From Isoetes taiwanensis (lineage: Eukaryota > Streptophyta > Lycopodiopsida > Isoetales > Isoetaceae), in the NCBI GenBank assembly GCA_021234155.1, contig JAJEKV010000072.1:2664436-2728435 (forward strand): 64,000 bases of DNA. Reading direction: 5' to 3'. The notes beneath the pieces are model-generated. The model saw nothing but the letters and a program-made list of their open reading frames with translations. It was not told the DNA's origin and did not search any database. Made by a program: the position numbers and the translations under genes. Within the stretch, counting starts at the first letter, position 1; the number at the start of each line of letters is the position of its first letter. Below, piece after piece: positions 1-64,000 of the stretch.

Positions 1-863
1 AGCAGTGACGCACATTAAACCCTTGGCATCAGGCAACAATACAGCAGCTATAAAACCTGTCTTCGCATCTTCCTTGCATGCGCTCAATATCCTTTCCGAG
101 GAAGTCTGCTTGAAAATCATCCATTGCTCCAGCATTTGTCAATTGCCCTCAAGCAATATAACTGATTTTATAAATTTTTGCCATCAATTCAAACTTCTCT
201 CACCCAATCACACAGTTGGGGTTAAATAATTTGCCTGAAATGAATATGAATTTGCTTGAATTGGATCATGCTTAGCTATCTCCATGGACATTAAAAAAAA
301 CTATTTTATTCTATTCTTAACAGTTAACTATCTATTGCTCCAGCATTGTCCATAGATTTGTTCGTGCTTGCTCCTTATGGACTGGAAGTATTAGTTTTCT
401 GATCTTGCTTTTAATTGTTGTTAATCTTGCATTTCCATTTAAAACGACATATCCAATCATCTGCATTCCCATTAGCATCTGAGTAGAATGCCAATTCTTA
501 TTGCATCGGCATGAACAGCATTACACCACTATAACATTTTAGAATTTACCTTGAAGTAATCTTTATCATGAACTGCATAAACTGCTTTCAATTCAAAATG
601 TTTACAGGTTGGAGGCCATCTATACTGCAATAACTCATTTTGAAAACCTAATCAGAGCAATTTTATTTGGGCAAAATGATGAATTAAGAATGTGAGCATG
701 CTTTTATTTCTTCAAAATGGAGCTAGAACCCCTATGAATCAACATCCTGTAAAGAATTTAAGAGCGAAAACATTTGAAGGATTTTAATAGATGGATTTAT
801 ATGAGAATGTGGTTTTTGCGAGGAAATGCCAAGAATTGTAGATGTATAGACGAGTTGGGGAAG
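1..863. other. no gene recognised
   Basis: AT-rich sequence with only short, compositionally random open frames on both strands. I see no domain motif, splice pattern or long repeat in it. Confidence 0.5.
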
Positions 864-915
864 AGAAACATTCGCGGCGGCCTTGGCCGCCGCGATAAGT
901 TTCTTGTAACGGATA
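864..915. repeat. GC-rich hairpin repeat, copy 1
   Basis: Bases 873-882 (CGCGGCGGCC) and 885-894 (GGCCGCCGCG) are perfect 10-bp inverted arms with a TT loop, in otherwise AT-rich DNA. The flanks GAAACATT on the left and TTTCTTGTAA on the right recur around a decayed version at 60783-60832 in the same orientation, so this is a dispersed repeat rather than a chance palindrome. It could be the end of a small non-autonomous DNA transposon; I saw no target duplication. Confidence 0.6.
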
Positions 916-2013
916 AACATGATAGAGTCAATTCATTTTTTTTAATGCTACGATGATTTAAGTTTGAAAAGATGCACAATGCTATTGCTGATCTTAACAT
1001 TAAGACGAAAATTTCACAACAAATCCATAAGGCAGTTGACTTCACAAACCAAATAATCTAGCAAAATTCCATAAGGCAATTGACTTCACAATGTCCACCA
1101 ATTCCCCTTAGCTGATAGCTTGTAATTTCCTGACATTTGGAGGATGCGTTGATTTTGCTGGATGACTTCTTGATTTTATATTCGTTGAGTAGGACCAAAA
1201 TTTGCAATCTTAGTCCTATAGTATAAACTCTTGACTTCTTATGCTTGGGTGGAAGATTTTGCAATCTTAGCCCTACAGTATAAACCCTTAGCTGTTTATG
1301 CTCGTACTATTATTACCCTTACCATTTACAATGCTTTACATCAACCAGTGTAATATTGTATGTAGTACATTAACTTGTGGGGTTCAAAAGGATTTAATTT
1401 AGATGTATAAATGACCATACTCAGAATCATCGAACATACCCCTAAAGCCATTGAATTTTTGTTATCTACAACTATATATAAGATGACTAGCAAAAAAACA
1501 TTATATCAGTTTTGAAATGCTTTTTTTTTTTTCCAGCCAAAAGACCCTATCCTCCCTTCGAGGCTGGGGATATTGCAAACTATCGTCCTACTCTTCCCTT
1601 TATTAGCTTCCAATTTTATGTTGGAAATTTTCTTCACTCTGCTTGAATCCCGCTGTATGGAAGAAACAACCATTGTCTTGCTTCTTTTTCTTCTTTAGTT
1701 TGCTTTGGTTATGGCATTGCAGGGATGTTTAGGGTCGATCAGAGCCTTCTGTCACTGCAAGCAATTTATTGAATTTTGATGTTCGTGGGCCAAATCAAGG
1801 CTACAGAATTCATTGTGGATCGGGCATATACAATAATTACTTGACGGGTCGCTCATGTCTCTTCTAGAATCCAAATAGCTGCGATGGCTACACCTTGGGC
1901 TCAATGCACAAAGTTTTCTTTTCCTTTCTGATCATCTTGCGCTAACTAGGTATGCTTGGATTTGCTTGCAACTCCAAAAGAAAGTGTTTCCAGAGCATAA
2001 ATGGTTATGTATA
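916..2013. other. no gene recognised; short internal duplication
   Basis: AT-rich non-coding sequence. Around 1023-1095 the phrase 'ccataaggcagttgacttcaca' recurs with small changes, and near 1195-1285 a phrase containing 'tttgcaatcttagtcctatagtataaac' is repeated. These look like decayed tandem duplications. No coding signal was found. Confidence 0.4.
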
Positions 2014-2110
2014 AGGGAAAATAGCCCTCGAGGGTTTTCCGAGGGGTAATTTGCGAGGTGACGCTGCCGAGCAAATTGCCCCTGGAATACCCGAGGGGGG
2101 TATTTTCCCG
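2014..2110. repeat. fold-back element with ~41-bp inverted arms
   Basis: The left arm (about 2014-2054) and right arm (about 2071-2110) are imperfect reverse complements of one another. GGGAAAATA pairs with TATTTTCCC, CCTCGAGGG with the CCCGAGGGG side, and GGGGTAATTTGC with GCAAATTGCCCC. A 16-base loop separates the arms. The transcript would fold into a long hairpin. Candidates are a small fold-back transposon or a hairpin-RNA precursor; nothing here decides between them. Confidence 0.65.
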
Positions 2111-2301
2111 TGTGTAATCAACGGGAGGCTTAAATTTCCACTAGTATTTTGGCACATGGCATTTATCTTCCCTGTTTTCTCTGTTCTGGCGGAGCTAGGC
2201 TTGAACGATTTTCTCCGGCGGAGCTTCGCGAAGCACAGACAGCCCGTTGAATGAACTTGCCCCAGTGTTTTTTTAGTGCGCCTGTGTCTGTGACCAGTTT
2301 A

Positions 2302-2483
2302 CCCTTTTATTAAAGCCTTTATCTTTTTCTTGCCTTTTGATTTAAAAGGGCTAATAATAGGCTTCATCTAGGATAACTTTAGCTTGGATATTAATTCCAT
2401 GGCTTGGTTTAAAACAACTTGTCTTTCTTTCTTTCTCATTCTCTTGCTCTCATAGCCACACCCCCGAGCACCACCATATCAAT
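2302..2483. repeat. dispersed direct repeat R1, copy 1
   Basis: This stretch (CCCTTTTATTAAAGCC ... GAGCACCACCATATCAAT) recurs at 4545-4729 in the same orientation with scattered substitutions and small indels. Shorter similarity also links the sequence after it (about 2860-3000) with 3890-4225, through 'actagagat', 'gctctagca' and 'aggcttaag' phrases. The 2.3-4.7 kb interval is probably built from two copies of one decayed element. Confidence 0.7.
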
Positions 2484-2997
2484 TCCTTCCCTTCCCGGGA
2501 TTGATTGTTCTCGATCAAGGAATTATATGGCAAATTTAACACAACCAAGTCCATGGTTGCAACTCTGATTGAGTCCACAATCAAAAATATTCAAGTCCAG
2601 CCCTTCAGGCCAAAAATTTACAAGACCAACTACTATGCTGCAGTTATAATAGTTGTCTCACATGATATTAACATAAAGGTCTAAATGAATGAAACACAAG
2701 GTTGTTCTTATAACACAGTTTTAGCTTTAAAAGTGGAAGGAATTGAGAGGGAAACATCTTAGAATCCTGTAAGATAACTTAACTCAAATATTCAAAAGTT
2801 GGCTTTTGGTTTGGAAGGGAAGTATCGGTTTAAGGAAAGTTCAACGTAACCACTGAAGAACACTTCTCCAACAACAAACCAAATCTGAAAATTTTGTAGA
2901 AAAAGATAATTCAATAAAACCACTAGAGATTGCACTCTAGCAACAATCCAAATTTAAAGTTCAGGCTTTAGGAATTGGCTTAAGGGAATATCAGGAA

Positions 2998-3110
2998 ACC
3001 GAGCGCCATCGAGAATCCAGAAGCTGCAGAGACCACTTGCCTGAAGGGGGCAGTGTGTCATGAATAGCCAGCACCCGGTAAGAAGACCGCACAAAGCAAG
3101 AAGACACAAC
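2998..3110 (-). repeat. non-LTR-like repeat R2, copy 1 (inverted relative to 18529-18640)
   Basis: The reverse complement of this stretch matches 18529-18640: TGTGTCTTCTTG ... ACCGGGTGCTGGCTATTCAT ... GGCAAGTGGTCTCTGCAGCTTC. Both copies are open on the matching strand with the related reading 'LLTGCWLFMTHCP' / 'LVTGCWLFMTHCP'. The 18.5-kb copy leads into a poly(A)-tailed unit, so this is most likely a fragment of the same retroposon family. Confidence 0.6.
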
Positions 3111-4544
3111 ATCCGGATGAACCTTCCAAACCTGCATTTGGATACCTGCAGACAAGGCATATGGCTTTTAATATTACAGAATAGAATTAATATCTAGAAG
3201 CTGTCTTCTGAGGCTGCCTAGCGGATCTAATATTCATTGAAGTAGGAAATGCAGTCGGAGATGTCTTGGACATATTATTTATAATATGTCCTTGAAATCC
3301 GCAGTTGAATGCAACAATGTTTCCTTTACATAAGTTGGGCCATGTGCAGAGTAGATCTACCTCTCCGCCTATCTCAATATTTACTTTCCATGGGAGCTTC
3401 CTTTCTATATGCCTGTTGCAACTCATTACAACTCCCTCTGCAAATTTTCAGTAAGCAAAAAACTGCCAATGAGTCGCCAACGAATCGCTCTCTCTAGTAG
3501 CGAATCAATCTCATCACTACTTATAATGGCATATTTCTTTAATCTTAAAATCATTCTTGCATTCTACTGCAATCTAACACATGATCATTAATAATTTCAG
3601 CTGAAAATATCATGGTAGATCAAAAATTAATTGGCTGCATCAGATTGTGCTACAAGTTTCTAAAAGAAAGTCAGAACTTCTAATCTTGCTATTCAGATCT
3701 ACCATTTCAAACTCTACTTAATTAAAAATTATAACAAAGGTGCTAACTTTGTTCACACATGCCTGAGAAACCAAAAATTGTTAATCACTTCATCATAAAT
3801 AGGGATTAGTCCAAGAGAATGACTTCATATTGGTGGATGGATGCATCGGTGCTTTAAAGAAAAAGAAAACTGCTGGGTTAAACCACCTAATTTCTATAAT
3901 TTAAATCTATAAATCTAAATTCCGCAGATCCTAGAGAAACTGGAACTATGCTGTGATACCAATTTGTTACGAACCTGCAAAGTCCAGAGTAATTCTACAA
4001 AATGATTGGCAGAAAATAGAACAAATAAACATAAATCCACCTCTTAAGGGCACATCCAACCGGACTATCCTGAGCACGAGAATCTCCGAGAAAGACTGAA
4101 TTTGGAATAGGAAAGTTTTAAGGGAAAACAATTTAGCCACTAGAGATCCGCTCTAGCAAAATCGCAAATTCAAGGAGGAAAATAGGCTTAAGAACTGGCT
4201 AAGGTAGAATTCGGGTAATCGCAAAAGAACTGAAAGATTGATTCTCCAATCTATCAGTTACCATCACAAAAGCTCATACTTAAGGATTCCACAGATAGAA
4301 AATAAGAATAAGAAACCAGATTTGGGATGAAGCCAGTTGTTGAAGATTTGCTGAACATGAGTTGGATTGCATCCCTTGCCTCAGACATGTCCTTCGTTGG
4401 ATAAATAGCTGCTCGATGTGTCCGCCGTGTTCAAGATAATTGCCTATCTCTTTCTCCTGGTCAAAGTGGCAGATAGATGTTTGCCGACAATGTCTCATGT
4501 CTGCCTCTTCCTCTCCTAACTATCGCCATAATGTTCGTTTGTTG
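3111..4544. other. no gene recognised; decayed repeat DNA
   Basis: AT-rich DNA with only short shadow frames. Parts of 3890-4225 resemble 2820-3000, which supports a repeat origin. No splice-linked coding exons were found. Confidence 0.4.
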
Positions 4545-4729
4545 CCCTTTTATTAAAGCCTTTACCTTTTTCGTGCCTTTTGATTTAAAAAGTGTCTCCC
4601 CTAATAATAGTCTTCATCTAGGATAACTTTAGCTTGGATATTAATTCCATGACTTGGTTTAAAACAACTTGTCTTTCTTTCTCATTCTGTTGCTCTCATA
4701 GCCACATCCCCGAGCACTACCATATCAAT
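4545..4729. repeat. dispersed direct repeat R1, copy 2
   Basis: Second copy of the 2302-2483 repeat. It has a small insertion (near 'aaaagtgtctcccctaataatag') and loses one CTTT unit. Confidence 0.7.
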
Positions 4730-4752
4730 AACACAAACCTACTACAGTCAGA

Positions 4753-5160
4753 GTCAGCCGAGTAAAAATAATAATAGCAAGATACAACTCGGATACCCAT
4801 TTCCAAGACAAGAATGCAGTTTAAAAATGAGTTGCTGCTCTTGAATAGAAAAATCGCCACGTTTTAATTGTGTATTTAAGTAATTGAGCCATCTAAGCCT
4901 GCAACTCTTACCACAATGCCATGTAAGGTTGCAAAATTCTGTGAAGCATCATGGATTGTCACAAAAATATACTATCTATCTACCTACCTATCCATCTATC
5001 TATACCAGCAATAATTAAAAAGTATACAAAGGCTGATCCCACAAAAGGCTGCAAGATTATTACTAGCTTCAATTGACACGAAGTTCCAAAGCTTAATCCT
5101 ATTAGCATCAATATAGCTCTTCAGAACAAGGTTCTTCATCTGGAGACCATAACCCCTTTT
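4753..5160. repeat. dispersed repeat R3, copy 1, with internal (CTAT)n
   Basis: About 400 bp match 32575-32968 in the same orientation, from GTCAGCC(G/A)AGTAAAAATAATAATAGCAA to GAAGACCATAACCCC (GGAGACCATAACCCC here). The internal tetranucleotide tract differs: CTAT/CTAC units here, CTGT/CTGC units in the other copy. This is a decayed interspersed repeat of unknown class. Confidence 0.75.
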
Positions 5161-5639
5161 AACCTTTCACGAATCCAATGTGAGCATGCAAGCACATGAA
5201 CTCCCAGCCGACACTAGCATATGCTTTTGCAAAATCAAGTTTGAGATACACAACAAGATGATTTTGTTGGTGTGCCCAATAGATCCCCTCATATGTAGCA
5301 GCTACATTATTAAGTTTGCATCTCCTCGAAAGAAATTTTGACTGAGTTGTAGAAATGGACTCAGCCAAAACACCGGGTGGATTCATGGTATGGTGTCTCA
5401 ATTTTGCTCATTTTTGCACCACAAAAATAGTCCAAAACATAGTTCAAGATTGTGGTTTGTACACACAAAAATTCAAATCATTTAGCATTTATGATAGTGC
5501 AAAAATAAAATTCCCTCTCTTTGGCATGATATCTTTCTCGAGAATAGGACTTTTTGAATTTGCCACACAAGCCAAATGCCACGGAGACCAAAATAACGTG
5601 GACCGCCAAAAAATAACCAAAAACACCAAAAAGACCTAA

Positions 5640-5935
5640 ATAGAGACCGCCGAAGAATAGCCAGATCTTGTGGATCGTAGCTTGTGGATCATAGCCAAAC
5701 AGATCTTGTGGATCATAGCCACCAAACAGAGATTGGCGGATCATAGCTTGCCAAATCATGGGAAAAGCTTTTGGGAAAAGCTTTGCTATATCAAAGGCTT
5801 CATTTTGTTTCCATTGATTTTTGACCTTGTGAAAAGACCTAAATAGAGATTGCGGAAGCACAGCCAGATCTTGTGGATCATAGCTTGTGGATCATAGCAT
5901 AAAGATTGTCGGATCATAGCTAGAGCTTGTGGCAA
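5640..5935. repeat. minisatellite based on TTGTGGATCATAG
   Basis: The phrase 'cttgtggatcatagc' and variants ('gattggcggatcatagc') recur about seven times between 5665 and 5930. 'gaccttgtg' plus a 'tttgattgatttttgacc' phrase is repeated near 5810 and 5965. The minus-strand open frames here simply read through the repeat and I do not regard them as genes. Confidence 0.6.
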
Positions 5936-6136
5936 GCTTTTTGTTGTATGTAGTGCCAATTTTGATTGATTTTTGACCTTGTGGAGTTGGTTCAATCCTT
6001 GGTCTCTTAAATTTCATGGTTGTAGAAATGGAAAAAAATGTCTTGAATGATAGTGGATTATCATACGAGGGGATTTGTTAAAACATGAGGAAAAGTTTGT
6101 GGATCCATTAGAGATGCTAAGTATTGGGGACCAAAG

Positions 6137-6526
6137 GTGGAGAATAAACAATCCTATAGATTGAGGGCTCTGAAAAAAGAAAAGAAAGAGGCTTTTCTGA
6201 GCATTTATAGGGCAATCTATGAGGAAAGGAGTCATGTTCAAAATGGGCAGGTTAGTCAAGTTATGGCTGTAGCATGGTTTTTGCATGATGTTAAAGGTAA
6301 GGATATAGATTGGTTGAGTTTTTATAAGCATGCTTCAAAAAAGAGGTCTTCAATGCTAGAAGAAGATAATATACCCATCCAAGAAGATAGTGGGACTAGA
6401 AAAGCACTAAAACCTATACAAGATTCAGGCATCACTGAACCACGATTGGCTTCATCATATTCTAAAACCGTGGAGTCTAAGAGACAGAAATATGGTAATA
6501 CAAGTTGTAGTTTTTATTTTGTTTAA
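6137..6526 (+). CDS. unrecognised exon-like ORF, basic
   Basis: A 129-residue open frame rich in Lys, Glu and Ser with low-complexity-free composition (starts MENKQSYRLRALKKEKKEAF). I do not recognise a family. Near its end the reading KRQKYG is followed by GTAATA, a possible splice donor at about 6496, so the last residues may be intronic. It lies upstream of the RING-like exons at 7.3-8.2 kb on the same strand and could be an upstream exon of the same gene or element. No transposase motif is visible. It could also be a chance open frame. Confidence 0.3.
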   Translation: MENKQSYRLRALKKEKKEAFLSIYRAIYEERSHVQNGQVSQVMAVAWFLHDVKGKDIDWLSFYKHASKKRSSMLEEDNIPIQEDSGTRKALKPIQDSGITEPRLASSYSKTVESKRQKYGNTSCSFYFV

Positions 6527-6659
6527 TTTGCATTTTGTCAAATGAGCTTACTAAACACAATGTGGGTGGTTTCAAACAAAGTTGGAGATGCAAAAGGAGA
6601 TTTTACCTTTGGACATTCGATAGTAAGTACTTTTTGATAAACATTGTAGAGTCTTAATA

Positions 6660-7180
6660 ATCATTGGTTTGTTCATAGCCTAACCTTCGGGTTATTGTGG
6701 TCATAGTTTTTGTGATAGTTTTGTCGCCAGTTCTTAAATTGTAGTTCTTTAGTAGAATTGTGGTTTGGAGTTCTTAAATTGAGTTGTGAATTTATATTAT
6801 TTGTAGTATATAATTGTGATTTAGAGTTTGTGAATTTAGATTGTAGTTTATATATTTGGATTTGTTGTTTGTGGTTTATGATTTGTGGTTTGGGGTTAAT
6901 GGATTTGGTTTATGAGTTGGGTGTCTTAGTTTGTGGATTGAGTGAATTTTATATTGTGTTCAGTAGTTTGTGGTTTGTGGTTGCATGTTTTGGTTTGTGG
7001 ATTGGGGAATTTTATATTGTGTTTTGTGGTTTGTGGTTTTGCATTTGTCTTTGGTTTGTGGTTTTGCATTTGTGATGGTTAAATTGTGGTTAAGGATTTA
7101 TACTTTGTGCTTTGTGGATTATATTTTATAGATTGGACCTGAATTATAGTGAGTGGAATATAGATTGTGGATTGAGCCTT
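6660..7180. repeat. TTGTGGTTT-rich minisatellite
   Basis: Degenerate units of 'ttgtggttt', 'tttgtggattg' and 'gtttatgatttgtgg' fill the interval. The complementary phrase 'aaaccacaat' fills 14735-15130, so the same satellite-like tract occurs twice in opposite orientations. Both tracts sit between exon-like blocks. Confidence 0.65.
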
Positions 7181-7339
7181 TAATAAAGTTTCTTTAGATT
7201 GTGGAATATACTTGTATCCCCAGAAACTAATTTCTTGAATTGTTTCATTACAGATTCTTACGGGTGATGACAAAATGGAAGGAGTCCACTGAATTGAAGG
7301 TGAAAGAGGTTGATTGTAGGCTACAAGGTCATATAACAA

Positions 7340-8187
7340 ATGGAAAGAGTTGAAGAAAACCTTCAAATCATTGAGGGAGAAGAAGGAGCATTATATGCAA
7401 GAAATTGTAGACATCAAATGCTTGATGCAAGGAATGACAAAGGAAGCAAATGCGCAGTGTGCAAACAGGTGGTAGATATGAAGGAAGCCGAGGTAGTTAA
7501 AGTTGTGGCATCATTGGTTGTTGTAGAGGAAGATCTTGATGCTATTGAGAAGAGGAGGCAAGGGGACAATGATGAGATTGCAAAAACTTCGGACCGCGGT
7601 CTTGAAAGGCTTATTGAAGGCTGCAATGTCCTTGAGAACGGGATTAAACTAGATCCTTATCTACCCGAAGTCTATAGAAACAAATTTCCTATCAGACTCA
7701 CCCGAACGTGTATGTCCCTATTGTAGAAGATTCTTGGAATATGATGGGAAGCCAACGCCCTTTGTTACTACAGAGTGTAACCATCTTTACCATATTCAAT
7801 GTTTGGCCTCATTATTAAGGTATGAGCAAAAGTAAATTTTGATCTTAACAATAGTTATATTTTGATCATTAAGCTCTTTTAAATTGATGTGTATAATTTC
7901 TTGTTTTCAGTTATAGGGATAAGTGTTGTAGCCAGATTGTAACCAGATCATATCCGCCACTTGGATTCTTTGCATTTGGCGTGAAGAAAGTTGTACACTC
8001 ATATGGTATGTATAAGTGGTTAAGCAATCAACTTCTTTAACATCATTTAATGTTGATGGTTTTGTTGGTTGTCCTTTTAGATGTCCATATGAATCCCACA
8101 TATGCAAGCACAAGTAGAGATAAGGGATATCTATTCTCACAGATAGAAGAGCAAAAGATCCAAGTGGAGAATGCAACACAACTTTGA
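7340..8187 (+). pseudogene. spliced RING-H2-like gene or element-borne gene, decayed
   Basis: Three consecutive blocks join in frame across GT-AG junctions. They end at 7819, run 7911-8005, and run 8081-8187, where a TGA closes the frame. The first block reads coiled-coil/acidic sequence and then CPYC followed after about 17 residues by CNHLYHIQC. This gives C-x2-C ... C-x-H-x2-H-x2-C, the first six metal ligands of a RING-H2 finger; the last CxxC pair is not evident in the next exon. RING-H2 domains are typically E3 ubiquitin ligase modules. A frame change near 7650-7690 separates the upstream part (VDMKEAEVV ... LENGIKLDPY) from the finger, so this copy is probably broken. The downstream blocks (LGFFAFGVKK; SRDKGYLFSQIEEQKIQVE) are unrecognised. 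Confidence 0.45.
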
Positions 8188-8307
8188 AATTGAGAAAGGA
8201 GCACTTTGGACAATCGAGAAAGTGAGAAACAAGGTAATGTAAAAGTTAATAGTTTGTATTAGAATAACTTATGTTATTTTTCATTCTTCTTGTATCTTCC
8301 CTCGCAT

Positions 8308-8395
8308 GCAGGCTTCAAATTGCAATCAAATCTAAATGAAGAGTCAAGTCGCGGCAGGCTTCAAATTGCGGTCAAATCTAAATGAAGAGTCAAGT
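8308..8395. repeat. 42-bp tandem duplication
   Basis: GCAGGCTTCAAATTGC(A/G)(A/G)TC ... GAAGAGTCAAGT occurs at 8308-8349 and again at 8354-8395 with two differences. Further small near-duplicates (ttctagcttc(a/g)acaa) lie at about 8539 and 8624. Confidence 0.7.
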
Positions 8396-9119
8396 GCAAA
8401 GATATGCCGATGCTTCCAAATTTACGTCAAGTGCGTTAGATGTCTCCAAAAGCTACAATGAACCTTCTCTATTTGGACCTCCTAGCCCTTCTAGCTTTAC
8501 CAAGCAGAAGTTTCCACCGTGATCCGAAAACCCACTTTCTAGCTTCAACAAGGAGGATAAGCTCAATAAACCCTCTAGCTCTACCAAGCAAGCTTGAGTC
8601 CATGCGATCTGAAAAACGCTTTCTAGCTTCGACAATGAGGAGAAGTTCAAGTTTGCATTAAAAAAACCACTTTTTGTAGTAGAAGTCAAAGATTTCATAT
8701 CTGGTTGGTTTAAGATACTAATTTTATTATTCCTTTGATAGTTCTAATATTATTCATCTTGAAGCTATAATTTCTTTAGGTATAGATACAAGTAGCAAAT
8801 TGGAAATCTAAAACCTAAAATGTCGAAGAGATATCTACTAGAAAAACAAAGGTATTCTTCCTTCACTTTTGTTCCATTATAGCTTAGTAAATTAGTGTAC
8901 TAATTCTCTAAATATATAGCAATTCTCTTGGCTCAAGAAATACAATTTGATGATGACAATGTAATGTCAAATAGCATTTTACCTCAACCACCATCCACAA
9001 AACAACCAAGTAAGATACACTGCATTGATTGAGTTAAAAGGTTTCATTTTTTTTCCTAGCTTCTTTTTTGTCTCATTCTTCCTCAATATTTGACCGTTGT
9101 ATCTTGTTGTTTTTACTAG
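8396..9119. other. intergenic or intronic stretch
   Basis: AT-rich sequence with no recognised coding block. A pyrimidine-rich tract ending TTTTACTAG at 9111-9119 looks like the acceptor of the following exon. Confidence 0.35.
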
Positions 9120-9865
9120 TACCGACAATTCTGATGGAGAGTTCAAAGAGAAGAAAATGGACCTTATTATACCTGGAAGTGATTGTGCATCATCTCCAGC
9201 CATCAAGAGAATCAGGTTGTCTAAAAAACTATTGATCTTTGATTTCAATGGTGTGCTTGGAAAATTCTACGAGCAAACTAGTAGGAATGTCATACCAAGG
9301 GTGGATCCACCACTAGAACTTTTGTTGCTTTCCAAAACAAAGATGTTGGTATTCAGGAAAGATTTATTCGAGTTTCTTGGCTGGTGTATAAACCAGTTTG
9401 ACATTGCAATATGGGCTGATTTTGATGGTACCATCTTGAACCTGATAACTAAAAAGTTCTTTCCAGAAGATATAAGGAGTGCATTAATATTCCAGTGGGG
9501 TCTAAAGGAACTCACTAGAGCATGCACTAAAGTTAATAAAATCAATATTAACTTCAAGATTCTAGAGAAAGTGTACAATCACAAACCTCTTGCGGGGATC
9601 ATATAAAGTGGTCAATACACTCTTGGTTGATGACCATATGTACAAAGGTTACAAAAATGCCCGACACACTATAGTCACTCCTATCACCTTCAATCCTGAG
9701 CAAGGTGATCGAGACTATTTTACCAAAGTTTTGAAGCCATGGTTGTTGGGCCTTTCTTCTGCTGATAGTGTTGCTACATATGTACAAGATCATCCAATAG
9801 AAAATTGGTTGGATGATATCTCGAAAAAATTTATTGTGGCTATGAAGAAGAAGAACAAGATTTGA
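9120..9865 (+). pseudogene. FCP1/NLI-type HAD phosphatase-like domain, frameshifted
   Basis: The reading KKLLIFDFNGVLGKFYE matches motif I of the plant HAD/FCP1-homology (NLI-interacting factor) family. It continues with RKDLFEFLGWCINQFDIAIW, then KPLAG, and in the next frame NTLLVDDHMYKGYKNARHT (motif III, DD). GLSSADSVATYVQDHPIE is typical of the end of this domain in plant members. The canonical D-x-D of motif I is D-x-N (DFN) here, so classical phosphatase chemistry is doubtful. A single-base frame change near 9590-9606 separates the halves. The first half follows a plausible acceptor (TTTTACTAG). It sits between RING-like exons and a Ulp1 fragment on the same strand, which suggests a captured host domain in a large mobile element or a decayed multi-exon gene. 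Confidence 0.65.
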
Positions 9866-10006
9866 TTATTACTAGAATCTATAAACTATTTTAGATCTAA
9901 TTTGTTACAAAACATTGTGTAAGATATCTGAAATCTACTTTGAAATCTAAATGTGTTAAAATGCATTTGTTTCCTTGGATTGTATTATTTACCTTAATAA
10001 CAGATT

Positions 10007-10120
10007 GAGGAAGAGGAGCAGATCCCTAGTAGAATTGTTCTCGACAACTTTCTACCCATGGTGTATTATACCGAGTCCAACCCAATCACTATAACGAAAT
10101 AATGTGGCGTAGACATTCCG
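10007..10120 (+). pseudogene. possible small exon upstream of the Ulp1 fragment
   Basis: After a pyrimidine/A-rich tract ending AACAG, an open stretch reads IEEEEQIPSRIVLDNFLPMV and continues to a stop near 10102. The acidic start and the position immediately before the Ulp1-like exon suggest that it belongs to the same coding unit. It is not recognisable on its own. Confidence 0.25.
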
Positions 10121-10255
10121 GACAATGAGACACGATGTATTTAATAATACGATCATTGATCTGTTCATGAGGTAAATTGTTGTATACCTAGGATTGTACT
10201 TTTATTGCTAGGACCTCTTTATAGCATGGTGTATTTTGCTTAGAAATGGTGTATT

Positions 10256-10650
10256 TTGCTTAGAAATGAGTGGCTACATTTGGATGAGGAACGAAGAAAA
10301 CAAGTATACATATGTCATGCACTAACATATGGATATATAAAAATGAAAAAAGAACTTGTTATATCCAAATTGTTGCTGGGATTGGATATGGACCATTGTG
10401 CATGTTTGATTATTCCTATGTGCCATAGGAATCATTGGACTGCAGCTGTGATATTGGGTCTTTTAGCCCCTAGCAATTACACTTATCCAGTTATATTGCA
10501 CTTTGATAGCCTTGGTTGTCAAAGGTATGATTGGACACCTATAAGCAGGTAAGTGGTCAATTTGTGAATTCAAATGTAAACTTATTTTGATTATGTAGGA
10601 ATTGACTTTCCTCTCTTATAACAGGCTAATAGAAACTTTGGCCAAGTTTG
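10256..10650 (+). pseudogene. Ulp1/SENP-type (C48) cysteine protease fragment
   Basis: The 98-residue reading contains LIIPMCHRNHWTAAVI and VILHFDSLG. These are the catalytic His (NHW) and Asp (FDSL) segments of the Ulp1 deSUMOylase family. The frame ends at a good donor (ISR|GTAAGT, about 10550). A short following block after AACAG (reading LIETLAKFVEF) fits the next conserved helix. The exon with the catalytic Cys is missing: the sequence runs into a GTTTGTGGAGTTT minisatellite. Ulp1 domains are commonly carried by plant Mutator-like and CACTA transposons, so this is probably transposon cargo. A complementary C-terminal Ulp1 exon occurs on the minus strand at 26.4 kb. Confidence 0.65.
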
Positions 10651-11240
10651 TGGAGTTTAGAGTTTGGAAGTTTGAGTTTATGTAGTAACAAGCCACAAAG
10701 AGAATTAGAGTTTTAGTTTGTGGAGTTTGTGTTTGTGTAGTAACAAGTCACAAAAGAGAGAATTGAGTTTGAGTTTATGTAGTAACAAGCCACAAAGAGA
10801 ATTGGAGTTTTAGTTTGTGGAGTTTAGAGTTTGGAAGTTTGAGTTTATGTAGTAACAACCCACAGAGAGAATTGGAGTTTTAGTTTGTGGAGTTTGTGTT
10901 TGTGTAGTAACAAGTCACAAAAAGAGAGAATTGAGTTTTAGTTTGTGTAGTTTGTGTTTGTGTAGTAACAAGTCACAAAAGAGAGAATTTGAGTTTGAGT
11001 TTGTGGAGTTTGAGTTTGTGGAGTTTGAGTTTATGTAGTAACAAGCCACAAAGAGAAATGGAGTTTTGAGAAATGGAGTTTTGAGTTTGTGGTTTGTTTG
11101 TTTTTCTTTTCAAAAGAGAGAATTTGAGTTTGAGTTTGTGGAGTTTGAGTTTGTGGAGTTTGAGTTTATGTAGTAGTTTTGAGAAATGGAGTTTTGAGTT
11201 TGTGGTTTGTTTGTTTTTCTTTTTGACGTTTTGAGTTGTA
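10640..11240. repeat. minisatellite of GTTTGTGGAGTTT / AGTAACAAGTCACAAA units
   Basis: Composite units ('tagtttgtggagtttgtgtttgtgtagtaacaagtcacaaaagagagaat') of roughly 75-110 bp repeat about six times with internal length changes. The array directly abuts and truncates the Ulp1-like coding block. Confidence 0.75.
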
Positions 11241-11359
11241 TAGTATAGTTAGTCTGGAGTTTGTTTTTTTTTTGGAGTTGGAGTTCTGGAGTTCATTTTC
11301 TTAAGGACACTTTTTTAAGGACCTCTCTAAGGACTTAGTCTAATGCTGCAAAGTCCCTC

Positions 11360-11625
11360 AATCCTGGCGATGGGGAAGCGCCCCCACCTCACTCATCCTC
11401 ACCGCTCGAGGGAAGCGCCCCACCTCACCTCACTCATCCCGCTTTCGAGGGGGGAAGCGCCCCACCTCACTCATCACCCCACCTCACTCATCATCCTCAC
11501 CGCTCGAGGGAAGCGCCCCCACCTCACCTCACTCATCCTGCCGAGGGGAAGCCCCACCTCACTCATCACTCATCGACCTCACTGAGGGGAGGGGAAGCGC
11601 CCCCATCTCACTACTACCTCACTCA
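11360..11625. repeat. GC-rich minisatellite
   Basis: Units built from 'gaagcgcccc(c)acctcactcatc' and 'ctcaccgctcgaggg' repeat about six times. Base composition is much GC-richer than the neighbours. The long frames here read through the array and are not treated as genes. Confidence 0.75.
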
Positions 11626-11853
11626 CTCACTTTCTTTTTCTTTTTAGTTGTTGTTTGGGATTTTATGCATGGTACCATTTTGTATGTAGATTATACATAC
11701 CTTTATACATACCTGTAAGCCTCCATGTTCCATGTCTCGCCCTCGGATGTATTCGGATGTATTCACCATCATTGTCCTGTAAATTCAATTGTCAACACAT
11801 GTATCATTCACAACACCCCACACAAGCATATCATTCACAACAAAGATATCATT

Positions 11854-12108
11854 CACAACAACCCTCTAAGACCTCTAAGACACTATACTATACACCCTCG
11901 AGGTTACACCCTCTAGGAGGCCACCCTAGAGGTTAGATCATGTGAGCCATCATAGTGGGATATCCACCGACTTTTATTGGCACAACAACCCTCTAAGACC
12001 TCTAAGACACTATACTATACACCCTCGAGGTTACACCTCTAGGGAGGCCACCCTAGAGGTTAGATCATGTGAGCCATCATAGTGGGATATCCCTCCGACT
12101 TTTATTGG
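11854..12108. repeat. 127-bp tandem duplication
   Basis: The block starting CACAACAACCCTCTAAGACC and ending ATCC..CCGACTTTTATTGG occurs twice head to tail (about 11854-11980 and 11981-12108) with only a few indels. Just downstream, 12150-12163 is the palindrome ACGGAAATTTCCGT. No coding signal. Confidence 0.8.
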
Positions 12109-12760
12109 GACCTATCTCGGCCTCTGCCTTCCCAGTAAATCTCCGTCAGACGGAAATTTCCGTTTAAAGAGAACCCTCTAATTATATCCGATTCGAGGTC
12201 GTTAGATCTCGCACCAATGTGGCTCGACTAATTGTAGGGCATCCCCACGCAAGCACCACAGGTCCATCCCCCTTGGATGTCTCCAAAGGTTAGGCCAACA
12301 AGGCCCAATCACATGATACTTAATCACTTCTAGGTGCATCTTATATACACATGCTACTTTTGCTTCTTTGGCATGTGGGATATTGGTGTGGGATATTAGG
12401 TTTAGGGTTTTGTATTGGACTACTCTACCATGTAAGACATAGATCCAAAATTATCAAAATTCAAACTTAACATCCTTGGATTTGAACCTAACACCTATTC
12501 ATTCAATATCTATCAAATGAATAAACCAACACACCTTTTAAACATATGTTAGTTATGAATGAAACATTAATAACATAAAGTCTAAAACAATAACATTATC
12601 ATACAAGCATGAGAAAACAAGTAGAAGAATACAAGATATATCAACTCATCATCATCATCATTATCTATTAAAACATCAATACATGAAAATCATCATCGAC
12701 AACCCGGATGGCTTTGATCCATTTCATCATCATCATCCGCCACAACAACAAGTGTTCACT

Positions 12761-12886
12761 CACCATCACCATCACCATCACCATCAGCATCACCATCACC
12801 ATCACCATCACCATCACCATCACCATCACCATCACCATCACCATCACCATCACCATCACCATCACCATCACCATCACCATCACCAT
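12761..12886. repeat. (CACCAT)21 hexanucleotide array
   Basis: 126 bp consisting of 21 CACCAT units with a single CAGCAT variant. It reads poly-His in one forward frame and Asp-Gly or Met-Val in reverse frames. In the minus direction it follows, in frame, the C-terminal part of the decayed transposase-like unit at 12.9-16.1 kb (reading ...HRLSDGDGDG). It may have expanded from an acidic Asp-Gly tail of that protein. Confidence 0.9.
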
Positions 12887-12889
12887 CCG

Positions 12890-15800
12890 ACAACCGGTGG
12901 TAAGTTGGCTCGACCGTTTCTTCATCCTTAGGATCTAGAAGGTGAAATACAGGATGTCCTTTGATAGCATAATTTCCTTTCATTAGTGGAATTCTAACAC
13001 CACATACTTGTGTAGAGTAAACCTTTGCAGCTCCTTCTTGAGAACATAATTCATAACCCTCTTTGAACTTGGAATTTTTTGAAGTAAGTTCCTTCTAATA
13101 TACTTTCACCTTTTAAGAACCACGTTCCATTATCTTTGAAGTCTTTTTCCACTACATACTTCTCCCTTTGTACATGCAAGCAACCAAAAGTCATCCCCAT
13201 CAGGGTTGTTTTTGGTCTTTGGTGCTGCAAAGTAATCTCCACATCTGACCCGGTCAGCAATATTAACACCTGAATATAAGGGCCTTTGTGACTTTCTAAC
13301 CTCAATTGCATCACAAGTAGATGAAGAAGTAGGTTCAATTTCCACCAGTTCCCACTTATTCACATATGCCGATTCTGCATCTATCCCAATGTTCATCTAA
13401 ACAAAACTACAAAAGCATGAGAATCTTGAACTCAGAATTGAGTTGTTGATCCCAAGTGAATGCGCATACACTATGAATTTTTGAGTATCCTTCACCGTAT
13501 GTGCTCCCCATTCCTTACGCTTCTATCGACTTCTCCCCGCTTTAACTTCCCAAAAAATCTTTTAATATCTTTCTTTTTTGTTTTTGGTTCCTCTTTAGAA
13601 GAAACCGCACCAGAAAAATAACTCCTTGGCAGCCTCCACAATATCATGTGCATTCTCTATCTTAGTATCGGGGATATAGGAGTTGGACCATTCTCGATCC
13701 ATCTCTTTAATTCAGCAGACTTTGCCATCATGTTCTCCTTTCCGTGGTTTGAACCAAAGTAATTCCACATCATATGAATTAGAGTCCGATAAGAGTATCT
13801 AGCAATAAAATAAAATGGCCTTGCGGCTTTGAATTGTGATGCAAAGACCATCAGAAAAACCAGTGCCCCTCACGTGGTTTCAAATCCTTTGCTCTTCCAT
13901 ATAATTGAAGTGCATATTAAAGCAATCTTTGCATCTAATAAGGTATCATGTTTGCGGTCATCCGATATATAATAATGTGTTTCTTTTACTACTTCACCAT
14001 TCTTAGCCACATGATAAGTAATGTGGACAAGAATGGTCACCCTGACGCTTGTCCAAAGATTGAGATTGCACCTGTGTTCTCTCTTTCAATGTGTAATTTT
14101 CCATAAAATCTACCACCGACACTATGACATCCGAAGGGAGATTATCGGCATTTCACCTAAACTCATTTTATCTTGCCATTTATATTTGAAATTGTGGAGG
14201 GAAATTTTTCCAACCTGTCTTTGAGTTTGCTTATTAGCACTCTTTGGTGTGGTCTCTTTGTATTGGTGTTTCAAAACTTTCTTAGGCTCTCCACGTTTAT
14301 CCACACCTCCATGTTCATAGTCGATGTACTCCCATTTCACAACCTTCTCACTCTCTAATTCCTTGGGGCAGATTTCAAACTTCTTTATCCCACACTCACT
14401 ACAAAGTACCGTCAAGACAATCCTTACTATAGAATTCATCAATCTCACCCTTTCGGCAAACAATACATTTCCAAAGATCACTGATGTTCAGAAAATCTTG
14501 CACTCACAAGTACATGACTTTGAGTGCTTCTTCCCTGAATTTAGTTAAACCATCCAAAAGCATTTGTAACCTTGACATGATGTATGCAACAACAAGTGTT
14601 ATACTCGCTAGCTTCACTACAAACCACGGGCTTCAAATTTTGAAAAGTTGAAGCTCCAACTTTGACATTAGGATGTTTTGCTTTGAAAGCTTTATAGAGT
14701 TGCATCTAAGAACAAAACAATAGTTGATTATCAATCTCAAACCCCAAACCGCAAAACATGAACCTCAAACTATAATAATGAAATTCCAAACCACAAAATA
14801 AAACAATATCCATTAGAAACCTTAAAATCACAATCTAACCTAAAACCACAATCCATCAAACCATAATCTAGACCCACAATATAATCCACAACCACAATCA
14901 CAAGAAAATTGAAACCAAAACCACATTCCAATCCAAAACCACAATCTAATCAAAACCATAATCTAGAACCACAATGTAATCTACAACCACAACCAAGTTT
15001 AAACCACAATGCAAATTAATCACAATATGACTTGAACCACAGTTTAATCTAACCACAATGTAATCCAAAAACCACAATCTATTCCAACCATAATGCAATC
15101 TATCTTGGATCTAAAACTATAATATACTATCTACAATACACAATCTATAATCTGTTATAGAGGATCTGGAGAAAACTGTGATCAAATCAAGCTTGAAAGA
15201 GTAGATAGATAATAGAGTAGTAACTAACTTGGCTTTGCTCTAAGTAATGTGTAGCATGCTCTTCTCGATATTTCTTTTCAAGTCTCCTAGATTTCACATC
15301 CTTTGTGTTTGGAGAGACCCTAGTATTAGAAATCCAAAAATCTGTACAAAGAGCAATGATGTAAATCGAAAATGGAATCACATCTTCTTCCCCTTCTATA
15401 GTACACCCATTTTCCTGAATTGCAATTTATCTCAAATTTGTCTCTCTTTTTGCAGTGATCAAATTTCTTGGATGAACATCAAGAACTTTTTCCCATTTTT
15501 CTCAGATGCTTCGCGTTCATTGCCTATTGCCATTGCTAAACAAGATTTTTAGCGACCATACAATCTAGACTAGTTGATTGCTTCATGATATGGATTGAAT
15601 CTCTGATATTATCTATTATGGTTGTTTTTGCTTCCAGATTCTTCAAGAGATCCCCAACTATCTCTTCCATAGCTTTATGTTCTAGTACATCAATCAATAT
15701 TTCTCGTTTAACTGAGATTCATTGTTTTTGTTTGCCTCAAGAATGAATTGACGGTGTTTAACACTACTCTCCTTTTGTTGCAACCACTTTTATCCAACCC

Positions 15801-16142
15801 ATCTTGACCTCCAATCTTCACCAATGCCTCATTAGCTTCTTTTTGTCTTTTTCTCTGCCTTTGTTTCTTGAGGACGTTCTTGCTCTGTATATCTCTTTTT
15901 TTCTCTTCTTGATATTCTTTATAGTATTGTCCACAATACTAGGATCATGACCGATTGATATATCATCTGCATTCTCAAGATTGACACTAGAAATAGTTGC
16001 ATGTTCTAAAACCACAATCTAAAACTTCCCAGATTGAATTTCTTTCAACAATGATCTCAAACTCACTCTAACAAATGGATCTTCATTGGATGTTCGGATT
16101 TCTTCATCCGCCATATCTAAGAATACATCTTTCTCCTCCATT
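12890..16142 (-). mobile_element. decayed DDE-like transposon, copy A
   Basis: Minus-strand blocks share ordered motifs with copy B at 19.5-22.5 kb. There is a start reading MEEKDVFLDMADEE (16142). A Cys-rich block follows, LCSECGIKKFEICPKELE (about 14400). Then come VVDFMENYTLK (about 14110), ISDDRKHDT (about 13945), and QFKAARPFYFIARY with YFGSNHGKE (13.84-13.70 kb). A late block reads RCGDYFAAPKTKNN ... DFWLLACTKGE (about 13.2 kb). The acidic residues in DFxENY, SDG and HGKGxxDG arrangements suggest an RNase-H-fold transposase; I cannot name the superfamily. The copy is broken by frameshifts and by a CCACAAT-rich tract at 14.7-15.1 kb. No terminal inverted repeats were identified. Confidence 0.55.
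14735..15130. repeat. AACCACAAT-rich minisatellite
   Basis: Degenerate units of 'aaaccacaatctaa' and 'aaccataatctag' fill this stretch. It is the reverse complement of the TTGTGGTTT tract at 6660-7180. Isolated units also occur near 16010 and 16345-16375. It lies between coding blocks of transposon copy A, as an intron would. Confidence 0.65.
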
Positions 16143-16389
16143 TTTCAGAAATGTGCTTCTAATGTAGACTTACCAAAATAATCTTGAAAGCAAAGAATGA
16201 GGAACAAACTCCCTCTACGTTTCCACCGTTTGAGCATTTGAAAAAATTCCCTCCAGCATTAATGAAGTGGTTGGTTATTATTAGAATTACTCATCGGTTA
16301 CTGGAAAAGGCATCAACGTAATCAATGTTATACAAATTCTCAAACCACAAATGCATTTCTTAAACCACAAATACAAGCTATACTTTTAA

Positions 16390-18180
16390 GCTATTTGGGG
16401 GGGGACATGGGGGACACCAAAACTGATCCACTATAGCGTGAATCCACCCCACCCTTCACCCTCTCTGCAAATGCCTTGGCAAATATTTTATATCCTAATG
16501 ATAAAGAGTGATGGGTCACCAATCTGCAATCATCTAGAGATCTTTGATCTTGGGGATCACCGAGATGACACCTGTATTCAAAATCTTGTCCAAGGCAGTA
16601 GACCGACAAAAGTCACAGAAGGCATCAAATACATCTGGCTCCAACCACTTCCAATACGCTTGAAAGAACTCTATTAGTATACCATCCAATCCTGGGCACT
16701 TCCCCTTTTTAAGTCACAGAAAGCATCAAATACGTCTGGCTCCAACCACTTCTAATATGCTTGAAAGAACTCTATTAGTATACCATCCAAGCCTGGGCAC
16801 TTCCCCTAGCCGAACTCAGATCAGCCGCAGTTATAGCAGCCTCCACCGATAGACATTGCCCTTCAGAAATAATGAGAGATATCCTAGACAGGACTGCGTC
16901 TCACATTTCTGATTGAAAGGCAAATGTTTCTCGGCAAAAATGCTTGAAAGTGGTCACGCAGATGCTGCTTGAGCTCAGTCGGTTGTGAGAGTACTAAGCC
17001 ATATGACCGATGCAAGGATGATATGGCATACATCATGCGAAGCCGCTTAGCTGCACGGAAGAAGAAGCCCATACAATGGTCTCCAACATGAAACTACTAC
17101 AAGCTTGCTTTGGTCTTTGCTTATTGGATTTGTTCCTCTTCCAAAGCTTGAATTTGTACTAGTATGTGACGCTCGCTCATGAATGCCTGGGAGAAGACCT
17201 TGCCAAGAGAGAAGGAGATCCTGATATAATGTATCTGGTAAAGCACGATTTGCTGCTACTGCATGTCTGCCCCGCTGTTTTGCAAAAGATTTGACTCCTG
17301 CGAATGCACATATGCCGGCGATCCCTTGACTTTGGCTAAAGGCAATTGTTCAAAAGCCCTTGCAAGCTTCTTGGAAAGTTGCATCCCAAGAATTTTACAT
17401 TCAGGCGAAAGCACATCCACCCGAAGCGGCGTCGCAGCAGAGGTTCATCTAAAAGGAACTGCAGATGATGATCTAAAACTGAGTTGTCTCTAAGGCAGGA
17501 TAAAAAAAGACTTGGAAATGCCAAAACTGCACTCGCATTCCAATAAGCTCTATCCAGCCGAGAGCTTGCACGACCTCCAGCAATCTGTCGATTGCACCAA
17601 GTGAAGGCAGCTTCACAATCTAATTTCAATAGGTTGCAATCATGGAGCAGACGATGTCATTGTTGATGCTCAAATTTAAACACAATAGTAGATGTGGCTC
17701 CTTGTCGATCATGTTCCATTTCGACCATGTTGAAGTCTCCTAAAAGAATCCATGAAATCTCCTGACTCATACCAAGCATCTTGGACTGCAAAGATGCACA
17801 TAATGAAGCTCTTTGATGAGGTTTGTTATGAGCATAAATATTCACAAGACCAAACTGGGCTCCATAGTCCTGCCATAAGAGAAAAGCCCAGCGGCCATAG
17901 CAATTCACCTCAGTGAAAGTGACTGACAATGAAGGTTGTCAAGCTACAACAACTCCAGCACTACCTGAATCAGCTGATGCCACTAACACATTGAAACCTC
18001 GGCCGATCATATCCGCAAGCTTTGTCGTATCCCCCTTGTGACATTTGTGTTCTTGCAGACATACAATCTGGACATCCAACTTAGAGAGATAGAAAGATAT
18101 CCGACTCTTCTTAAGGGGGGAAGAGGCCACCCCTTGAACATGAAGCTAACCGCATTAATGTTATGAAGGGGTTAGAGCAT
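16390..18180 (-). mobile_element. L1-like LINE ORF2 fragment (endonuclease + RT start)
   Basis: Read on the minus strand, the apurinic-type endonuclease starts near 18130 (SRISFYLSKLDVQIVCLQEH). It continues with SWILLGDFNMVE (about 17745), RASSRLDRAYWN and LDHHLQFLL (about 17470). 18130-17336 is one frame with two stops. A linker reading FFRAAKRLRMMYAISSLH follows (about 17050). The reverse transcriptase then begins with GKCPGLDGILIEFFQAYWK (about 16700) and LGYKIFAKAFAERVKG (about 16460). The catalytic FxDD region is absent: the unit stops at a poly-G tract near 16390. Loss of the 3' part is unusual for a LINE and implies later deletion. Upstream, 18577-18161 may be 5' sequence of the same element. 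Confidence 0.75.
16610..16806. repeat. ~100-bp tandem duplication inside the LINE RT
   Basis: AAGTCACAGAA(G/A)GCATCAAATAC ... GGGCACTTCCCC occurs at 16610-16706 and 16711-16806 with four or five substitutions. Each copy encodes the same RT segment (GKCPGLDGI... on the minus strand), so the domain start is present twice. Confidence 0.85.
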
Positions 18181-18382
18181 GGGACCCCTCTGGTGCCTTC
18201 TGAGTGGCCATGGCCAGATTCTCAACTTGGCATGATGCAGCAATCTCTTCAACCATATTAGACGACTGAAATGATGAGAAACGATCATGATGGAGATTAA
18301 TAAGAGAAGAGGCAACCCTCGATTCATGTTGCGGTAGATGCTGGGGCACTGCAAAGTTAAGATCTTTTGCTATCTTTCGAGG

Positions 18383-18577
18383 CTAGCAAAAAGCAGTTGG
18401 ATGCTTAGGTGGAGGGTGGACACCTTGGCGATCAATATCCATGTATTGACTACGAGCTGCCTCTGCTTGCTCTTGCATCCTTCGAATCTCCTCTAATTTT
18501 TGCGTACGCTGGTCATGAGTACCAATTTTGTGTCTTCTTGTTTTGTGCGGTCTTGTTACCGGGTGCTGGCTATTCAT
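18383..18577 (-). pseudogene. putative 5' part of the LINE, basic/charged reading
   Basis: The minus frame reads PHKTRRHKIGTHDQRTQKLEE followed by IRRMQEQAEAARSQYMD. It is charged, helix-forming and compatible with an ORF1-like or linker segment. It overlaps the start of repeat R2, so its N-terminal residues come from junction sequence. No family is assigned. Confidence 0.25.
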
Positions 18578-19224
18578 GACACACTGCCCCTTTCAGGCAA
18601 GTGGTCTCTGCAGCTTCCGGGTTCTCGATGGCGCTCGGTTTGGACGTGGACATGGAGCTCACTTCCCCACCGGAAGGTTAGGGTGCTTCGTGGCGGTGGT
18701 GCAATCACGGTATCGGTGAATGCCCTTGTGAGTCGATTTTAGTGGGCGTGAGCCCTCCGCCCTTGTTGTGGCCTTCATCGTGAGATGTGGAGCATTGTGC
18801 GGTTTTATGCCCTCACTTGCGGCTTTACGGGATTGGGTTAGGGCTCGTTTTGGTGAGATTGACTAGCCAACAGTTGCTACTTCATGTGTATCCTGGTGCT
18901 TGGCCGCCCTTGCGGCAGCAAGCCTTGCATCTGTGCGTGGCTTGGTTGATGTGGCTGATTTGGAAGCGGCAGCGGTTGTGGATCTTTTAGGGGAGGGTAG
19001 AAGCATGAAAGGGTGATTGAATTTTTTTGTATATTGATGTAAAAATTTGAACTGGGTTAAAGTGTTTGTAATGTACATTTTGAATTTTACATGGAGTTGC
19101 CTATCATTAATAAAGGCGGTTGACGTACAATATTCTCCATAAGTATACCAAATCCTCCCGAAATCTTGTACTAGCTTCTCTATCAATAAAATCTAAATAT
19201 CTTGCCTGCGAAAAAAAAAAAAAA
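18529..19224 (+). mobile_element. poly(A)-tailed non-LTR retroposon 3' segment (contains R2 copy 2)
   Basis: The segment begins with the R2 repeat shared with 2998-3110. It ends TCAATAAAATCTAAATATC... followed by an A14 run at 19211-19224, the usual 3' end of a LINE or SINE transcript. It is GC-richer than the flanks. Open frames at 18528-18719 have no recognised motif. It lies head to head with the minus-strand LINE at 16.4-18.2 kb. Confidence 0.55.
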
Positions 19225-19504
19225 CTTTGGTGCACATTTTGAACTTTCCTTAATCGATCAAACATGACTCCGGATTCTACCTCAACGAAAACTTGGCCCG
19301 AATCGATTATAGCTGCTCCTAAATCGAATGCATTTCAAGAAACAAATGTATCTTGAAGAAATTGAAATCCCTTTCCTTCAAGCAAGTAATACAAATCCCT
19401 TCAAGCAAGAATACAAATCGGTTAATAATCTGATTTTTTTTGTGCGAGGATGTTGTATCCCTTTCAGTAATGGATCGATGTCTTAAAGCACCAGTTTGAA
19501 GAAG

Positions 19505-22470
19505 AAACTATGGAAGAAGGATTGGACTCTCATGCAAGCACCGAGGTCGAAAGATCGGGTTCAGATTTCAATCCTCCTGATGATGAAGTTTCAAAAGCAC
19601 ATCAATACAAGTGCAAAGAAAATCGAAACAGAGGGTTTGTAGGGGTGGATATGTGACAAAGCCAATTAGAAGAAAGGTGAATGCTTCAGAAATCTCATAA
19701 TGAATGAGGTATCTAATTTGACTCCAAAACAGCAAAAGTATATTTGCAAGAAGATTATTGCGGGACAAAAGATTGCAATTCCTATTTGAGCCAAGTCATT
19801 GGAAGGCCTCAAGAGGCTATCGTGAAAACGATCTGGGTAAAGAATTTAAAGGATGGCCTCCAAGACGCCAAAAATGCAAATAGCAATGACAGACTTGTCG
19901 CGAAAGCATTCTCGTACTATCTATGGTGGTTGGAGAGGAAGGAGAATTACGTAAGACTTCAATAGCAGCTAAGTTGCTGAAAATACATCCTAGAAATATG
20001 AAACTAGCGGTGGAGAGAGAAGAAAAAAGAATGTCACTAGGTGGAACAAATCGTGGGCATTAGCAGTCGAAATCCAAGAACAAATACGATAGATCGGGCT
20101 ATGAAGGATATGGTTGCTCGGTTTGGTTAGATAACTCAAAGGTTTCACCAAAAATTAGAGATGTCATGAAGAAGAGGACACAACCAATTCAATATATTGA
20201 CATTACAATGTGAAAATGATCGTAATTTAGCTGTAATTGCATCTTGTTTTGAGAATAAAGATGTTTTTATTTTGTAACACCGATGTAAAGTTTGTAGATT
20301 TCTTTACTTTTTGGCGGAATAAAGATGTCTTTTATTTTGTAACAATCGATGTAAAGTTTGTAAATGATTTCTTTACTTTTTGAATGTAATGTAGATGCAA
20401 ATCCGCCCTAGTTGTTGTTCTACATGGAAATGTCAAATTATTTCATGGCAACATGTACATGTATATTTGTTTACATGTATATTCTGGATGTATATTTGTT
20501 TACATGTATATTCTGGATGTATTGTAGATGTAGGTAGTAACTAAGAAGAAATTAGTGTGGAGATGTATTAATTGTCAAAAAATTATGTGACTTCATAGTA
20601 AATGAAATAAAATTCATGTCAGAATGTACATGTATGTGTGGGAGTTTAGGGTCTTGAATATGTAAAAAAGATTTGTATGTAATGTAATGTAATGTAATGA
20701 GGTGACTAATTTTATTTCAATTTGTAATTTTTACAGTCAATTATTCCAAATTTTGTGGATCAAGATCCGTGAGGTTCGGATTGGGCTTAGGCAATTTGAA
20801 TACTTAAAACCTTCTTGCATTAGAAAGCTAAAGGAAAGAAACACATGTTGTTGCGTGAAACATGAGCAATCGATCCGTACAAGCAGGCATTTAATTTGAT
20901 GAGGTCAAGACCCATGAAAATTATTCGTGCAATTGTGGTGTAAAAGATCAAGAAGCTCATTTGGAATATGTCAAGCCAAGGACAAGACATTTGATAATGT
21001 TAGCACATTTTGGAGGGCTATGGTATGTGACAGAGCAGCAGGCAACGAGTGGCATAAGCTACAATGTATCAAATCAGATTGTGGAAATTGTGGGAAACAA
21101 TTAATTGAGTTGTGTCCAAGAGAATACAAGGAGCAGATTGATCAAACGCTTGATTGGCAAGTCTATGGTTACGTTAATGAGCCCTCAAGAAAGGAACTTC
21201 AACGAAGACTAAAGCTAATTGACAAGAAAGGCTGACTCAAAGTGATATGTTGGATAACATGTTTGATCATATGTCGAAGTTTGTATATCATAACTTTGTG
21301 GCACATTGGCAGAGCAAACAATTCAAGGAATCCATGAAGAGTCTTCGTGATGATACCGTATTATCAGTTGTTGATTTCTCGGAGAATTATACTTTGAAGT
21401 CATTCAACGAGATTCAAGCACAACATTGGTACAATGAACAAATCAGCATATTGGTCCACATCATGATGTTCAAGGTACAGGGTAAAATGAGGAAATGTGT
21501 GCACTTCTTTATTTCAGATGACAAAACACATGATACTCACTTTGTACAAAAAGCATTCAAGATGCACCTCAATTGGCTGAAAGAAAATGGTCTTTGGTCA
21601 TATGAAATACCACTTAGTTTGGTCCGACGGGTGTGCAGCCCAATTCAAGTCAAGAAGAGCTTTCTATCATGTAACTAGGTATCATCAAGAGCATAAGATC
21701 GAATTTAATCGGAATTTCTTTGGCTCGGGACATGGGAAGGGCACACATGACGGAGAAGGAGCCATAGCCAAACTATGGCTCGAGGCGTAACAAAGAAAAA
21801 AGGATGGGAAAGTGATAAAAATGCGTAAAACCGCATGTGAGGTTCTTGAAGAGAAAATTTCGATGTGGAAAGGGTATTTTGGAAGGTGTCCGACATTGAC
21901 CGTTCCCAAAGATTTGATGTGCTCCCCAAAGTGAAAGGGGTGCAATCTCTTCATTAAGGTGATCATCCATAGATCCAAATGATCCAACAAAGTTAATGTG
22001 TAGATCCCTTTCATGTTTTTGTAAGGCATGCATCAATTTTGATTGGCCCGCTTGTGAGAATGCTTGATCATTGTGGCGGTGGGAGTTGAGAAAACTAGAG
22101 CCTACAAACAGGGACAATGTTGAAGAAGATGGGTAATGCAGGCGAGAGGACTTGTGGGCAAATGGCGTGGACAATGTGGATGAGATGGTGCAGGTTGGAG
22201 ATTATTTTGCATCATTCACATCCCCGCACAATTATGAAAGGGTGCCTTATTATCTCATCCAAAGGTAATGTATGAAACATGCCCCAAGAAGAAGACACCA
22301 AGGATGACTATGGAAATGAATTTTATTGTGGTAATGAAGTTATAGCTGGTAACTATTTTGAATTGATTCCCCGGTTGCCATCAAAAGTCCAGGCTTATTC
22401 AAGGAAAGAAAGTTCTTGTCCATCCCGTCAAGAATTGGGGTGAGATTTCCATTGGAGCCGATCAAACATA
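19505..22470 (+). mobile_element. decayed DDE-like transposon, copy B
   Basis: The plus-strand counterpart of copy A. Ordered readings are MEEGLDSHASTEVERSGSDF (19510), LVAKAFSYYLWWLERKENYV (about 19930), DCGNCGKQLIELCPREYKE (about 21090), SVVDFSENYTLKSFNEIQ (about 21370), HFFISDDKTHDTHFV (about 21510), VWSDGCAAQFKSRRAFYHVT (about 21620) and NFFGSGHGKGTHDGEGA (about 21740). VGDYFASFTSP follows near 22200. The acidic residues in DFSENY, SDG and HDGE are candidates for a DDE/D catalytic triad; this is inference. A frame change near 21600 and several stops show it is inactive. The ORF at 21247-21678 is the longest intact piece. An AT-rich, intron-like stretch with tandem repeats divides the N-terminal and C-terminal halves. 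Confidence 0.6.
20246..20525. repeat. two short tandem duplications in an AT-rich tract
   Basis: A ~66-bp unit (AATAAAGATGT...TTTTATTTTGTAACA..CGATGTAAAGTTTGTA...TTTCTTTACTTTTTG) is present twice between about 20254 and 20382. The 29-bp phrase TTTACATGTATATTCTGGATGTATATTTG is repeated near 20465-20520. Confidence 0.7.
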
Positions 22471-23560
22471 AGATTAAAGGTACATCTTATGCATATGAAC
22501 CGACTAACTATTGGCATGAAATGTTGTTGGGAAATTTGCCGAGATTGTAGAATCTCTCAGAATAATGCTAACCTCGTTGTTGAAGTAACTTTTCTATGCA
22601 CTAAGGCATGGACTTGCAAACCTAATGTAATCGAATGTGAACCATTAAAAACACAAACATTAATATATTGTTTATATAGTTCCAAGACTGTTATACTTAG
22701 TGTAAGTTGTAAAAACACCGTAGCGAAGGTCTCAAGATTCAAGATTCAAGACTCAAGATTCATCCGAAGGTCCCGCAAGGTGAGATCAGCAATGATCATG
22801 TTCCGAAAATTGTGAGAAGAGTGTCCGGGACGTTTGCTTGAAGTTGGTGAAGTCTAATGAAGCAAGACATGTGCTTCTTCTCGCTGCCATTTATGATAGA
22901 GATTGGTAAAAAGTATGGTTTGAGGCTATTGAATCTCCAAACCTCAGCCCTTTTCAAAGACTTTGTTGATTGCTTTTGCATGCACAACTTCCTGTTTAAG
23001 TTGAATGAGAATACTCTCTAGTTCTGCTTTAGATAATTGGGATTCCTCATCCCCCTTGTCCGCTGCTAAGTCGATCCATGCTTCCAACATTGTTAAGTCT
23101 CCTCTGTGCATCTATGTAGAACATCATAAGCAATTGTTAGATTAGGAACAAAAGCATGTTTAAGAATAGGAGTACCTCCGAACTCGCGGATCCTCTCCGC
23201 TTTGATTTTGTTCAATTGGTTTCCCTGTTCGGCATTGATCTCCTCAAGAATCGGGTGCGCCAGGTGAGTTTGCATTTGAATTGGGGATATGGATTGTGAT
23301 CTAGTCGTTCGATCTCCTCCCGCCATCGGAATCAATCAGTCACCACAGGTAAAAAACGAATTTTTATCCCTGTCTATTCCCTTCTCCCCTGTTTCTGATA
23401 TGGCTCGTACCATGCCAATGATTTGTTCCTTAACCAATGATTTGTGCCAATGATTTGCTCAACATCCTTTTCTCAAAATCTATCCCATCGTCCTCTTTTT
23501 TTCAACCCAATTGGCCAATGGTTGATCTTTGGCATATATCCCACAAGCCTAGCTCAAATG
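22471..23560. other. no gene recognised
   Basis: Short frames only. A small GATTCAAGA/ACTCAAGA direct repeat lies at 22733-22760. The minus frame at 23093-23335 (IQMQTHLAHPILEEINAEQG) is charged but unrecognised. Confidence 0.35.
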
Positions 23561-23576
23561 AAAGGGCTATACTCAA

Positions 23577-23822
23577 TGTGGAATATTCCTTTCAATGTAA
23601 TAAAGAATATTCCTTGTAACTATGGGTGCACTTAAACAAACTAAAGAATATTCCTTTCAAGGTAATAGGAATATTCCTTGTAACTATGAGTGCACTTAAA
23701 CAAACTAAAGAATATTCCTTTGAAGGTAATAAGGAATATTCCTGATAACTAGGCGCTAAGGAATATTCCTTTCAATGCAATAAGGAATATTCCTTTCAAG
23801 GTAATAAGGAATATTCCTTGTT
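23577..23822. repeat. array of nine (A/G)GAATATTCC palindromes
   Basis: Palindromes GGAATATTCC or AGAATATTCC occur near 23580, 23606, 23645, 23670, 23710, 23733, 23760, 23783 and 23807. They are embedded in units such as 'ctttcaaggtaataaggaatattcc' and 'ttgtaactatg(g/a)gtgcacttaaacaaactaaag'. Each contains GAAnnTTC, the core of a heat-shock element, and TTTC extensions add further partial sites. The array may be purely a minisatellite. It lies 0.6 kb upstream of the small ORF at 24460. Confidence 0.7.
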
Positions 23823-24459
23823 ATCTCTATATTGTTGACTCACGCTTTACTAAACACAATATGCATAGGTACACAATATGCCTTAACATAATCCATTCAT
23901 TTGGCATTTGTTGATTTGGCAATTGTTGATTTGGTAACATGTGGAACATTGAATGCATGTGGGATATTTGAGCCCATTACTAAAAAAAAGGGTGGACTAG
24001 GATTACATCTTGGACAAGTTATGACACCGGGCTCAGAATCAAGATTACAAGCCGAGCCATAACTTTTCAACATCTAATCTCTATCCACACTTATCAATGA
24101 AGCAAAGAAAACCCTATTTATATATGCGCATTCCATTTTTGTGATATATGCATGTGGGATATTGCTAACTTTGTGTTAGGGTTGTGCTAACTGCATACCA
24201 AGCAATTGGTCTCATAATATGGTTCAACCTATACATTTTACATTTGCAAAAATATTGGATCGGCTCCCGAGGTGTGAAATCGTATGCATGGATACATCCC
24301 TTTCCTCTTCTGCCTAATTCCCAAAACAAAATCGTATGCATGCAAACATCCCTTTTATTCCCAAAATTCTGCTGCCCGCAGCCTTCATTCCGCCCCCATC
24401 GCCTATTCCGCCATCTCCTTCACTCCTTCCCCATTCCGCCCATCTCCTTCACTTCCGCC

Positions 24460-24787
24460 ATGGCCAAGTTCAAGACCACACTCCGCCAGAACACTATCCA
24501 AGCCATTGTGCTCGCTCCTCCCCGCCAAAGACGGTCCTCCTCTTCCTCCAGAAGGATCCGTGTCTTCCTCCGGAGAATCCGTGTCTTCCTCCAGAGGCCA
24601 CCCGGTTACAGTCAGGGCGAAGTTCACTCCACCAGAGGTGGAGAAGCTCATCATGGATCATCAGGCTGTCGCTTCATTGCGGGTGATCGAGTGGGTGCAT
24701 GAGGCTTACCTCGACGAGGAGCGACTCCTCGAAATGAAGATGTATGCCATGGAGGACGACCTTCATATAGAGCTGAAGATGGCCTGA
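24460..24787 (+). CDS. small hypothetical gene, probably frameshifted
   Basis: A good start context (GCCATGGCC) at 24460 opens MAKFKTTLRQNTIQAIVLAP. After one frame change near 24520 the reading continues through a Ser/Pro/Gly-rich linker to FTPPEVEKLIMDH, VASLRVIEWVHEAYLDEERL and EMKMYAMEDDLHIELKMA, then TGA. The C-terminal 60 residues are helix-forming and acidic and use GC-rich codons unlike the AT-rich flanks. That supports real coding, or a segment brought in by a mobile element. No family is recognised. The 3' side has a tandem duplicated GCAATAGTCCTTGTGACT block. An alternative is the open frame 24284-24787 without frameshift, with a weaker start. Confidence 0.4.
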
Positions 24788-24828
24788 AGATCAAGCCTTG
24801 TTTTTTGTAATCCCTGGTTTCAATTTTT

Positions 24829-24950
24829 TTGGCAATAGTCCTTGTGACTATTCTTTGTAAAGCTTTTTAATTAAATACAAAACTTGTTTTGCAATAGTCC
24901 TTGTGACTCCATTTTTTGTAAAGCTTTTTCATTAATGACGTAACTCCTCT
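24829..24950. repeat. ~60-bp tandem duplication
   Basis: The unit TTGGCAATAGTCCTTGTGACT...TTTGTAAAGCTTTTTAATTAA is followed immediately by TTTGCAATAGTCCTTGTGACT...TTTGTAAAGCTTTTTCATTAA. It may represent the duplicated 3' end of the preceding gene. Confidence 0.7.
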
Positions 24951-25399
24951 TCTCTACAAATTGTTGTGACTATTTTTTTTGCTTTAATCGTTTCTCTCGA
25001 AGTTTCCAATCGCTCTTTTAGTTAACCGAACTATTTCTATCCTTTTTCTCAGATAGATATAAGAAACATGTTTGGTACTTAGTTTGCAACTCAAGTTTTT
25101 GGTGCAACTCAAGTTAATGATGATTTTTGTCATTAATTATAAAATGCAAAGTACAACCATGAAATAGTATACCAAAACAAACATTAAAGCCAACAAGGAA
25201 TTTCAAGGTGCAGAATTTATGATCTGCGACACTAACAAAATATGGTAACCAAGCAGCCAATAGGAAAATATGTTCGAGTATTTTTCTTTAAATGCATCTT
25301 GAAGCATCCGAAGCATCACGCCAAAAATTTCGGATGTTGGTCCGTAAACCTCTTGAACAATACCATCGCATGAAATGAACACTAAACTGTAGGGTGTGT

Positions 25400-25955
25400 A
25401 TACCACACCAAACCATGCACCATACCATGCCCCACACTATCATATTCACCGTAAGCCAGCACATCCCACCACACACCACACCATTCACCACACTATTCAC
25501 CACACACCATACACCATAGACCATACACCAACTATCATATTCACGTAATCCAGCACATCCCACCACACACACCACACCATTCACCACACACACCCCACAC
25601 ACACACCCCACCATTCACCACACACCATACACCATAGACCATACACCAACTATCATATTCACCAGAACGAGCACATCCCACCACACACCACACCATTCAC
25701 ACACACCCCCCACACACACCACACCATTCACCACACACCATACACCATACACCAAATGGTGGAGTATGGAGGCGGTGGTGGGTGTGGTGGGGGGGGTGGT
25801 GTGTGGTGTGTGGTGGTGGTGGGGGTGGTGGTGGTGGTGGTGTGTAGTGGGTGTGTGTGGTGGTATGATGTGGTGTGGTGAAGTGTGGTGGGGTGTGGTG
25901 GTGTGGTGTTGTGGATTGTGGTGTGGTGTTGTGGGGTGTGGTGTGGTACAAGGTC
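25400..25955. repeat. strand-switching ACC/GGT microsatellite fold-back
   Basis: From about 25400 to 25755 the + strand is ACC/CACA-rich, with larger units 'catacaccatagaccatacaccaactatcatattcac' repeated three times. At about 25757 it switches abruptly to GGT/GTGTGG-rich until about 25950. CACACACCACACC on the left is the exact complement of GGTGTGGTGTGTG on the right, so the two halves can pair over a long distance. Frames here are low-complexity artefacts. Confidence 0.8.
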
Positions 25956-26272
25956 ACAAAATATATCAGTCGAAACAATCAAGTAACTGTTTTGATTGAC
26001 CAAAAAGGGTACAAGGCTTCTTTAAATCGAAATCTTTTTTCAAAAAAAAAAAAAACTTACATAGTCATAAAGTATACTATGGTAGTATACTATTCAAAGA
26101 TAGTGTCATTTACACATTCCTTATGATAGGAAATGTGAACACAAATGTGAACAAAAGATATATATATATAAGCCTCGTTACATAGTTCATCTTGCAAAAT
26201 CGGATACTCGGACTCATGATCATTTCGGGAAATCGAGGACTGGCCGGGTGATCACGTTCTTTCGGATTGGCA

Positions 26273-26870
26273 TCACAATGCATGACCAAAGCATCTATTA
26301 GAAATTGTCGCCGTGATGTATGTATTCATGAGAGAACCATTTAGATGTAATCTGTGACATCTATAAATAAGGTTAGAAATATTTAAAGGAACATGAGATG
26401 CAGTACATAAAAGGGAAGGCATACAACTTACTTCCATATCTCTACCAGAGACAAGAGCTTCAACATATTTGTGCATAAATCCCATCACATACAACCCACA
26501 TGATGTTAAATCGGCTCTTTGTGGCACCTCTACTTGTGAATCCGATTAACATTATTTCTCTTCATGAAATCGGCGCCTCTAGATACTTGACCGATCGATG
26601 TGGTTAACATTTGTGTGTGCAGCCTACATATCACGAAATTTAGCAGATCAATTAGCGAAGAAAAGCAAAGCAACAACTTAAAGTATTACATACCCTTTGA
26701 TTGCTTTCTCGTTCGTCGTGATAACCCCGTAAAGAGGATTCAAGGCGTGAATTCTCAGTGCGGGTAGGATCTTGAATCGATGGTGCGAAGCGTAAAACAG
26801 CCAAAGACAAAATGGTCATTCTCAAGGATAGGTGCAAGGATATGATGCCATTTAGCTACCACAATCCCCT
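26273..26870 (-). pseudogene. Ulp1/SENP-type protease C-terminal exons, decayed
   Basis: The minus-strand block 26530-26432 reads VPQRADLTSCGLYVMGFMHK, the catalytic-Cys motif of Ulp1 (PQ...CG). It ends at a GTAAGT donor after GRDME. Upstream in the same direction, 26868-26780 reads NDHFVFGCFTLRTIDSRS, which resembles the family's His (HW/HF) and Asp (DS) segment but is followed by a stop. This would complete what the + strand fragment at 10.3 kb lacks, but the two lie on opposite strands and are separate copies. It is probably the C-terminal end of the minus-strand coding unit spread over 26.3-30.1 kb. Confidence 0.6.
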
Positions 26871-27278
26871 TCATCCCTGATTTCACTATTTCAATGACAT
26901 TGATGATCCTTCAAATTTTGATTCACCCCCTTTCTTTTGCCGCTGGTAGCTTCTCTAAACCTTATATAGTTGTAAGCGGGGATAAAAAAGATTTTGCTCT
27001 TCCACTCGAAAGGCAATGTCTCATACAAGCACCTGGATTAGATTAAGATTAACATTAGAGACAAGGAATAGCAACAAATACAGCTCGGTTACAACCAGGT
27101 TATTACCTGCCATAAAGATCCACTAAGCGGCTACTCATTTTAGAGTTAGTTGCACATAAAATTGCTATGTCGATGCAATCCTTTCATTTCAGCCTACGGA
27201 CGGTTCTTGAATGGCGTGGAATGGCGTGAATTCCATAAGTTTATCCTTGTCATCATTTACATTTGTCGATCCAAGATG

Positions 27279-27543
27279 TTAGTGTCATATTAACAATTGA
27301 TCCATGACAATAAAGCATAAATTGATACCTTCCAATCTCATTTCAAAGTGGTTTAGACCCGCAAAAGCAGTAGAATATAATAAGCTACTTTGAAGTATAA
27401 GTAAGTCAATGTTAGTGTCATATTAACAATTGATCCATGACAATAAAGCATAAATTGATACCTTCCAATCTCTCGTTTCCAATTGGTTTAGACCTGCAAA
27501 ACGAGTAAAATATAATAAGCTACTGAAGTATAAGTAAGTCAAT
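27279..27543 (-). repeat. 133-bp tandem duplication containing a micro-exon
   Basis: The unit TTAGTGTCATATTAACAATTG ... GTATAAGTAAGTCAATG occurs at 27279-27411 and 27412-27543. On the minus strand each copy holds an acceptor (TTTTGC(G/A)G), a block reading GLN(H/Q) plus GRLE/RDWK-like sequence, and the donor GAAG|GTATCA. This is therefore a tandem duplication of one small exon with its introns. Confidence 0.65.
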
Positions 27544-27559
27544 GTAAGCTAGCAATTAC

Positions 27560-28270
27560 CGTTTTGCAGCGGATGTCCCTGCTCTGGTTTGCACTCTCTT
27601 TTTTTCCAGCTGTTTTGGCATCAGCTTTGACCATAAATTTAGTCGTTGCCTTGGCTGCAATCTCAAGGCTTCTTCAACATCATCTAGCTCCTTTGAATCG
27701 TCAGAAGTCTCTCAAGACAAGAAAGTGCTTCATTCTAATGTTTTGAAAGCAAGACAAAAAAGAAACACGCATCGCCAAAGAACAAGCCTTTTCCTCAACT
27801 TGAAAAACAAAGCAGCCTTCAGGATCATTTTTTCAATGTCGCCACCAACATCTTGGTAATTTTATATCGTAAAACACGCCAACGTAAGTTTCAAAATACA
27901 AAAAAAAAAAATAGAAACCCCGAAAAAGGAGAGAGAATTACTTTTCGGGCTTTCAGCTAGTTGCTCCAATAATAATAGTATTTCGGCTTCAACAGTGGGA
28001 TCTCTTTTGGAAAACAACCTCTGCTGCAAAAAATATTGAACATTAGTGAACTCTAACTACAACAGATGCAATCTTAATGTAATCAGAACGTAATCACCCT
28101 ACCTTCCACATACCCCTCTGTCTCCAAAATGATGACCGATTGCTTATGAGTTGTTGCAATTCTCAAAGGTGATGTAGATGTGGATGGACTTCCAACATCG
28201 ATAGCAAAGCAAAGATCTTTTGTGCCAGGTTCAACAATTGGGATGTCTGAGAATGGTAAATGCAACCCCT
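27560..28270 (-). pseudogene. minus-strand exons of an unrecognised gene
   Basis: The block ending at about 28104 reads HLPFSDIPIVEPGTKDLCFA and later ILETEGYVEG before a GTAGGG donor. The next block (about 28022-27945, after a CTGCAG-type acceptor) reads QRLFSKRDPTVEAEILLLLE. A third block (about 27700-27565) reads SDDSKELDDVEEALRLQPRQ and then a basic stretch before the donor GTAATT. Splice signals and frames are consistent, but I recognise no domain. The exons lie between the coiled-coil unit at 29.1-30.0 kb and the Ulp1 exons at 26.3-26.9 kb on the same strand. Confidence 0.4.
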
Positions 28271-29147
28271 TCTCAATAACATTATTCTTTTCACCTACAA
28301 CATGAAATTTTGCTATATTCAGAACTTAAGCATAGTGCACGAAACATGAATTATTTAGTTTACCTGCAGTTTTACTTCTTCCTTTCTTGATACTACCCAT
28401 GTCTGCATTGACACAATTGGGTGTCAATAAGAAATGTAAACACTTGATTCGTAATCAAGGGGAGATGTAGAGTAGATAGAAGCAAAATCAAGAAAAACAA
28501 TCGATGCAAATCAAAAAGTAACAAATGTTAATTACATGCAAGTAGGTTTTACTACAGGCAAACTTTTCACGATAATGTAACGACAAAATAGAAGTACATT
28601 AGTGTACATAGCTATCACAATGTAAAGGAAAACCAAATACTAAATTCAAATGTATTTCAGAACAAAATATTTTATCAATACACCCTATCAAATACATCAT
28701 TCAGCATTGAATGTAAAGGAAAGTCAAATACCAAATTCATATGCATTTCTGATCACATGTAAATGCAAAGTACAGTCAATGCAATACACCCTATTAATAC
28801 ACCCTGTAAAGGAATTCCAGAAAAGCACTTCATGGCATATGTAAATGTAAAGTACAGAAGCAAATACATTTCCTCTTTACAGTAAAGACAAAACCACGCC
28901 AAATCAAATGTTAATACAGTTATGTACATGATGGAAACTAACTACATCTAAGTACACTCAAACTAATTATGTAATCAAAATAGAAATAGATGTACCTTCG
29001 GAAGGGATTCCTAAGCAGTGTCGCAGGTCCTCGGACCATGAACAATCATGTACACATGTATTCGTCGTTGAAACCCTAAATATAAGACAAAATAGACAAT
29101 ATGTATGACCACAAAGTGGAGATATTACCATGGTCGAGTCAAGGCAA
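28271..29147. other. intron-like AT-rich interval
   Basis: No recognised coding. A phrase with 'aatgtaaaggaaa(g/a)(t/c)caaata' recurs near 28618 and 28710, and 'aatgtaaagtacag' recurs near 28763 and 28845, suggesting internal duplication. Confidence 0.35.
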
Positions 29148-30110
29148 TCATTGCAGCTGCTGCAAGTATTGCTTATACCGTCTTGCTGCGAGTATGGGAG
29201 CGGGCTGCAGGCCTATCGGGTCTGATCTTTCCAAATGCTTAGTCATCTCCTTTATTCTATTCTCACAGTTGGAATTAACTTCCAAATCCTTGCTGATTTT
29301 TTCAATGGCAGCTTCTAATTCTTGCAAATCAGCCTTTAAACAATCAATGGGAATCATTAGAGCATATAAGTCAGCAATATAACTTGATTTCTCCTCCTCT
29401 AAATGGGATGCCAAAGCCATTTGCACATCAGTTGGCTTCCCGCTTGCTTTTAAACCTGCCATAATCTTTGAATCGCTCACATATTTTTGCATCTTTACTC
29501 TGCACAAGTCTTGTCAAGAAGCTCTTATCACTCTCATGCTTCAACAATTCAATTTCCATTGTTTTTCTTTTCTCTTTTAAAGTTTGTATTTCATCAAGCA
29601 TGGAGGCAGAATCTAATGCTCTTGTTTCCCTCCACCTTTTCATCATTTCCAACTGCTGCCCCAATTCTACCTGAGGCATACATTTAATAGCTTTAACATT
29701 GGAATTTCATCAGAAGCTAATTTGCCAGTCGATTCTTTTTGAGAGCCTTTTGAATGAAGACTTGCACTTGCTTTCACCTCATCCCGATCAATGCTTACTC
29801 CTTTGTAATGAAGTGCATATGCTCTCCTACAAAAAACGTGCTCATACACAGAAAAAAAATCTGCCATCCAACCAGGCTTAATCCTGCACTCTTGATAACC
29901 CCTAACAGCAGGGGCTTCAGAACCCCAAACATCCTGCACTATTTGCACTAGCCCTCGAAACATGCTATCAAAATTGTTGCTCCTAAGTCGCCTCGATGCT
30001 TACCTTGTCAAACTCGGGCGGCAAGACCTCCCGATCCAAGAAGACCCACTCTTGAGTTTTCGGGCGATAGTTCTAGTGGGAGACCTTGGCATGGGCTTTG
30101 AGGTTTGTTA
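29148..30110 (-). pseudogene. coiled-coil protein exons (minus strand), frameshifted
   Basis: In minus order, 30110-30005 reads KTQEWVFLDREVLPPEFDK and ends at a GTAAGC donor. The next block, 29963-29667, reads FRGLVQIVQDVWGSEAPAVR and CRIKPGWMADFFSVYEHVF. 29679-29428 reads MKRWRETRALDSASMLDEIQ with heptad-like Leu/Ile/Lys/Glu. 29507-29148 reads DCLKADLQELEAAIEKISKD. Heptad patterning predicts a long coiled coil. At least two single-base frame changes separate the blocks. No family is recognised. By orientation and spacing it may be the N-terminal part of the unit that ends in the Ulp1 exons at 26.3 kb. Confidence 0.45.
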
Positions 30111-30189
30111 GGAGGAGATTTCCTTGGAGATGTCTTTGTTCCAAGCTTTTTTCGTCATGATCTCTTCCCCCGGTACTTCAGCTCTCTCG

Positions 30190-30350
30190 AAAATGCAAGC
30201 TTTTGGCTATGGAGGTCCTGATCTTGGCTATGGAGGTTCGAATATGGATGTCAAGCTTTCGGCTATGGAGGTTCGAATATGGATGTCAAGCTTTCGGCTA
30301 TGGAGGTTCAAATATGGATGTCAAGCTTTTCGGCTATGGAGGTTCGCGGG
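30190..30350 (+). repeat. 36-bp tandem repeat GGCTATGGAGGTTCGAATATGGATGTCAAGCTTTC
   Basis: Three full copies and one partial copy of the unit lie within an open frame (30124-30651). It encodes a 12-residue repeat near YGG.NMDVKLSA or its frame variants. The frame is probably carried by the repeat. Confidence 0.7.
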
Positions 30351-30489
30351 AGGAAGGTTGAACAGAAAGGCCGAGGAGGAGAGTTCAAAATTATTTGCCC
30401 TATTAATGATTCATTCCAAGAATAATAATTTCTGGGGGGGAGGGATTTCCTTACATTTTGAATTTGTAAATGTAAAATACGGGCACTTT

Positions 30490-30826
30490 TTTTGCCCACC
30501 CTTTCATGCTTCTACCCGGGATTCAGCAGCCTGCAGCCTCTCTGATTCCTCGACTCAGGTACAAGCTATTTCAAAGCTTCTTGGTGTTCCCGGGATTAGT
30601 AGAGCGGAAGTTTGCCATTTGGCGGGACTTCTTGGGTGTTGTAGATGGTGATGGTCGGTTTGTACAGCTGTAGAGTTGCAGTTTTTCTGTGAGTTTGTTG
30701 TGGAGTGTCGAGGTATCGCTGTCTCTTTGGGGCAGTTTTCCTTCCTCCTCACTTGCTTTGTAACATTACCATTCTTTTAATATATTGATGACACAGTTCT
30801 TCAAAAAAAAAAAAAAGAGCACCAAT
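30490..30826 (+). mobile_element. non-LTR retroposon 3' end with poly(A)
   Basis: GC-moderate sequence ends in AATATATTGATGACACAGTTCTTC followed by A14 at about 30808-30823, the hallmark of a retroposed 3' end. CACCCTTTCATGCTTCTACCC at its start is the reverse complement of part of 19007-19030, suggesting juxtaposed fragments of related elements. No ORF is recognised. Confidence 0.5.
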
Positions 30827-31058
30827 GAGGAAATTGCATTTGGGTTAGCAATGGAGTGGTTTGCAGTGGTTGGGAAACTTCCATCAGGAAAGTCCTCAAT
30901 AGCAATTTAGAATAGGGCATGTAGAGCATCTGGTTTGCCCGAAAAAAGAACCAAGAATATGTCGCGGATACAAAAGAAAATGCCTCCACAGAGGGTCAAC
31001 ACCACGTTCAATGAGCCTAGGCGGCTAGCTTAGGCGAACTGAACATGAGAAGAAAACA

Positions 31059-31694
31059 TCATTGATCTTTTGTTGTGAGGTTGATGGACTGATAGACTGG
31101 AAGACGTGACTTATGAAGATGCCCAGACAAGCACGAATCCATACAGTTCAAGTCCAAGAATGGGCCAGTAAAGTGGCACACCATCAAGCATGCAACAAGC
31201 TGCTCCACATGACGCCGATGGGCCTCATGACTAATCTGCATGACTAGTGACCCAAAATGCTCAAAGGCCATTCGACACTCCTGCACTCCATAAAAGACCC
31301 CCTCTAGTGGAAGTTATACATCCATGGAGGCTTGCTTAGCATGCAGTTGCTGAAGATAGAATGCCACCTCTTTCTGGTTATTATCCACCATAGTGGATAT
31401 CGCTCTGTCATACGAGAGGATGTGGCAGGAGATGAAACAAGCACTCGCATCTTTAGCGACGCTAATCAGATGACCTCCAAAGGCTGGATGCCATGTAGGC
31501 AGAGGTGCATCAACAGAAGATGCAGGTACAAACACAAAATTTACTACAGATGTCATTTCTTTTACCCCTCTGGATGGCAATGGCGGAAAACCTTCTTGTC
31601 TGGAAGTACCTTCAAGATGCGTTGGAGGTTGCACTGGCCCAAAAGCAGCTCGAATAAGCGACTTCCCTTGGGTTGGACATATATCAATTATCAT
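31059..31694 (-). pseudogene. unrecognised minus-strand ORF with one stop
   Basis: 31694-31314 and 31286-31059 lie in the same minus frame, separated by a stop and about nine codons. Together they give roughly 210 residues (SVVNFVFVPASSVDAPLPTW ... QECRMAFEHFGSLVMQ). A reading of that length with only one stop suggests real but decayed coding. No family is recognised. Confidence 0.3.
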
Positions 31695-32296
31695 GGCCGA
31701 AAATATTAGTCAGCCTAGGGGAAGATATCATCCATCTCACACTTACCAACATATCTCTTTGGTGTATATGGGATGTGGAGTAGCCCTTGGTGGCTTAGTT
31801 ACATCAGCAGACAGAATAAAAAACCAGTTCAACCAAGAGGTGGCCCTCATGGTCCTAGCTCGACACCGTAAGTTTGGATGCAACTACAACACAGAGATGG
31901 ACAGGATTGGAAGTTTAGTAGGATTCTACTCATTCTTCAGATGTCATTGGGACTCTCATGATGGATATGTGGTACCATCCAACTCAGCAGAGGCAGACCC
32001 ATTTTGAGTTTAAATTAATTTGTAAAGGGGATATCCTTCGATCCACCCTTCTTGGAAAGTGGCCAAAAGAACTAGGTAGTGTCGGCCCTGGGAGAAGATG
32101 GGAGGTACCCTATAGTAACCTAGGATTAGAGAAGACTGGAACTGCTGCCACGAAGTACAAGACTGGACTTGAGGCTAACCCCATTTAGTGAGAATCCTTT
32201 GTATCTATCCCTAATGGGGACATTCATTGTATAATTTATTTATATTAATACATATCCTTACCCTCAAGAAAAAGAAAAGAAAAAGAAAAAGAAACA
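31693..32296 (+). mobile_element. possible retroposon 3' end with (AAAAAG)n tail
   Basis: An unrecognised frame (31693-32007; GRYHPSHTYQHISLVYMGCG) is followed by ATTCATTGTATAATTTATTTATATTAATACATATCC and then an A/AAAAG-rich tract (32266-32294). That resembles the end of a non-LTR retroposon. The overlap with the minus-strand ORF on the left leaves the element boundary unclear. Confidence 0.3.
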
Positions 32297-32574
32297 TCAG
32301 AAGCTCTAGTATCTACAGACATACTAGTAGAAGAGGACAGAATGTGGGGTAATGCTGCTAAGGAATTCAGATCCATAAACTTTGTACAACTTTCTCATAC
32401 ATAGTATGTATTTCTCATATGTAATGACCAATTGGAATAATCTCAATAATTATCAGTAGAAAAATGTAAATTACATGACTGCTAATGGTCCAAGCTCGTT
32501 ACATCTCATTATTAGTTCTTGGCAATTCTTTGGCAATAAAAGACCATTTGTAACAAGAATCTTCTATTGTCAAT

Positions 32575-32968
32575 GTCAGCCAAGTAAAAATAATAATAGC
32601 AAAATACAATCCTAGATATCTATTTCCAAGACGAGAATGCAGCTTAAAAATGAGTTGTTACTCCTGAATAGAAAAATCACCACATTTAATTATGGACAAG
32701 TAATAGAGCCATCTAAGCCTATAATTATTATTGTAGCATTGTAATCCTACTAGCAGGTTGCAAACACCAATAAAGCATCATGGACTATCACAAAAATATG
32801 GTATCTGTCCGTCTGCCTGCCTGCTTGCCTACTATCTGTCTGTCCATCTATCTCTACTGCCATCAATTAAGAACGTTCAATTGGAACAACATTCCAATGC
32901 TTAATCCCATTAGTGTTAATATAGCTCTTCAAACAAGCATCTTCATTTGAAGACCATAACCCCCTCTT
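32575..32968. repeat. dispersed repeat R3, copy 2, with internal (CTGT/CTGC)n
   Basis: Second copy of the 4753-5160 repeat in the same orientation. The tetranucleotide tract has diverged to CTGTCCGTCTGCCTGCCTGC-type units. Confidence 0.75.
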
Positions 32969-33106
32969 AACCATTCTAGAAACTAAACAACAAGAACAAG
33001 TCCTCATAATTTATCAACATTTAGCTCAAACTTGATACACATAGTTGTAGACCATCTTTATAGCTTGCAAGTGGCTTGTTCAATTATTAAGAAAGAAAGA
33101 AGAAAG

Positions 33107-33155
33107 AATGATTTTTATCGTCCACTGAGACCAATCGGCCTATGGGACCCTTGCT
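33107..33155 (+). repeat. repeat R4 fragment (TTTTTATCGTCCACTGAGACC)
   Basis: The reading FLSSTETNRPMGP is shared with the larger R4 copies at 33930-34207 (minus) and 63745-64000 (plus). Only about 45 bp are left here. Confidence 0.6.
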
Positions 33156-33929
33156 TTAAGAAGCCCTGATTATTAAGAAGCCCATGCTTTAAGCATATCT
33201 CATGTGAAAATACATTTTCATTTTAACATTAATCTAAATAATAACACACCCACGATGTAAGATTCCAAGCATGTTGTTGGTATGGATTTGTAACATGAGT
33301 TCATCATTTACATTTAAAAGGAAACATCGGCATGTTTTTTTAAATTGCACTATATCATAACATCACAACCAAATCCCAACCTCATGGACACATTAGTAAT
33401 ATATTCTTAAGTCAATATCAATTTGCACATAGTTAAACGATGAGTGGCAATTTGACTCTAAGTCTATCGAAGAATCAATAGACGATCAAGTGGATGCATA
33501 TCATGTTACCAAAACATATATAAACCAGATTGGCAAGATTCGGTTCTTCTTGATTCTTTTATACTTGCTCGAAGCAGTTCTTGGTGCTGCTTCTTCGGTG
33601 CGGCTTCTTCGGCAAGCTTTAGGATGCTGGTGCTCCGGAATCAATCAAGAAAGCACACTAACAGAACCAGATAAATTCTATGCTTGAACGAGATCCACAA
33701 TTCTACCTGCTTACATACACTTTTGCTTTTGAAGAAGCGTAGACTGATAGTGACATTCAGACATGTGTGCATCGATTCAGGATTGAGATAGGCAGAGGAT
33801 CCGAGAGACACAAGACGGCTTGCTTTGTCAGTGTTGCTAACTGGAAGTTACTGAGGATGAGTGTCAACCTCTTCAGAATTGTATGGCCTTCGACCATATC
33901 CAGGCATGCTATGTTGAGTTGGTCCCACC
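33156..33929. other. no gene recognised
   Basis: AT-rich. A CTTCGGTGCGGCTTCTTCGGC phrase is internally duplicated near 33593-33615. No coding signal. Confidence 0.35.
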
Positions 33930-34207
33930 TAACTAGCTGCTTCATGTGATGTTGGGCACGACTTCAATGGGATTACTAAGACCACATCTTCAGGAGGTGA
34001 TGGATATGCGCATTCCAATATGTCCTCAGACACTACTTTGAAATGCATTGTTGTACAGTTTATCAACATACCTATTACTACAAAGATTTTTCCCTTGAAA
34101 ACCCTACGGGATGAGGGTTTTTCATTTCTAATTGTAAACATTTGCAGTGCTTTTTGATTGGGTCTCATAGGCCTATTGGTCTTCGTGGATGATAAAAACC
34201 CATTCAA
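33930..34207 (-). repeat. dispersed repeat R4, minus copy
   Basis: The reverse complement aligns with 63745-64000 over its whole length. Shared readings include FLSSTKTNRPM / ILSSTETNWPM, RRVFKGKIFVVIGMLI / RRVFGGKTLVAIRMLI and CAYPSPPED / SAYPLPPEV. Conservation in a reading frame across two decayed copies suggests a formerly coding end of a mobile element. The family is not identified. Confidence 0.6.
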
Positions 34208-34579
34208 TTCAATTCTAACTATAGATACGTAGGAACATCCTCTAAGGTTCCCAAGTTATTATTGAAGAAAAAAGGCATCACGAAGAGGAAACAAAAAAAA
34301 GGGAAAAATAGGTGGGTATAGAGACTACTATCGTGGGCAAATCTGGTTGTGAAGCTGGTGAATCCATTTGTGAAATTCATGATGCACCACTAGCAAGAAG
34401 TCATACACCTATGAGCAATAGAAAGCAAATGGTCTAGAAGTTAGTTGTTGATTCGCTAAGTGATGATCCTACAATACGACATAAAAAGTTACTACTAATC
34501 AAACACCAATCAAATGGTTTTATGGCCAAGGTTTTGATGCCATTTGAATATGTCCTGCCATCACTCTGCTTTCATCTGG

Positions 34580-34647
34580 CAACAGTGGAACAGTCCAAAG
34601 ACCACCTTCCATGAACTACTGTTCCACTGTTGTCAAATAGTTCATGG
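34580..34647. repeat. two interlocked perfect inverted repeats
   Basis: 34580-34594 (CAACAGTGGAACAGT) is the exact reverse complement of 34618-34632. 34609-34618 (CCATGAACTA) is the exact reverse complement of 34638-34647. Because the two pairs interleave, a transcript could form either hairpin or a pseudoknot-like fold. Confidence 0.75.
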
Positions 34648-35480
34648 TCGAAATGGAACTTGATGAGATTAGACAAGACGCCTATTTCAATCTTAGCAGG
34701 AAAAATATTACGAAAAGCATGGCATATTCACAAAGTGAAATCCAAGACTATTATGTAACGATCAGTAATTTAGTCCCCTGGTCAAGTAAACAAGTGTATG
34801 TTATAACTTGGAAGTTACCGCCATACTTCAAGGAGATGAAATGCAACATTACTATGATGGTATTAAAAAAGTAGAACCACATTGAATGATTCCAGTTACT
34901 ATGAGCGAGTGAAGTAAGATATAGGACTATAACAAGTATGAGTAGGATGAAGATAAAAATAAAGAATAAAAAAAACAACACGTATATATAAGAAGAATAT
35001 AATGAACATTGCATGTAGTATAATTTGGTATATCCTTCCGTTGGAGGATTTGACTTCTGATGGAAAGTAGCTTCGTAGCATGAACAAGAGGATGATTTGA
35101 GAATAGACGCCTACAGCAATTTGACACATGGCTATAATTTCATCGTTTGGATTTAGGACATCTTTTGCAGTCCTCTACAACTTCCTTGCCTTTTTGTTTG
35201 CAAATTCTTTCTCGTTTGTTCAACTTACGATGGTTTTCCCGTACATCTTCTAGATTTATCAATTTGCCACGTCTCTTATGCTTCTCAATTTCCTAAGAGA
35301 ATGCATCTTCGTGTATAACAGAACCAAGAGTCCTGACACAATTTGATCCCAAAGAAAAATTGTAATCACCTAGTATAATCCCTTGGTCACTATAGCTAAG
35401 TAATTGCTATATTGAGTGTGCCTAACAGGCTTATCATGTATTTACAAGGAAGAGTTATGACGAATAAAAATCTTTGGAAT
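34648..35480. other. no gene recognised
   Basis: AT-rich DNA. The frame 34644-34874 and the minus frames at 34751-35129 are Phe/Ile/Tyr-rich composition artefacts. No repeat partner was seen in the window. Confidence 0.35.
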
Positions 35481-35999
35481 TAATACCAATCCCTCAGGAA
35501 ACCCGAGGAAAAAACACCGCAATGGTTCAATACAACCTTAGTGCCTTCCCTAATGAAAAGTCCACGTGTCGCCAAGCCAGCACACCTTCCATCACGCCAG
35601 ATAATGTTGAATAAGTTTCAATCTGAGCCATCGAGAAAGCACATCTCAGGGCATATTCTACAAACACCATTCTACAAACCCAAGAAGCAACAAGGCGAGC
35701 AATAAGGAAGGTATGTGGATAAATTTCCCACTAGACAACACATGGGCATTGTGCAAAATGTAGGCCTAGGGGTAATTTTTCGTATAATATAAAAAAAATA
35801 GTATATCCAGCGTGGCATAGCAAGCCGAATCAGCATTGTGCTGATGACGTGTCGTATGCCCATTCGGCCAGGCCATCCAGCGCGACTCCTCGAGCAATAA
35901 GGGCCTCGCTTCTACGGAACGCCTTTTTCGATACCTTTTCTTTTGCTGAAGAGGGTTCCCTACCCTAGCATTCCGGCAACTCCTACTCCGGCGGCCAAC
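35481..35999 (+). promoter_or_regulatory. putative ATG8 promoter with ACGT-core elements
   Basis: Upstream of the ATG8 start there is a G-box/ABRE, CCACGTGTC, with CACGTG at 35563-35568. TGACGTGTC at 35845-35853 combines a TGACG motif and an ABRE-like core. A TATA-like run, GTATAATATAAAA, lies near 35781. The last 80 bases before the ATG are pyrimidine-rich, as in plant leaders. Such cores are bound by bZIP factors in plants; the assignment to this gene is by position only. Confidence 0.4.
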
Positions 36000-36970
<971 letters not shown>

Positions 36971-37829
36971 AATGCAATATCATTGTCGTTTAGTTACATA
37001 AATGGTCTTGCTTGAAGAAGCAATTTCCAACAGACCATCACATGTAAATCTGTATGTTACCTTCATTAGGAAAGATGTAGATTAGATGTACATAATGCTA
37101 TGCTAGAAATCTTCAATTCATGATAATTTATCCTCTTGCTTCCTTAAATCAGTCAATTACTAGATGTTTAGGGACCCAAGACCTAATAGGCAGAGGTCAT
37201 GCATGCCTTGTAAAATAATACAGTTTGAGGTTTAGAACGGTATATGCATCTTTCGTCCACGATAGATACAGATGAAACTCTTCCTGGCTGGTTAACAGCG
37301 GAAAAAAAAGGGAAAAAAAAAAGAAAAGCGTCCACTTCATTTGGCCATTATCACCTGAGGAGCAGCAAACTTAAAAGCCCCGATTAGCCCTTCTTTAATT
37401 CAATATGGTGTTTGGCATTTTGTGTCAAATTATCCACAACATGCATTACATAAAGTTTACTTTCTTCAAAATCAATCCCAATTCTCACAACTCATCTGTT
37501 TGGAAGAGGAATAAAAAGCAGGTCACGATGCCCAAATCTTCAAAATACGCACCCTATAGGATTAAATGCTGGGTTAAGAACGTTAAGATGCCCAAATCTT
37601 CAAAATACACATTCATGAAAGTTCCATGGGAACGCCCCGCTGGATGCAGGTATGCATTGCCTGGCTTATGGATCAATTGCAAGTAAGTATTTTTCAAAAA
37701 CTAGATTTTCGATTAGGGTTTCATCAAATAATAATTAAAGAAGAGGATATTCATAAGCCATTTTTCTTTCAAAAACTAGATCGGGTACCATGAAATAAGG
37801 ATATCCATAAGTCGGTTTTTAAAACCAGG
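36971..37829. other. ATG8 3' region and intergenic DNA
   Basis: AT-rich sequence holding the likely 3' UTR; no clear AATAAA was seen. A purine run (GGAAAAAAAAGGGAAAAAAAAAAG) lies at 37299-37330. The phrase AAGATGCCCAAATCTTCAAAATAC is duplicated 60 bp apart (about 37526 and 37586). Confidence 0.45.
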
Positions 37830-39643
37830 CATAGATATTATGAATTCACTATCATTCCATTTGGATTCTCAAATGGTCTCGCAATTTTTATGAGGCTGAT
37901 AAATGAAGTGAAGTTTTTATGAATTCCTAGAATAGTTTGCCAATGATTTTCTTTTATAACATCTGCATATACAATAGAACTCTGAAAGAACATGAACACC
38001 ATCTTAGAATGGCCGTGCAAAAATTGAGAACTGTAAATTTGCTACAACGAAGGTTGAATAATTAGGGCATATTGTCTCTGCTATAGAATATCAACTGATC
38101 AAGCTAAGACCAATGCTGTTATGGAATGGTCGGCTTTCCAAGGATGTTTCCTTGGATTGACGGGATATTATAGAAAGTTTGTCAAAGTTTTTGCAAGGTC
38201 ACCAACGCCTTTAACCAATCTCATTAAGCATGAAAAAGTTAGGGATTAGGCCAAACATTGGCAAGAGAAGGCTCAATAATTCTTTGACAAATTAAAGAAA
38301 GCATTAACCACGACACCTGTTCTTACAAAGGACAAGTTGATGGTAACATATGCAAGTAAAATAGCTACAAGAGGTCTTATGTTATAAGGGAAGACTCATA
38401 GCCTATGATTCCAAGAAATTGAATGATGCTAAGCAATGCTACCCTATGCAAGACCAAGAATTACTTGTAGTAGTAAGAACCCTAGGAATCTGGAGACATT
38501 ACTTGTTAGGGAGAAGATTTCATTTAGATACAGATCGTCAGAGTCTGTAGTACATTTTTAAACAGTCACATCTTAATCTCAAACAACGGCATTGGATGAA
38601 ATTTTTGAAGAAGTTATATATAAGTCTGGAAGTTATGTATAAGCCTGGAAAGCATAATGTAGTTGCAAATGCATTGTCTCGTCCAGGGAAAAAATTAAGC
38701 GTAGTATATATATTCTCATAAAAAATAGTTTGGCTACTTTTCAAAATATTATAGTATTTTATGATATAGATTTGGCTAAAGCTATTATTATCATTACGTT
38801 TATATGTATTTGGACTTGCCAAAACTTTTGAATCAAGTATTTCTTTAAACTTTCACTATTTTTCTTCACTAGAAAAAGTAAAAAAATATAAATTCTATAG
38901 TTTTAGACACATTGTACTACAATTACAAATAATAATCAACAGTCAAGGAACACGCAATAATTTGAACATACTAAGCTCACAACATAGTTCATAACATCCA
39001 TAGTATGAACTACATTCAATGCAACGACGCCCTTCGAGATATGGTGATCAAATTGCACTTATCTCTAAACCTTGAAGGAATATATTATGCAACCAACTCA
39101 AGATCTAAATAGATATTAACCATCTCTTACTATTTCTTTTTGAAGATGCATATGTGGTATATGTAATGAAAATTCATAGTTTGAAAAACTACTATAACTG
39201 ATGATGGTAGATGGGGATGTGTAAAAATCTTTGATAAGAATTCATTTTTGTTTGGCTATTAACGATTTAATATATAAATATTGTAATACAAAGAAAGGCT
39301 AATCCCCTTTTCTTTAAGGAAAAGAAGGGAAATTGTTTGGCTAATCCTAAAAAAAAAATAGAGTACTTGTTTTTTTATGATAAATTATGGCTACCAATGC
39401 CTACTCCAGACACATGGTATAATCTAGTTCTAAAATTGAGGTTTCTCATTATTAGCAGACATAATTAAAGAAGTCTATGAATATATTTTGGCACCAAGAA
39501 GTAAGAAGAGTCTAGCTGTTAAGCACAAAATCTTACAAGGATTTAACGCTGGAAAATTTGTCTAGTTAAAGATCAAAGTTAAGCAAGCAAAACCTAAAAT
39601 TGGCTATTGTAAAAAGCTAGCTCCAAGATGGGCAAGACCTTTT
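37830..39643 (+). mobile_element. old Ty3/gypsy pol remnant, left part (outermost nest level)
   Basis: Degenerate plus-strand readings follow gypsy pol order. RT is YEFTIIPFGFSNGLAIFMRL near 37840. The RT/RNase H link is GYYRKFVKVFARSPTPLTNL near 38170. RNase H is GIWRHYLLGRRFHLDTDR near 38490 and MYKPGKHNVVANALSRP near 38640. A post-integrase segment reads LKIKVKQAKPKIGYCKKLAP near 39590. Integrase between 38.7 and 39.5 kb is not recognisable. The sequence stops in mid-domain (APRWARPF) at the copia insertion and resumes at 58496. Confidence 0.75.
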
Positions 39644-40221
39644 TGTTAGAAATAAGCAGTGAATAGAACCAATATCATGTAACAATGTTAGATTTTCTTG
39701 GATTGATAATCATCTATGTGTAAGAAACACCTCAATCTAATAGCATAAGATGATTTTACATTCAACTCAACAAAAAACCAATTGTATAACACTAGCCAAG
39801 TCACTTCTTCAACTTATCATTAACATTGGCAATTATGACCATTGTAAATAATCTTAGCATTACTGTTCATATGAGATCAATGAGGATACTGTAGCTTCAA
39901 ACTTCAAATAGGTCATTCAATTTCAAATCGATTCATACCTGCTTCACGATTGCTCCTGCTAATTTCCAATGAATGCTCAACCTCTGTATTACATCTTTAT
40001 TTATCTTTGCAGTCCGACGGTCAAGCCAGGCCGCCGATTGGCTCTTCATGTCTTCGTCATCTTGAATCGATTCATTTGAACCTAAATTGGCTCCATTGAC
40101 AAAAGTGCTTTAGGTGCTCAAACTTCTTAGGTGCTTTAGGTGCTTTTAGGTGCTATCTCAACTTTGTCACCGAATTTCCTTGAATATTTTTCCCATCTCA
40201 ATTATGGCATGAATTCTAACA
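39644..40221 (-). repeat. copia 3' LTR (left copy)
   Basis: 578 bp, TGTTAGAAAT...AATTCTAACA. It includes repeated TTAGGTGCTTT units near 40105-40160 (TTAGGTGC several times in a row), which differ in number from the right LTR. Confidence 0.93.
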
Positions 40222-40231
40222 TTCCCCTTTC
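40222..40231 (-). promoter_or_regulatory. copia polypurine tract
   Basis: On the minus strand GAAAGGGGAA directly precedes the LTR start TGTTAG, the position of the plus-strand primer of reverse transcription. Confidence 0.75.
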
Positions 40232-40249
40232 ATGTCATAATTCAGCATC

Positions 40250-43200
40250 TCTGACTCATAGCGGTTGATAATTTTGAAGTCTCTTCCGCCTTAATGCCTT
40301 GGTCATTATGTCGCAAGTTGATCTTCCGATCTTACATACTTTAGTTGAATAAATCCCTTTATTCACCATGTCCCCCGATATAGTGCATCTCCATTTCGAT
40401 ATGTTTGGTCCCTCGTGCAACATGTGGTTTTTTGTCATTGCAATACAACTTTGATTGTCACAAAATAATTACTCAGGTTTGTCTTCTTGTTTTATTTCCA
40501 ACTCTTCCAAAGAACCTTTCCGCCCAAATGATTTCTTTAGCAGCAAGAGTTGTTGAGGCATACTCAGATTCTCGCAGCTTGACAAAGCAATAGATGATTG
40601 TTTCTTGCTTCTCCAACTAATCGGTGCTCCTCCTAACATTACAATGTATCCCGAAGTTGATTTATGCTCATCTAGATCTCCACACCGGTCCAAGATCACC
40701 GAACATTTTAATTTCAGATCCTTTGAACAAGAAACAATTCCTCGTGGTGTTTTGTGCCTTTCAAAAAATCTCAAAACTTTCTTAGCTGCTAGCCAATGCT
40801 CATAACCCGGATTATTGTTTATATCCGCCAACACATTTACTATGAATGCAATGTCGGGTCTTGTATTGTTGGCAATGAACAATAATCTTCCTACCAACCG
40901 CCTATATGGAATCTTACTCATTTTCTCCTTCTTCTCATCTTCACTGAGGGCAAAGTTCCTTTGACGGTTTGTTTCCACCATGATAGGTGCCTTTGCTGTA
41001 ACTGCATTCTAGCATATTGAACTTCTCCAAGACCGAAGTCTATGTACTTACCTTGATTTAGAGATATTGTCATGTTTGTTCTGTCTCTTCTTACTTGAAT
41101 TCCTGTGAACCGTGTCAACTCTCCAAGATCTGTCATTTGGTACCGGTTTTGAGCATCTCCTTGCATTTATTCAAGAAGTTCATATTATTGGATGCCGATA
41201 TCTGATCGTCCACATACACCGCCATTATACAAAATTCTCCCTCATCCTTTAGTAGATAAACGTTGCCATCATTAGCCAACTTAGTAAAGCTTTGTTCTTT
41301 CAAAAAAATTGTCAATACAAAAATACCATTGTCTTGGAGATTGCTTCAGCCAGAGACGCCTTTCTTCGGATCTCCAAACTTTGTCTTTCTCAACTTCAAA
41401 ACCTTGAGCTTGTCTCATGTAAACCTCTTCCTCCAAATGCATTAAGGAAAGTCGCACAAACATCCATATGGTGTAAATCTAGATTTAAGGCATTTGATAT
41501 GGCAATTATCATTCTAATGTTGGCTAACTTAACAACCTGGTGAGTAGGTTTCATCAAAATCTACTCCCCTCTTTTGTGAATAACCTTGAGCAACGGGGTC
41601 TTGCTTTGTGCTTTGGGCTGCCATGCATTTGTTTTCAACTTGAATACCCATTTGTTTCCTATTGCATTCTTCCCCTTTGGTAGGTCTACTAATTCATATG
41701 AGGATGTTCTTTTCGAATGACCTCATTTCCTCCATCATTGCAATTTTCCATTTGTTTCTTTGCCAAGTGAGTTTTTGCCTCCTCAAAAGTCTCTCGGAAT
41801 TCCAGATTCTAACACCATAAATATTTAAATCGTGTTATCCTCCGTGGTTTTTTGCAATCGCTACTTTTACCATTCTCTCTCCTTCCAAATTTTCTATGTC
41901 AATGGCAATTTCTGTTGCGTGACCTTTCTCCTTAGGTTTTCCTCTTCTTAACTTGATTTGTTTTTCTTTTTTTTTGGTTCATGTTCTGTTCTTCTCCTAC
42001 AACACTTCCATCCTCATTATTATCTTCTTGATTGTTTTCATTTTTGATTCATGTTTCTGTTCTTCCCCGCAACCTTTCCATCCTCATTATTATCTTCTTC
42101 ATCATTTTGGATCGGAATCTTCAAAGATCTATCTCATTTTAGTTATTGTTTTTTCCTTTGTACCGTTGGGACTCATCATATTGTCGTAATTGTGTTTTCC
42201 TTCTCCTTTTGAATTCTCCTTTTCTATCGATTGGTCCGTACAAAACATTCTCTTGAAATATTACATCTCTCGCTACCAACACTTTCCTTTTAAGTGGATC
42301 ATACATTCTATAACCTTTGGAATGCATGTCATAGCCAACCAAATAGGTTATCCTTGACTGTCATCCAATTTCGGGGTCTTTAATTCTCGGGAATGTGTGT
42401 GTATCCCAAACACCCAAACACTTTAAATATTTCATAATGAGGAGTTTTCCGACCAAATGACTTCGTATTTTTCCTTCTATGCTTTTTGATGGCGAGACTA
42501 TTTTGTATGAGTACAAACAGTCTTCACCGCCTCCTCCCACAAGAAATTAGGTGCACTCAAGCATGCTTCAACATAGATCTTGTAGCATTCTGAATTGTTT
42601 TGTTCTTCCTCTCAAACGACACCATTCTCACGAGGTGTATAGTCGCAAGTAAATTGTCTCTTTATACCCCTGCCTTGACAATATCTAACAAATTTTCCCG
42701 ACAAGTATTCTCCTCCCCGATCAGATCTTACACATTTGATTCTTTTTTCGGTTTCACACTCTACTTGGCCGCAAACATTTTGAATGCTTCAAAAGCTTGG
42801 TCTTTTGTTCTCGACAAGAGAGTCTCGCTTTTTCTCACAGAATCATCAACAAATGTTATGAAGTATCTTTTTCCCCTATTATTCCTCACATTCAATGGAC
42901 CACAAAGGTCGGTGTGAATTAAACCAAGAATTTCATTTGCTTTTCCTTTTGCCTTTGAAAAGGGCAACTGAGTGCTTACCCAACATGCAACCCCTGCAAA
43001 CATGATTTTCTATTGCTTTATCAGATGACACCAATAGTCCCTGCTTTATCATAAGTTCAATATTCTTCATATTTGTGTGCCCAAGTCTTTCATGCCACAT
43101 TGCAATATTTGGAGTTGGAGTCAGATTAATACTTTCAACTGATCGAGCATTTATACCAAACAAGTTGCCAACTCTTCTTCCAAGGAATTTTAATTCATTT

Positions 43201-44039
43201 CCATCAAAGATTTTACAACGAGTCCTTTCAAAAATGACTTTCAATCCCATATCAACTAATTGAGAAATAGAAATCAAATTTCTCACTAAGCTAGAAACAC
43301 ATAAAACATTTTGTAAGTTCACAATTCTCCCATTCAAATCAAATAGCTCTAGTATGCCAACATCTTCAATTCTTTGGAGGTCACCATTTCCAACTTGTAT
43401 ATGACCACCTTGACTTCCCCTTTTTTCTTTTAGGATTTTTGAACTACATGCAATGGACTTTTCTGCTCCACTATCTAGAATCATAAAATCATCATCATCA
43501 TCAATTCCAGCATTAGTAACAGTAAAAACTTTATGTTTTCTTACCTTATCCTCATCATCTTCTGTAATTTCTTCAAGCATAACTTCTTCTGCTATGTTTG
43601 CTTCTGCATATGAGCTGTTCCTGAATCTTCCTCTACCTCTTCCCCTTATGGCAGAATATCCTCTTGTTCCCCTTTCTTTCCCCTTTGAGAAGTTCTTAGG
43701 TGATGAGCAATTGGATGCATAATGTCCTCTTCCTCCATAATTGTAGCAATTTATTTCTTTAGTCATCATAGGGCAGTCTATTTTCAAGTGACCATATTGA
43801 TTACAGTTAAAACATGGGCCAAACTTACCTCTTTTCTTCTCTTCTTTACCTTTTCCTTTTGCAAATAAAACTTGTGTGGCATCTTCTTCTTCCATTACTT
43901 TGTTCTGCTCTATTTCTATCTTCAACATTCTTTCTGCCTCAATCCTTGTTCTTGCAAGGGTTCTGATAAACATGGCTATATTTCCAAGACTGGTAACAGA
44001 TCTTGAAATGGCCAACACCTGCTGCTGTTGAGAATAACA
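40250..44039 (-). pseudogene. copia gag C-terminus and pol, frameshifted
   Basis: The minus frame 44042-42933 is intact for 369 residues. It has a zinc knuckle CFNCNQYGHLKIDC, a degenerate second knuckle CYNYGGRGHYASNC with one Cys replaced by Tyr, protease FMILDSGAEKS, and pre-integrase WHERLGHTNM ... CRGCMLGK. Integrase follows, with LIHTDLCGPLNVRNNRGKRY (D1), VRSDRGGEY (D2, near 42720) and ENGV (E). RT shows LEEEVYMRQAQGFEVEKDK (about 41420) and the catalytic AVYVDDQISAS (about 41220). RNase H shows PYRRLVGRLLFIANNTRPDI, STSGYIVMLGGAPISW (about 40640) and, at the end, HMLHEGPNISKW (about 40420). Several frame changes in RT and RNase H show it is inactive. Confidence 0.85.
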
Positions 44040-44044
44040 CACTC

Positions 44045-45706
44045 GTGATCGTTCGGGACGAAGATAGGTCCCATGACGATATCTTTATCGCCGCAAATCA
44101 CGCATACACGCCCACCGACCGACGCACGCTTAACGTGTAGCCAGGTGGGTAGCCCTAGGGGGCAACGTGCCAGGAATATGTGCAACTATTAATGTGCACA
44201 TTTTCCAATGTACACATTAATGTGGGCACACATTTCCATGTGGACACTTGATGCCAAGTGGGCCACACCCATAGGTGCAATTAATGTGCACATTTTCCAA
44301 TGTACACATTAATGTGGGCACACATTTCCATGTGGGCACATTTTGCCACCTAGCCATTAAAGGCAAGTGGGCCCATTTCCAATTATCCCACATGCCTAAA
44401 GGGGATAATTGGAAACCCTAGCCACCCCCTTGTCTATTAAGGGAGGGAAACCCTAACTTGCCCAATTTTCGTTTCTAGGGTTTTGGAACCCTGTTTTGGC
44501 TGCCTCAACAGCCAAAACCGCCTCCCAGACTCTGCCTGAGAGAATTGCACCATTAGTTTCCCTCGATTCGAGCGTTTCAGCAGGATGGTCGAGCTCAGGT
44601 CAGGAGGAGCCACTCAAGGATCAGGTATTTGGCCAATTAGATAGTCTAAACCCTAATTCAGTCATAGAATCAGTAGGTTTAGCCTATTAAATTGCCCATA
44701 GCAGCCTTCTAGATCTTTAGATACCAGCCTCTAACTAAAGAACCTAACTCTATGATGTAGATTAGATATAGTTCTTTAGTTCTTCTGTGATGTATATGGA
44801 TGATGTATCTCTATGAACTCCTTGTATTGGGAAGGGGGGTAGAGACCTAAAGCTTGGTAGTAGATGCTCCTAGAGTAGCCTCTCTAGCACACTATAGATT
44901 CGGCCTGTGTACAAGAACCACACCTGGTTGTGGGTGAAGGGGCCAGACTGGCTAAGAAGGAGGTTCGTGTCCTGACTCTTGAACGATCCCTCTGGTGTGT
45001 AAGGCCTACCAGGGATCATTGTGACTAGGTCTAATGGCTCACCACTGAGTGCGGGTGAGGCATGGACTCGACACCCGTGAAGTGGTGTACACCTTCCAGT
45101 GGGTTCAGTCGAATACGGGCAGTGGCCCTCTAGTCACCTTGAGTCAGCATGTAGATCTCTGGAGGGAGTGATCCCTTCCTGCCCCATCGGAACTGGGAGG
45201 ATGAAACCCAGGAATAGCCCTTTTGGCTATGCATCCGGCGGGCTACAGTCAGGTCCCGACACTTTTCAGCCTACTCTGCAAAGTGTGCACAGGAGGGGCG
45301 GATGGAGTGGACAACCCTATGCCATGTTCATATGCCAGCCAAATCCATTGCCATGAATTCTGTCCGCAAGGAACTCTGGAGACCCAAGCCGTCAGTCATC
45401 CCCATGAGTCTGAGCCTTGGGTAGAACTCCCCATATGTATTGTGCTCACCTTGTTTATGCAGATAGGATGGACCACCCTTCGAGGTGGATATGTGCTTAT
45501 GTTATATACTGACATGTATGTTTACGCTTCCGCAGCTAGGTAGGCCCTGAGGGAGACGGGGTAAAATGACCCCTTCACTCTTCCCACTGGAACCATCCAC
45601 GGTAAAAAATGTTATGTGGAGGGCCCTCAGACGGCATGGAGCTGGTATGGGGATGAACTCCTGTTTGTATACGGTGAGCGCTTGATATGCAGTAGGGGAC
45701 GTCACA
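44045..45706 (+). repeat. gypsy 5' LTR
   Basis: Ends GGGGACGTCACA. It holds a tandem ~88-bp block (ATTAATGTGCACATTTTCCAAT...ACATTTCCATGTGG) at about 44190-44345, also present in the 3' LTR. The first ~60 bp differ strongly from the 3' LTR while the rest is nearly identical. Confidence 0.9.
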
Positions 45707-45707
45707 G

Positions 45708-45719
45708 TGGTATCAGAGT
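45708..45719 (+). promoter_or_regulatory. gypsy primer-binding site (initiator tRNA-Met)
   Basis: TGGTATCAGAGT lies one base after the LTR end. It matches the plant initiator-tRNA-Met 3' complement TGGTATCAGAGC at 11 of 12 positions. Confidence 0.88.
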
Positions 45720-45912
45720 AATGTTCTTGGGGACCAAGAGCAAAGCACTGGCCATGTCCCCAGTAGTACTAACCTTGATAGGATCCTTAAACCTCGAAAA
45801 ATGGGAAAAATTTTTCTCATTTTTGTAGTTTATGCTAAGCTAGTAACAGTTAAAATGAATGAAAACATAAAAAGATTAAGAATTGGTGAGCCAACATCCA
45901 AAAAGTAGGGTG

Positions 45913-45979
45913 GTCTCACGTCGCGGGGCCAGACGTAAAATGAGAATTTCATTTTCGGGCTGGGCGCAACGTGTGAGAC
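45913..45979. repeat. 67-bp hairpin module H1
   Basis: GTCTCACGTCGCGGGGCC pairs with GGCGCAACGTGTGAGAC, and an inner AAAATGAGAA/TTTCATTTT pair extends the stem. This is the first of four modules with the same outer arms and identical length. It is the most diverged at its left arm. Confidence 0.8.
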
Positions 45980-46113
45980 ATTCAGCTTAAACACACCAAA
46001 AAGTTGTAAATTACAGTAAAATAGCTTGATAATTCTAAATTAGAGCTAAGAATCAGTAGAATTAGCAAGTTACATAATTAAAAAGTAGCAAAATTGATAG
46101 TGGACCCCACCAT

Positions 46114-46180
46114 GTCTCACACGTCGCGCCAGGACAGAAAATGGGCTTTTCATTTTCGGGCTGGGCGCAACGTGTGAGAC
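46114..46180. repeat. 67-bp hairpin module H2
   Basis: GTCTCACACGTCGCGCC at the left and GGGCGCAACGTGTGAGAC at the right are near-perfect inverted arms, with an inner GAAAATG...CATTTTC pair. It lies 255 bp upstream of the H3-like start. Confidence 0.85.
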
Positions 46181-46257
46181 CTTGCTTAGATTAAGGTGTT
46201 TTAGGTGCTCTAGATAACCTAAAAAGGTAGTTTCAAGTTTGACCTAAAAATTGCCCC

Positions 46258-46266
46258 TATAAATAG
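46258..46266 (+). promoter_or_regulatory. TATA box upstream of the H3-like ORF
   Basis: TATAAATAG lies 111 bp before the ATG at 46369. The following leader (ACCCTGCTTAG...GCTCTC...AAGGCGATCTT) resembles the leader after the second TATA box at 48217, so both cassettes appear to have the same internal Pol II promoter. Confidence 0.6.
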
Positions 46267-46368
46267 ACCTCGACCCCCCCATTTCGCGTACCCTGCTTAG
46301 AAAATTCGCTCTCTTTGCCAAGGCGATCTTTTTGGCGCCAGTAGTTCGACGGGCGAAATCATTCGAAC

Positions 46369-47625
46369 ATGGCCCGGACGAAACAAACGCTAGAAAGCCT
46401 CGGCCAAGCACATCCTCCGCCCGGTGACCCCGCCCGATTCAAAGGGCACTTCGCGAACGCCTTCTCAATCAGGGGGAATCTTCATCAAGCGAGGGGACAG
46501 ACTCGGACCGGAGCGATCAGACGGAGATCATAGAGGAGGAGCGCCCGGACATCATGCAGCAAATCCTCGAAGAGATCGCCGAGGAGGAAAGGAGAAGCAG
46601 GGAGGAACGGGAGCAGAGGGGACAGCCGACTGTCGAACAACACCGTGCCGGGCTTGGGCCCGTCTGCAAGAGGAGGAGGAGAGACAGGAGCAGCAGCCGC
46701 CAAAGCTTACCCCTGCTGAAGAAGCAGACCTCGCGGCCTTCATCAGTAAGTATGAAGACAAGGAGCGCCGCCGGGAGCAGAGGACGAAGAACCGGGAAGA
46801 CGGTCCAACCATAGCCGGGGCCTTAAGAAGAGGAAGGCCAAGGGCACAAGGCGGGCGGAAGAAAAGTTGTGAAGGTCGGGAAGCGAAGCGGTAGGGCCCG
46901 GCCATCAATCTAACCATCAGGCTAAGAGAGACCCCGCCCTTCGACGACATTCGGACGCAGGATTACGCCCCAACCCGCAGGGGGCGAAGCTCTTCAAAAC
47001 CCCCGCCAGAGAAGGAGGTACCCGAAAGCGTGTGGCGCGCCGATGGGCGCAGCCCGACAGCCGCAGGTTCCCCACCATTCCCCGACGTGGGACAGAGTCA
47101 AAGCCCCGCCGCCGCAACGGAAAGCTTTATGTGATAGACCCCGTGAAAAGGTCTATCGAAGAGGATCAAGGAGCACAACGCTTACATGGCGGCGGGAGGC
47201 CTACAATGCCTATTACCGAGGAGCATGTGGTGAGAACAATCAAAGGCGACATCCGGACAAGAAGCCAAACCTTGAAGCCGCCACAACCCAGGCCCAAGCC
47301 TCCCCGAGCACTAGGGAAGAAGCGAAGCAAGAAGAAGAAGTCGGAGGATAGAGCTCTCAAGGAGATCCGGCACTTCCAGAAGAGTTACGGACTCTTGATC
47401 TCTGGGGCGCCGCTCCAACGCTTTGGTCCGCGGAAGTCATGCAGAGTACAACACGGACATGCGAAAGTAACCGACGAGATGTCATTGCTTGCGCAGGAGG
47501 CGCCGGAGGCAAAAATAGTGCAGCATTTTGAAGATTCGACGGCCTGCACAGTACACGCGAAGAGGGTTACCCTCATGAGGCAGGATATGTATCTTGCCAG
47601 GCACATCAAGGGAGAACGCCCTTGA
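46369..47625 (+). pseudogene. retrotransposon-encoded histone H3-like protein
   Basis: The ATG at 46369 opens MARTKQT, identical to the start of histone H3. A single missing base after codon 7 moves to the frame reading ARK next, as in H3. That frame continues from 46392 through one TGA (46425) into an acidic segment (SSSSEGTDSDRSDQTEIIEE, IMQQILEEIAEEERRSREER). A second charged segment (LTPAEEADLAAFISKYEDKE) and a Lys/Arg/Pro-rich segment follow. 47350-47622 is then uninterrupted and reads ALKEIRHFQKSYGLLI, APLQR, QEAPEAKIVQHFED and HAKRVTLM, ending IKGERP. This is the H3 histone fold from the alpha-N helix to the C-terminus. Of the last 34 residues, 19 match plant H3 by my alignment. The positions equivalent to H3 C110, H113, R116, D123 and L126 (the H3-H3 interface) are kept. 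Total span is about 419 codons against 135 in H3, because a ~300-residue insert separates tail from fold. Loop 1 has canonical H3 length, unlike CENH3. Confidence 0.85.
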
Positions 47626-47770
47626 GATTTTTGTAAATAACAGAAATTTTTGTTAATATAAAGAATTTTGTGGATAAATAATGTGTCTAATCTAGCTTAA
47701 TTAAGTTAAGATATAGAATTCTAGCTTTTGTTTTGATAAAATTGGAGTTTTTGAGCAAAATTGAGACGAT

Positions 47771-47837
47771 GTCTCACACGTCGCGCCAGGACAGAAAATG
47801 AGATTCTCATTTTCGGGCTGGGCGCAACGTGTGAGAC
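47771..47837. repeat. 67-bp hairpin module H3
   Basis: Same outer arms as H2 and the most complete inner stem (GAAAATGAGA / TCTCATTTTC). It lies 146 bp after the H3-like stop codon. Confidence 0.88.
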
Positions 47838-47969
47838 CATGCCCAAAAGTGCCCAAAACTGCTCCAAATCGACCAAATAAGGGGTCAATTCTGCCTAACT
47901 CGACGAGTTTAGTGGAATTACAGCCTTAAATTGCCCAAATTGATTAAGTTTAGCCCATTTAGGACCCAT

Positions 47970-48036
47970 GTCTCACACGTCGCGCCAGGGCAGATAATGA
48001 ACTTCTCAAAATCGGTCTGGGCGCAACGTGTGAGAC
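47970..48036. repeat. 67-bp hairpin module H4
   Basis: Outer arms are intact (GTCTCACACGTCGCGCC / GGGCGCAACGTGTGAGAC). The inner stem has decayed (GATAATGAACTTCTCAAAATC). Conservation of arms over the loop suggests that the stem is the constrained part. Confidence 0.85.
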
Positions 48037-48216
48037 CTCGCACCATTTTCTTCACCAAATGACCTCCAGTTTGCTGCAATAGGTTCATTAGTTGTTCTTA
48101 GCATGCTTTAAACCAAAAATCAGCCTTCAAACCCTCAATTGCACCTCCTAATAGGTCAGAATCGCCCAACTCCAGCAAATTCTAGGTCATCCAAAAATTA
48201 GGGTTTTTCCCTTTTC

Positions 48217-48225
48217 TATAAATAG
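48217..48225 (+). promoter_or_regulatory. TATA box upstream of the acidic ORF
   Basis: TATAAATAG lies 122 bp before the ATG at 48339. It is followed by CACCCTGCAAG...GCTCTCC...CTTAGGCGATCTT, parallel to the leader of the H3-like cassette. Confidence 0.6.
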
Positions 48226-48338
48226 GCCCATCATTTTTCATTTAGCACCCTGCAAGTTTGCTCTCCACTGCTTAGGCGATCTTCCAGCTCCCTGAGGCGC
48301 TTCTGCATCCGTTTGATACTCCTTTCCTTGCTAGATCA

Positions 48339-49865
48339 ATGGCCACTGCTGACTTCAGGCGATGGTACAACGCTAGTGCCCATGCTGCTGAAGCAGATGT
48401 CGATGACATCTTCCGCGTCTTCGGGAAGGAAATTGATATCCAAGCTACGCTGAATGCAACCCCAGCATATAGGCAAGTATTAGCAGAGTTCCAAGCTAGG
48501 GTAGAACCCTCCCTTGTCCGTGTTCCCCCGCGATAGGATACTTTGTTCCCCGCCAATCCTTCAAGCAGCCTTTGGGTGATGTCCCCAACATCGCCAAGTA
48601 CTTAACCAACAAAGCGCCAGAGGGTTACCGACTACATGGTCCTGACAGCTAACAGGACCAAGTACTTCTCCTACACCGCTGCTTTAGCCATTTTCTTATC
48701 CCACCGTGCCGAAAACCCAATGGGGGCAACCTCTATTCCTCCAATGGAGGTGGATCCCATAGCAGTACAGGAAGAAGAGCAGATGTTTTTGCAGTATCAG
48801 CAAGAGCAGGAAGGAGAAGATGATGAAGAAGAGGAGTCCGACGACGATAAGTACACGGAGCTCGACTCAGAGGAGGAACGGCAACAAGCAGAACAGGAGA
48901 TGATGAACTTCGAGCAGAACTGGCAGAACATCAGAGTTGCTCCCCCACTCGGGCTAGGCATCACAAGCCTAGCCCCAATTATCATCAACGGAGAGGAGTA
49001 TTTGCTCCTCAACGACATCCAGAACCTTCCCGAGTGCAGGGAGAGGGAGCTCAGATTGGACGAATTACTCCACCAACTGCGGCAGACCGACATGGACGAC
49101 TTCATCGTCCGGGGAGTCTCAGACTTCCCGCTTCAAGTCAGGGAAGCCGACACCTACACAGGGGAAGCGACTTCCGACATCCAGGCATACAGCAGCATAA
49201 GGCAGGTCATGGAGACCGGAGACCTGCCATCTGAAGAAGAGTTCCTCGCCATTCAGGAACGGATGGGGATCAGAGGCAAGACCACTAGCATCCTGATGCC
49301 GAGTCCCTCAACACCACCCCCAACAAGAGGAGCAGGAATTGACCTCAGGAGAGTCGACTCCACAATTGAAGATTATCGGGAGCTCACAGAGATCGAGGTC
49401 GACGATTATGCAGGGCGGCATAGAGCAGGGGGTCAAACAAGCGGGGAATCATCCGCGACGCACAACGACAGGTCGCTGAGGTACTACCTGCCACTGCTGC
49501 TAGACGGGAGAATAGCGGTGGTACACCGCAAATTCAGCCCCAGGGGCGAGGAAGGAGTGTTCATGCTGATTGCACTCTCAGGCTTCGGCAGGCATGCTCG
49601 AATAGCAGCAAATGTCGACTATGCTGTCCTAGTCAAGAGAGCAATGGCACTCGATCTCTTCGACTTCGCCATACCTCATCGACGGCAGGCGAGATTAGCG
49701 GTGGCCGCGGCCCTCACATCCGACCGCAGAGTGGAGGACTTGACGAGAGCCTTGCAGGGCGGCTCGTCAGCAAGCGTCTTCAGGAACTTGGGTCATACAG
49801 TAGGAACGGCCCAAGTTAAGAAGTTCCTTGAGGACAACCCGTCGTACCGGCAATTTCAAGATTAG
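48339..49865 (+). CDS. acidic element-encoded protein of unknown family, ~508 codons
   Basis: Starts MATADFRRWYNASAHAAEAD. It continues in the same frame to TAG at 48536, then resumes in that frame from 48636 to 49865. The intervening ~100 bp are open in another frame (FVPRQSFKQPLGDVPNIAKY), so two compensating single-base changes probably interrupt one protein. A strongly acidic stretch (EEEQMFLQ ... GEDDEEEESDDDKYTELDSE, about 48770-48890) is followed by a Leu-rich region and a C-terminal helical region (AVLVKRAMALDLFDFAIPHR). I recognise no domain. Acidic tracts of this kind occur in histone chaperones, and the gene sits directly after a histone-like gene, so a chaperone-like role is possible but only inferred. 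It is not gag, which is found downstream. Confidence 0.7.
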
Positions 49866-50223
49866 TTAGACTCTTGATCCCGGAGACTTTTTGTACTAAA
49901 ATATTATATAATATATGAATATAATCTCTGTTGCACTTTAAATGTTTTGTTGATGTATTTTTGCCCCACAACTATACCAACAAACATAAACAATGCAAGA
50001 GAACAAGAAAAACTAACCATATAGCCATGAATTACTTGTGTATGCGCTAGAGGCCTAGGCTCGGGGAACGACAACGCCAAGACCTTAGGGAAGAAAGAAC
50101 CGACCAGCACCACCCCCGCAAGGAACCTATTTGAAGATATGGAACCCATGACCCCGTGAGGAGGAGATATCCCGTGATGAGGACGGACCTTGAGAAGATA
50201 AAGGCTCATAGTCGCGACAAGCT

Positions 50224-50960
50224 GTGAGCTGGTTCGGTGGGCAATGCTCAATTGCCACAAGCATCAGCTCGGAAAACAGGAAGAGACAAGAAGAGGAGCA
50301 AGAGAAGAAGATCCCCCAGCTCGGACTCCTCCGACTCAAGCTCAGAGTCGACCGACCGGAGGAAGAAGAAGATCAGGCCCAGGACCTAACGACGCGAAGG
50401 CAAAGGAACACCAAGAGGGAAGGCAGAGGAACACCCCGTGATGGACGACAAAGAGACACCCGTGGTTTCGATCACCGTAAGAAAGTAGATTCCGCTGGGC
50501 AAATGTATGGAAGGCCCTGAATCGAACAGCTTCGGGGAGAACACGGTGTCGATTAGAAGCAGAGGCATGGCTGGACTAAATGAGTGAGTACGGCAATGCT
50601 TATGGCATGAAGGATAAAGACAAAGGAAGAGTGGCAACAGCCAACTTGAAAGGAGCCGCACGGATTTGGTGGAAGGGTTATGCAAAGGCACATGGCTTAA
50701 GCAGGATGCTTGTAAGTTCGTAAAGTTTGCTAAAGCCTTCAAGCGCCATTACGCCCCGAGGGAACATAAGTCCAAAGATGATGCAAATAGCTTCTACAAG
50801 TTGAAAAGAAAGGCAACAAATCGGTCCAGAATATACAGAGGAATTCATGAGACCGAGGTCAGATGTGCCAAAGTTGGGTGAGAAGCATGCGGTAGAAAGC
50901 TATATTGAGGGGTGAATGAGGAGATCCGCAGTAGTTTTGTGAGGGCAATAAACCCTAAGA
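50224..50960 (+). pseudogene. gypsy gag, frameshifted
   Basis: An SR/charged N-terminal segment (KRRRSPSSDSSDSSSESTDR, about 50310) precedes a retrotransposon-gag core. The core reads VATANLKGAARIWWKGYAKA (about 50630), KFVKFAKAFKRHYAPREH (about 50715), FYKLKRKATNRSRIY and then EKHAVESYIEG (about 50885). Several frame changes break it. The true start is not obvious; 50040-50220 is already Arg/Pro-rich. Confidence 0.65.
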
Positions 50961-51019
50961 CAAGATCGTAAGCGTGAGTCCAAGGCTATAAGCTTGCAAG
51001 GGACGGACCTCTAATAGCT

Positions 51020-51960
51020 GGCAGAGGCAGCAAAGATTTCCGTGACAAAGGCAAGGCGACAGAAGCTATAGCCCTAGGGCAGCCAGTTGTGTCCAAATTT
51101 AGAGCCCCATATGGTGGCAAACTGTGGGAAACAAAGAGGGAGAAGAAAGTGTGTCCTTCAAGGACAAGCAGAGGGGTCAAACTACTCCAAAGCAAAGGCG
51201 ATCCGCTTTGCAAAAGCGATGCCCAAGGAAAAAGAGACAGGAGTGCATAGAAAAGCAGCCTTTTGCTTCGTGTGCTTCCAGCCAAAGCTATAGAACAAAT
51301 GAACCCGCCTTTACGCCATGAGTGCAGCTTAGCGGAGTTGGGAGATTGGGACATCCCGGCCCGGACGACGACGGGGCGAGGAAGGCCGCTGACTACATTG
51401 TGGTGAGGTCATATCTTTGCCGCAATAGATACAGAGCAAAAGCAGAGAGCCAAGATAAAGTAATCTCCACAAGAGGGAAGGCCAAGGCCAAGTCCTTCAT
51501 AGTCTTGATAGACTCCTGAAGTAGCCATAACTTTGCATCCCCGTAATGGTTCAAATGTTGAAGTTGAAACCGCTAAAGTCAAGCCAAGGCCCGTTGTCTT
51601 AGCAAGTGGTGCAAAGAAGGCGCACGGCGTGCAAGAGAATTAACTTCGACATCGACTTGCCGTGGATTAATATTTAGATGGGGGCAGAAGTAATGGGCAT
51701 TGGCAAGTACGACTTGATCATAGGAATGGAGTACCTTGGACCAGCAGGGCCATTATCGATTGTGGAAAGTTTTAAGGTGACCTTCCCAACACCCGACGGC
51801 AAGATCATCGAGATCACTGTGTAAAGAAGTTGTTCCCATCATGCGCTGCATGACTTCTAAGCGGCCGCTCAAGTGCATCAAGATTTAACAGTGGCATACA
51901 TCTTCAAGCTTGAGATTGACGAGCCTGAAACAGAGGAAAGCAAAGAAGATTGTGGTGCTC
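51020..51960 (+). pseudogene. gypsy nucleocapsid/protease region, decayed
   Basis: RKAAFCFVCFQPKL (about 51255) may be a remnant zinc-finger region. KSFIVLIDS followed by a TGA and SSHNFASP (about 51490-51530) is the aspartic protease active site with the glycine codon of D-S-G turned into a stop. YDLIIGMEYL (about 51710) and FPTPDGKIIEIT mark the protease end. Confidence 0.6.
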
Positions 51961-52001
51961 GCAAGTTGCCGGGCAAATAGCTCACCTGATCACGGAGTTC
52001 C

Positions 52002-53560
52002 ATGATCTCTTTCCGTGACGAGATCAAGATCAAGCTTCCGCCTTATAGGGGAGTCGAGTGTGAGATAGCACTCGAACCGGGAGCAAAGCCGGCAAGCAAG
52101 GCTCCATACAGAATGACGACGCAGGAGTTGACGGAGCTAAAGAAGCAATTGCAGGAGTTGCTCGACCTAGGCTTCATTAGACCTAGTGTCTCGCCATTTG
52201 GAGCGCCCATTCTCTTTGTAAAGAAGAAGGATGGCAGTTTAAGGATGTGCATAGACTATAGGCAGTTGAACAAGCATACCATTAAGAACAAATATGCGCT
52301 CCCCAGATCAGATGACTTGATGGATCAACTCCAAGGTGCAAGGGTCTTCTCCAAAATCGACTTAAGGTCAGGTTATCATCAGATCAGGATAAAGGAAGAA
52401 GATATCCATAAGACCGCCTTCTAACGGTATGGGCATTATGAGTTCACGGTAATGCCTTTCGGCTTATCGGTCGCCCCCGCGACGTTCATGAGGCTCATGA
52501 ACGACATCTTCAGGGAGTTTTTAGACACCTTTGTGATTGTATTCTTTGATGACATTCTCGGTGTATAGCAGATCCCTTTGAAGAGCACGCATAACACTTA
52601 AGGAGAGTGCTAGAGAAGTTGAAGAGGCACCGTTGTACGCCAAGTTGTCGGCGTCACTTCAAGAATCCGAGAAGGTGGAATACCTTGGTCATGTGATCTC
52701 GCCAGAAGGAATCTCGACGGATCCCCGCCAAGATTGAAGCCGCCATTCGCTGGGTCGGCGCCAAAAGAATGTGCATGAAGTCAGAAGTTTTCGGCTTAGC
52801 AGGGTAGTACCACAGAAGTTCGTGGGAAGAACTTCGCTAAGATAGCGCCCCGCTAACGCATTTGACGAGGGCGGAGAAAGTGAAAGATTGGGCAGAGCAT
52901 TGGCACAAGAAAGCCCAAGCAGGGTTTGAATTATTGAAGGAAGCTTTAACAACCGCCCCAGTCTTAACCCTGCCGGACCCAGAGAAAGACAAGCTTGTAG
53001 CGACAGACGCAAGTAAGATAGCTACAGTGCAAAGGTTTCATGCAAGAAGAGCGCGGTGGTAGCGTGATGATTCCGTGAAGATGAACGACGCCGAAACGCG
53101 CTACCCCACCCACGATCAGGAATTGCTTGCGGTTGTCATGGCATTAAGAATTTGGAGGCACTATCTTTTGGGAAGGAAGTTCCAGTTGGATACAGACCAT
53201 CGAGCCTCCAAGATATATTCACGCGAACCACACCTCAACCCGAGGCGAGAAGGTGGATGGAGTTCCTTGAAGAGTATGACTTTGTTATAGTCTACAAGCC
53301 GTGGAAGCTCAATGTGGTAGCGGATGCTTTCAAGGCATCCCCGACACCTAGAGTGCATTGCAATGCAATTTCGACGCCTCCAAATGACTTTGGTAAGAAG
53401 GTTGAAGAGTCCTTGCCAACGGATGTGGATTTCAAGGAAGTATGGGCAAGCTCTCTAAGGAGGCTAGAACAGATAAGGAGCGGGAAGCCTTTAAACATTA
53501 TAAGAAGGAAGGCAACCCGTTATACCATAAGAACAAGTTGTAGCGCACCGAATCATCGTG
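52002..53560 (+). pseudogene. gypsy reverse transcriptase and RNase H
   Basis: An intact 140-residue frame covers the RT fingers and palm: [59 protein letters not shown] and [17 protein letters not shown]. After a stop it continues [20 protein letters not shown] and VIVFFDDIL (the catalytic DD, with FF where FI or YV is usual). RNase H follows: LTLPDPEKDKLVATDASK (about 52970), ETRYPTHDQELLAVVMALRI and HYLLGRKFQLDTDH (about 53160-53200), then FVIVYKPWKLNVVADAF. Multiple frame changes show this copy is not functional as read. Confidence 0.85.
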
Positions 53561-54430
53561 TGTAAGGAAATTGATCCTCCATGACACGCGACAACAGCCC
53601 AATAGCTGGCCATGCGGGATTCATGAAAACATATTTCAAAAGCAGCAGCCTATTATTGGCCAGGAATGAAGAAGCAAGTAGCTCGCTACATCAAGGAATG
53701 CCAGCTATGTCGCCAGACAAAGGCGAATGAACAGCGGAATTCCGTGGGCCTTAGAGCCATTAGCTGTGCCAAACGCTAAGTGGGAGGTGATCAGCATGGA
53801 TTTCATCATGTGACTCCCAAGGACCATAAGAGGGAAAGATGCTTTGATGGTAGTAGTTCCATAAGTTGTCGAAAATGGCACATTTTGTGCCTTGCGTGAC
53901 CACGATACGGGTTATGGATACAAATAAGCTCTTCACCAAAGAGATCTTCGTGCTTCATGGCATGCCAAGGGAGATTATTCCCGACATGGGGATCCGGTTC
54001 ATGAGCCTTTTGGCAAGACCTCTTTGCGTAACCATTCAGACAAAGCTATCCATGAGCACGCATATCATCCTCGACGGATGGCCAAACGGAGCGGACCAAC
54101 AGATTTTAGAAGACATGCTACTAAACTATGTCCGAATAAGCAAGGTATGTGGGAAGAATTTATTCACTTGGTGGAGTTTGCATACAATAGCACCAAGCAG
54201 AATCATCCCAAATGTCGCCATTTATGATCAATTACGGCTATCGGTGTCTAACTCCGCACACTTGGCACAACCCCCGTCAAAAGTGGAAGTTTCAAGTAGC
54301 AGATGTTGGCCGATATGCAGCAGCTTTTGTGGAAGAAGTTCGAGGGTATTTGCTAGCAGCAAGAAGTCGATTGTAAGAGCATCGGCCGACAAGCATCGAA
54401 CAAAGAAGAGAGTTCAAAGTTGGAGATGAT
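53561..54430 (+). pseudogene. gypsy integrase core, decayed
   Basis: The HHCC region is scrambled by frame changes (AGHAGFMKTYF at about 53610; a Cys pair at about 53700). WEVISMDFIM (about 53790) holds the first catalytic Asp. SKMAHFVPC and MPREIIPDMGIRFMS (about 53990) hold the second Asp. ILEDMLLNYVRI (about 54105), preceded by a broken HPxTDGQxER segment, marks the third (Glu) region. Confidence 0.75.
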
Positions 54431-54940
54431 GTTTGGCTCAAGATCAAGGTGAAGCAGCGAAGCTCGGAATCGGAATTGCAAGAAGCTTGCTCCAAGGTGG
54501 GTCGGACCTTCAGAATAGTCAAGAGAGTAGGTAATCAATCCTACAAGCTAGACTTGCCAAAGACACCTAAAGATTCATAAGGTCTTCCACGTGAGTTTGT
54601 TGAAGAAGCACACTCCAAATCCGCATTTAAGTCTTTGGACTCTCCAACGTTGTTGGAAATGACGGAGGAGCAACCTGGAAATAGTTCCGAATTGATTCTT
54701 GATAAAGCTTTCAAGAAAACGAGGAGATCAGTAATTCCTCCAAGATTTGGTCAAGTGGAAACACTTACGCTGGAAGACGACATACGGGTACTTAAGAAAG
54801 ATTTAGTGAAGCAAAGTACCCACAGCTTTATAGAGCAATGGGACGGCAAGGTCATCTTCAAGAAATCGCCCGTGCATGTTGATTTGTGTAGATTAATTCT
54901 ATGTATAGTTAAGATTAATTCACGATGCAACCTATGCTAG
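54431..54940 (+). pseudogene. gypsy integrase C-terminus with chromodomain-like tail
   Basis: Readings: DDVWLKIKVKQR, KLAP/CSKVG.. and RVGNQSYKLDLPKTPK (about 54410-54570), then VFHVSLLKKHTPNP. The tail at 54635-54940 reads SPTLLEMTEEQPGNSSELIL, DKAFKKTRRSVIPPRFGQVE and LEDDIRVLKKDLVKQ. This is comparable in position and pattern to the chromodomain of chromoviruses, but the aromatic cage cannot be confirmed. The older gypsy copy at 58.5-58.8 kb keeps a clearer version of the same region. Confidence 0.5.
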
Positions 54941-55737
54941 GTATGGGTCGATGCGCTAGATCGATGATGAGACCACTACGGTGATCTCTAGGGCGTGGTG
55001 TAATGTCAATGTAGGCATGACCGCATTTCCGCTTGGGCGAGTGGAAGGTAGACTAGAAAGTCTACTTCTGTCCCACGGAAGTAGACGACCTCGAGAGAAA
55101 GGAGGTCATGAAGGAATGCACTGGTAGGAAAAGCACCTCTAGCCCCATATATGCTTTGATAGGAGGAATCAGGCCTTCACGCCCCATATACGGGAAGGAC
55201 CTATCCTCCACGCTGGACAACTAGGGTGTAGGCATGAGCGGCATATAGGCATATAGGCGCTGTCTCCTCGGCCATAATGGAAGATTCACCCTCTTCCTAC
55301 GCTGGGAGATTAGCCATGCATCCATGTAGATAGGTGGGTTGGTCACCATATAACCAAAATTTTATTAATAATTAAAATGGTACTAACGTAGTGTCGACCT
55401 GCAGGCCAATAGAGCGCTCCGGAGGGCAAGAAGGTCGAGCTACGAAGACTTGCAACACAAATTTTGTTGGAATGTGTTGCAAGGAATGAAGAGTACCTCG
55501 GACGTTAATTTTAATTTGATAAACTTAATTGTCATGTTAAGTGAATTATTGCATGATGTTATGAATTGATAAGTTATTTCATAATATAACGGCGTGATAA
55601 TGTCCTAAAAATATTACCTTAAGGTAATCTTAATAAATGTGTAAGTATTATAGTAGTTATAGTATGCATCAGGTTGATTGCAGGTTAAGATGATCCCAAG
55701 GTGGGGAGACCCACGATGCTGCGGACAGCATCATTTC
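54941..55737 (+). other. gypsy 3' non-coding region
   Basis: No ORF. 55060-55086 forms a hairpin (GTCTACTTC/GAAGTAGAC, 9-base loop). GCCCCATATA(T/C) phrases repeat near 55143 and 55181. AAGGTGGGGAGA at 55698-55709 duplicates the PPT 40 bp downstream. Confidence 0.6.
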
Positions 55738-55750
55738 AAGGTGGGGAGAA
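55738..55750 (+). promoter_or_regulatory. gypsy polypurine tract
   Basis: AAGGTGGGGAGAA immediately precedes the LTR start TGTGACG. An identical 12-mer lies at 55698-55709, so there are two candidate plus-strand primers. Confidence 0.8.
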
Positions 55751-57415
55751 TGTGACGTTACAGGACAGTATACGGTCCCAGGACGTATACTGTACTGCCT
55801 CGTCACGCGTACACGCCACTCCGACTGACGTGCACGCTAACGTGTAGCCAGGTGGGTAGCCCTAGGGGGCAACGTGCCAGGAATATGTGCAACTATTAAT
55901 GTGCACATTTTCCAATATACACATTAATGTGGGCACACATTTCCATGTGGACACTTGATGCCAAGTGGGCCACACCCATAGGTGCAATTAATGTGCACAT
56001 TTTCCAATGTACACATTAATGTGGGCACACATTTCCATGTGGGCACATTTTGCCACCTAGCCATTAAAGGCAAGTGGGCCCATTTCCAATTATCCCACAT
56101 GCCTAAAGGGGATAATTGGAAACCCTAGCCACCCCCTTGTCTATTAAGGGAGGGAAACCCTAACTTGCCCAATTTTCATTTCTAGGGTTTTGAACCCTCG
56201 CTTTGGCTGCCTCAACACCAAAACCGCCCCCGCATCGCCCGAGAGAATTGCACCATTAGTTTCCCCGATTCGAAAAGCTTCCAGCCAGGATGGTCGAGCT
56301 CAGTCGAGGAGCCACTCAAGGATCAGGTATTTGGTTAATTAGATAGTCTAAACCCTAATTCAGTCCATAGAATCAAAGAGGTTTAGCCTATTAAATTGCC
56401 CATAGCAGCCTTCTAGATCTTTAGATACCAGCCTCTAACTAAAGAACCTAACTCTATGATGTAGATTAGATATAGTTCTTTAGTTCTTCTGTGATGTATA
56501 TGGATGATGTATCTCTATGAACTCCTTGTATTGGGAAGGGGGTAGAGACCTAAAGCTTGGTAGTAGATGCTCATAGAGTAGCCTCTCTAGCACACTATAG
56601 ATTCGCCTGTGGTACAAGAACCACACCTGGTTGTGGGTGAAGGGGCCAGACTGGCTAAGAAGGAGGTTCGTGTCCTGACTCTTGAACGATCCCTCTGGTG
56701 TGTAAGGCCTATCAGGGATCATTGTGACTAGGTCTAATGGCTCACCACCGAAAAGTGCGGGTGAGGCATGGACTGACACCGAAGCGGAAGTGGTGTACAC
56801 CTTCCAGTGGGTTTAGAATCACGGGCAAAGTGGCCCTCTAGTCACCTTGAGTCAAGATGTAGATCTCTGGAGGGAGTGATCCCTTCCTGCCCCATCGGAA
56901 CTGGGAGGATGAAACCCAGGAATAGCCCTTTTGGCTATGCATCCGGCGGGCTACAGTCAGGTCCCGACACTTTTCAGCCTACTCGCAAAGTGTGCAATGT
57001 GAGGGGCGGATGGAGTGGACAACCCTATGCCATGTTCATATGCCACCCAAATCCATTGCCATGAATTTCGTCCCCAAGGAACGAACTCGAGACCCAAGCC
57101 GCCGGGCCATCCCCATGAGTCTGAGCCTTGGGTAGAACTCCCCATATGTATTGTGCTCACCTTGTTTATGCAGATAGGATGGACCACCCTTCGAGGTGGA
57201 TATGTGCTTATGTTATATACTGACATGTATGTTTACGCTTCCGCAGCTAGGTAGGCCCTGAGGGAGACGGGGTAAAATGACCCCTTCACTCTTCCCACTG
57301 GAACCAGTCACGGTTGCAGTGTTATGTGGAGGGCCCTGTATCGGCATGGAGCTGGTATGGGGGATGAACTCCTGTTATACGGTGAGTGCGCCGTATACGA
57401 GTAGGGGACGTCACA
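55751..57415 (+). repeat. gypsy 3' LTR
   Basis: TGTGACGTTACAGG...GGGGACGTCACA, 1665 bp. It has the same internal tandem block as the 5' LTR. Most differences from the 5' copy are small clustered indels and swaps, many near CG dinucleotides. Confidence 0.93.
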
Positions 57416-57904
57416 CACTCCTGCTCCCTCTAAGTCAGCAATGATATTGTCAAAGGTTTGAAAAAACTCATTGACATTGTCTTTATCATGAAACCTTAGC
57501 CTTCTCATTTCATTTTCAAGCACATCGATTTGTGAGGAGGTTTTCTCCTCATAATTAAGGAGCATATAACTCCACATCTCGCTAGGATGCAATCCTCTTA
57601 TAATTAATGAGTTTACCTTACTCATTATAATCCCTTGAGCCTCTCTTAGTTTTGCCACATCTACTGTGCCTCCTCCTTTTGTTGCTTTGGTGCTAGCTTC
57701 TGCCTCAGCTCCTTTTACTGAGCTCGAGCTTCCTTCAGCAGCAACCTCAGAGAATCTGCTCTTAGGTTCAACAATATCCCATAGCCCTTCTACTTGCAAT
57801 ACATGCTTGATCTTTTCTTTCCAAACTTGGAATCCTGAATCCCCCTTGAAGACATCAATGGCACTCAACAGGCCTGCACCAAATCTGCTTGCCATTTGTC
57901 TCAA
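57416..57904 (-). pseudogene. copia gag N-terminal half
   Basis: The minus frame begins MRQMASRFGAGLLSAIDVF and reads GFQVWKEKIKHVLQVEGLWD and LREAQGIIMSKVNSLIIRGL, typical of copia Gag (UBN2-type). It runs to ADLEGAGV, where the gypsy element interrupts it. It resumes at 44039 as YSQQQQVLAISRSV. This part is intact. Confidence 0.85.
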
Positions 57905-57908
57905 CCTA

Positions 57909-57920
57909 GCTCTGATACCA
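57909..57920 (-). promoter_or_regulatory. copia primer-binding site (initiator tRNA-Met)
   Basis: On the minus strand TGGTATCAGAGC lies one base inside the LTR end TTCTAACA, a perfect 12-base match to the plant initiator-tRNA-Met 3' complement. Confidence 0.92.
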
Positions 57921-57921
57921 C

Positions 57922-58495
57922 TGTTAGAAATAAGCAGTGAATAGAACCAATATCATGTAACAATGTTAGATTTTCTTGGATTGATAATCATCTATGTGTA
58001 AGAAACACCTCAATCTAATAGCATAAGATGATTTTACATTCAACTCAACAAAAAACCAATTGTATAACACTAGCCAAGTCACTTCTTCAACTTATCATTA
58101 ACATTGGCAATTATGACCATTGGAAATAATCTTAGCATTACTGTTCATATGAGATCGATGAGGATACTGTAACTTCAAACTTCAAATAGGTCATTCAATT
58201 TCAAATCGATTCATACCTGCTTCACGATTGCTCCTGCTAATTTCCAATGAATGCTCAACCTCTGTATTACATCTTTATTTATCTTTGCAGTCCGACGGTC
58301 AAGCCAGACCGCCGATTGGCTCTTCATGTCTTCGTCATACTGAATCGATTCATTTGAACCGAAATTGGCTCCATTGACAGGTGCTTTAGGTGCTCAAACT
58401 TCTTAGGTGCTTTAGGTGCTTTAGGTGCTATCTCAACTTTGTCACCGAATTTCCTTGAATATTTTCCCATCTCAATTATGGCATGAATTCTAACA
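57922..58495 (-). repeat. copia 5' LTR (right copy)
   Basis: 574 bp, TGTTAGAAAT...AATTCTAACA on the + strand. It is followed by the target duplication CTTTT. Confidence 0.93.
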
Positions 58496-59010
58496 CTTTT
58501 GAGATTATTGAAAAGGCAGATACTCAATCTCCTCACACATCTTAAATTTCATAAGATGTTTCATCTAAGCCTTTTAAAAAAATATAAACCTAATCTGGAA
58601 GAAATCATGGAATCTCCAACATTATCGCAAATGACAGAGGAACAATTAAAAATAGTTTCTGAAGCTCTTCTTTATAGAGCTTATATAAACAGGCAAGGAA
58701 AACCTAAATATTGTAGTATTTGGTTAAATGGAAATAACTTCCCATAGAGGATCCTACTTGGGTTCTCAAAATGGATATAGATAAGACATATCCGCAGGAT
58801 CATATAAACCAAAGAACTGGATTCCTGCAAAACCCTCACCGCTAAGAACCCATCCAAAATAGAAAAACCAAGAAAACCCAGATCTGGACTGCACAAAAAC
58901 TCTGGTCGAAAAAATATTTCTTGAACCACATCCAAGAAGGCTTAGTGGGAACCAGTCGCTGGCAGCAGTGGCCGAATCCAAGCCGAAGGAAGAGCCCTAC
59001 TACCGAGCTT
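58496..59010 (+). mobile_element. old Ty3/gypsy remnant, right part, with chromodomain-like region
   Basis: Continues the pol interrupted at 39643: HKMFHLSLLKKYKPNLEE, then SPTLSQMTEEQLKIVSEALL, YRAYINRQGKPKY, IWLNGNNFP and, after one stop, EDPTWVLKMDIDKTYPQ. The spacing and the final 'EDPTW' and 'YPQ' fit a chromovirus chromodomain. 58760-59010 is probably 3' non-coding sequence of that element. Confidence 0.75.
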
Positions 59011-59365
59011 CCTGGAAAAGCCAAAGAAAACTCGCAGAGAAAGGAAAAGGATGCTACATCCAATCTCAAAAGCATAGAAACGAAAAAGGACATGATCACC
59101 AGACCAGAAATTTTAGCAGATTGTGCAATAAAGATCAAACATAGGAATAGTCTTTGAACGGTAGATTATCAAACTAGTAGGATAGAGAAGAAGCAGAAAA
59201 CTAGCTCAAAGAAGAAGCAGAAAACTAGCTCAAGAGAACGCCGATGACGAAAAAATGAAAAGATGCTGAATAAATAGGGAGTCCGAAAAAGGGGCGCCCC
59301 CATCCAATACGTTATAGATTTCAAATAATTTGCTGAGTCTTCTAATCTCATACTATTCTCTAATA
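59011..59365. other. unassigned flank of the old gypsy element
   Basis: Contains a GAAGAAGCAGAAAACTAGCTCAA phrase present twice in tandem (about 59190-59231). No coding recognised. Confidence 0.4.
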
Positions 59366-59369
59366 ACTA

Positions 59370-59925
59370 ATGTCATCGATCCGCGTAGCGGATCGAGATT
59401 CTTGCGCAAGACGAGCATGCAATGCGTCGCATGCATGCATCGCATGCATTTTTAGGCCGTTCATCAGGTTGGGGGATCACTATTTATTGCAGAGTTCTTC
59501 ATCGACTTTTCATCAGCGCTTTCTCATCTCTCAGCAGTATCCATGGCTTCTATTCTTTGATCTCATGCGGAGGAGGGGCTTCTTCTTGCATGAGCTACTC
59601 TTTCTTGACCATTCCTATCCTTTCTAACCTTGTCTATCTTTGCCTTTTTGTCCGGCATAGGACAATTCTTCAACTTTTCTCCTCGGATCTAGTATTTGAT
59701 GTTCTATGGTATCGGGATGTTGTTGTTTTCATGCGAGTCACAGAGCAAGAATGTCATCGATCCGCGTAGCGGATCGAGGTTCTTGCGCAAGACGAGCATG
59801 CATGCATTGCATGCGTCGCATGCATTTTTAGGTCGTTCATCAGGTTGGGGGATCGCTATTTATTGCAGAGTTCTTCATCGACTTTTCATCAGCGCTTTCT
59901 CATCTTTCAGCAGTATCCATGGCTC
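59370..59925. repeat. pair of ~180-bp direct repeats with palindromic head
   Basis: ATGTCATCGATCCGCGTAGC ... AGCAGTATCCATGGCT is present at 59370-59546 and 59752-59923. Each copy starts with the perfect inverted repeat CGATCCGC-GTA-GCGGATCG, then CTTGCGCAAG (a palindrome) and a cluster of GCATGC palindromes. The phrase TTGTTGTTTTCATGCGAGTC(A/G)CAGAGCAAGAATG occurs at about 59719 and again at 60433. The repeats look like remnants of LTRs or of a tandemly inserted element. Confidence 0.75.
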
Positions 59926-59969
59926 CCACCCTCCCCCCCTTAAAATTATTATTTATATGTTTATATTTG

Positions 59970-60080
59970 TTATAATTGTCGCGTGGCACGTGTGACCAGC
60001 CCCTCGCTTTTTCAAAGTGTAAATATTGTTTTTTGTCGCGTGGCACGCGTGACCAGCCCCTCACTTTTCGAGATTTTTTC
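59970..60080. repeat. tandem repeat GTCGCGTGGCACG(T/C)GTGACCAGCCCCTC
   Basis: Two copies about 57 bp apart, each followed by GCTTTTTCA or ACTTTTCGA. The first contains CACGTG. Function unknown. Confidence 0.65.
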
Positions 60081-60782
60081 TCTATTGGTTTTTCTGTTGG
60101 TGATGTGCAGGTCCAGGGATGATGCGCGACTTTGGTATTCTCTGTGGAGCGTGGGTTTTTTTTGTGGGAACGTTTAGCAGCCTTGTGTTGTCCAAGCCCC
60201 TTGCCGAGATTTTATCGCTAGGGTTTTTCCTCAAAAGCCGAAAGGGCGGGGTTTTTTAATCCCTGCGATAAGCTCTCGGCAGGTACACTAGCCAACATCT
60301 GTAGCACACAATTTTATTTGGGGTCCAGGTGTTATAACTGGATATTCCCTATGGTTTTCATTTTTTGGGTAGCCTGCGATGTGCAGCTACCCACTCTATA
60401 CCATTATAGAAAAAACTGCTGAGATGAATGAAAAGCCTAGTTGTTGTTTTCATGCGAGTCGCAGAGCAAGAATGAATGCCAACCTAATTTTTCGAGAGGT
60501 GTTTTACCAACATTCAAGATTGTTTATCCATGGTCAATATTTTGAATGATATATTCTCCACTAGATATTTCAACTATTTCACAACTTCTACATTAGCATC
60601 TATGATAAATTTCTACGAGAGCTAGAGACTGTCTAGCCCTGATAATAGGTTTTTAGTATTCATTGAAGTCATTTCTTAAGAATATCAAGAATCCTTCACA
60701 TCATTTCGACTTTACACAGACATTATGTTATCAGATGTTGAACATTGACAGTGGATCTAATCCCACAGGTTTGGAACTAAAG

Positions 60783-60832
60783 AAATGTTCGCGGCGGTCT
60801 TGGCTACCGCTACAAAAATTTCTTGTAATGTT
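60783..60832. repeat. GC-rich hairpin repeat, copy 2
   Basis: Matches 864-915 in the same orientation: TTCGCGGCGG(T)CTTGGC(TA)CCGC...TTTCTTGTAATG. The right arm has lost complementarity. Confidence 0.55.
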
Positions 60833-62481
60833 TATTATTTTAGGCAATCTTTTGATTGTAGACGAATGCCCCATTGACCTTGTAGAGTACCTCTTAATAT
60901 GAGGAAACATCACCTAGGAAATTGATGAATCCATCATGGGATGAGTTCACTGCATCGTACATTTATGGAAGGCCATTGCTCAAAACTCCATCACGCGATG
61001 AGTTTGTGGCATATATTTGTAGAAAATAGCAACATGGAGAACAATCTGTACAAAACCCTTATGGGACATATTTCATAGAAGACTCCACTTGGATGTTAAC
61101 TTTTAGAGGACCTTCTATTGGGAAAAAGTAGACGAAGACATCTTTATGCACTAATCATGCATCCTAGCGATTTGTAGGCAAAGCATATAATCTTGGCACA
61201 TTTACTCTTTTGAACAAGCAAATATATAGGGATATGGCAGCATTTATTATTTGAGCAAGTAAACTTATGGCAACATTTCATAGTTTTGTGAGCAAACAAA
61301 CTAATAGGGATATGGCAACATTACTTTGTGAGCAAGTAGGTTTTAAATATGACATTTGAGACAATTCTTTTCTTTGGTGAGCAAAATGCAGAGTCATCAA
61401 TATTATATAGTACGACCTTAGCACGTACAGTTGTCATGAGAGTATATGTCCTTGGCATATTTATTTTTACGCAAGCGAGATTGCGAAACTATTAACTTAG
61501 AATATTCCATCTTTTTAAGCAAACAATCTTACAGAAACATGACATACATTCTACTGGTTGAGTAGAGTTGTAGCACTTAACCTTGCCCCCTATGCCATTT
61601 TGAGACATGCAACCTATTATTTTGAGCAAAAAAAAAATGATGAACAAGATTATAAATCAAAAGTTGGAGCATCTAGTTTTTATTTTGAGCAAATAGATTT
61701 TCAAAACTGTATTTTGAGAAAAAATGACTCTTATTTCAATAAACAGTTTTGTTGATAGAAATATCACCATGGGCATCATTGAAATCCTAACAAATGTGAT
61801 GAAATCCAACTCAGATGCATTTCGACATGGCTGGAGTTGTGGAGCAAAAATAGAAATTACTAAAGATAATGGCATGGCAGTCTCATGGTGGCGGAGAAGA
61901 GCGCTTTTCTAGAAGCAGCAAAGTGAGATAAAAAAATAATGTGCTAACGCACTGCGGGTTGCCCTTGCAACTATTTTGTAGATGGTGTCTAGTAGCCAAA
62001 CTAAGGATATGTGGAGCTATGCTATGCTAGGAAGGCTAAGTAATAAGCACCCTATTCTACAGGCCTAATTACTAAATACCAATGTCCTACATAACCAACA
62101 TGAAATGCATGTGCTCTATTCTTGCATCAGTTCAAGAAGGTCACAGATTTCTTAAAGATGGTCATAGTAGCTCAGTGCTAGATAAGTTAAACGAGATTTC
62201 ATCTAAGAATTGAGAAATGTCAAGAAAAATAACTGGAGCTCTGATTTGTTGTCTGAACTATTTGGCCACTCTCTAGATAATTTATAGTTTTACCAATAGG
62301 AGGTCTAGCCTAAAGCAAAACTGATGTCAAAGTAGTTGATGATTCTGTGAGAATTTATGTCATCAAAATAAGAGTGGATAGAAAGGTCGTAGCACCTGCA
62401 ACTTCATCATGGAAGTGCAGCCTAGTTAGTTTAGGAACACGAAGTTCTTGACATACCAAATTACCTCACTTTCATGCAATT
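60833..62481. other. no gene recognised
   Basis: AT-rich DNA with loose repeats of 'gagcaa(g/a)', 'atggcaacatt' and 'tgtgagcaa' phrases (61200-61370). Only short frames. Confidence 0.4.
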
Positions 62482-63618
62482 ATCATCTGCAAAATGGCTA
62501 TCGCTCCCGGGGGGAGGGAGGGGAGGGAGGGAGAGAATCTTCATTTAGCTATGGAGAGGGGGATTCTTGGTATGTGCATTGCATACATCTTGCATTTTGA
62601 GACTGCAATCATTAGATCTCAACTTTTCTTGCGAGGCTTGGAGTTAGGCTATGCATCAATGTTTTATTCCTGCTCCTCAGATGTTTGAAGCTCTCTGTGA
62701 CAAAAAAATGATCAGAGGTCTTCAAGAAGTTCTCTCATTTCTATGCTAATAAAACATGTATTTCCATTCTCTGCTCTATTAGACTTGTCCTTATGCTTCT
62801 GCAATATTTCTTCCATGCCGAGCACTAAAGATTTCTTCAGGCCAATTCCCATAAAGTCATGGTATCAAGTATTCTATTGTCTTGAAGTAGCAATTTGAAT
62901 TGATTGTCAAAACAGGACTTTGAACTATGATTTAAGCCACTTCACCCTCCGGCCATGGAGGGCAACCCTCCATGCGCAGCACCTTGTTTATTTTCCAGGC
63001 ACCACAACCATCTAACTCTGGCCATTTCCTTTCTTGTTTTTCCTTTTTCGATTTTATTTGCCAGACACGTCATTGGATGATTCTTTTGTGTCTCTAGGTA
63101 TGATTATGCTTCTAGATATGATGTTAAGTAGAAGTTTCTACAAATAAGGAATTTGGCTATTGCTCTAATGCCCATCTCGCGGTTTCATTTATGCTTCCCA
63201 CTTGAATTCAATCTTGTTTTCTTATAAGCATCAACCAGATGATCCTATGCTTCTCTAATATCAAGTTAGGTCCTTCAAAACTGCTTCTTGTTGTTACTGA
63301 CCATTACGCTCGGATGTCTTTATATCAAATGTGCTCAAAGAGCCTTAGAAGGTCCATGCACATTATCCTCTATGTGCATATCCTCATCTACATTTTCTTT
63401 TATGGAAAGCTCCTTGTAATAAAGAAAAATAGAATTATGGCATAACACAAAGACAAGGCATATTCACTGTAATGCTAGCAGCCTCAAAATGCAAAATGTA
63501 TGCAATGCACATACCAAGAATCCCCCTCTCCATAGCTAAATGAAGATATCTCTCTCCCCCCCCCCCCCTCCCCAAAAAAAAAAAAAAAGGGAGCGATAGC
63601 CATTTTGCAGACGATGAA
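62482..63618. repeat. inverted-repeat pair, arms ~125-140 bp, ~870 bp apart
   Basis: 62482-62606 and 63478-63618 are reverse complements: ATC(A/G)TCTGCAAAATGGCTATCGCTCCC, then a G-rich or poly-A/poly-C tract, then CTTCATTTAGCTATGGAGAG, GGGGATTCTTGGTATGTGCA and TTGCATACAT. The same frame (MERGILGMCIAYILHFE) is open in both arms. The arms differ mainly in the homopolymer tract. The interval between contains a perfect hairpin, CATGGAGGG-CAA-CCCTCCATG (62954-62974), and no recognised gene. Confidence 0.8.
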
Positions 63619-63744
63619 TATTCTGCCACATTTCTAAAATAAATACTGGCCTCCTTTAAAATCAAGAATTGAAATTGCTAAGACCCAAAGATCCATCAAG
63701 CATTTCAAAACCAAAAAATCGCTATCTATTGATAGAATAGAATA

Positions 63745-64000
63745 GAATATGATTTTATCGTCCACGGAGACCAACTGGCCTATGGGACCCAAGTACAAAG
63801 AGAGAGAGAGCAGCAGGCGTATTACTACCAGGATTAAACAACCCCCGCCCCGAAGGGTTTTCGGGGGAAAAACCTTAGTAGCAATAAGGATGCTGATATA
63901 CTGCACAGTTATATACATAATCAGAAGTACAGCTGAGGTTAATGTTGGACATGGGGGCATAGCTGAGTCCGCGTATCCATTACCTCCTGAGGTCTGATCC
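63745..64000 (+). repeat. dispersed repeat R4, plus copy, running off the window
   Basis: Matches the reverse complement of 33930-34207: ATCGTCCACGGAGACC, GAAGGGTTTTCGGGGGAAAA, ATCCATTACCTCCTGA and the ILSSTETNWPMGP reading. The element continues beyond the right end. Confidence 0.6.

Follow-up and report, generated by a model that had tools for sequence, protein, structure and literature searches.

The H3-bearing element and its setting

The window, by which is meant the whole 64,000-nucleotide stretch of Isoetes taiwanensis DNA analysed here, contains a Ty3/gypsy retrotransposon that carries an H3-like gene and a second accessory gene, ORF2 (Table 1). The element has the LTR pair, target-site duplication, primer binding site and polypurine tract of a Ty3/gypsy element, and the primer binding site is one that we take to be of tRNA-Met type. 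Pieces of relatives' elements have the order protease, reverse transcriptase and integrase, their pol parts comprising CCHC, protease, reverse transcriptase, integrase and chromodomain sequences; a chromodomain was not recognised in the window piece 54581-54937. The H3-bearing gypsy element sits inside a copia element of the opposite strand. The outer copia LTR pair has only 8 mismatches and 3 gaps in 578 nt, and it diverges less than the LTRs of the inner, younger gypsy insert. The window also holds an inverted repeat (62537-62614 and 63470-63547), with 78-nt arms that are 95% complementary and 855 nt apart.

Table 1. Features of the H3-bearing gypsy element and its surroundings, in window coordinates
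Feature	Position	Strand	Remarks
Outer copia LTRs	39644-40221 and 57922-58495	-	
Left target-site duplication CACTC	44040-44044	.	
5' LTR	44045-45706	+	1.66 kb; 3' end GACGTCACA
Primer binding site TGGTATCAGAG	45708-45718	+	
Two hairpins upstream of the H3 ORF	45908-45984, 46109-46185	+	fold z -4.0 and -6.5
TATAAATAG box	46258-46266	+	111 nt before the H3 ATG
H3-like gene, frame-broken	46369-47625	+	tail, long acidic/basic insert, H3 fold
H3 fold	47353-47625	+	90 codons and stop
Two more hairpin copies upstream of ORF2	47766-47842, 47965-48041	+	fold z -7.9 and -6.5
TATAAATAG box before ORF2	48217-48225	+	
ORF2, second accessory gene	48339-49865	+	open 48606-49865
gag and protease region, broken	50200-51600	+	co-linear with relatives
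Reverse transcriptase piece	51990-52424	+	PF00078 E=9.8e-12
Integrase region, broken	53000-54500	+	relatives: rve, then chromodomain further 3'
Purine tract	at 55740		
3' LTR	55752-57415	+	start approximate
Right target-site duplication CACTC	57416-57420	.	5-bp duplication

The initial annotation had described a unit beginning MARTKQT within an LTR-bounded element, between the primer binding site and gag. MARTKQT is indeed encoded at 46369, the LTR pair and its CACTC duplication were found, and the unit does lie between primer binding site and gag; it is not, however, the gene directly before gag, as ORF2 intervenes. The ORF2 protein (P0126) is about 500 aa long with an acidic stretch, and a Pfam search with it gave no match. 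The protein search returned one relative, of 501 aa and 46% identity on a 2-kb contig, and the predicted structure is poor (mean pLDDT 38).

Each accessory gene is preceded by two hairpins of the sequence GTCTCACACGTCGCGCC...GGCGCAACGTGTGAGAC, and the leaders of the H3 unit and of ORF2 share AGGCGATCTT. The conserved 3' hairpin arm occurs four times in the window, in every case at the H3 or ORF2 module. Among 30 H3-selected loci, the window copy included, the downstream hairpin is present in all 30 and the upstream hairpin in 22, while TATAAATA is found upstream in 25 and downstream in 24. From these modules we infer candidate internal promoters before the H3 gene and before ORF2. The four 77-nt hairpins have ACGT cores and are possible bZIP sites or RNA structures.

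Architecture of the H3-like protein

In the window copy the frame is lost directly after MARTKQT and again inside the insert. The 3' part (46873-47625) is open for 250 codons and matches the Pfam Histone profile PF00125 with E=5.2e-14, and the last 90 codons of the unit match it on their own (E=3.8e-12). The best PDB matches of the window fold are histone H3 (E ~2e-15), co-linear from ALKEIR to GER. The proposed C-terminal H3 fold is thereby borne out, and the outcome named beforehand as fatal to it, a profile search without a significant histone match, did not occur. The garbled middle of the window fold is not typical of the family, seven intact relatives reading LVR-E/K-VMQEYNTDMRVTDEMLLCLQ. 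The H3-H3 interface residues C110, H113, R116, D123 and L126, said to be kept, are so in the three relatives compared.

Intact copies encode MARTKQTARK, an insert of ~315-340 residues and then a full H3 fold, in total ~415-440 aa. Their order is MARTKQTARKP..., an acidic stretch, a basic stretch, an acidic/proline stretch and the fold, so that the initial picture of both H3 ends separated by an acidic and basic insert was correct in plan, its figure of ~300 residues falling a little below the length in intact copies. The intact relative L039 matches PF00125 with E=3.6e-27. ARTKQTARK is exact in six of the seven intact copies, and the seventh reads ARTKQTTRK. A continuous 135-residue H3 with a K18/K23/K27/K36 tail was not found, the insert replacing the tail after about residue 10. 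At the level of predicted sequence, the gene thus encodes an H3-like protein with the first ten residues of H3 and the full H3 fold. With canonical H3 and its variants this protein shares the first ten residues, the fold and the dimer-face residues; it differs in the ~315-340-residue insert that stands for most of the tail after K9, in its substituted fold and in being borne by an element. Single-chain structure prediction of one such protein (A3) is poor, with a mean pLDDT of 49.

Such a composition could suit packaging, in which the basic and acidic protein would condense element nucleic acid and the H3 fold would act as a dimerising DNA-binding module outside host nucleosomes. The long acidic and basic insert and the kept dimer-face residues are consistent with such a role, yet it does not account for the conservation of the first ten residues, the part of H3 that is recognised most, and we regard it as improbable.

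The fold of the window lineage is identical to H3 at 49-50 of 91 positions. Entry into nucleosomes is not assured, because the sampled fold agrees with canonical H3 at only 50/91 positions and carries R63P. Another candidate reading is the capture of a centromeric H3 that would place the element in centromeres. LIP-x-APF and RVTLM of the fold are found in CENH3 too, and its identity to Quercus CENH3 (49/91) is about the same as that to H3 (50/91). Against this, loop 1 is of canonical length, without the extra residue of the two CENH3 proteins compared, the tail is of H3 type (ARTKQTARK) and not of CENH3 type, and in the tree fold type B stands as a group apart. A CENH3-type capture is very improbable on these grounds, and CENH3 identity was rejected on loop 1 length and the H3-type tail.

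Related proteins and other H3 sequences

A protein search recovered P0002, a protein of 424 aa with the same plan as the element's H3-like protein. When P0002 served as the query, 4,730 proteins passed out of 8,000 scored, and among the 120 matches listed 116 come from ENA contigs. Both ends are present in 56 of 125 proteins under a strict filter. In 20 hand-picked aligned relatives, the first ten residues are invariant but for R2, which varies in one protein, and much of the fold shows no variation either. Three folds of this ENA family, whose members are known from protein sequence alone, are 76-79/91 identical to H3, in contrast to 49-50/91 in the window lineage, and an HMM of the family matches the window only within the fold. 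Six H3 loci (L001-L006) lie in contigs filed under bacterial bins and are probably eukaryote contamination. Scans of viral contigs and a comparison with Rfam yielded nothing further.

The host genome holds a second class of H3 folds, whose aligned part is 71-87% identical to that of canonical H3. By our own count, 46 of the 150 rows of the search that gave this class belong to frames of 400 aa or longer, one of which contains a TAG. The exact decapeptide was found 0.6-1.8 kb upstream in none of the nine on fully listed contigs.

Copies in the genome and element layout

The genome searched comprises 1,658,258,908 bases in 1,110 contigs. A query with the 90-aa fold gave 7,692 first-look candidates, and all 150 that were scored have E below 1e-32. 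The search for other intact copies that the initial annotation had proposed was productive: 39 of the 150 belong to open frames of 400 aa or longer, one of which contains a TAG (counted by eye). Ten plus-strand copies, chosen for long frames and H3 similarity, were each read as two pieces. In every one of the ten the H3 ORF, ORF2, gag and reverse transcriptase follow one another as in the window; integrase was matched in nine, the 5' LTR in nine and the 3' LTR in eight.

A second set was assembled to offset this selection for H3 similarity and long frames. An integrase-chromodomain query gave 24,021 candidates, of which 150 were scored and 20 elements taken in order of rank; the query and one copy that was known before were passed over. 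H3 sequence stands at the expected place in 12 of the 15 readable sites, two of the 12 being partial (L059 is cut by the stretch and L065 has the insert only). The eight stretches without an H3 match divide into five that are unreadable at the site, as L060, L063 and L064 contain no element sequence and L062 and L071 end before it, and three without a complete gene, namely L066, L073 and L078, which reach the ORF2 side without an H3 gene, L073 keeping 38 nt. The shared layout in 10/10 copies and the occupied place in 12/15 sites uphold the proposal that the gypsy element encodes the H3-like protein as a gene of its own.

A chromodomain (PF00385) was recognised in two of the pol pieces scanned, L052 (E=1.8e-10) and L058 (E=3e-7). 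The L052 domain (P0127) keeps W45 and has no aromatics at the places of Y24 and Y48, as read by eye, and judged by these residues it is of group II type. Group II chromodomains lack those aromatics, and the factor with which they interact is not known, according to the part of the source available to us (PMC3350952). The element resembles plant chromoviruses of this group in its LTRs, primer binding site, gag, protease, reverse transcriptase, integrase and a chromodomain without the two cage aromatics; it differs from them in two extra genes before gag, one of them H3, each with a hairpin/TATA module.

Selection on tail, insert and fold

The dN/dS comparison across copies that had been suggested at the outset gave 0.02-0.06 in fold and tail. 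In seven intact copies, picked for H3 similarity and long frames, dN/dS is 0.019 in the tail (11 codons), 0.178 in the insert and 0.020 in the fold, with dS of 0.5-0.6. In the integrase-selected set it is 0.049 in the tail (5 copies) and 0.059 in the fold (9 copies), and the insert, taken in three parts, gives 0.31, 0.37 and 0.21 (5, 7 and 9 copies). Left out of these main values were L059 (cut), L065 (no fold) and L070 (frame-broken); with all three included the fold value is 0.103. Among the nine folds kept, L061, L068 and L074 lack one or two residues in the alignment. Because dS is near saturation (1.21 for the fold), the integrase-selected values are rough in size, but they are clear in order. 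For reverse transcriptase, integrase and ORF2, values of 0.50, 0.37 and 0.41 were obtained, which are inflated by frame breaks and do not form a fair comparison. Judged from these codon substitutions, tail and fold are under purifying selection and the insert is freer to vary.

A one-off insertion of a host H3 pseudogene is ruled out by the many open frames, the layout shared by 10/10 copies and the purifying selection. The gene is the element's own and not a stray pseudogene, because it is found in many copies, in a shared layout and with low dN/dS. A related account is passenger transduplication, in which the element would have picked up a host H3 gene and would carry it as neutral cargo, as fungal hAT elements do. 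Capture of H3 by hAT elements is indeed known in fungi, as described in the part of that study available to us (PMC6710886). Neutral carriage sits poorly, however, with dN/dS of 0.02-0.06 in fold and tail, and of 0.10 in the fold even with frame-broken copies, with the promoter-like module common to the H3 gene and ORF2 and with the great divergence from host-type H3 (fold 50/91). We consider it extremely improbable.

LTR divergence and assembly quality

The LTR pair of the window element differs in 116 of 1,589 columns, and the differences are grouped in 29 clusters. Identical runs reach 260 nt, against a maximum of 150 in 2,000 shuffles. Seventeen of the 29 clusters lie at most 6 nt from a CG, where the mean expected is 9.5 and 6 of 2,000 random draws were as high. 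Six further LTR pairs are patchy too, by appearance and without statistics. Nanopore reads corrected with Illumina data underlie the published Isoetes taiwanensis assembly, which amounts to 1658.30 Mb in 204 scaffolds and 909 contigs, as given in the part of the paper available to us (PMC8566536). The outer copia LTRs, expected to be older, differ little, and consensus errors of a nanopore assembly are likely. Whether decay is the sole cause of the frame breaks is uncertain. Since the LTR differences are tightly clustered and near CG, like local consensus errors, frame breaks in this assembly need careful reading.

The MARTKQTARK tail across the genome and position 9

MARTKQTARK, in any coding, occurs at 1,051 places in the genome and its reversed control at none, which argues against chance. 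The 86 of these places that were listed use 48 synonymous codings of the decapeptide, and approximately 15 of the places belong to the host's normal H3 genes (97-99% over full length). When codon 4 may vary and K9 is kept constant, 1,060 starts are obtained, of which 1,051 have K4; K4 is thus nearly fixed in otherwise intact starts, as freeing its codon adds so few. Three starts of the same coding on one strand (C217:120970, 126779 and 132560) lie ~5.8 kb apart and may form a tandem array. The exact tail is present in 14 of the 30 H3-selected loci, and on fully listed contigs it accompanies 2 of 11 scored folds and 2 of 11 integrases.

Position 9 behaves differently in the genome-wide count. 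When codon 9 is left free, 1,888 starts are found, 1,051 with lysine and 837 without. Unexpectedly, 753 starts have T as the second base of codon 9 and would encode a hydrophobic residue (Ile 314, Met 80 and, by subtraction, Val/Leu/Phe 359); these are known as coordinates alone. A further 48 have C as the second base, and 36 others remain by subtraction. The only hydrophobic-9 start noticed beside a scored H3 fold is an Ile start at C112:590397-590426, ~950 nt upstream of a fold at C112:589179-589445 that is itself frame-broken. In each of the 22 distinct element copies for which the nine-codon start was read, position 9 is lysine, and the hydrophobic-9 class would therefore belong to copies not seen in full.

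Discussion

Our results establish that a chromovirus-type Ty3/gypsy LTR retrotransposon encodes an H3-like protein as its own conserved gene. The K4 and K9 machinery acts on the ARTKQTARK part of H3, both as reader and as writer, and K9 methylation is a means of silencing in plants. The reading that we favour is a nucleosome-entering H3 decoy that disturbs K9-based silencing, a mechanism to which, on sequence evidence, we give somewhat less than an even chance (about 0.45). The H3-like protein would be made from the putative internal promoter, enter the nucleus, pair with H4 and enter nucleosomes, on which the insert would form a long arm. Its tail would then be a decoy for the K4/K9 machinery and may blunt K9-methylation silencing of the element.

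The starts with a hydrophobic residue at position 9 allow a more specific version of this decoy. K-to-M/I substitutions trap SET methyltransferases, and the hydrophobic-9 starts, if they are element genes, would resemble such a trap. The element lineage might then encode K9-to-hydrophobic H3 variants (Ile, Met, Val/Leu/Phe) that poison H3K9 methyltransferases within nucleosomes, while relatives that keep K9 may be of use to the chromodomain integrase which the element itself encodes. As a whole this two-part proposal is doubtful. A putative mixed system, in which K9 and K9-less copies would have different roles, fits the counts best.

The K9-bearing copies also fit a role in targeting, in which a K9-methylated element H3 would dock the element's own integrase chromodomain and so steer integration or tether the pre-integration complex. 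The same family encodes a chromodomain integrase, ARTKQTARK is present in all 22 distinct copies with the start read, and MAGGY, a fungal element, has a chromodomain that binds H3K9me2/3, as reported in the accessible part of that work (PMC3350952). Set against this are the missing aromatics at the Y24 and Y48 places of chromodomain P0127 and the share of genome-wide starts in which position 9 is not lysine, which make docking unlikely as the function of the protein. We rank the anti-silencing decoy first, docking second and packaging third, because the tail is conserved and the hydrophobic residues at position 9 recall K-to-M/I traps.

Selfish elements that encode histones are known among viruses, such as the H4 of bracoviruses and the histones of giant viruses. 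The likeness lies in a core histone that could enter host chromatin; the elements, the hosts and the histone are different. In fungal hAT elements, too, a mobile element multiplies H3-derived sequence. Many of the 26 hAT H3 copies of Pyrenophora tritici-repentis may be functional, while those of Pseudocercospora fijiensis are mostly truncated and all but the original are RIP-inactivated, as far as the available part of the study describes (PMC6710886). These are DNA transposons, whereas the protein described here has been remodelled by a long insert and shows conservation from one element copy to another; the terminal inverted repeats and transposase of hAT elements were not found in the window element, which has LTRs and reverse transcriptase instead. 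Orchid Ty3/gypsy elements with an AlkB m6A demethylase are likewise a lineage of plant gypsy elements in which a regulatory domain of the host has become fixed within an additional ORF, there an RNA demethylase instead of a histone and in another host, to judge from the portion of the paper available (PMC9289625). The same source reports a screen of 121 angiosperm genomes with 15 unusual domains in LTR elements, histone domains not being among them in that portion (PMC9289625), and the word histone is absent from the main text of a review on additional ORFs of plant LTR elements (PMC7264820). Among the titles and abstract openings listed from the open-access literature none reports an LTR retrotransposon with a histone gene, and as far as these listings go the original statement, that no described plant LTR retrotransposon with such a gene was known to its author, still holds.

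Transposons are silenced through H3 marks, and a conserved H3 made by an element would directly attack or use that system. The K9-to-hydrophobic variants, if true, would be a self-made counterpart of K-to-M oncohistones, evolved for silencing escape. With its natural variants the element would be a means of studying the silencing of plant repeats by K9 methylation, and it has a bearing on the marks or factors read by the chromodomain integrases of plants.
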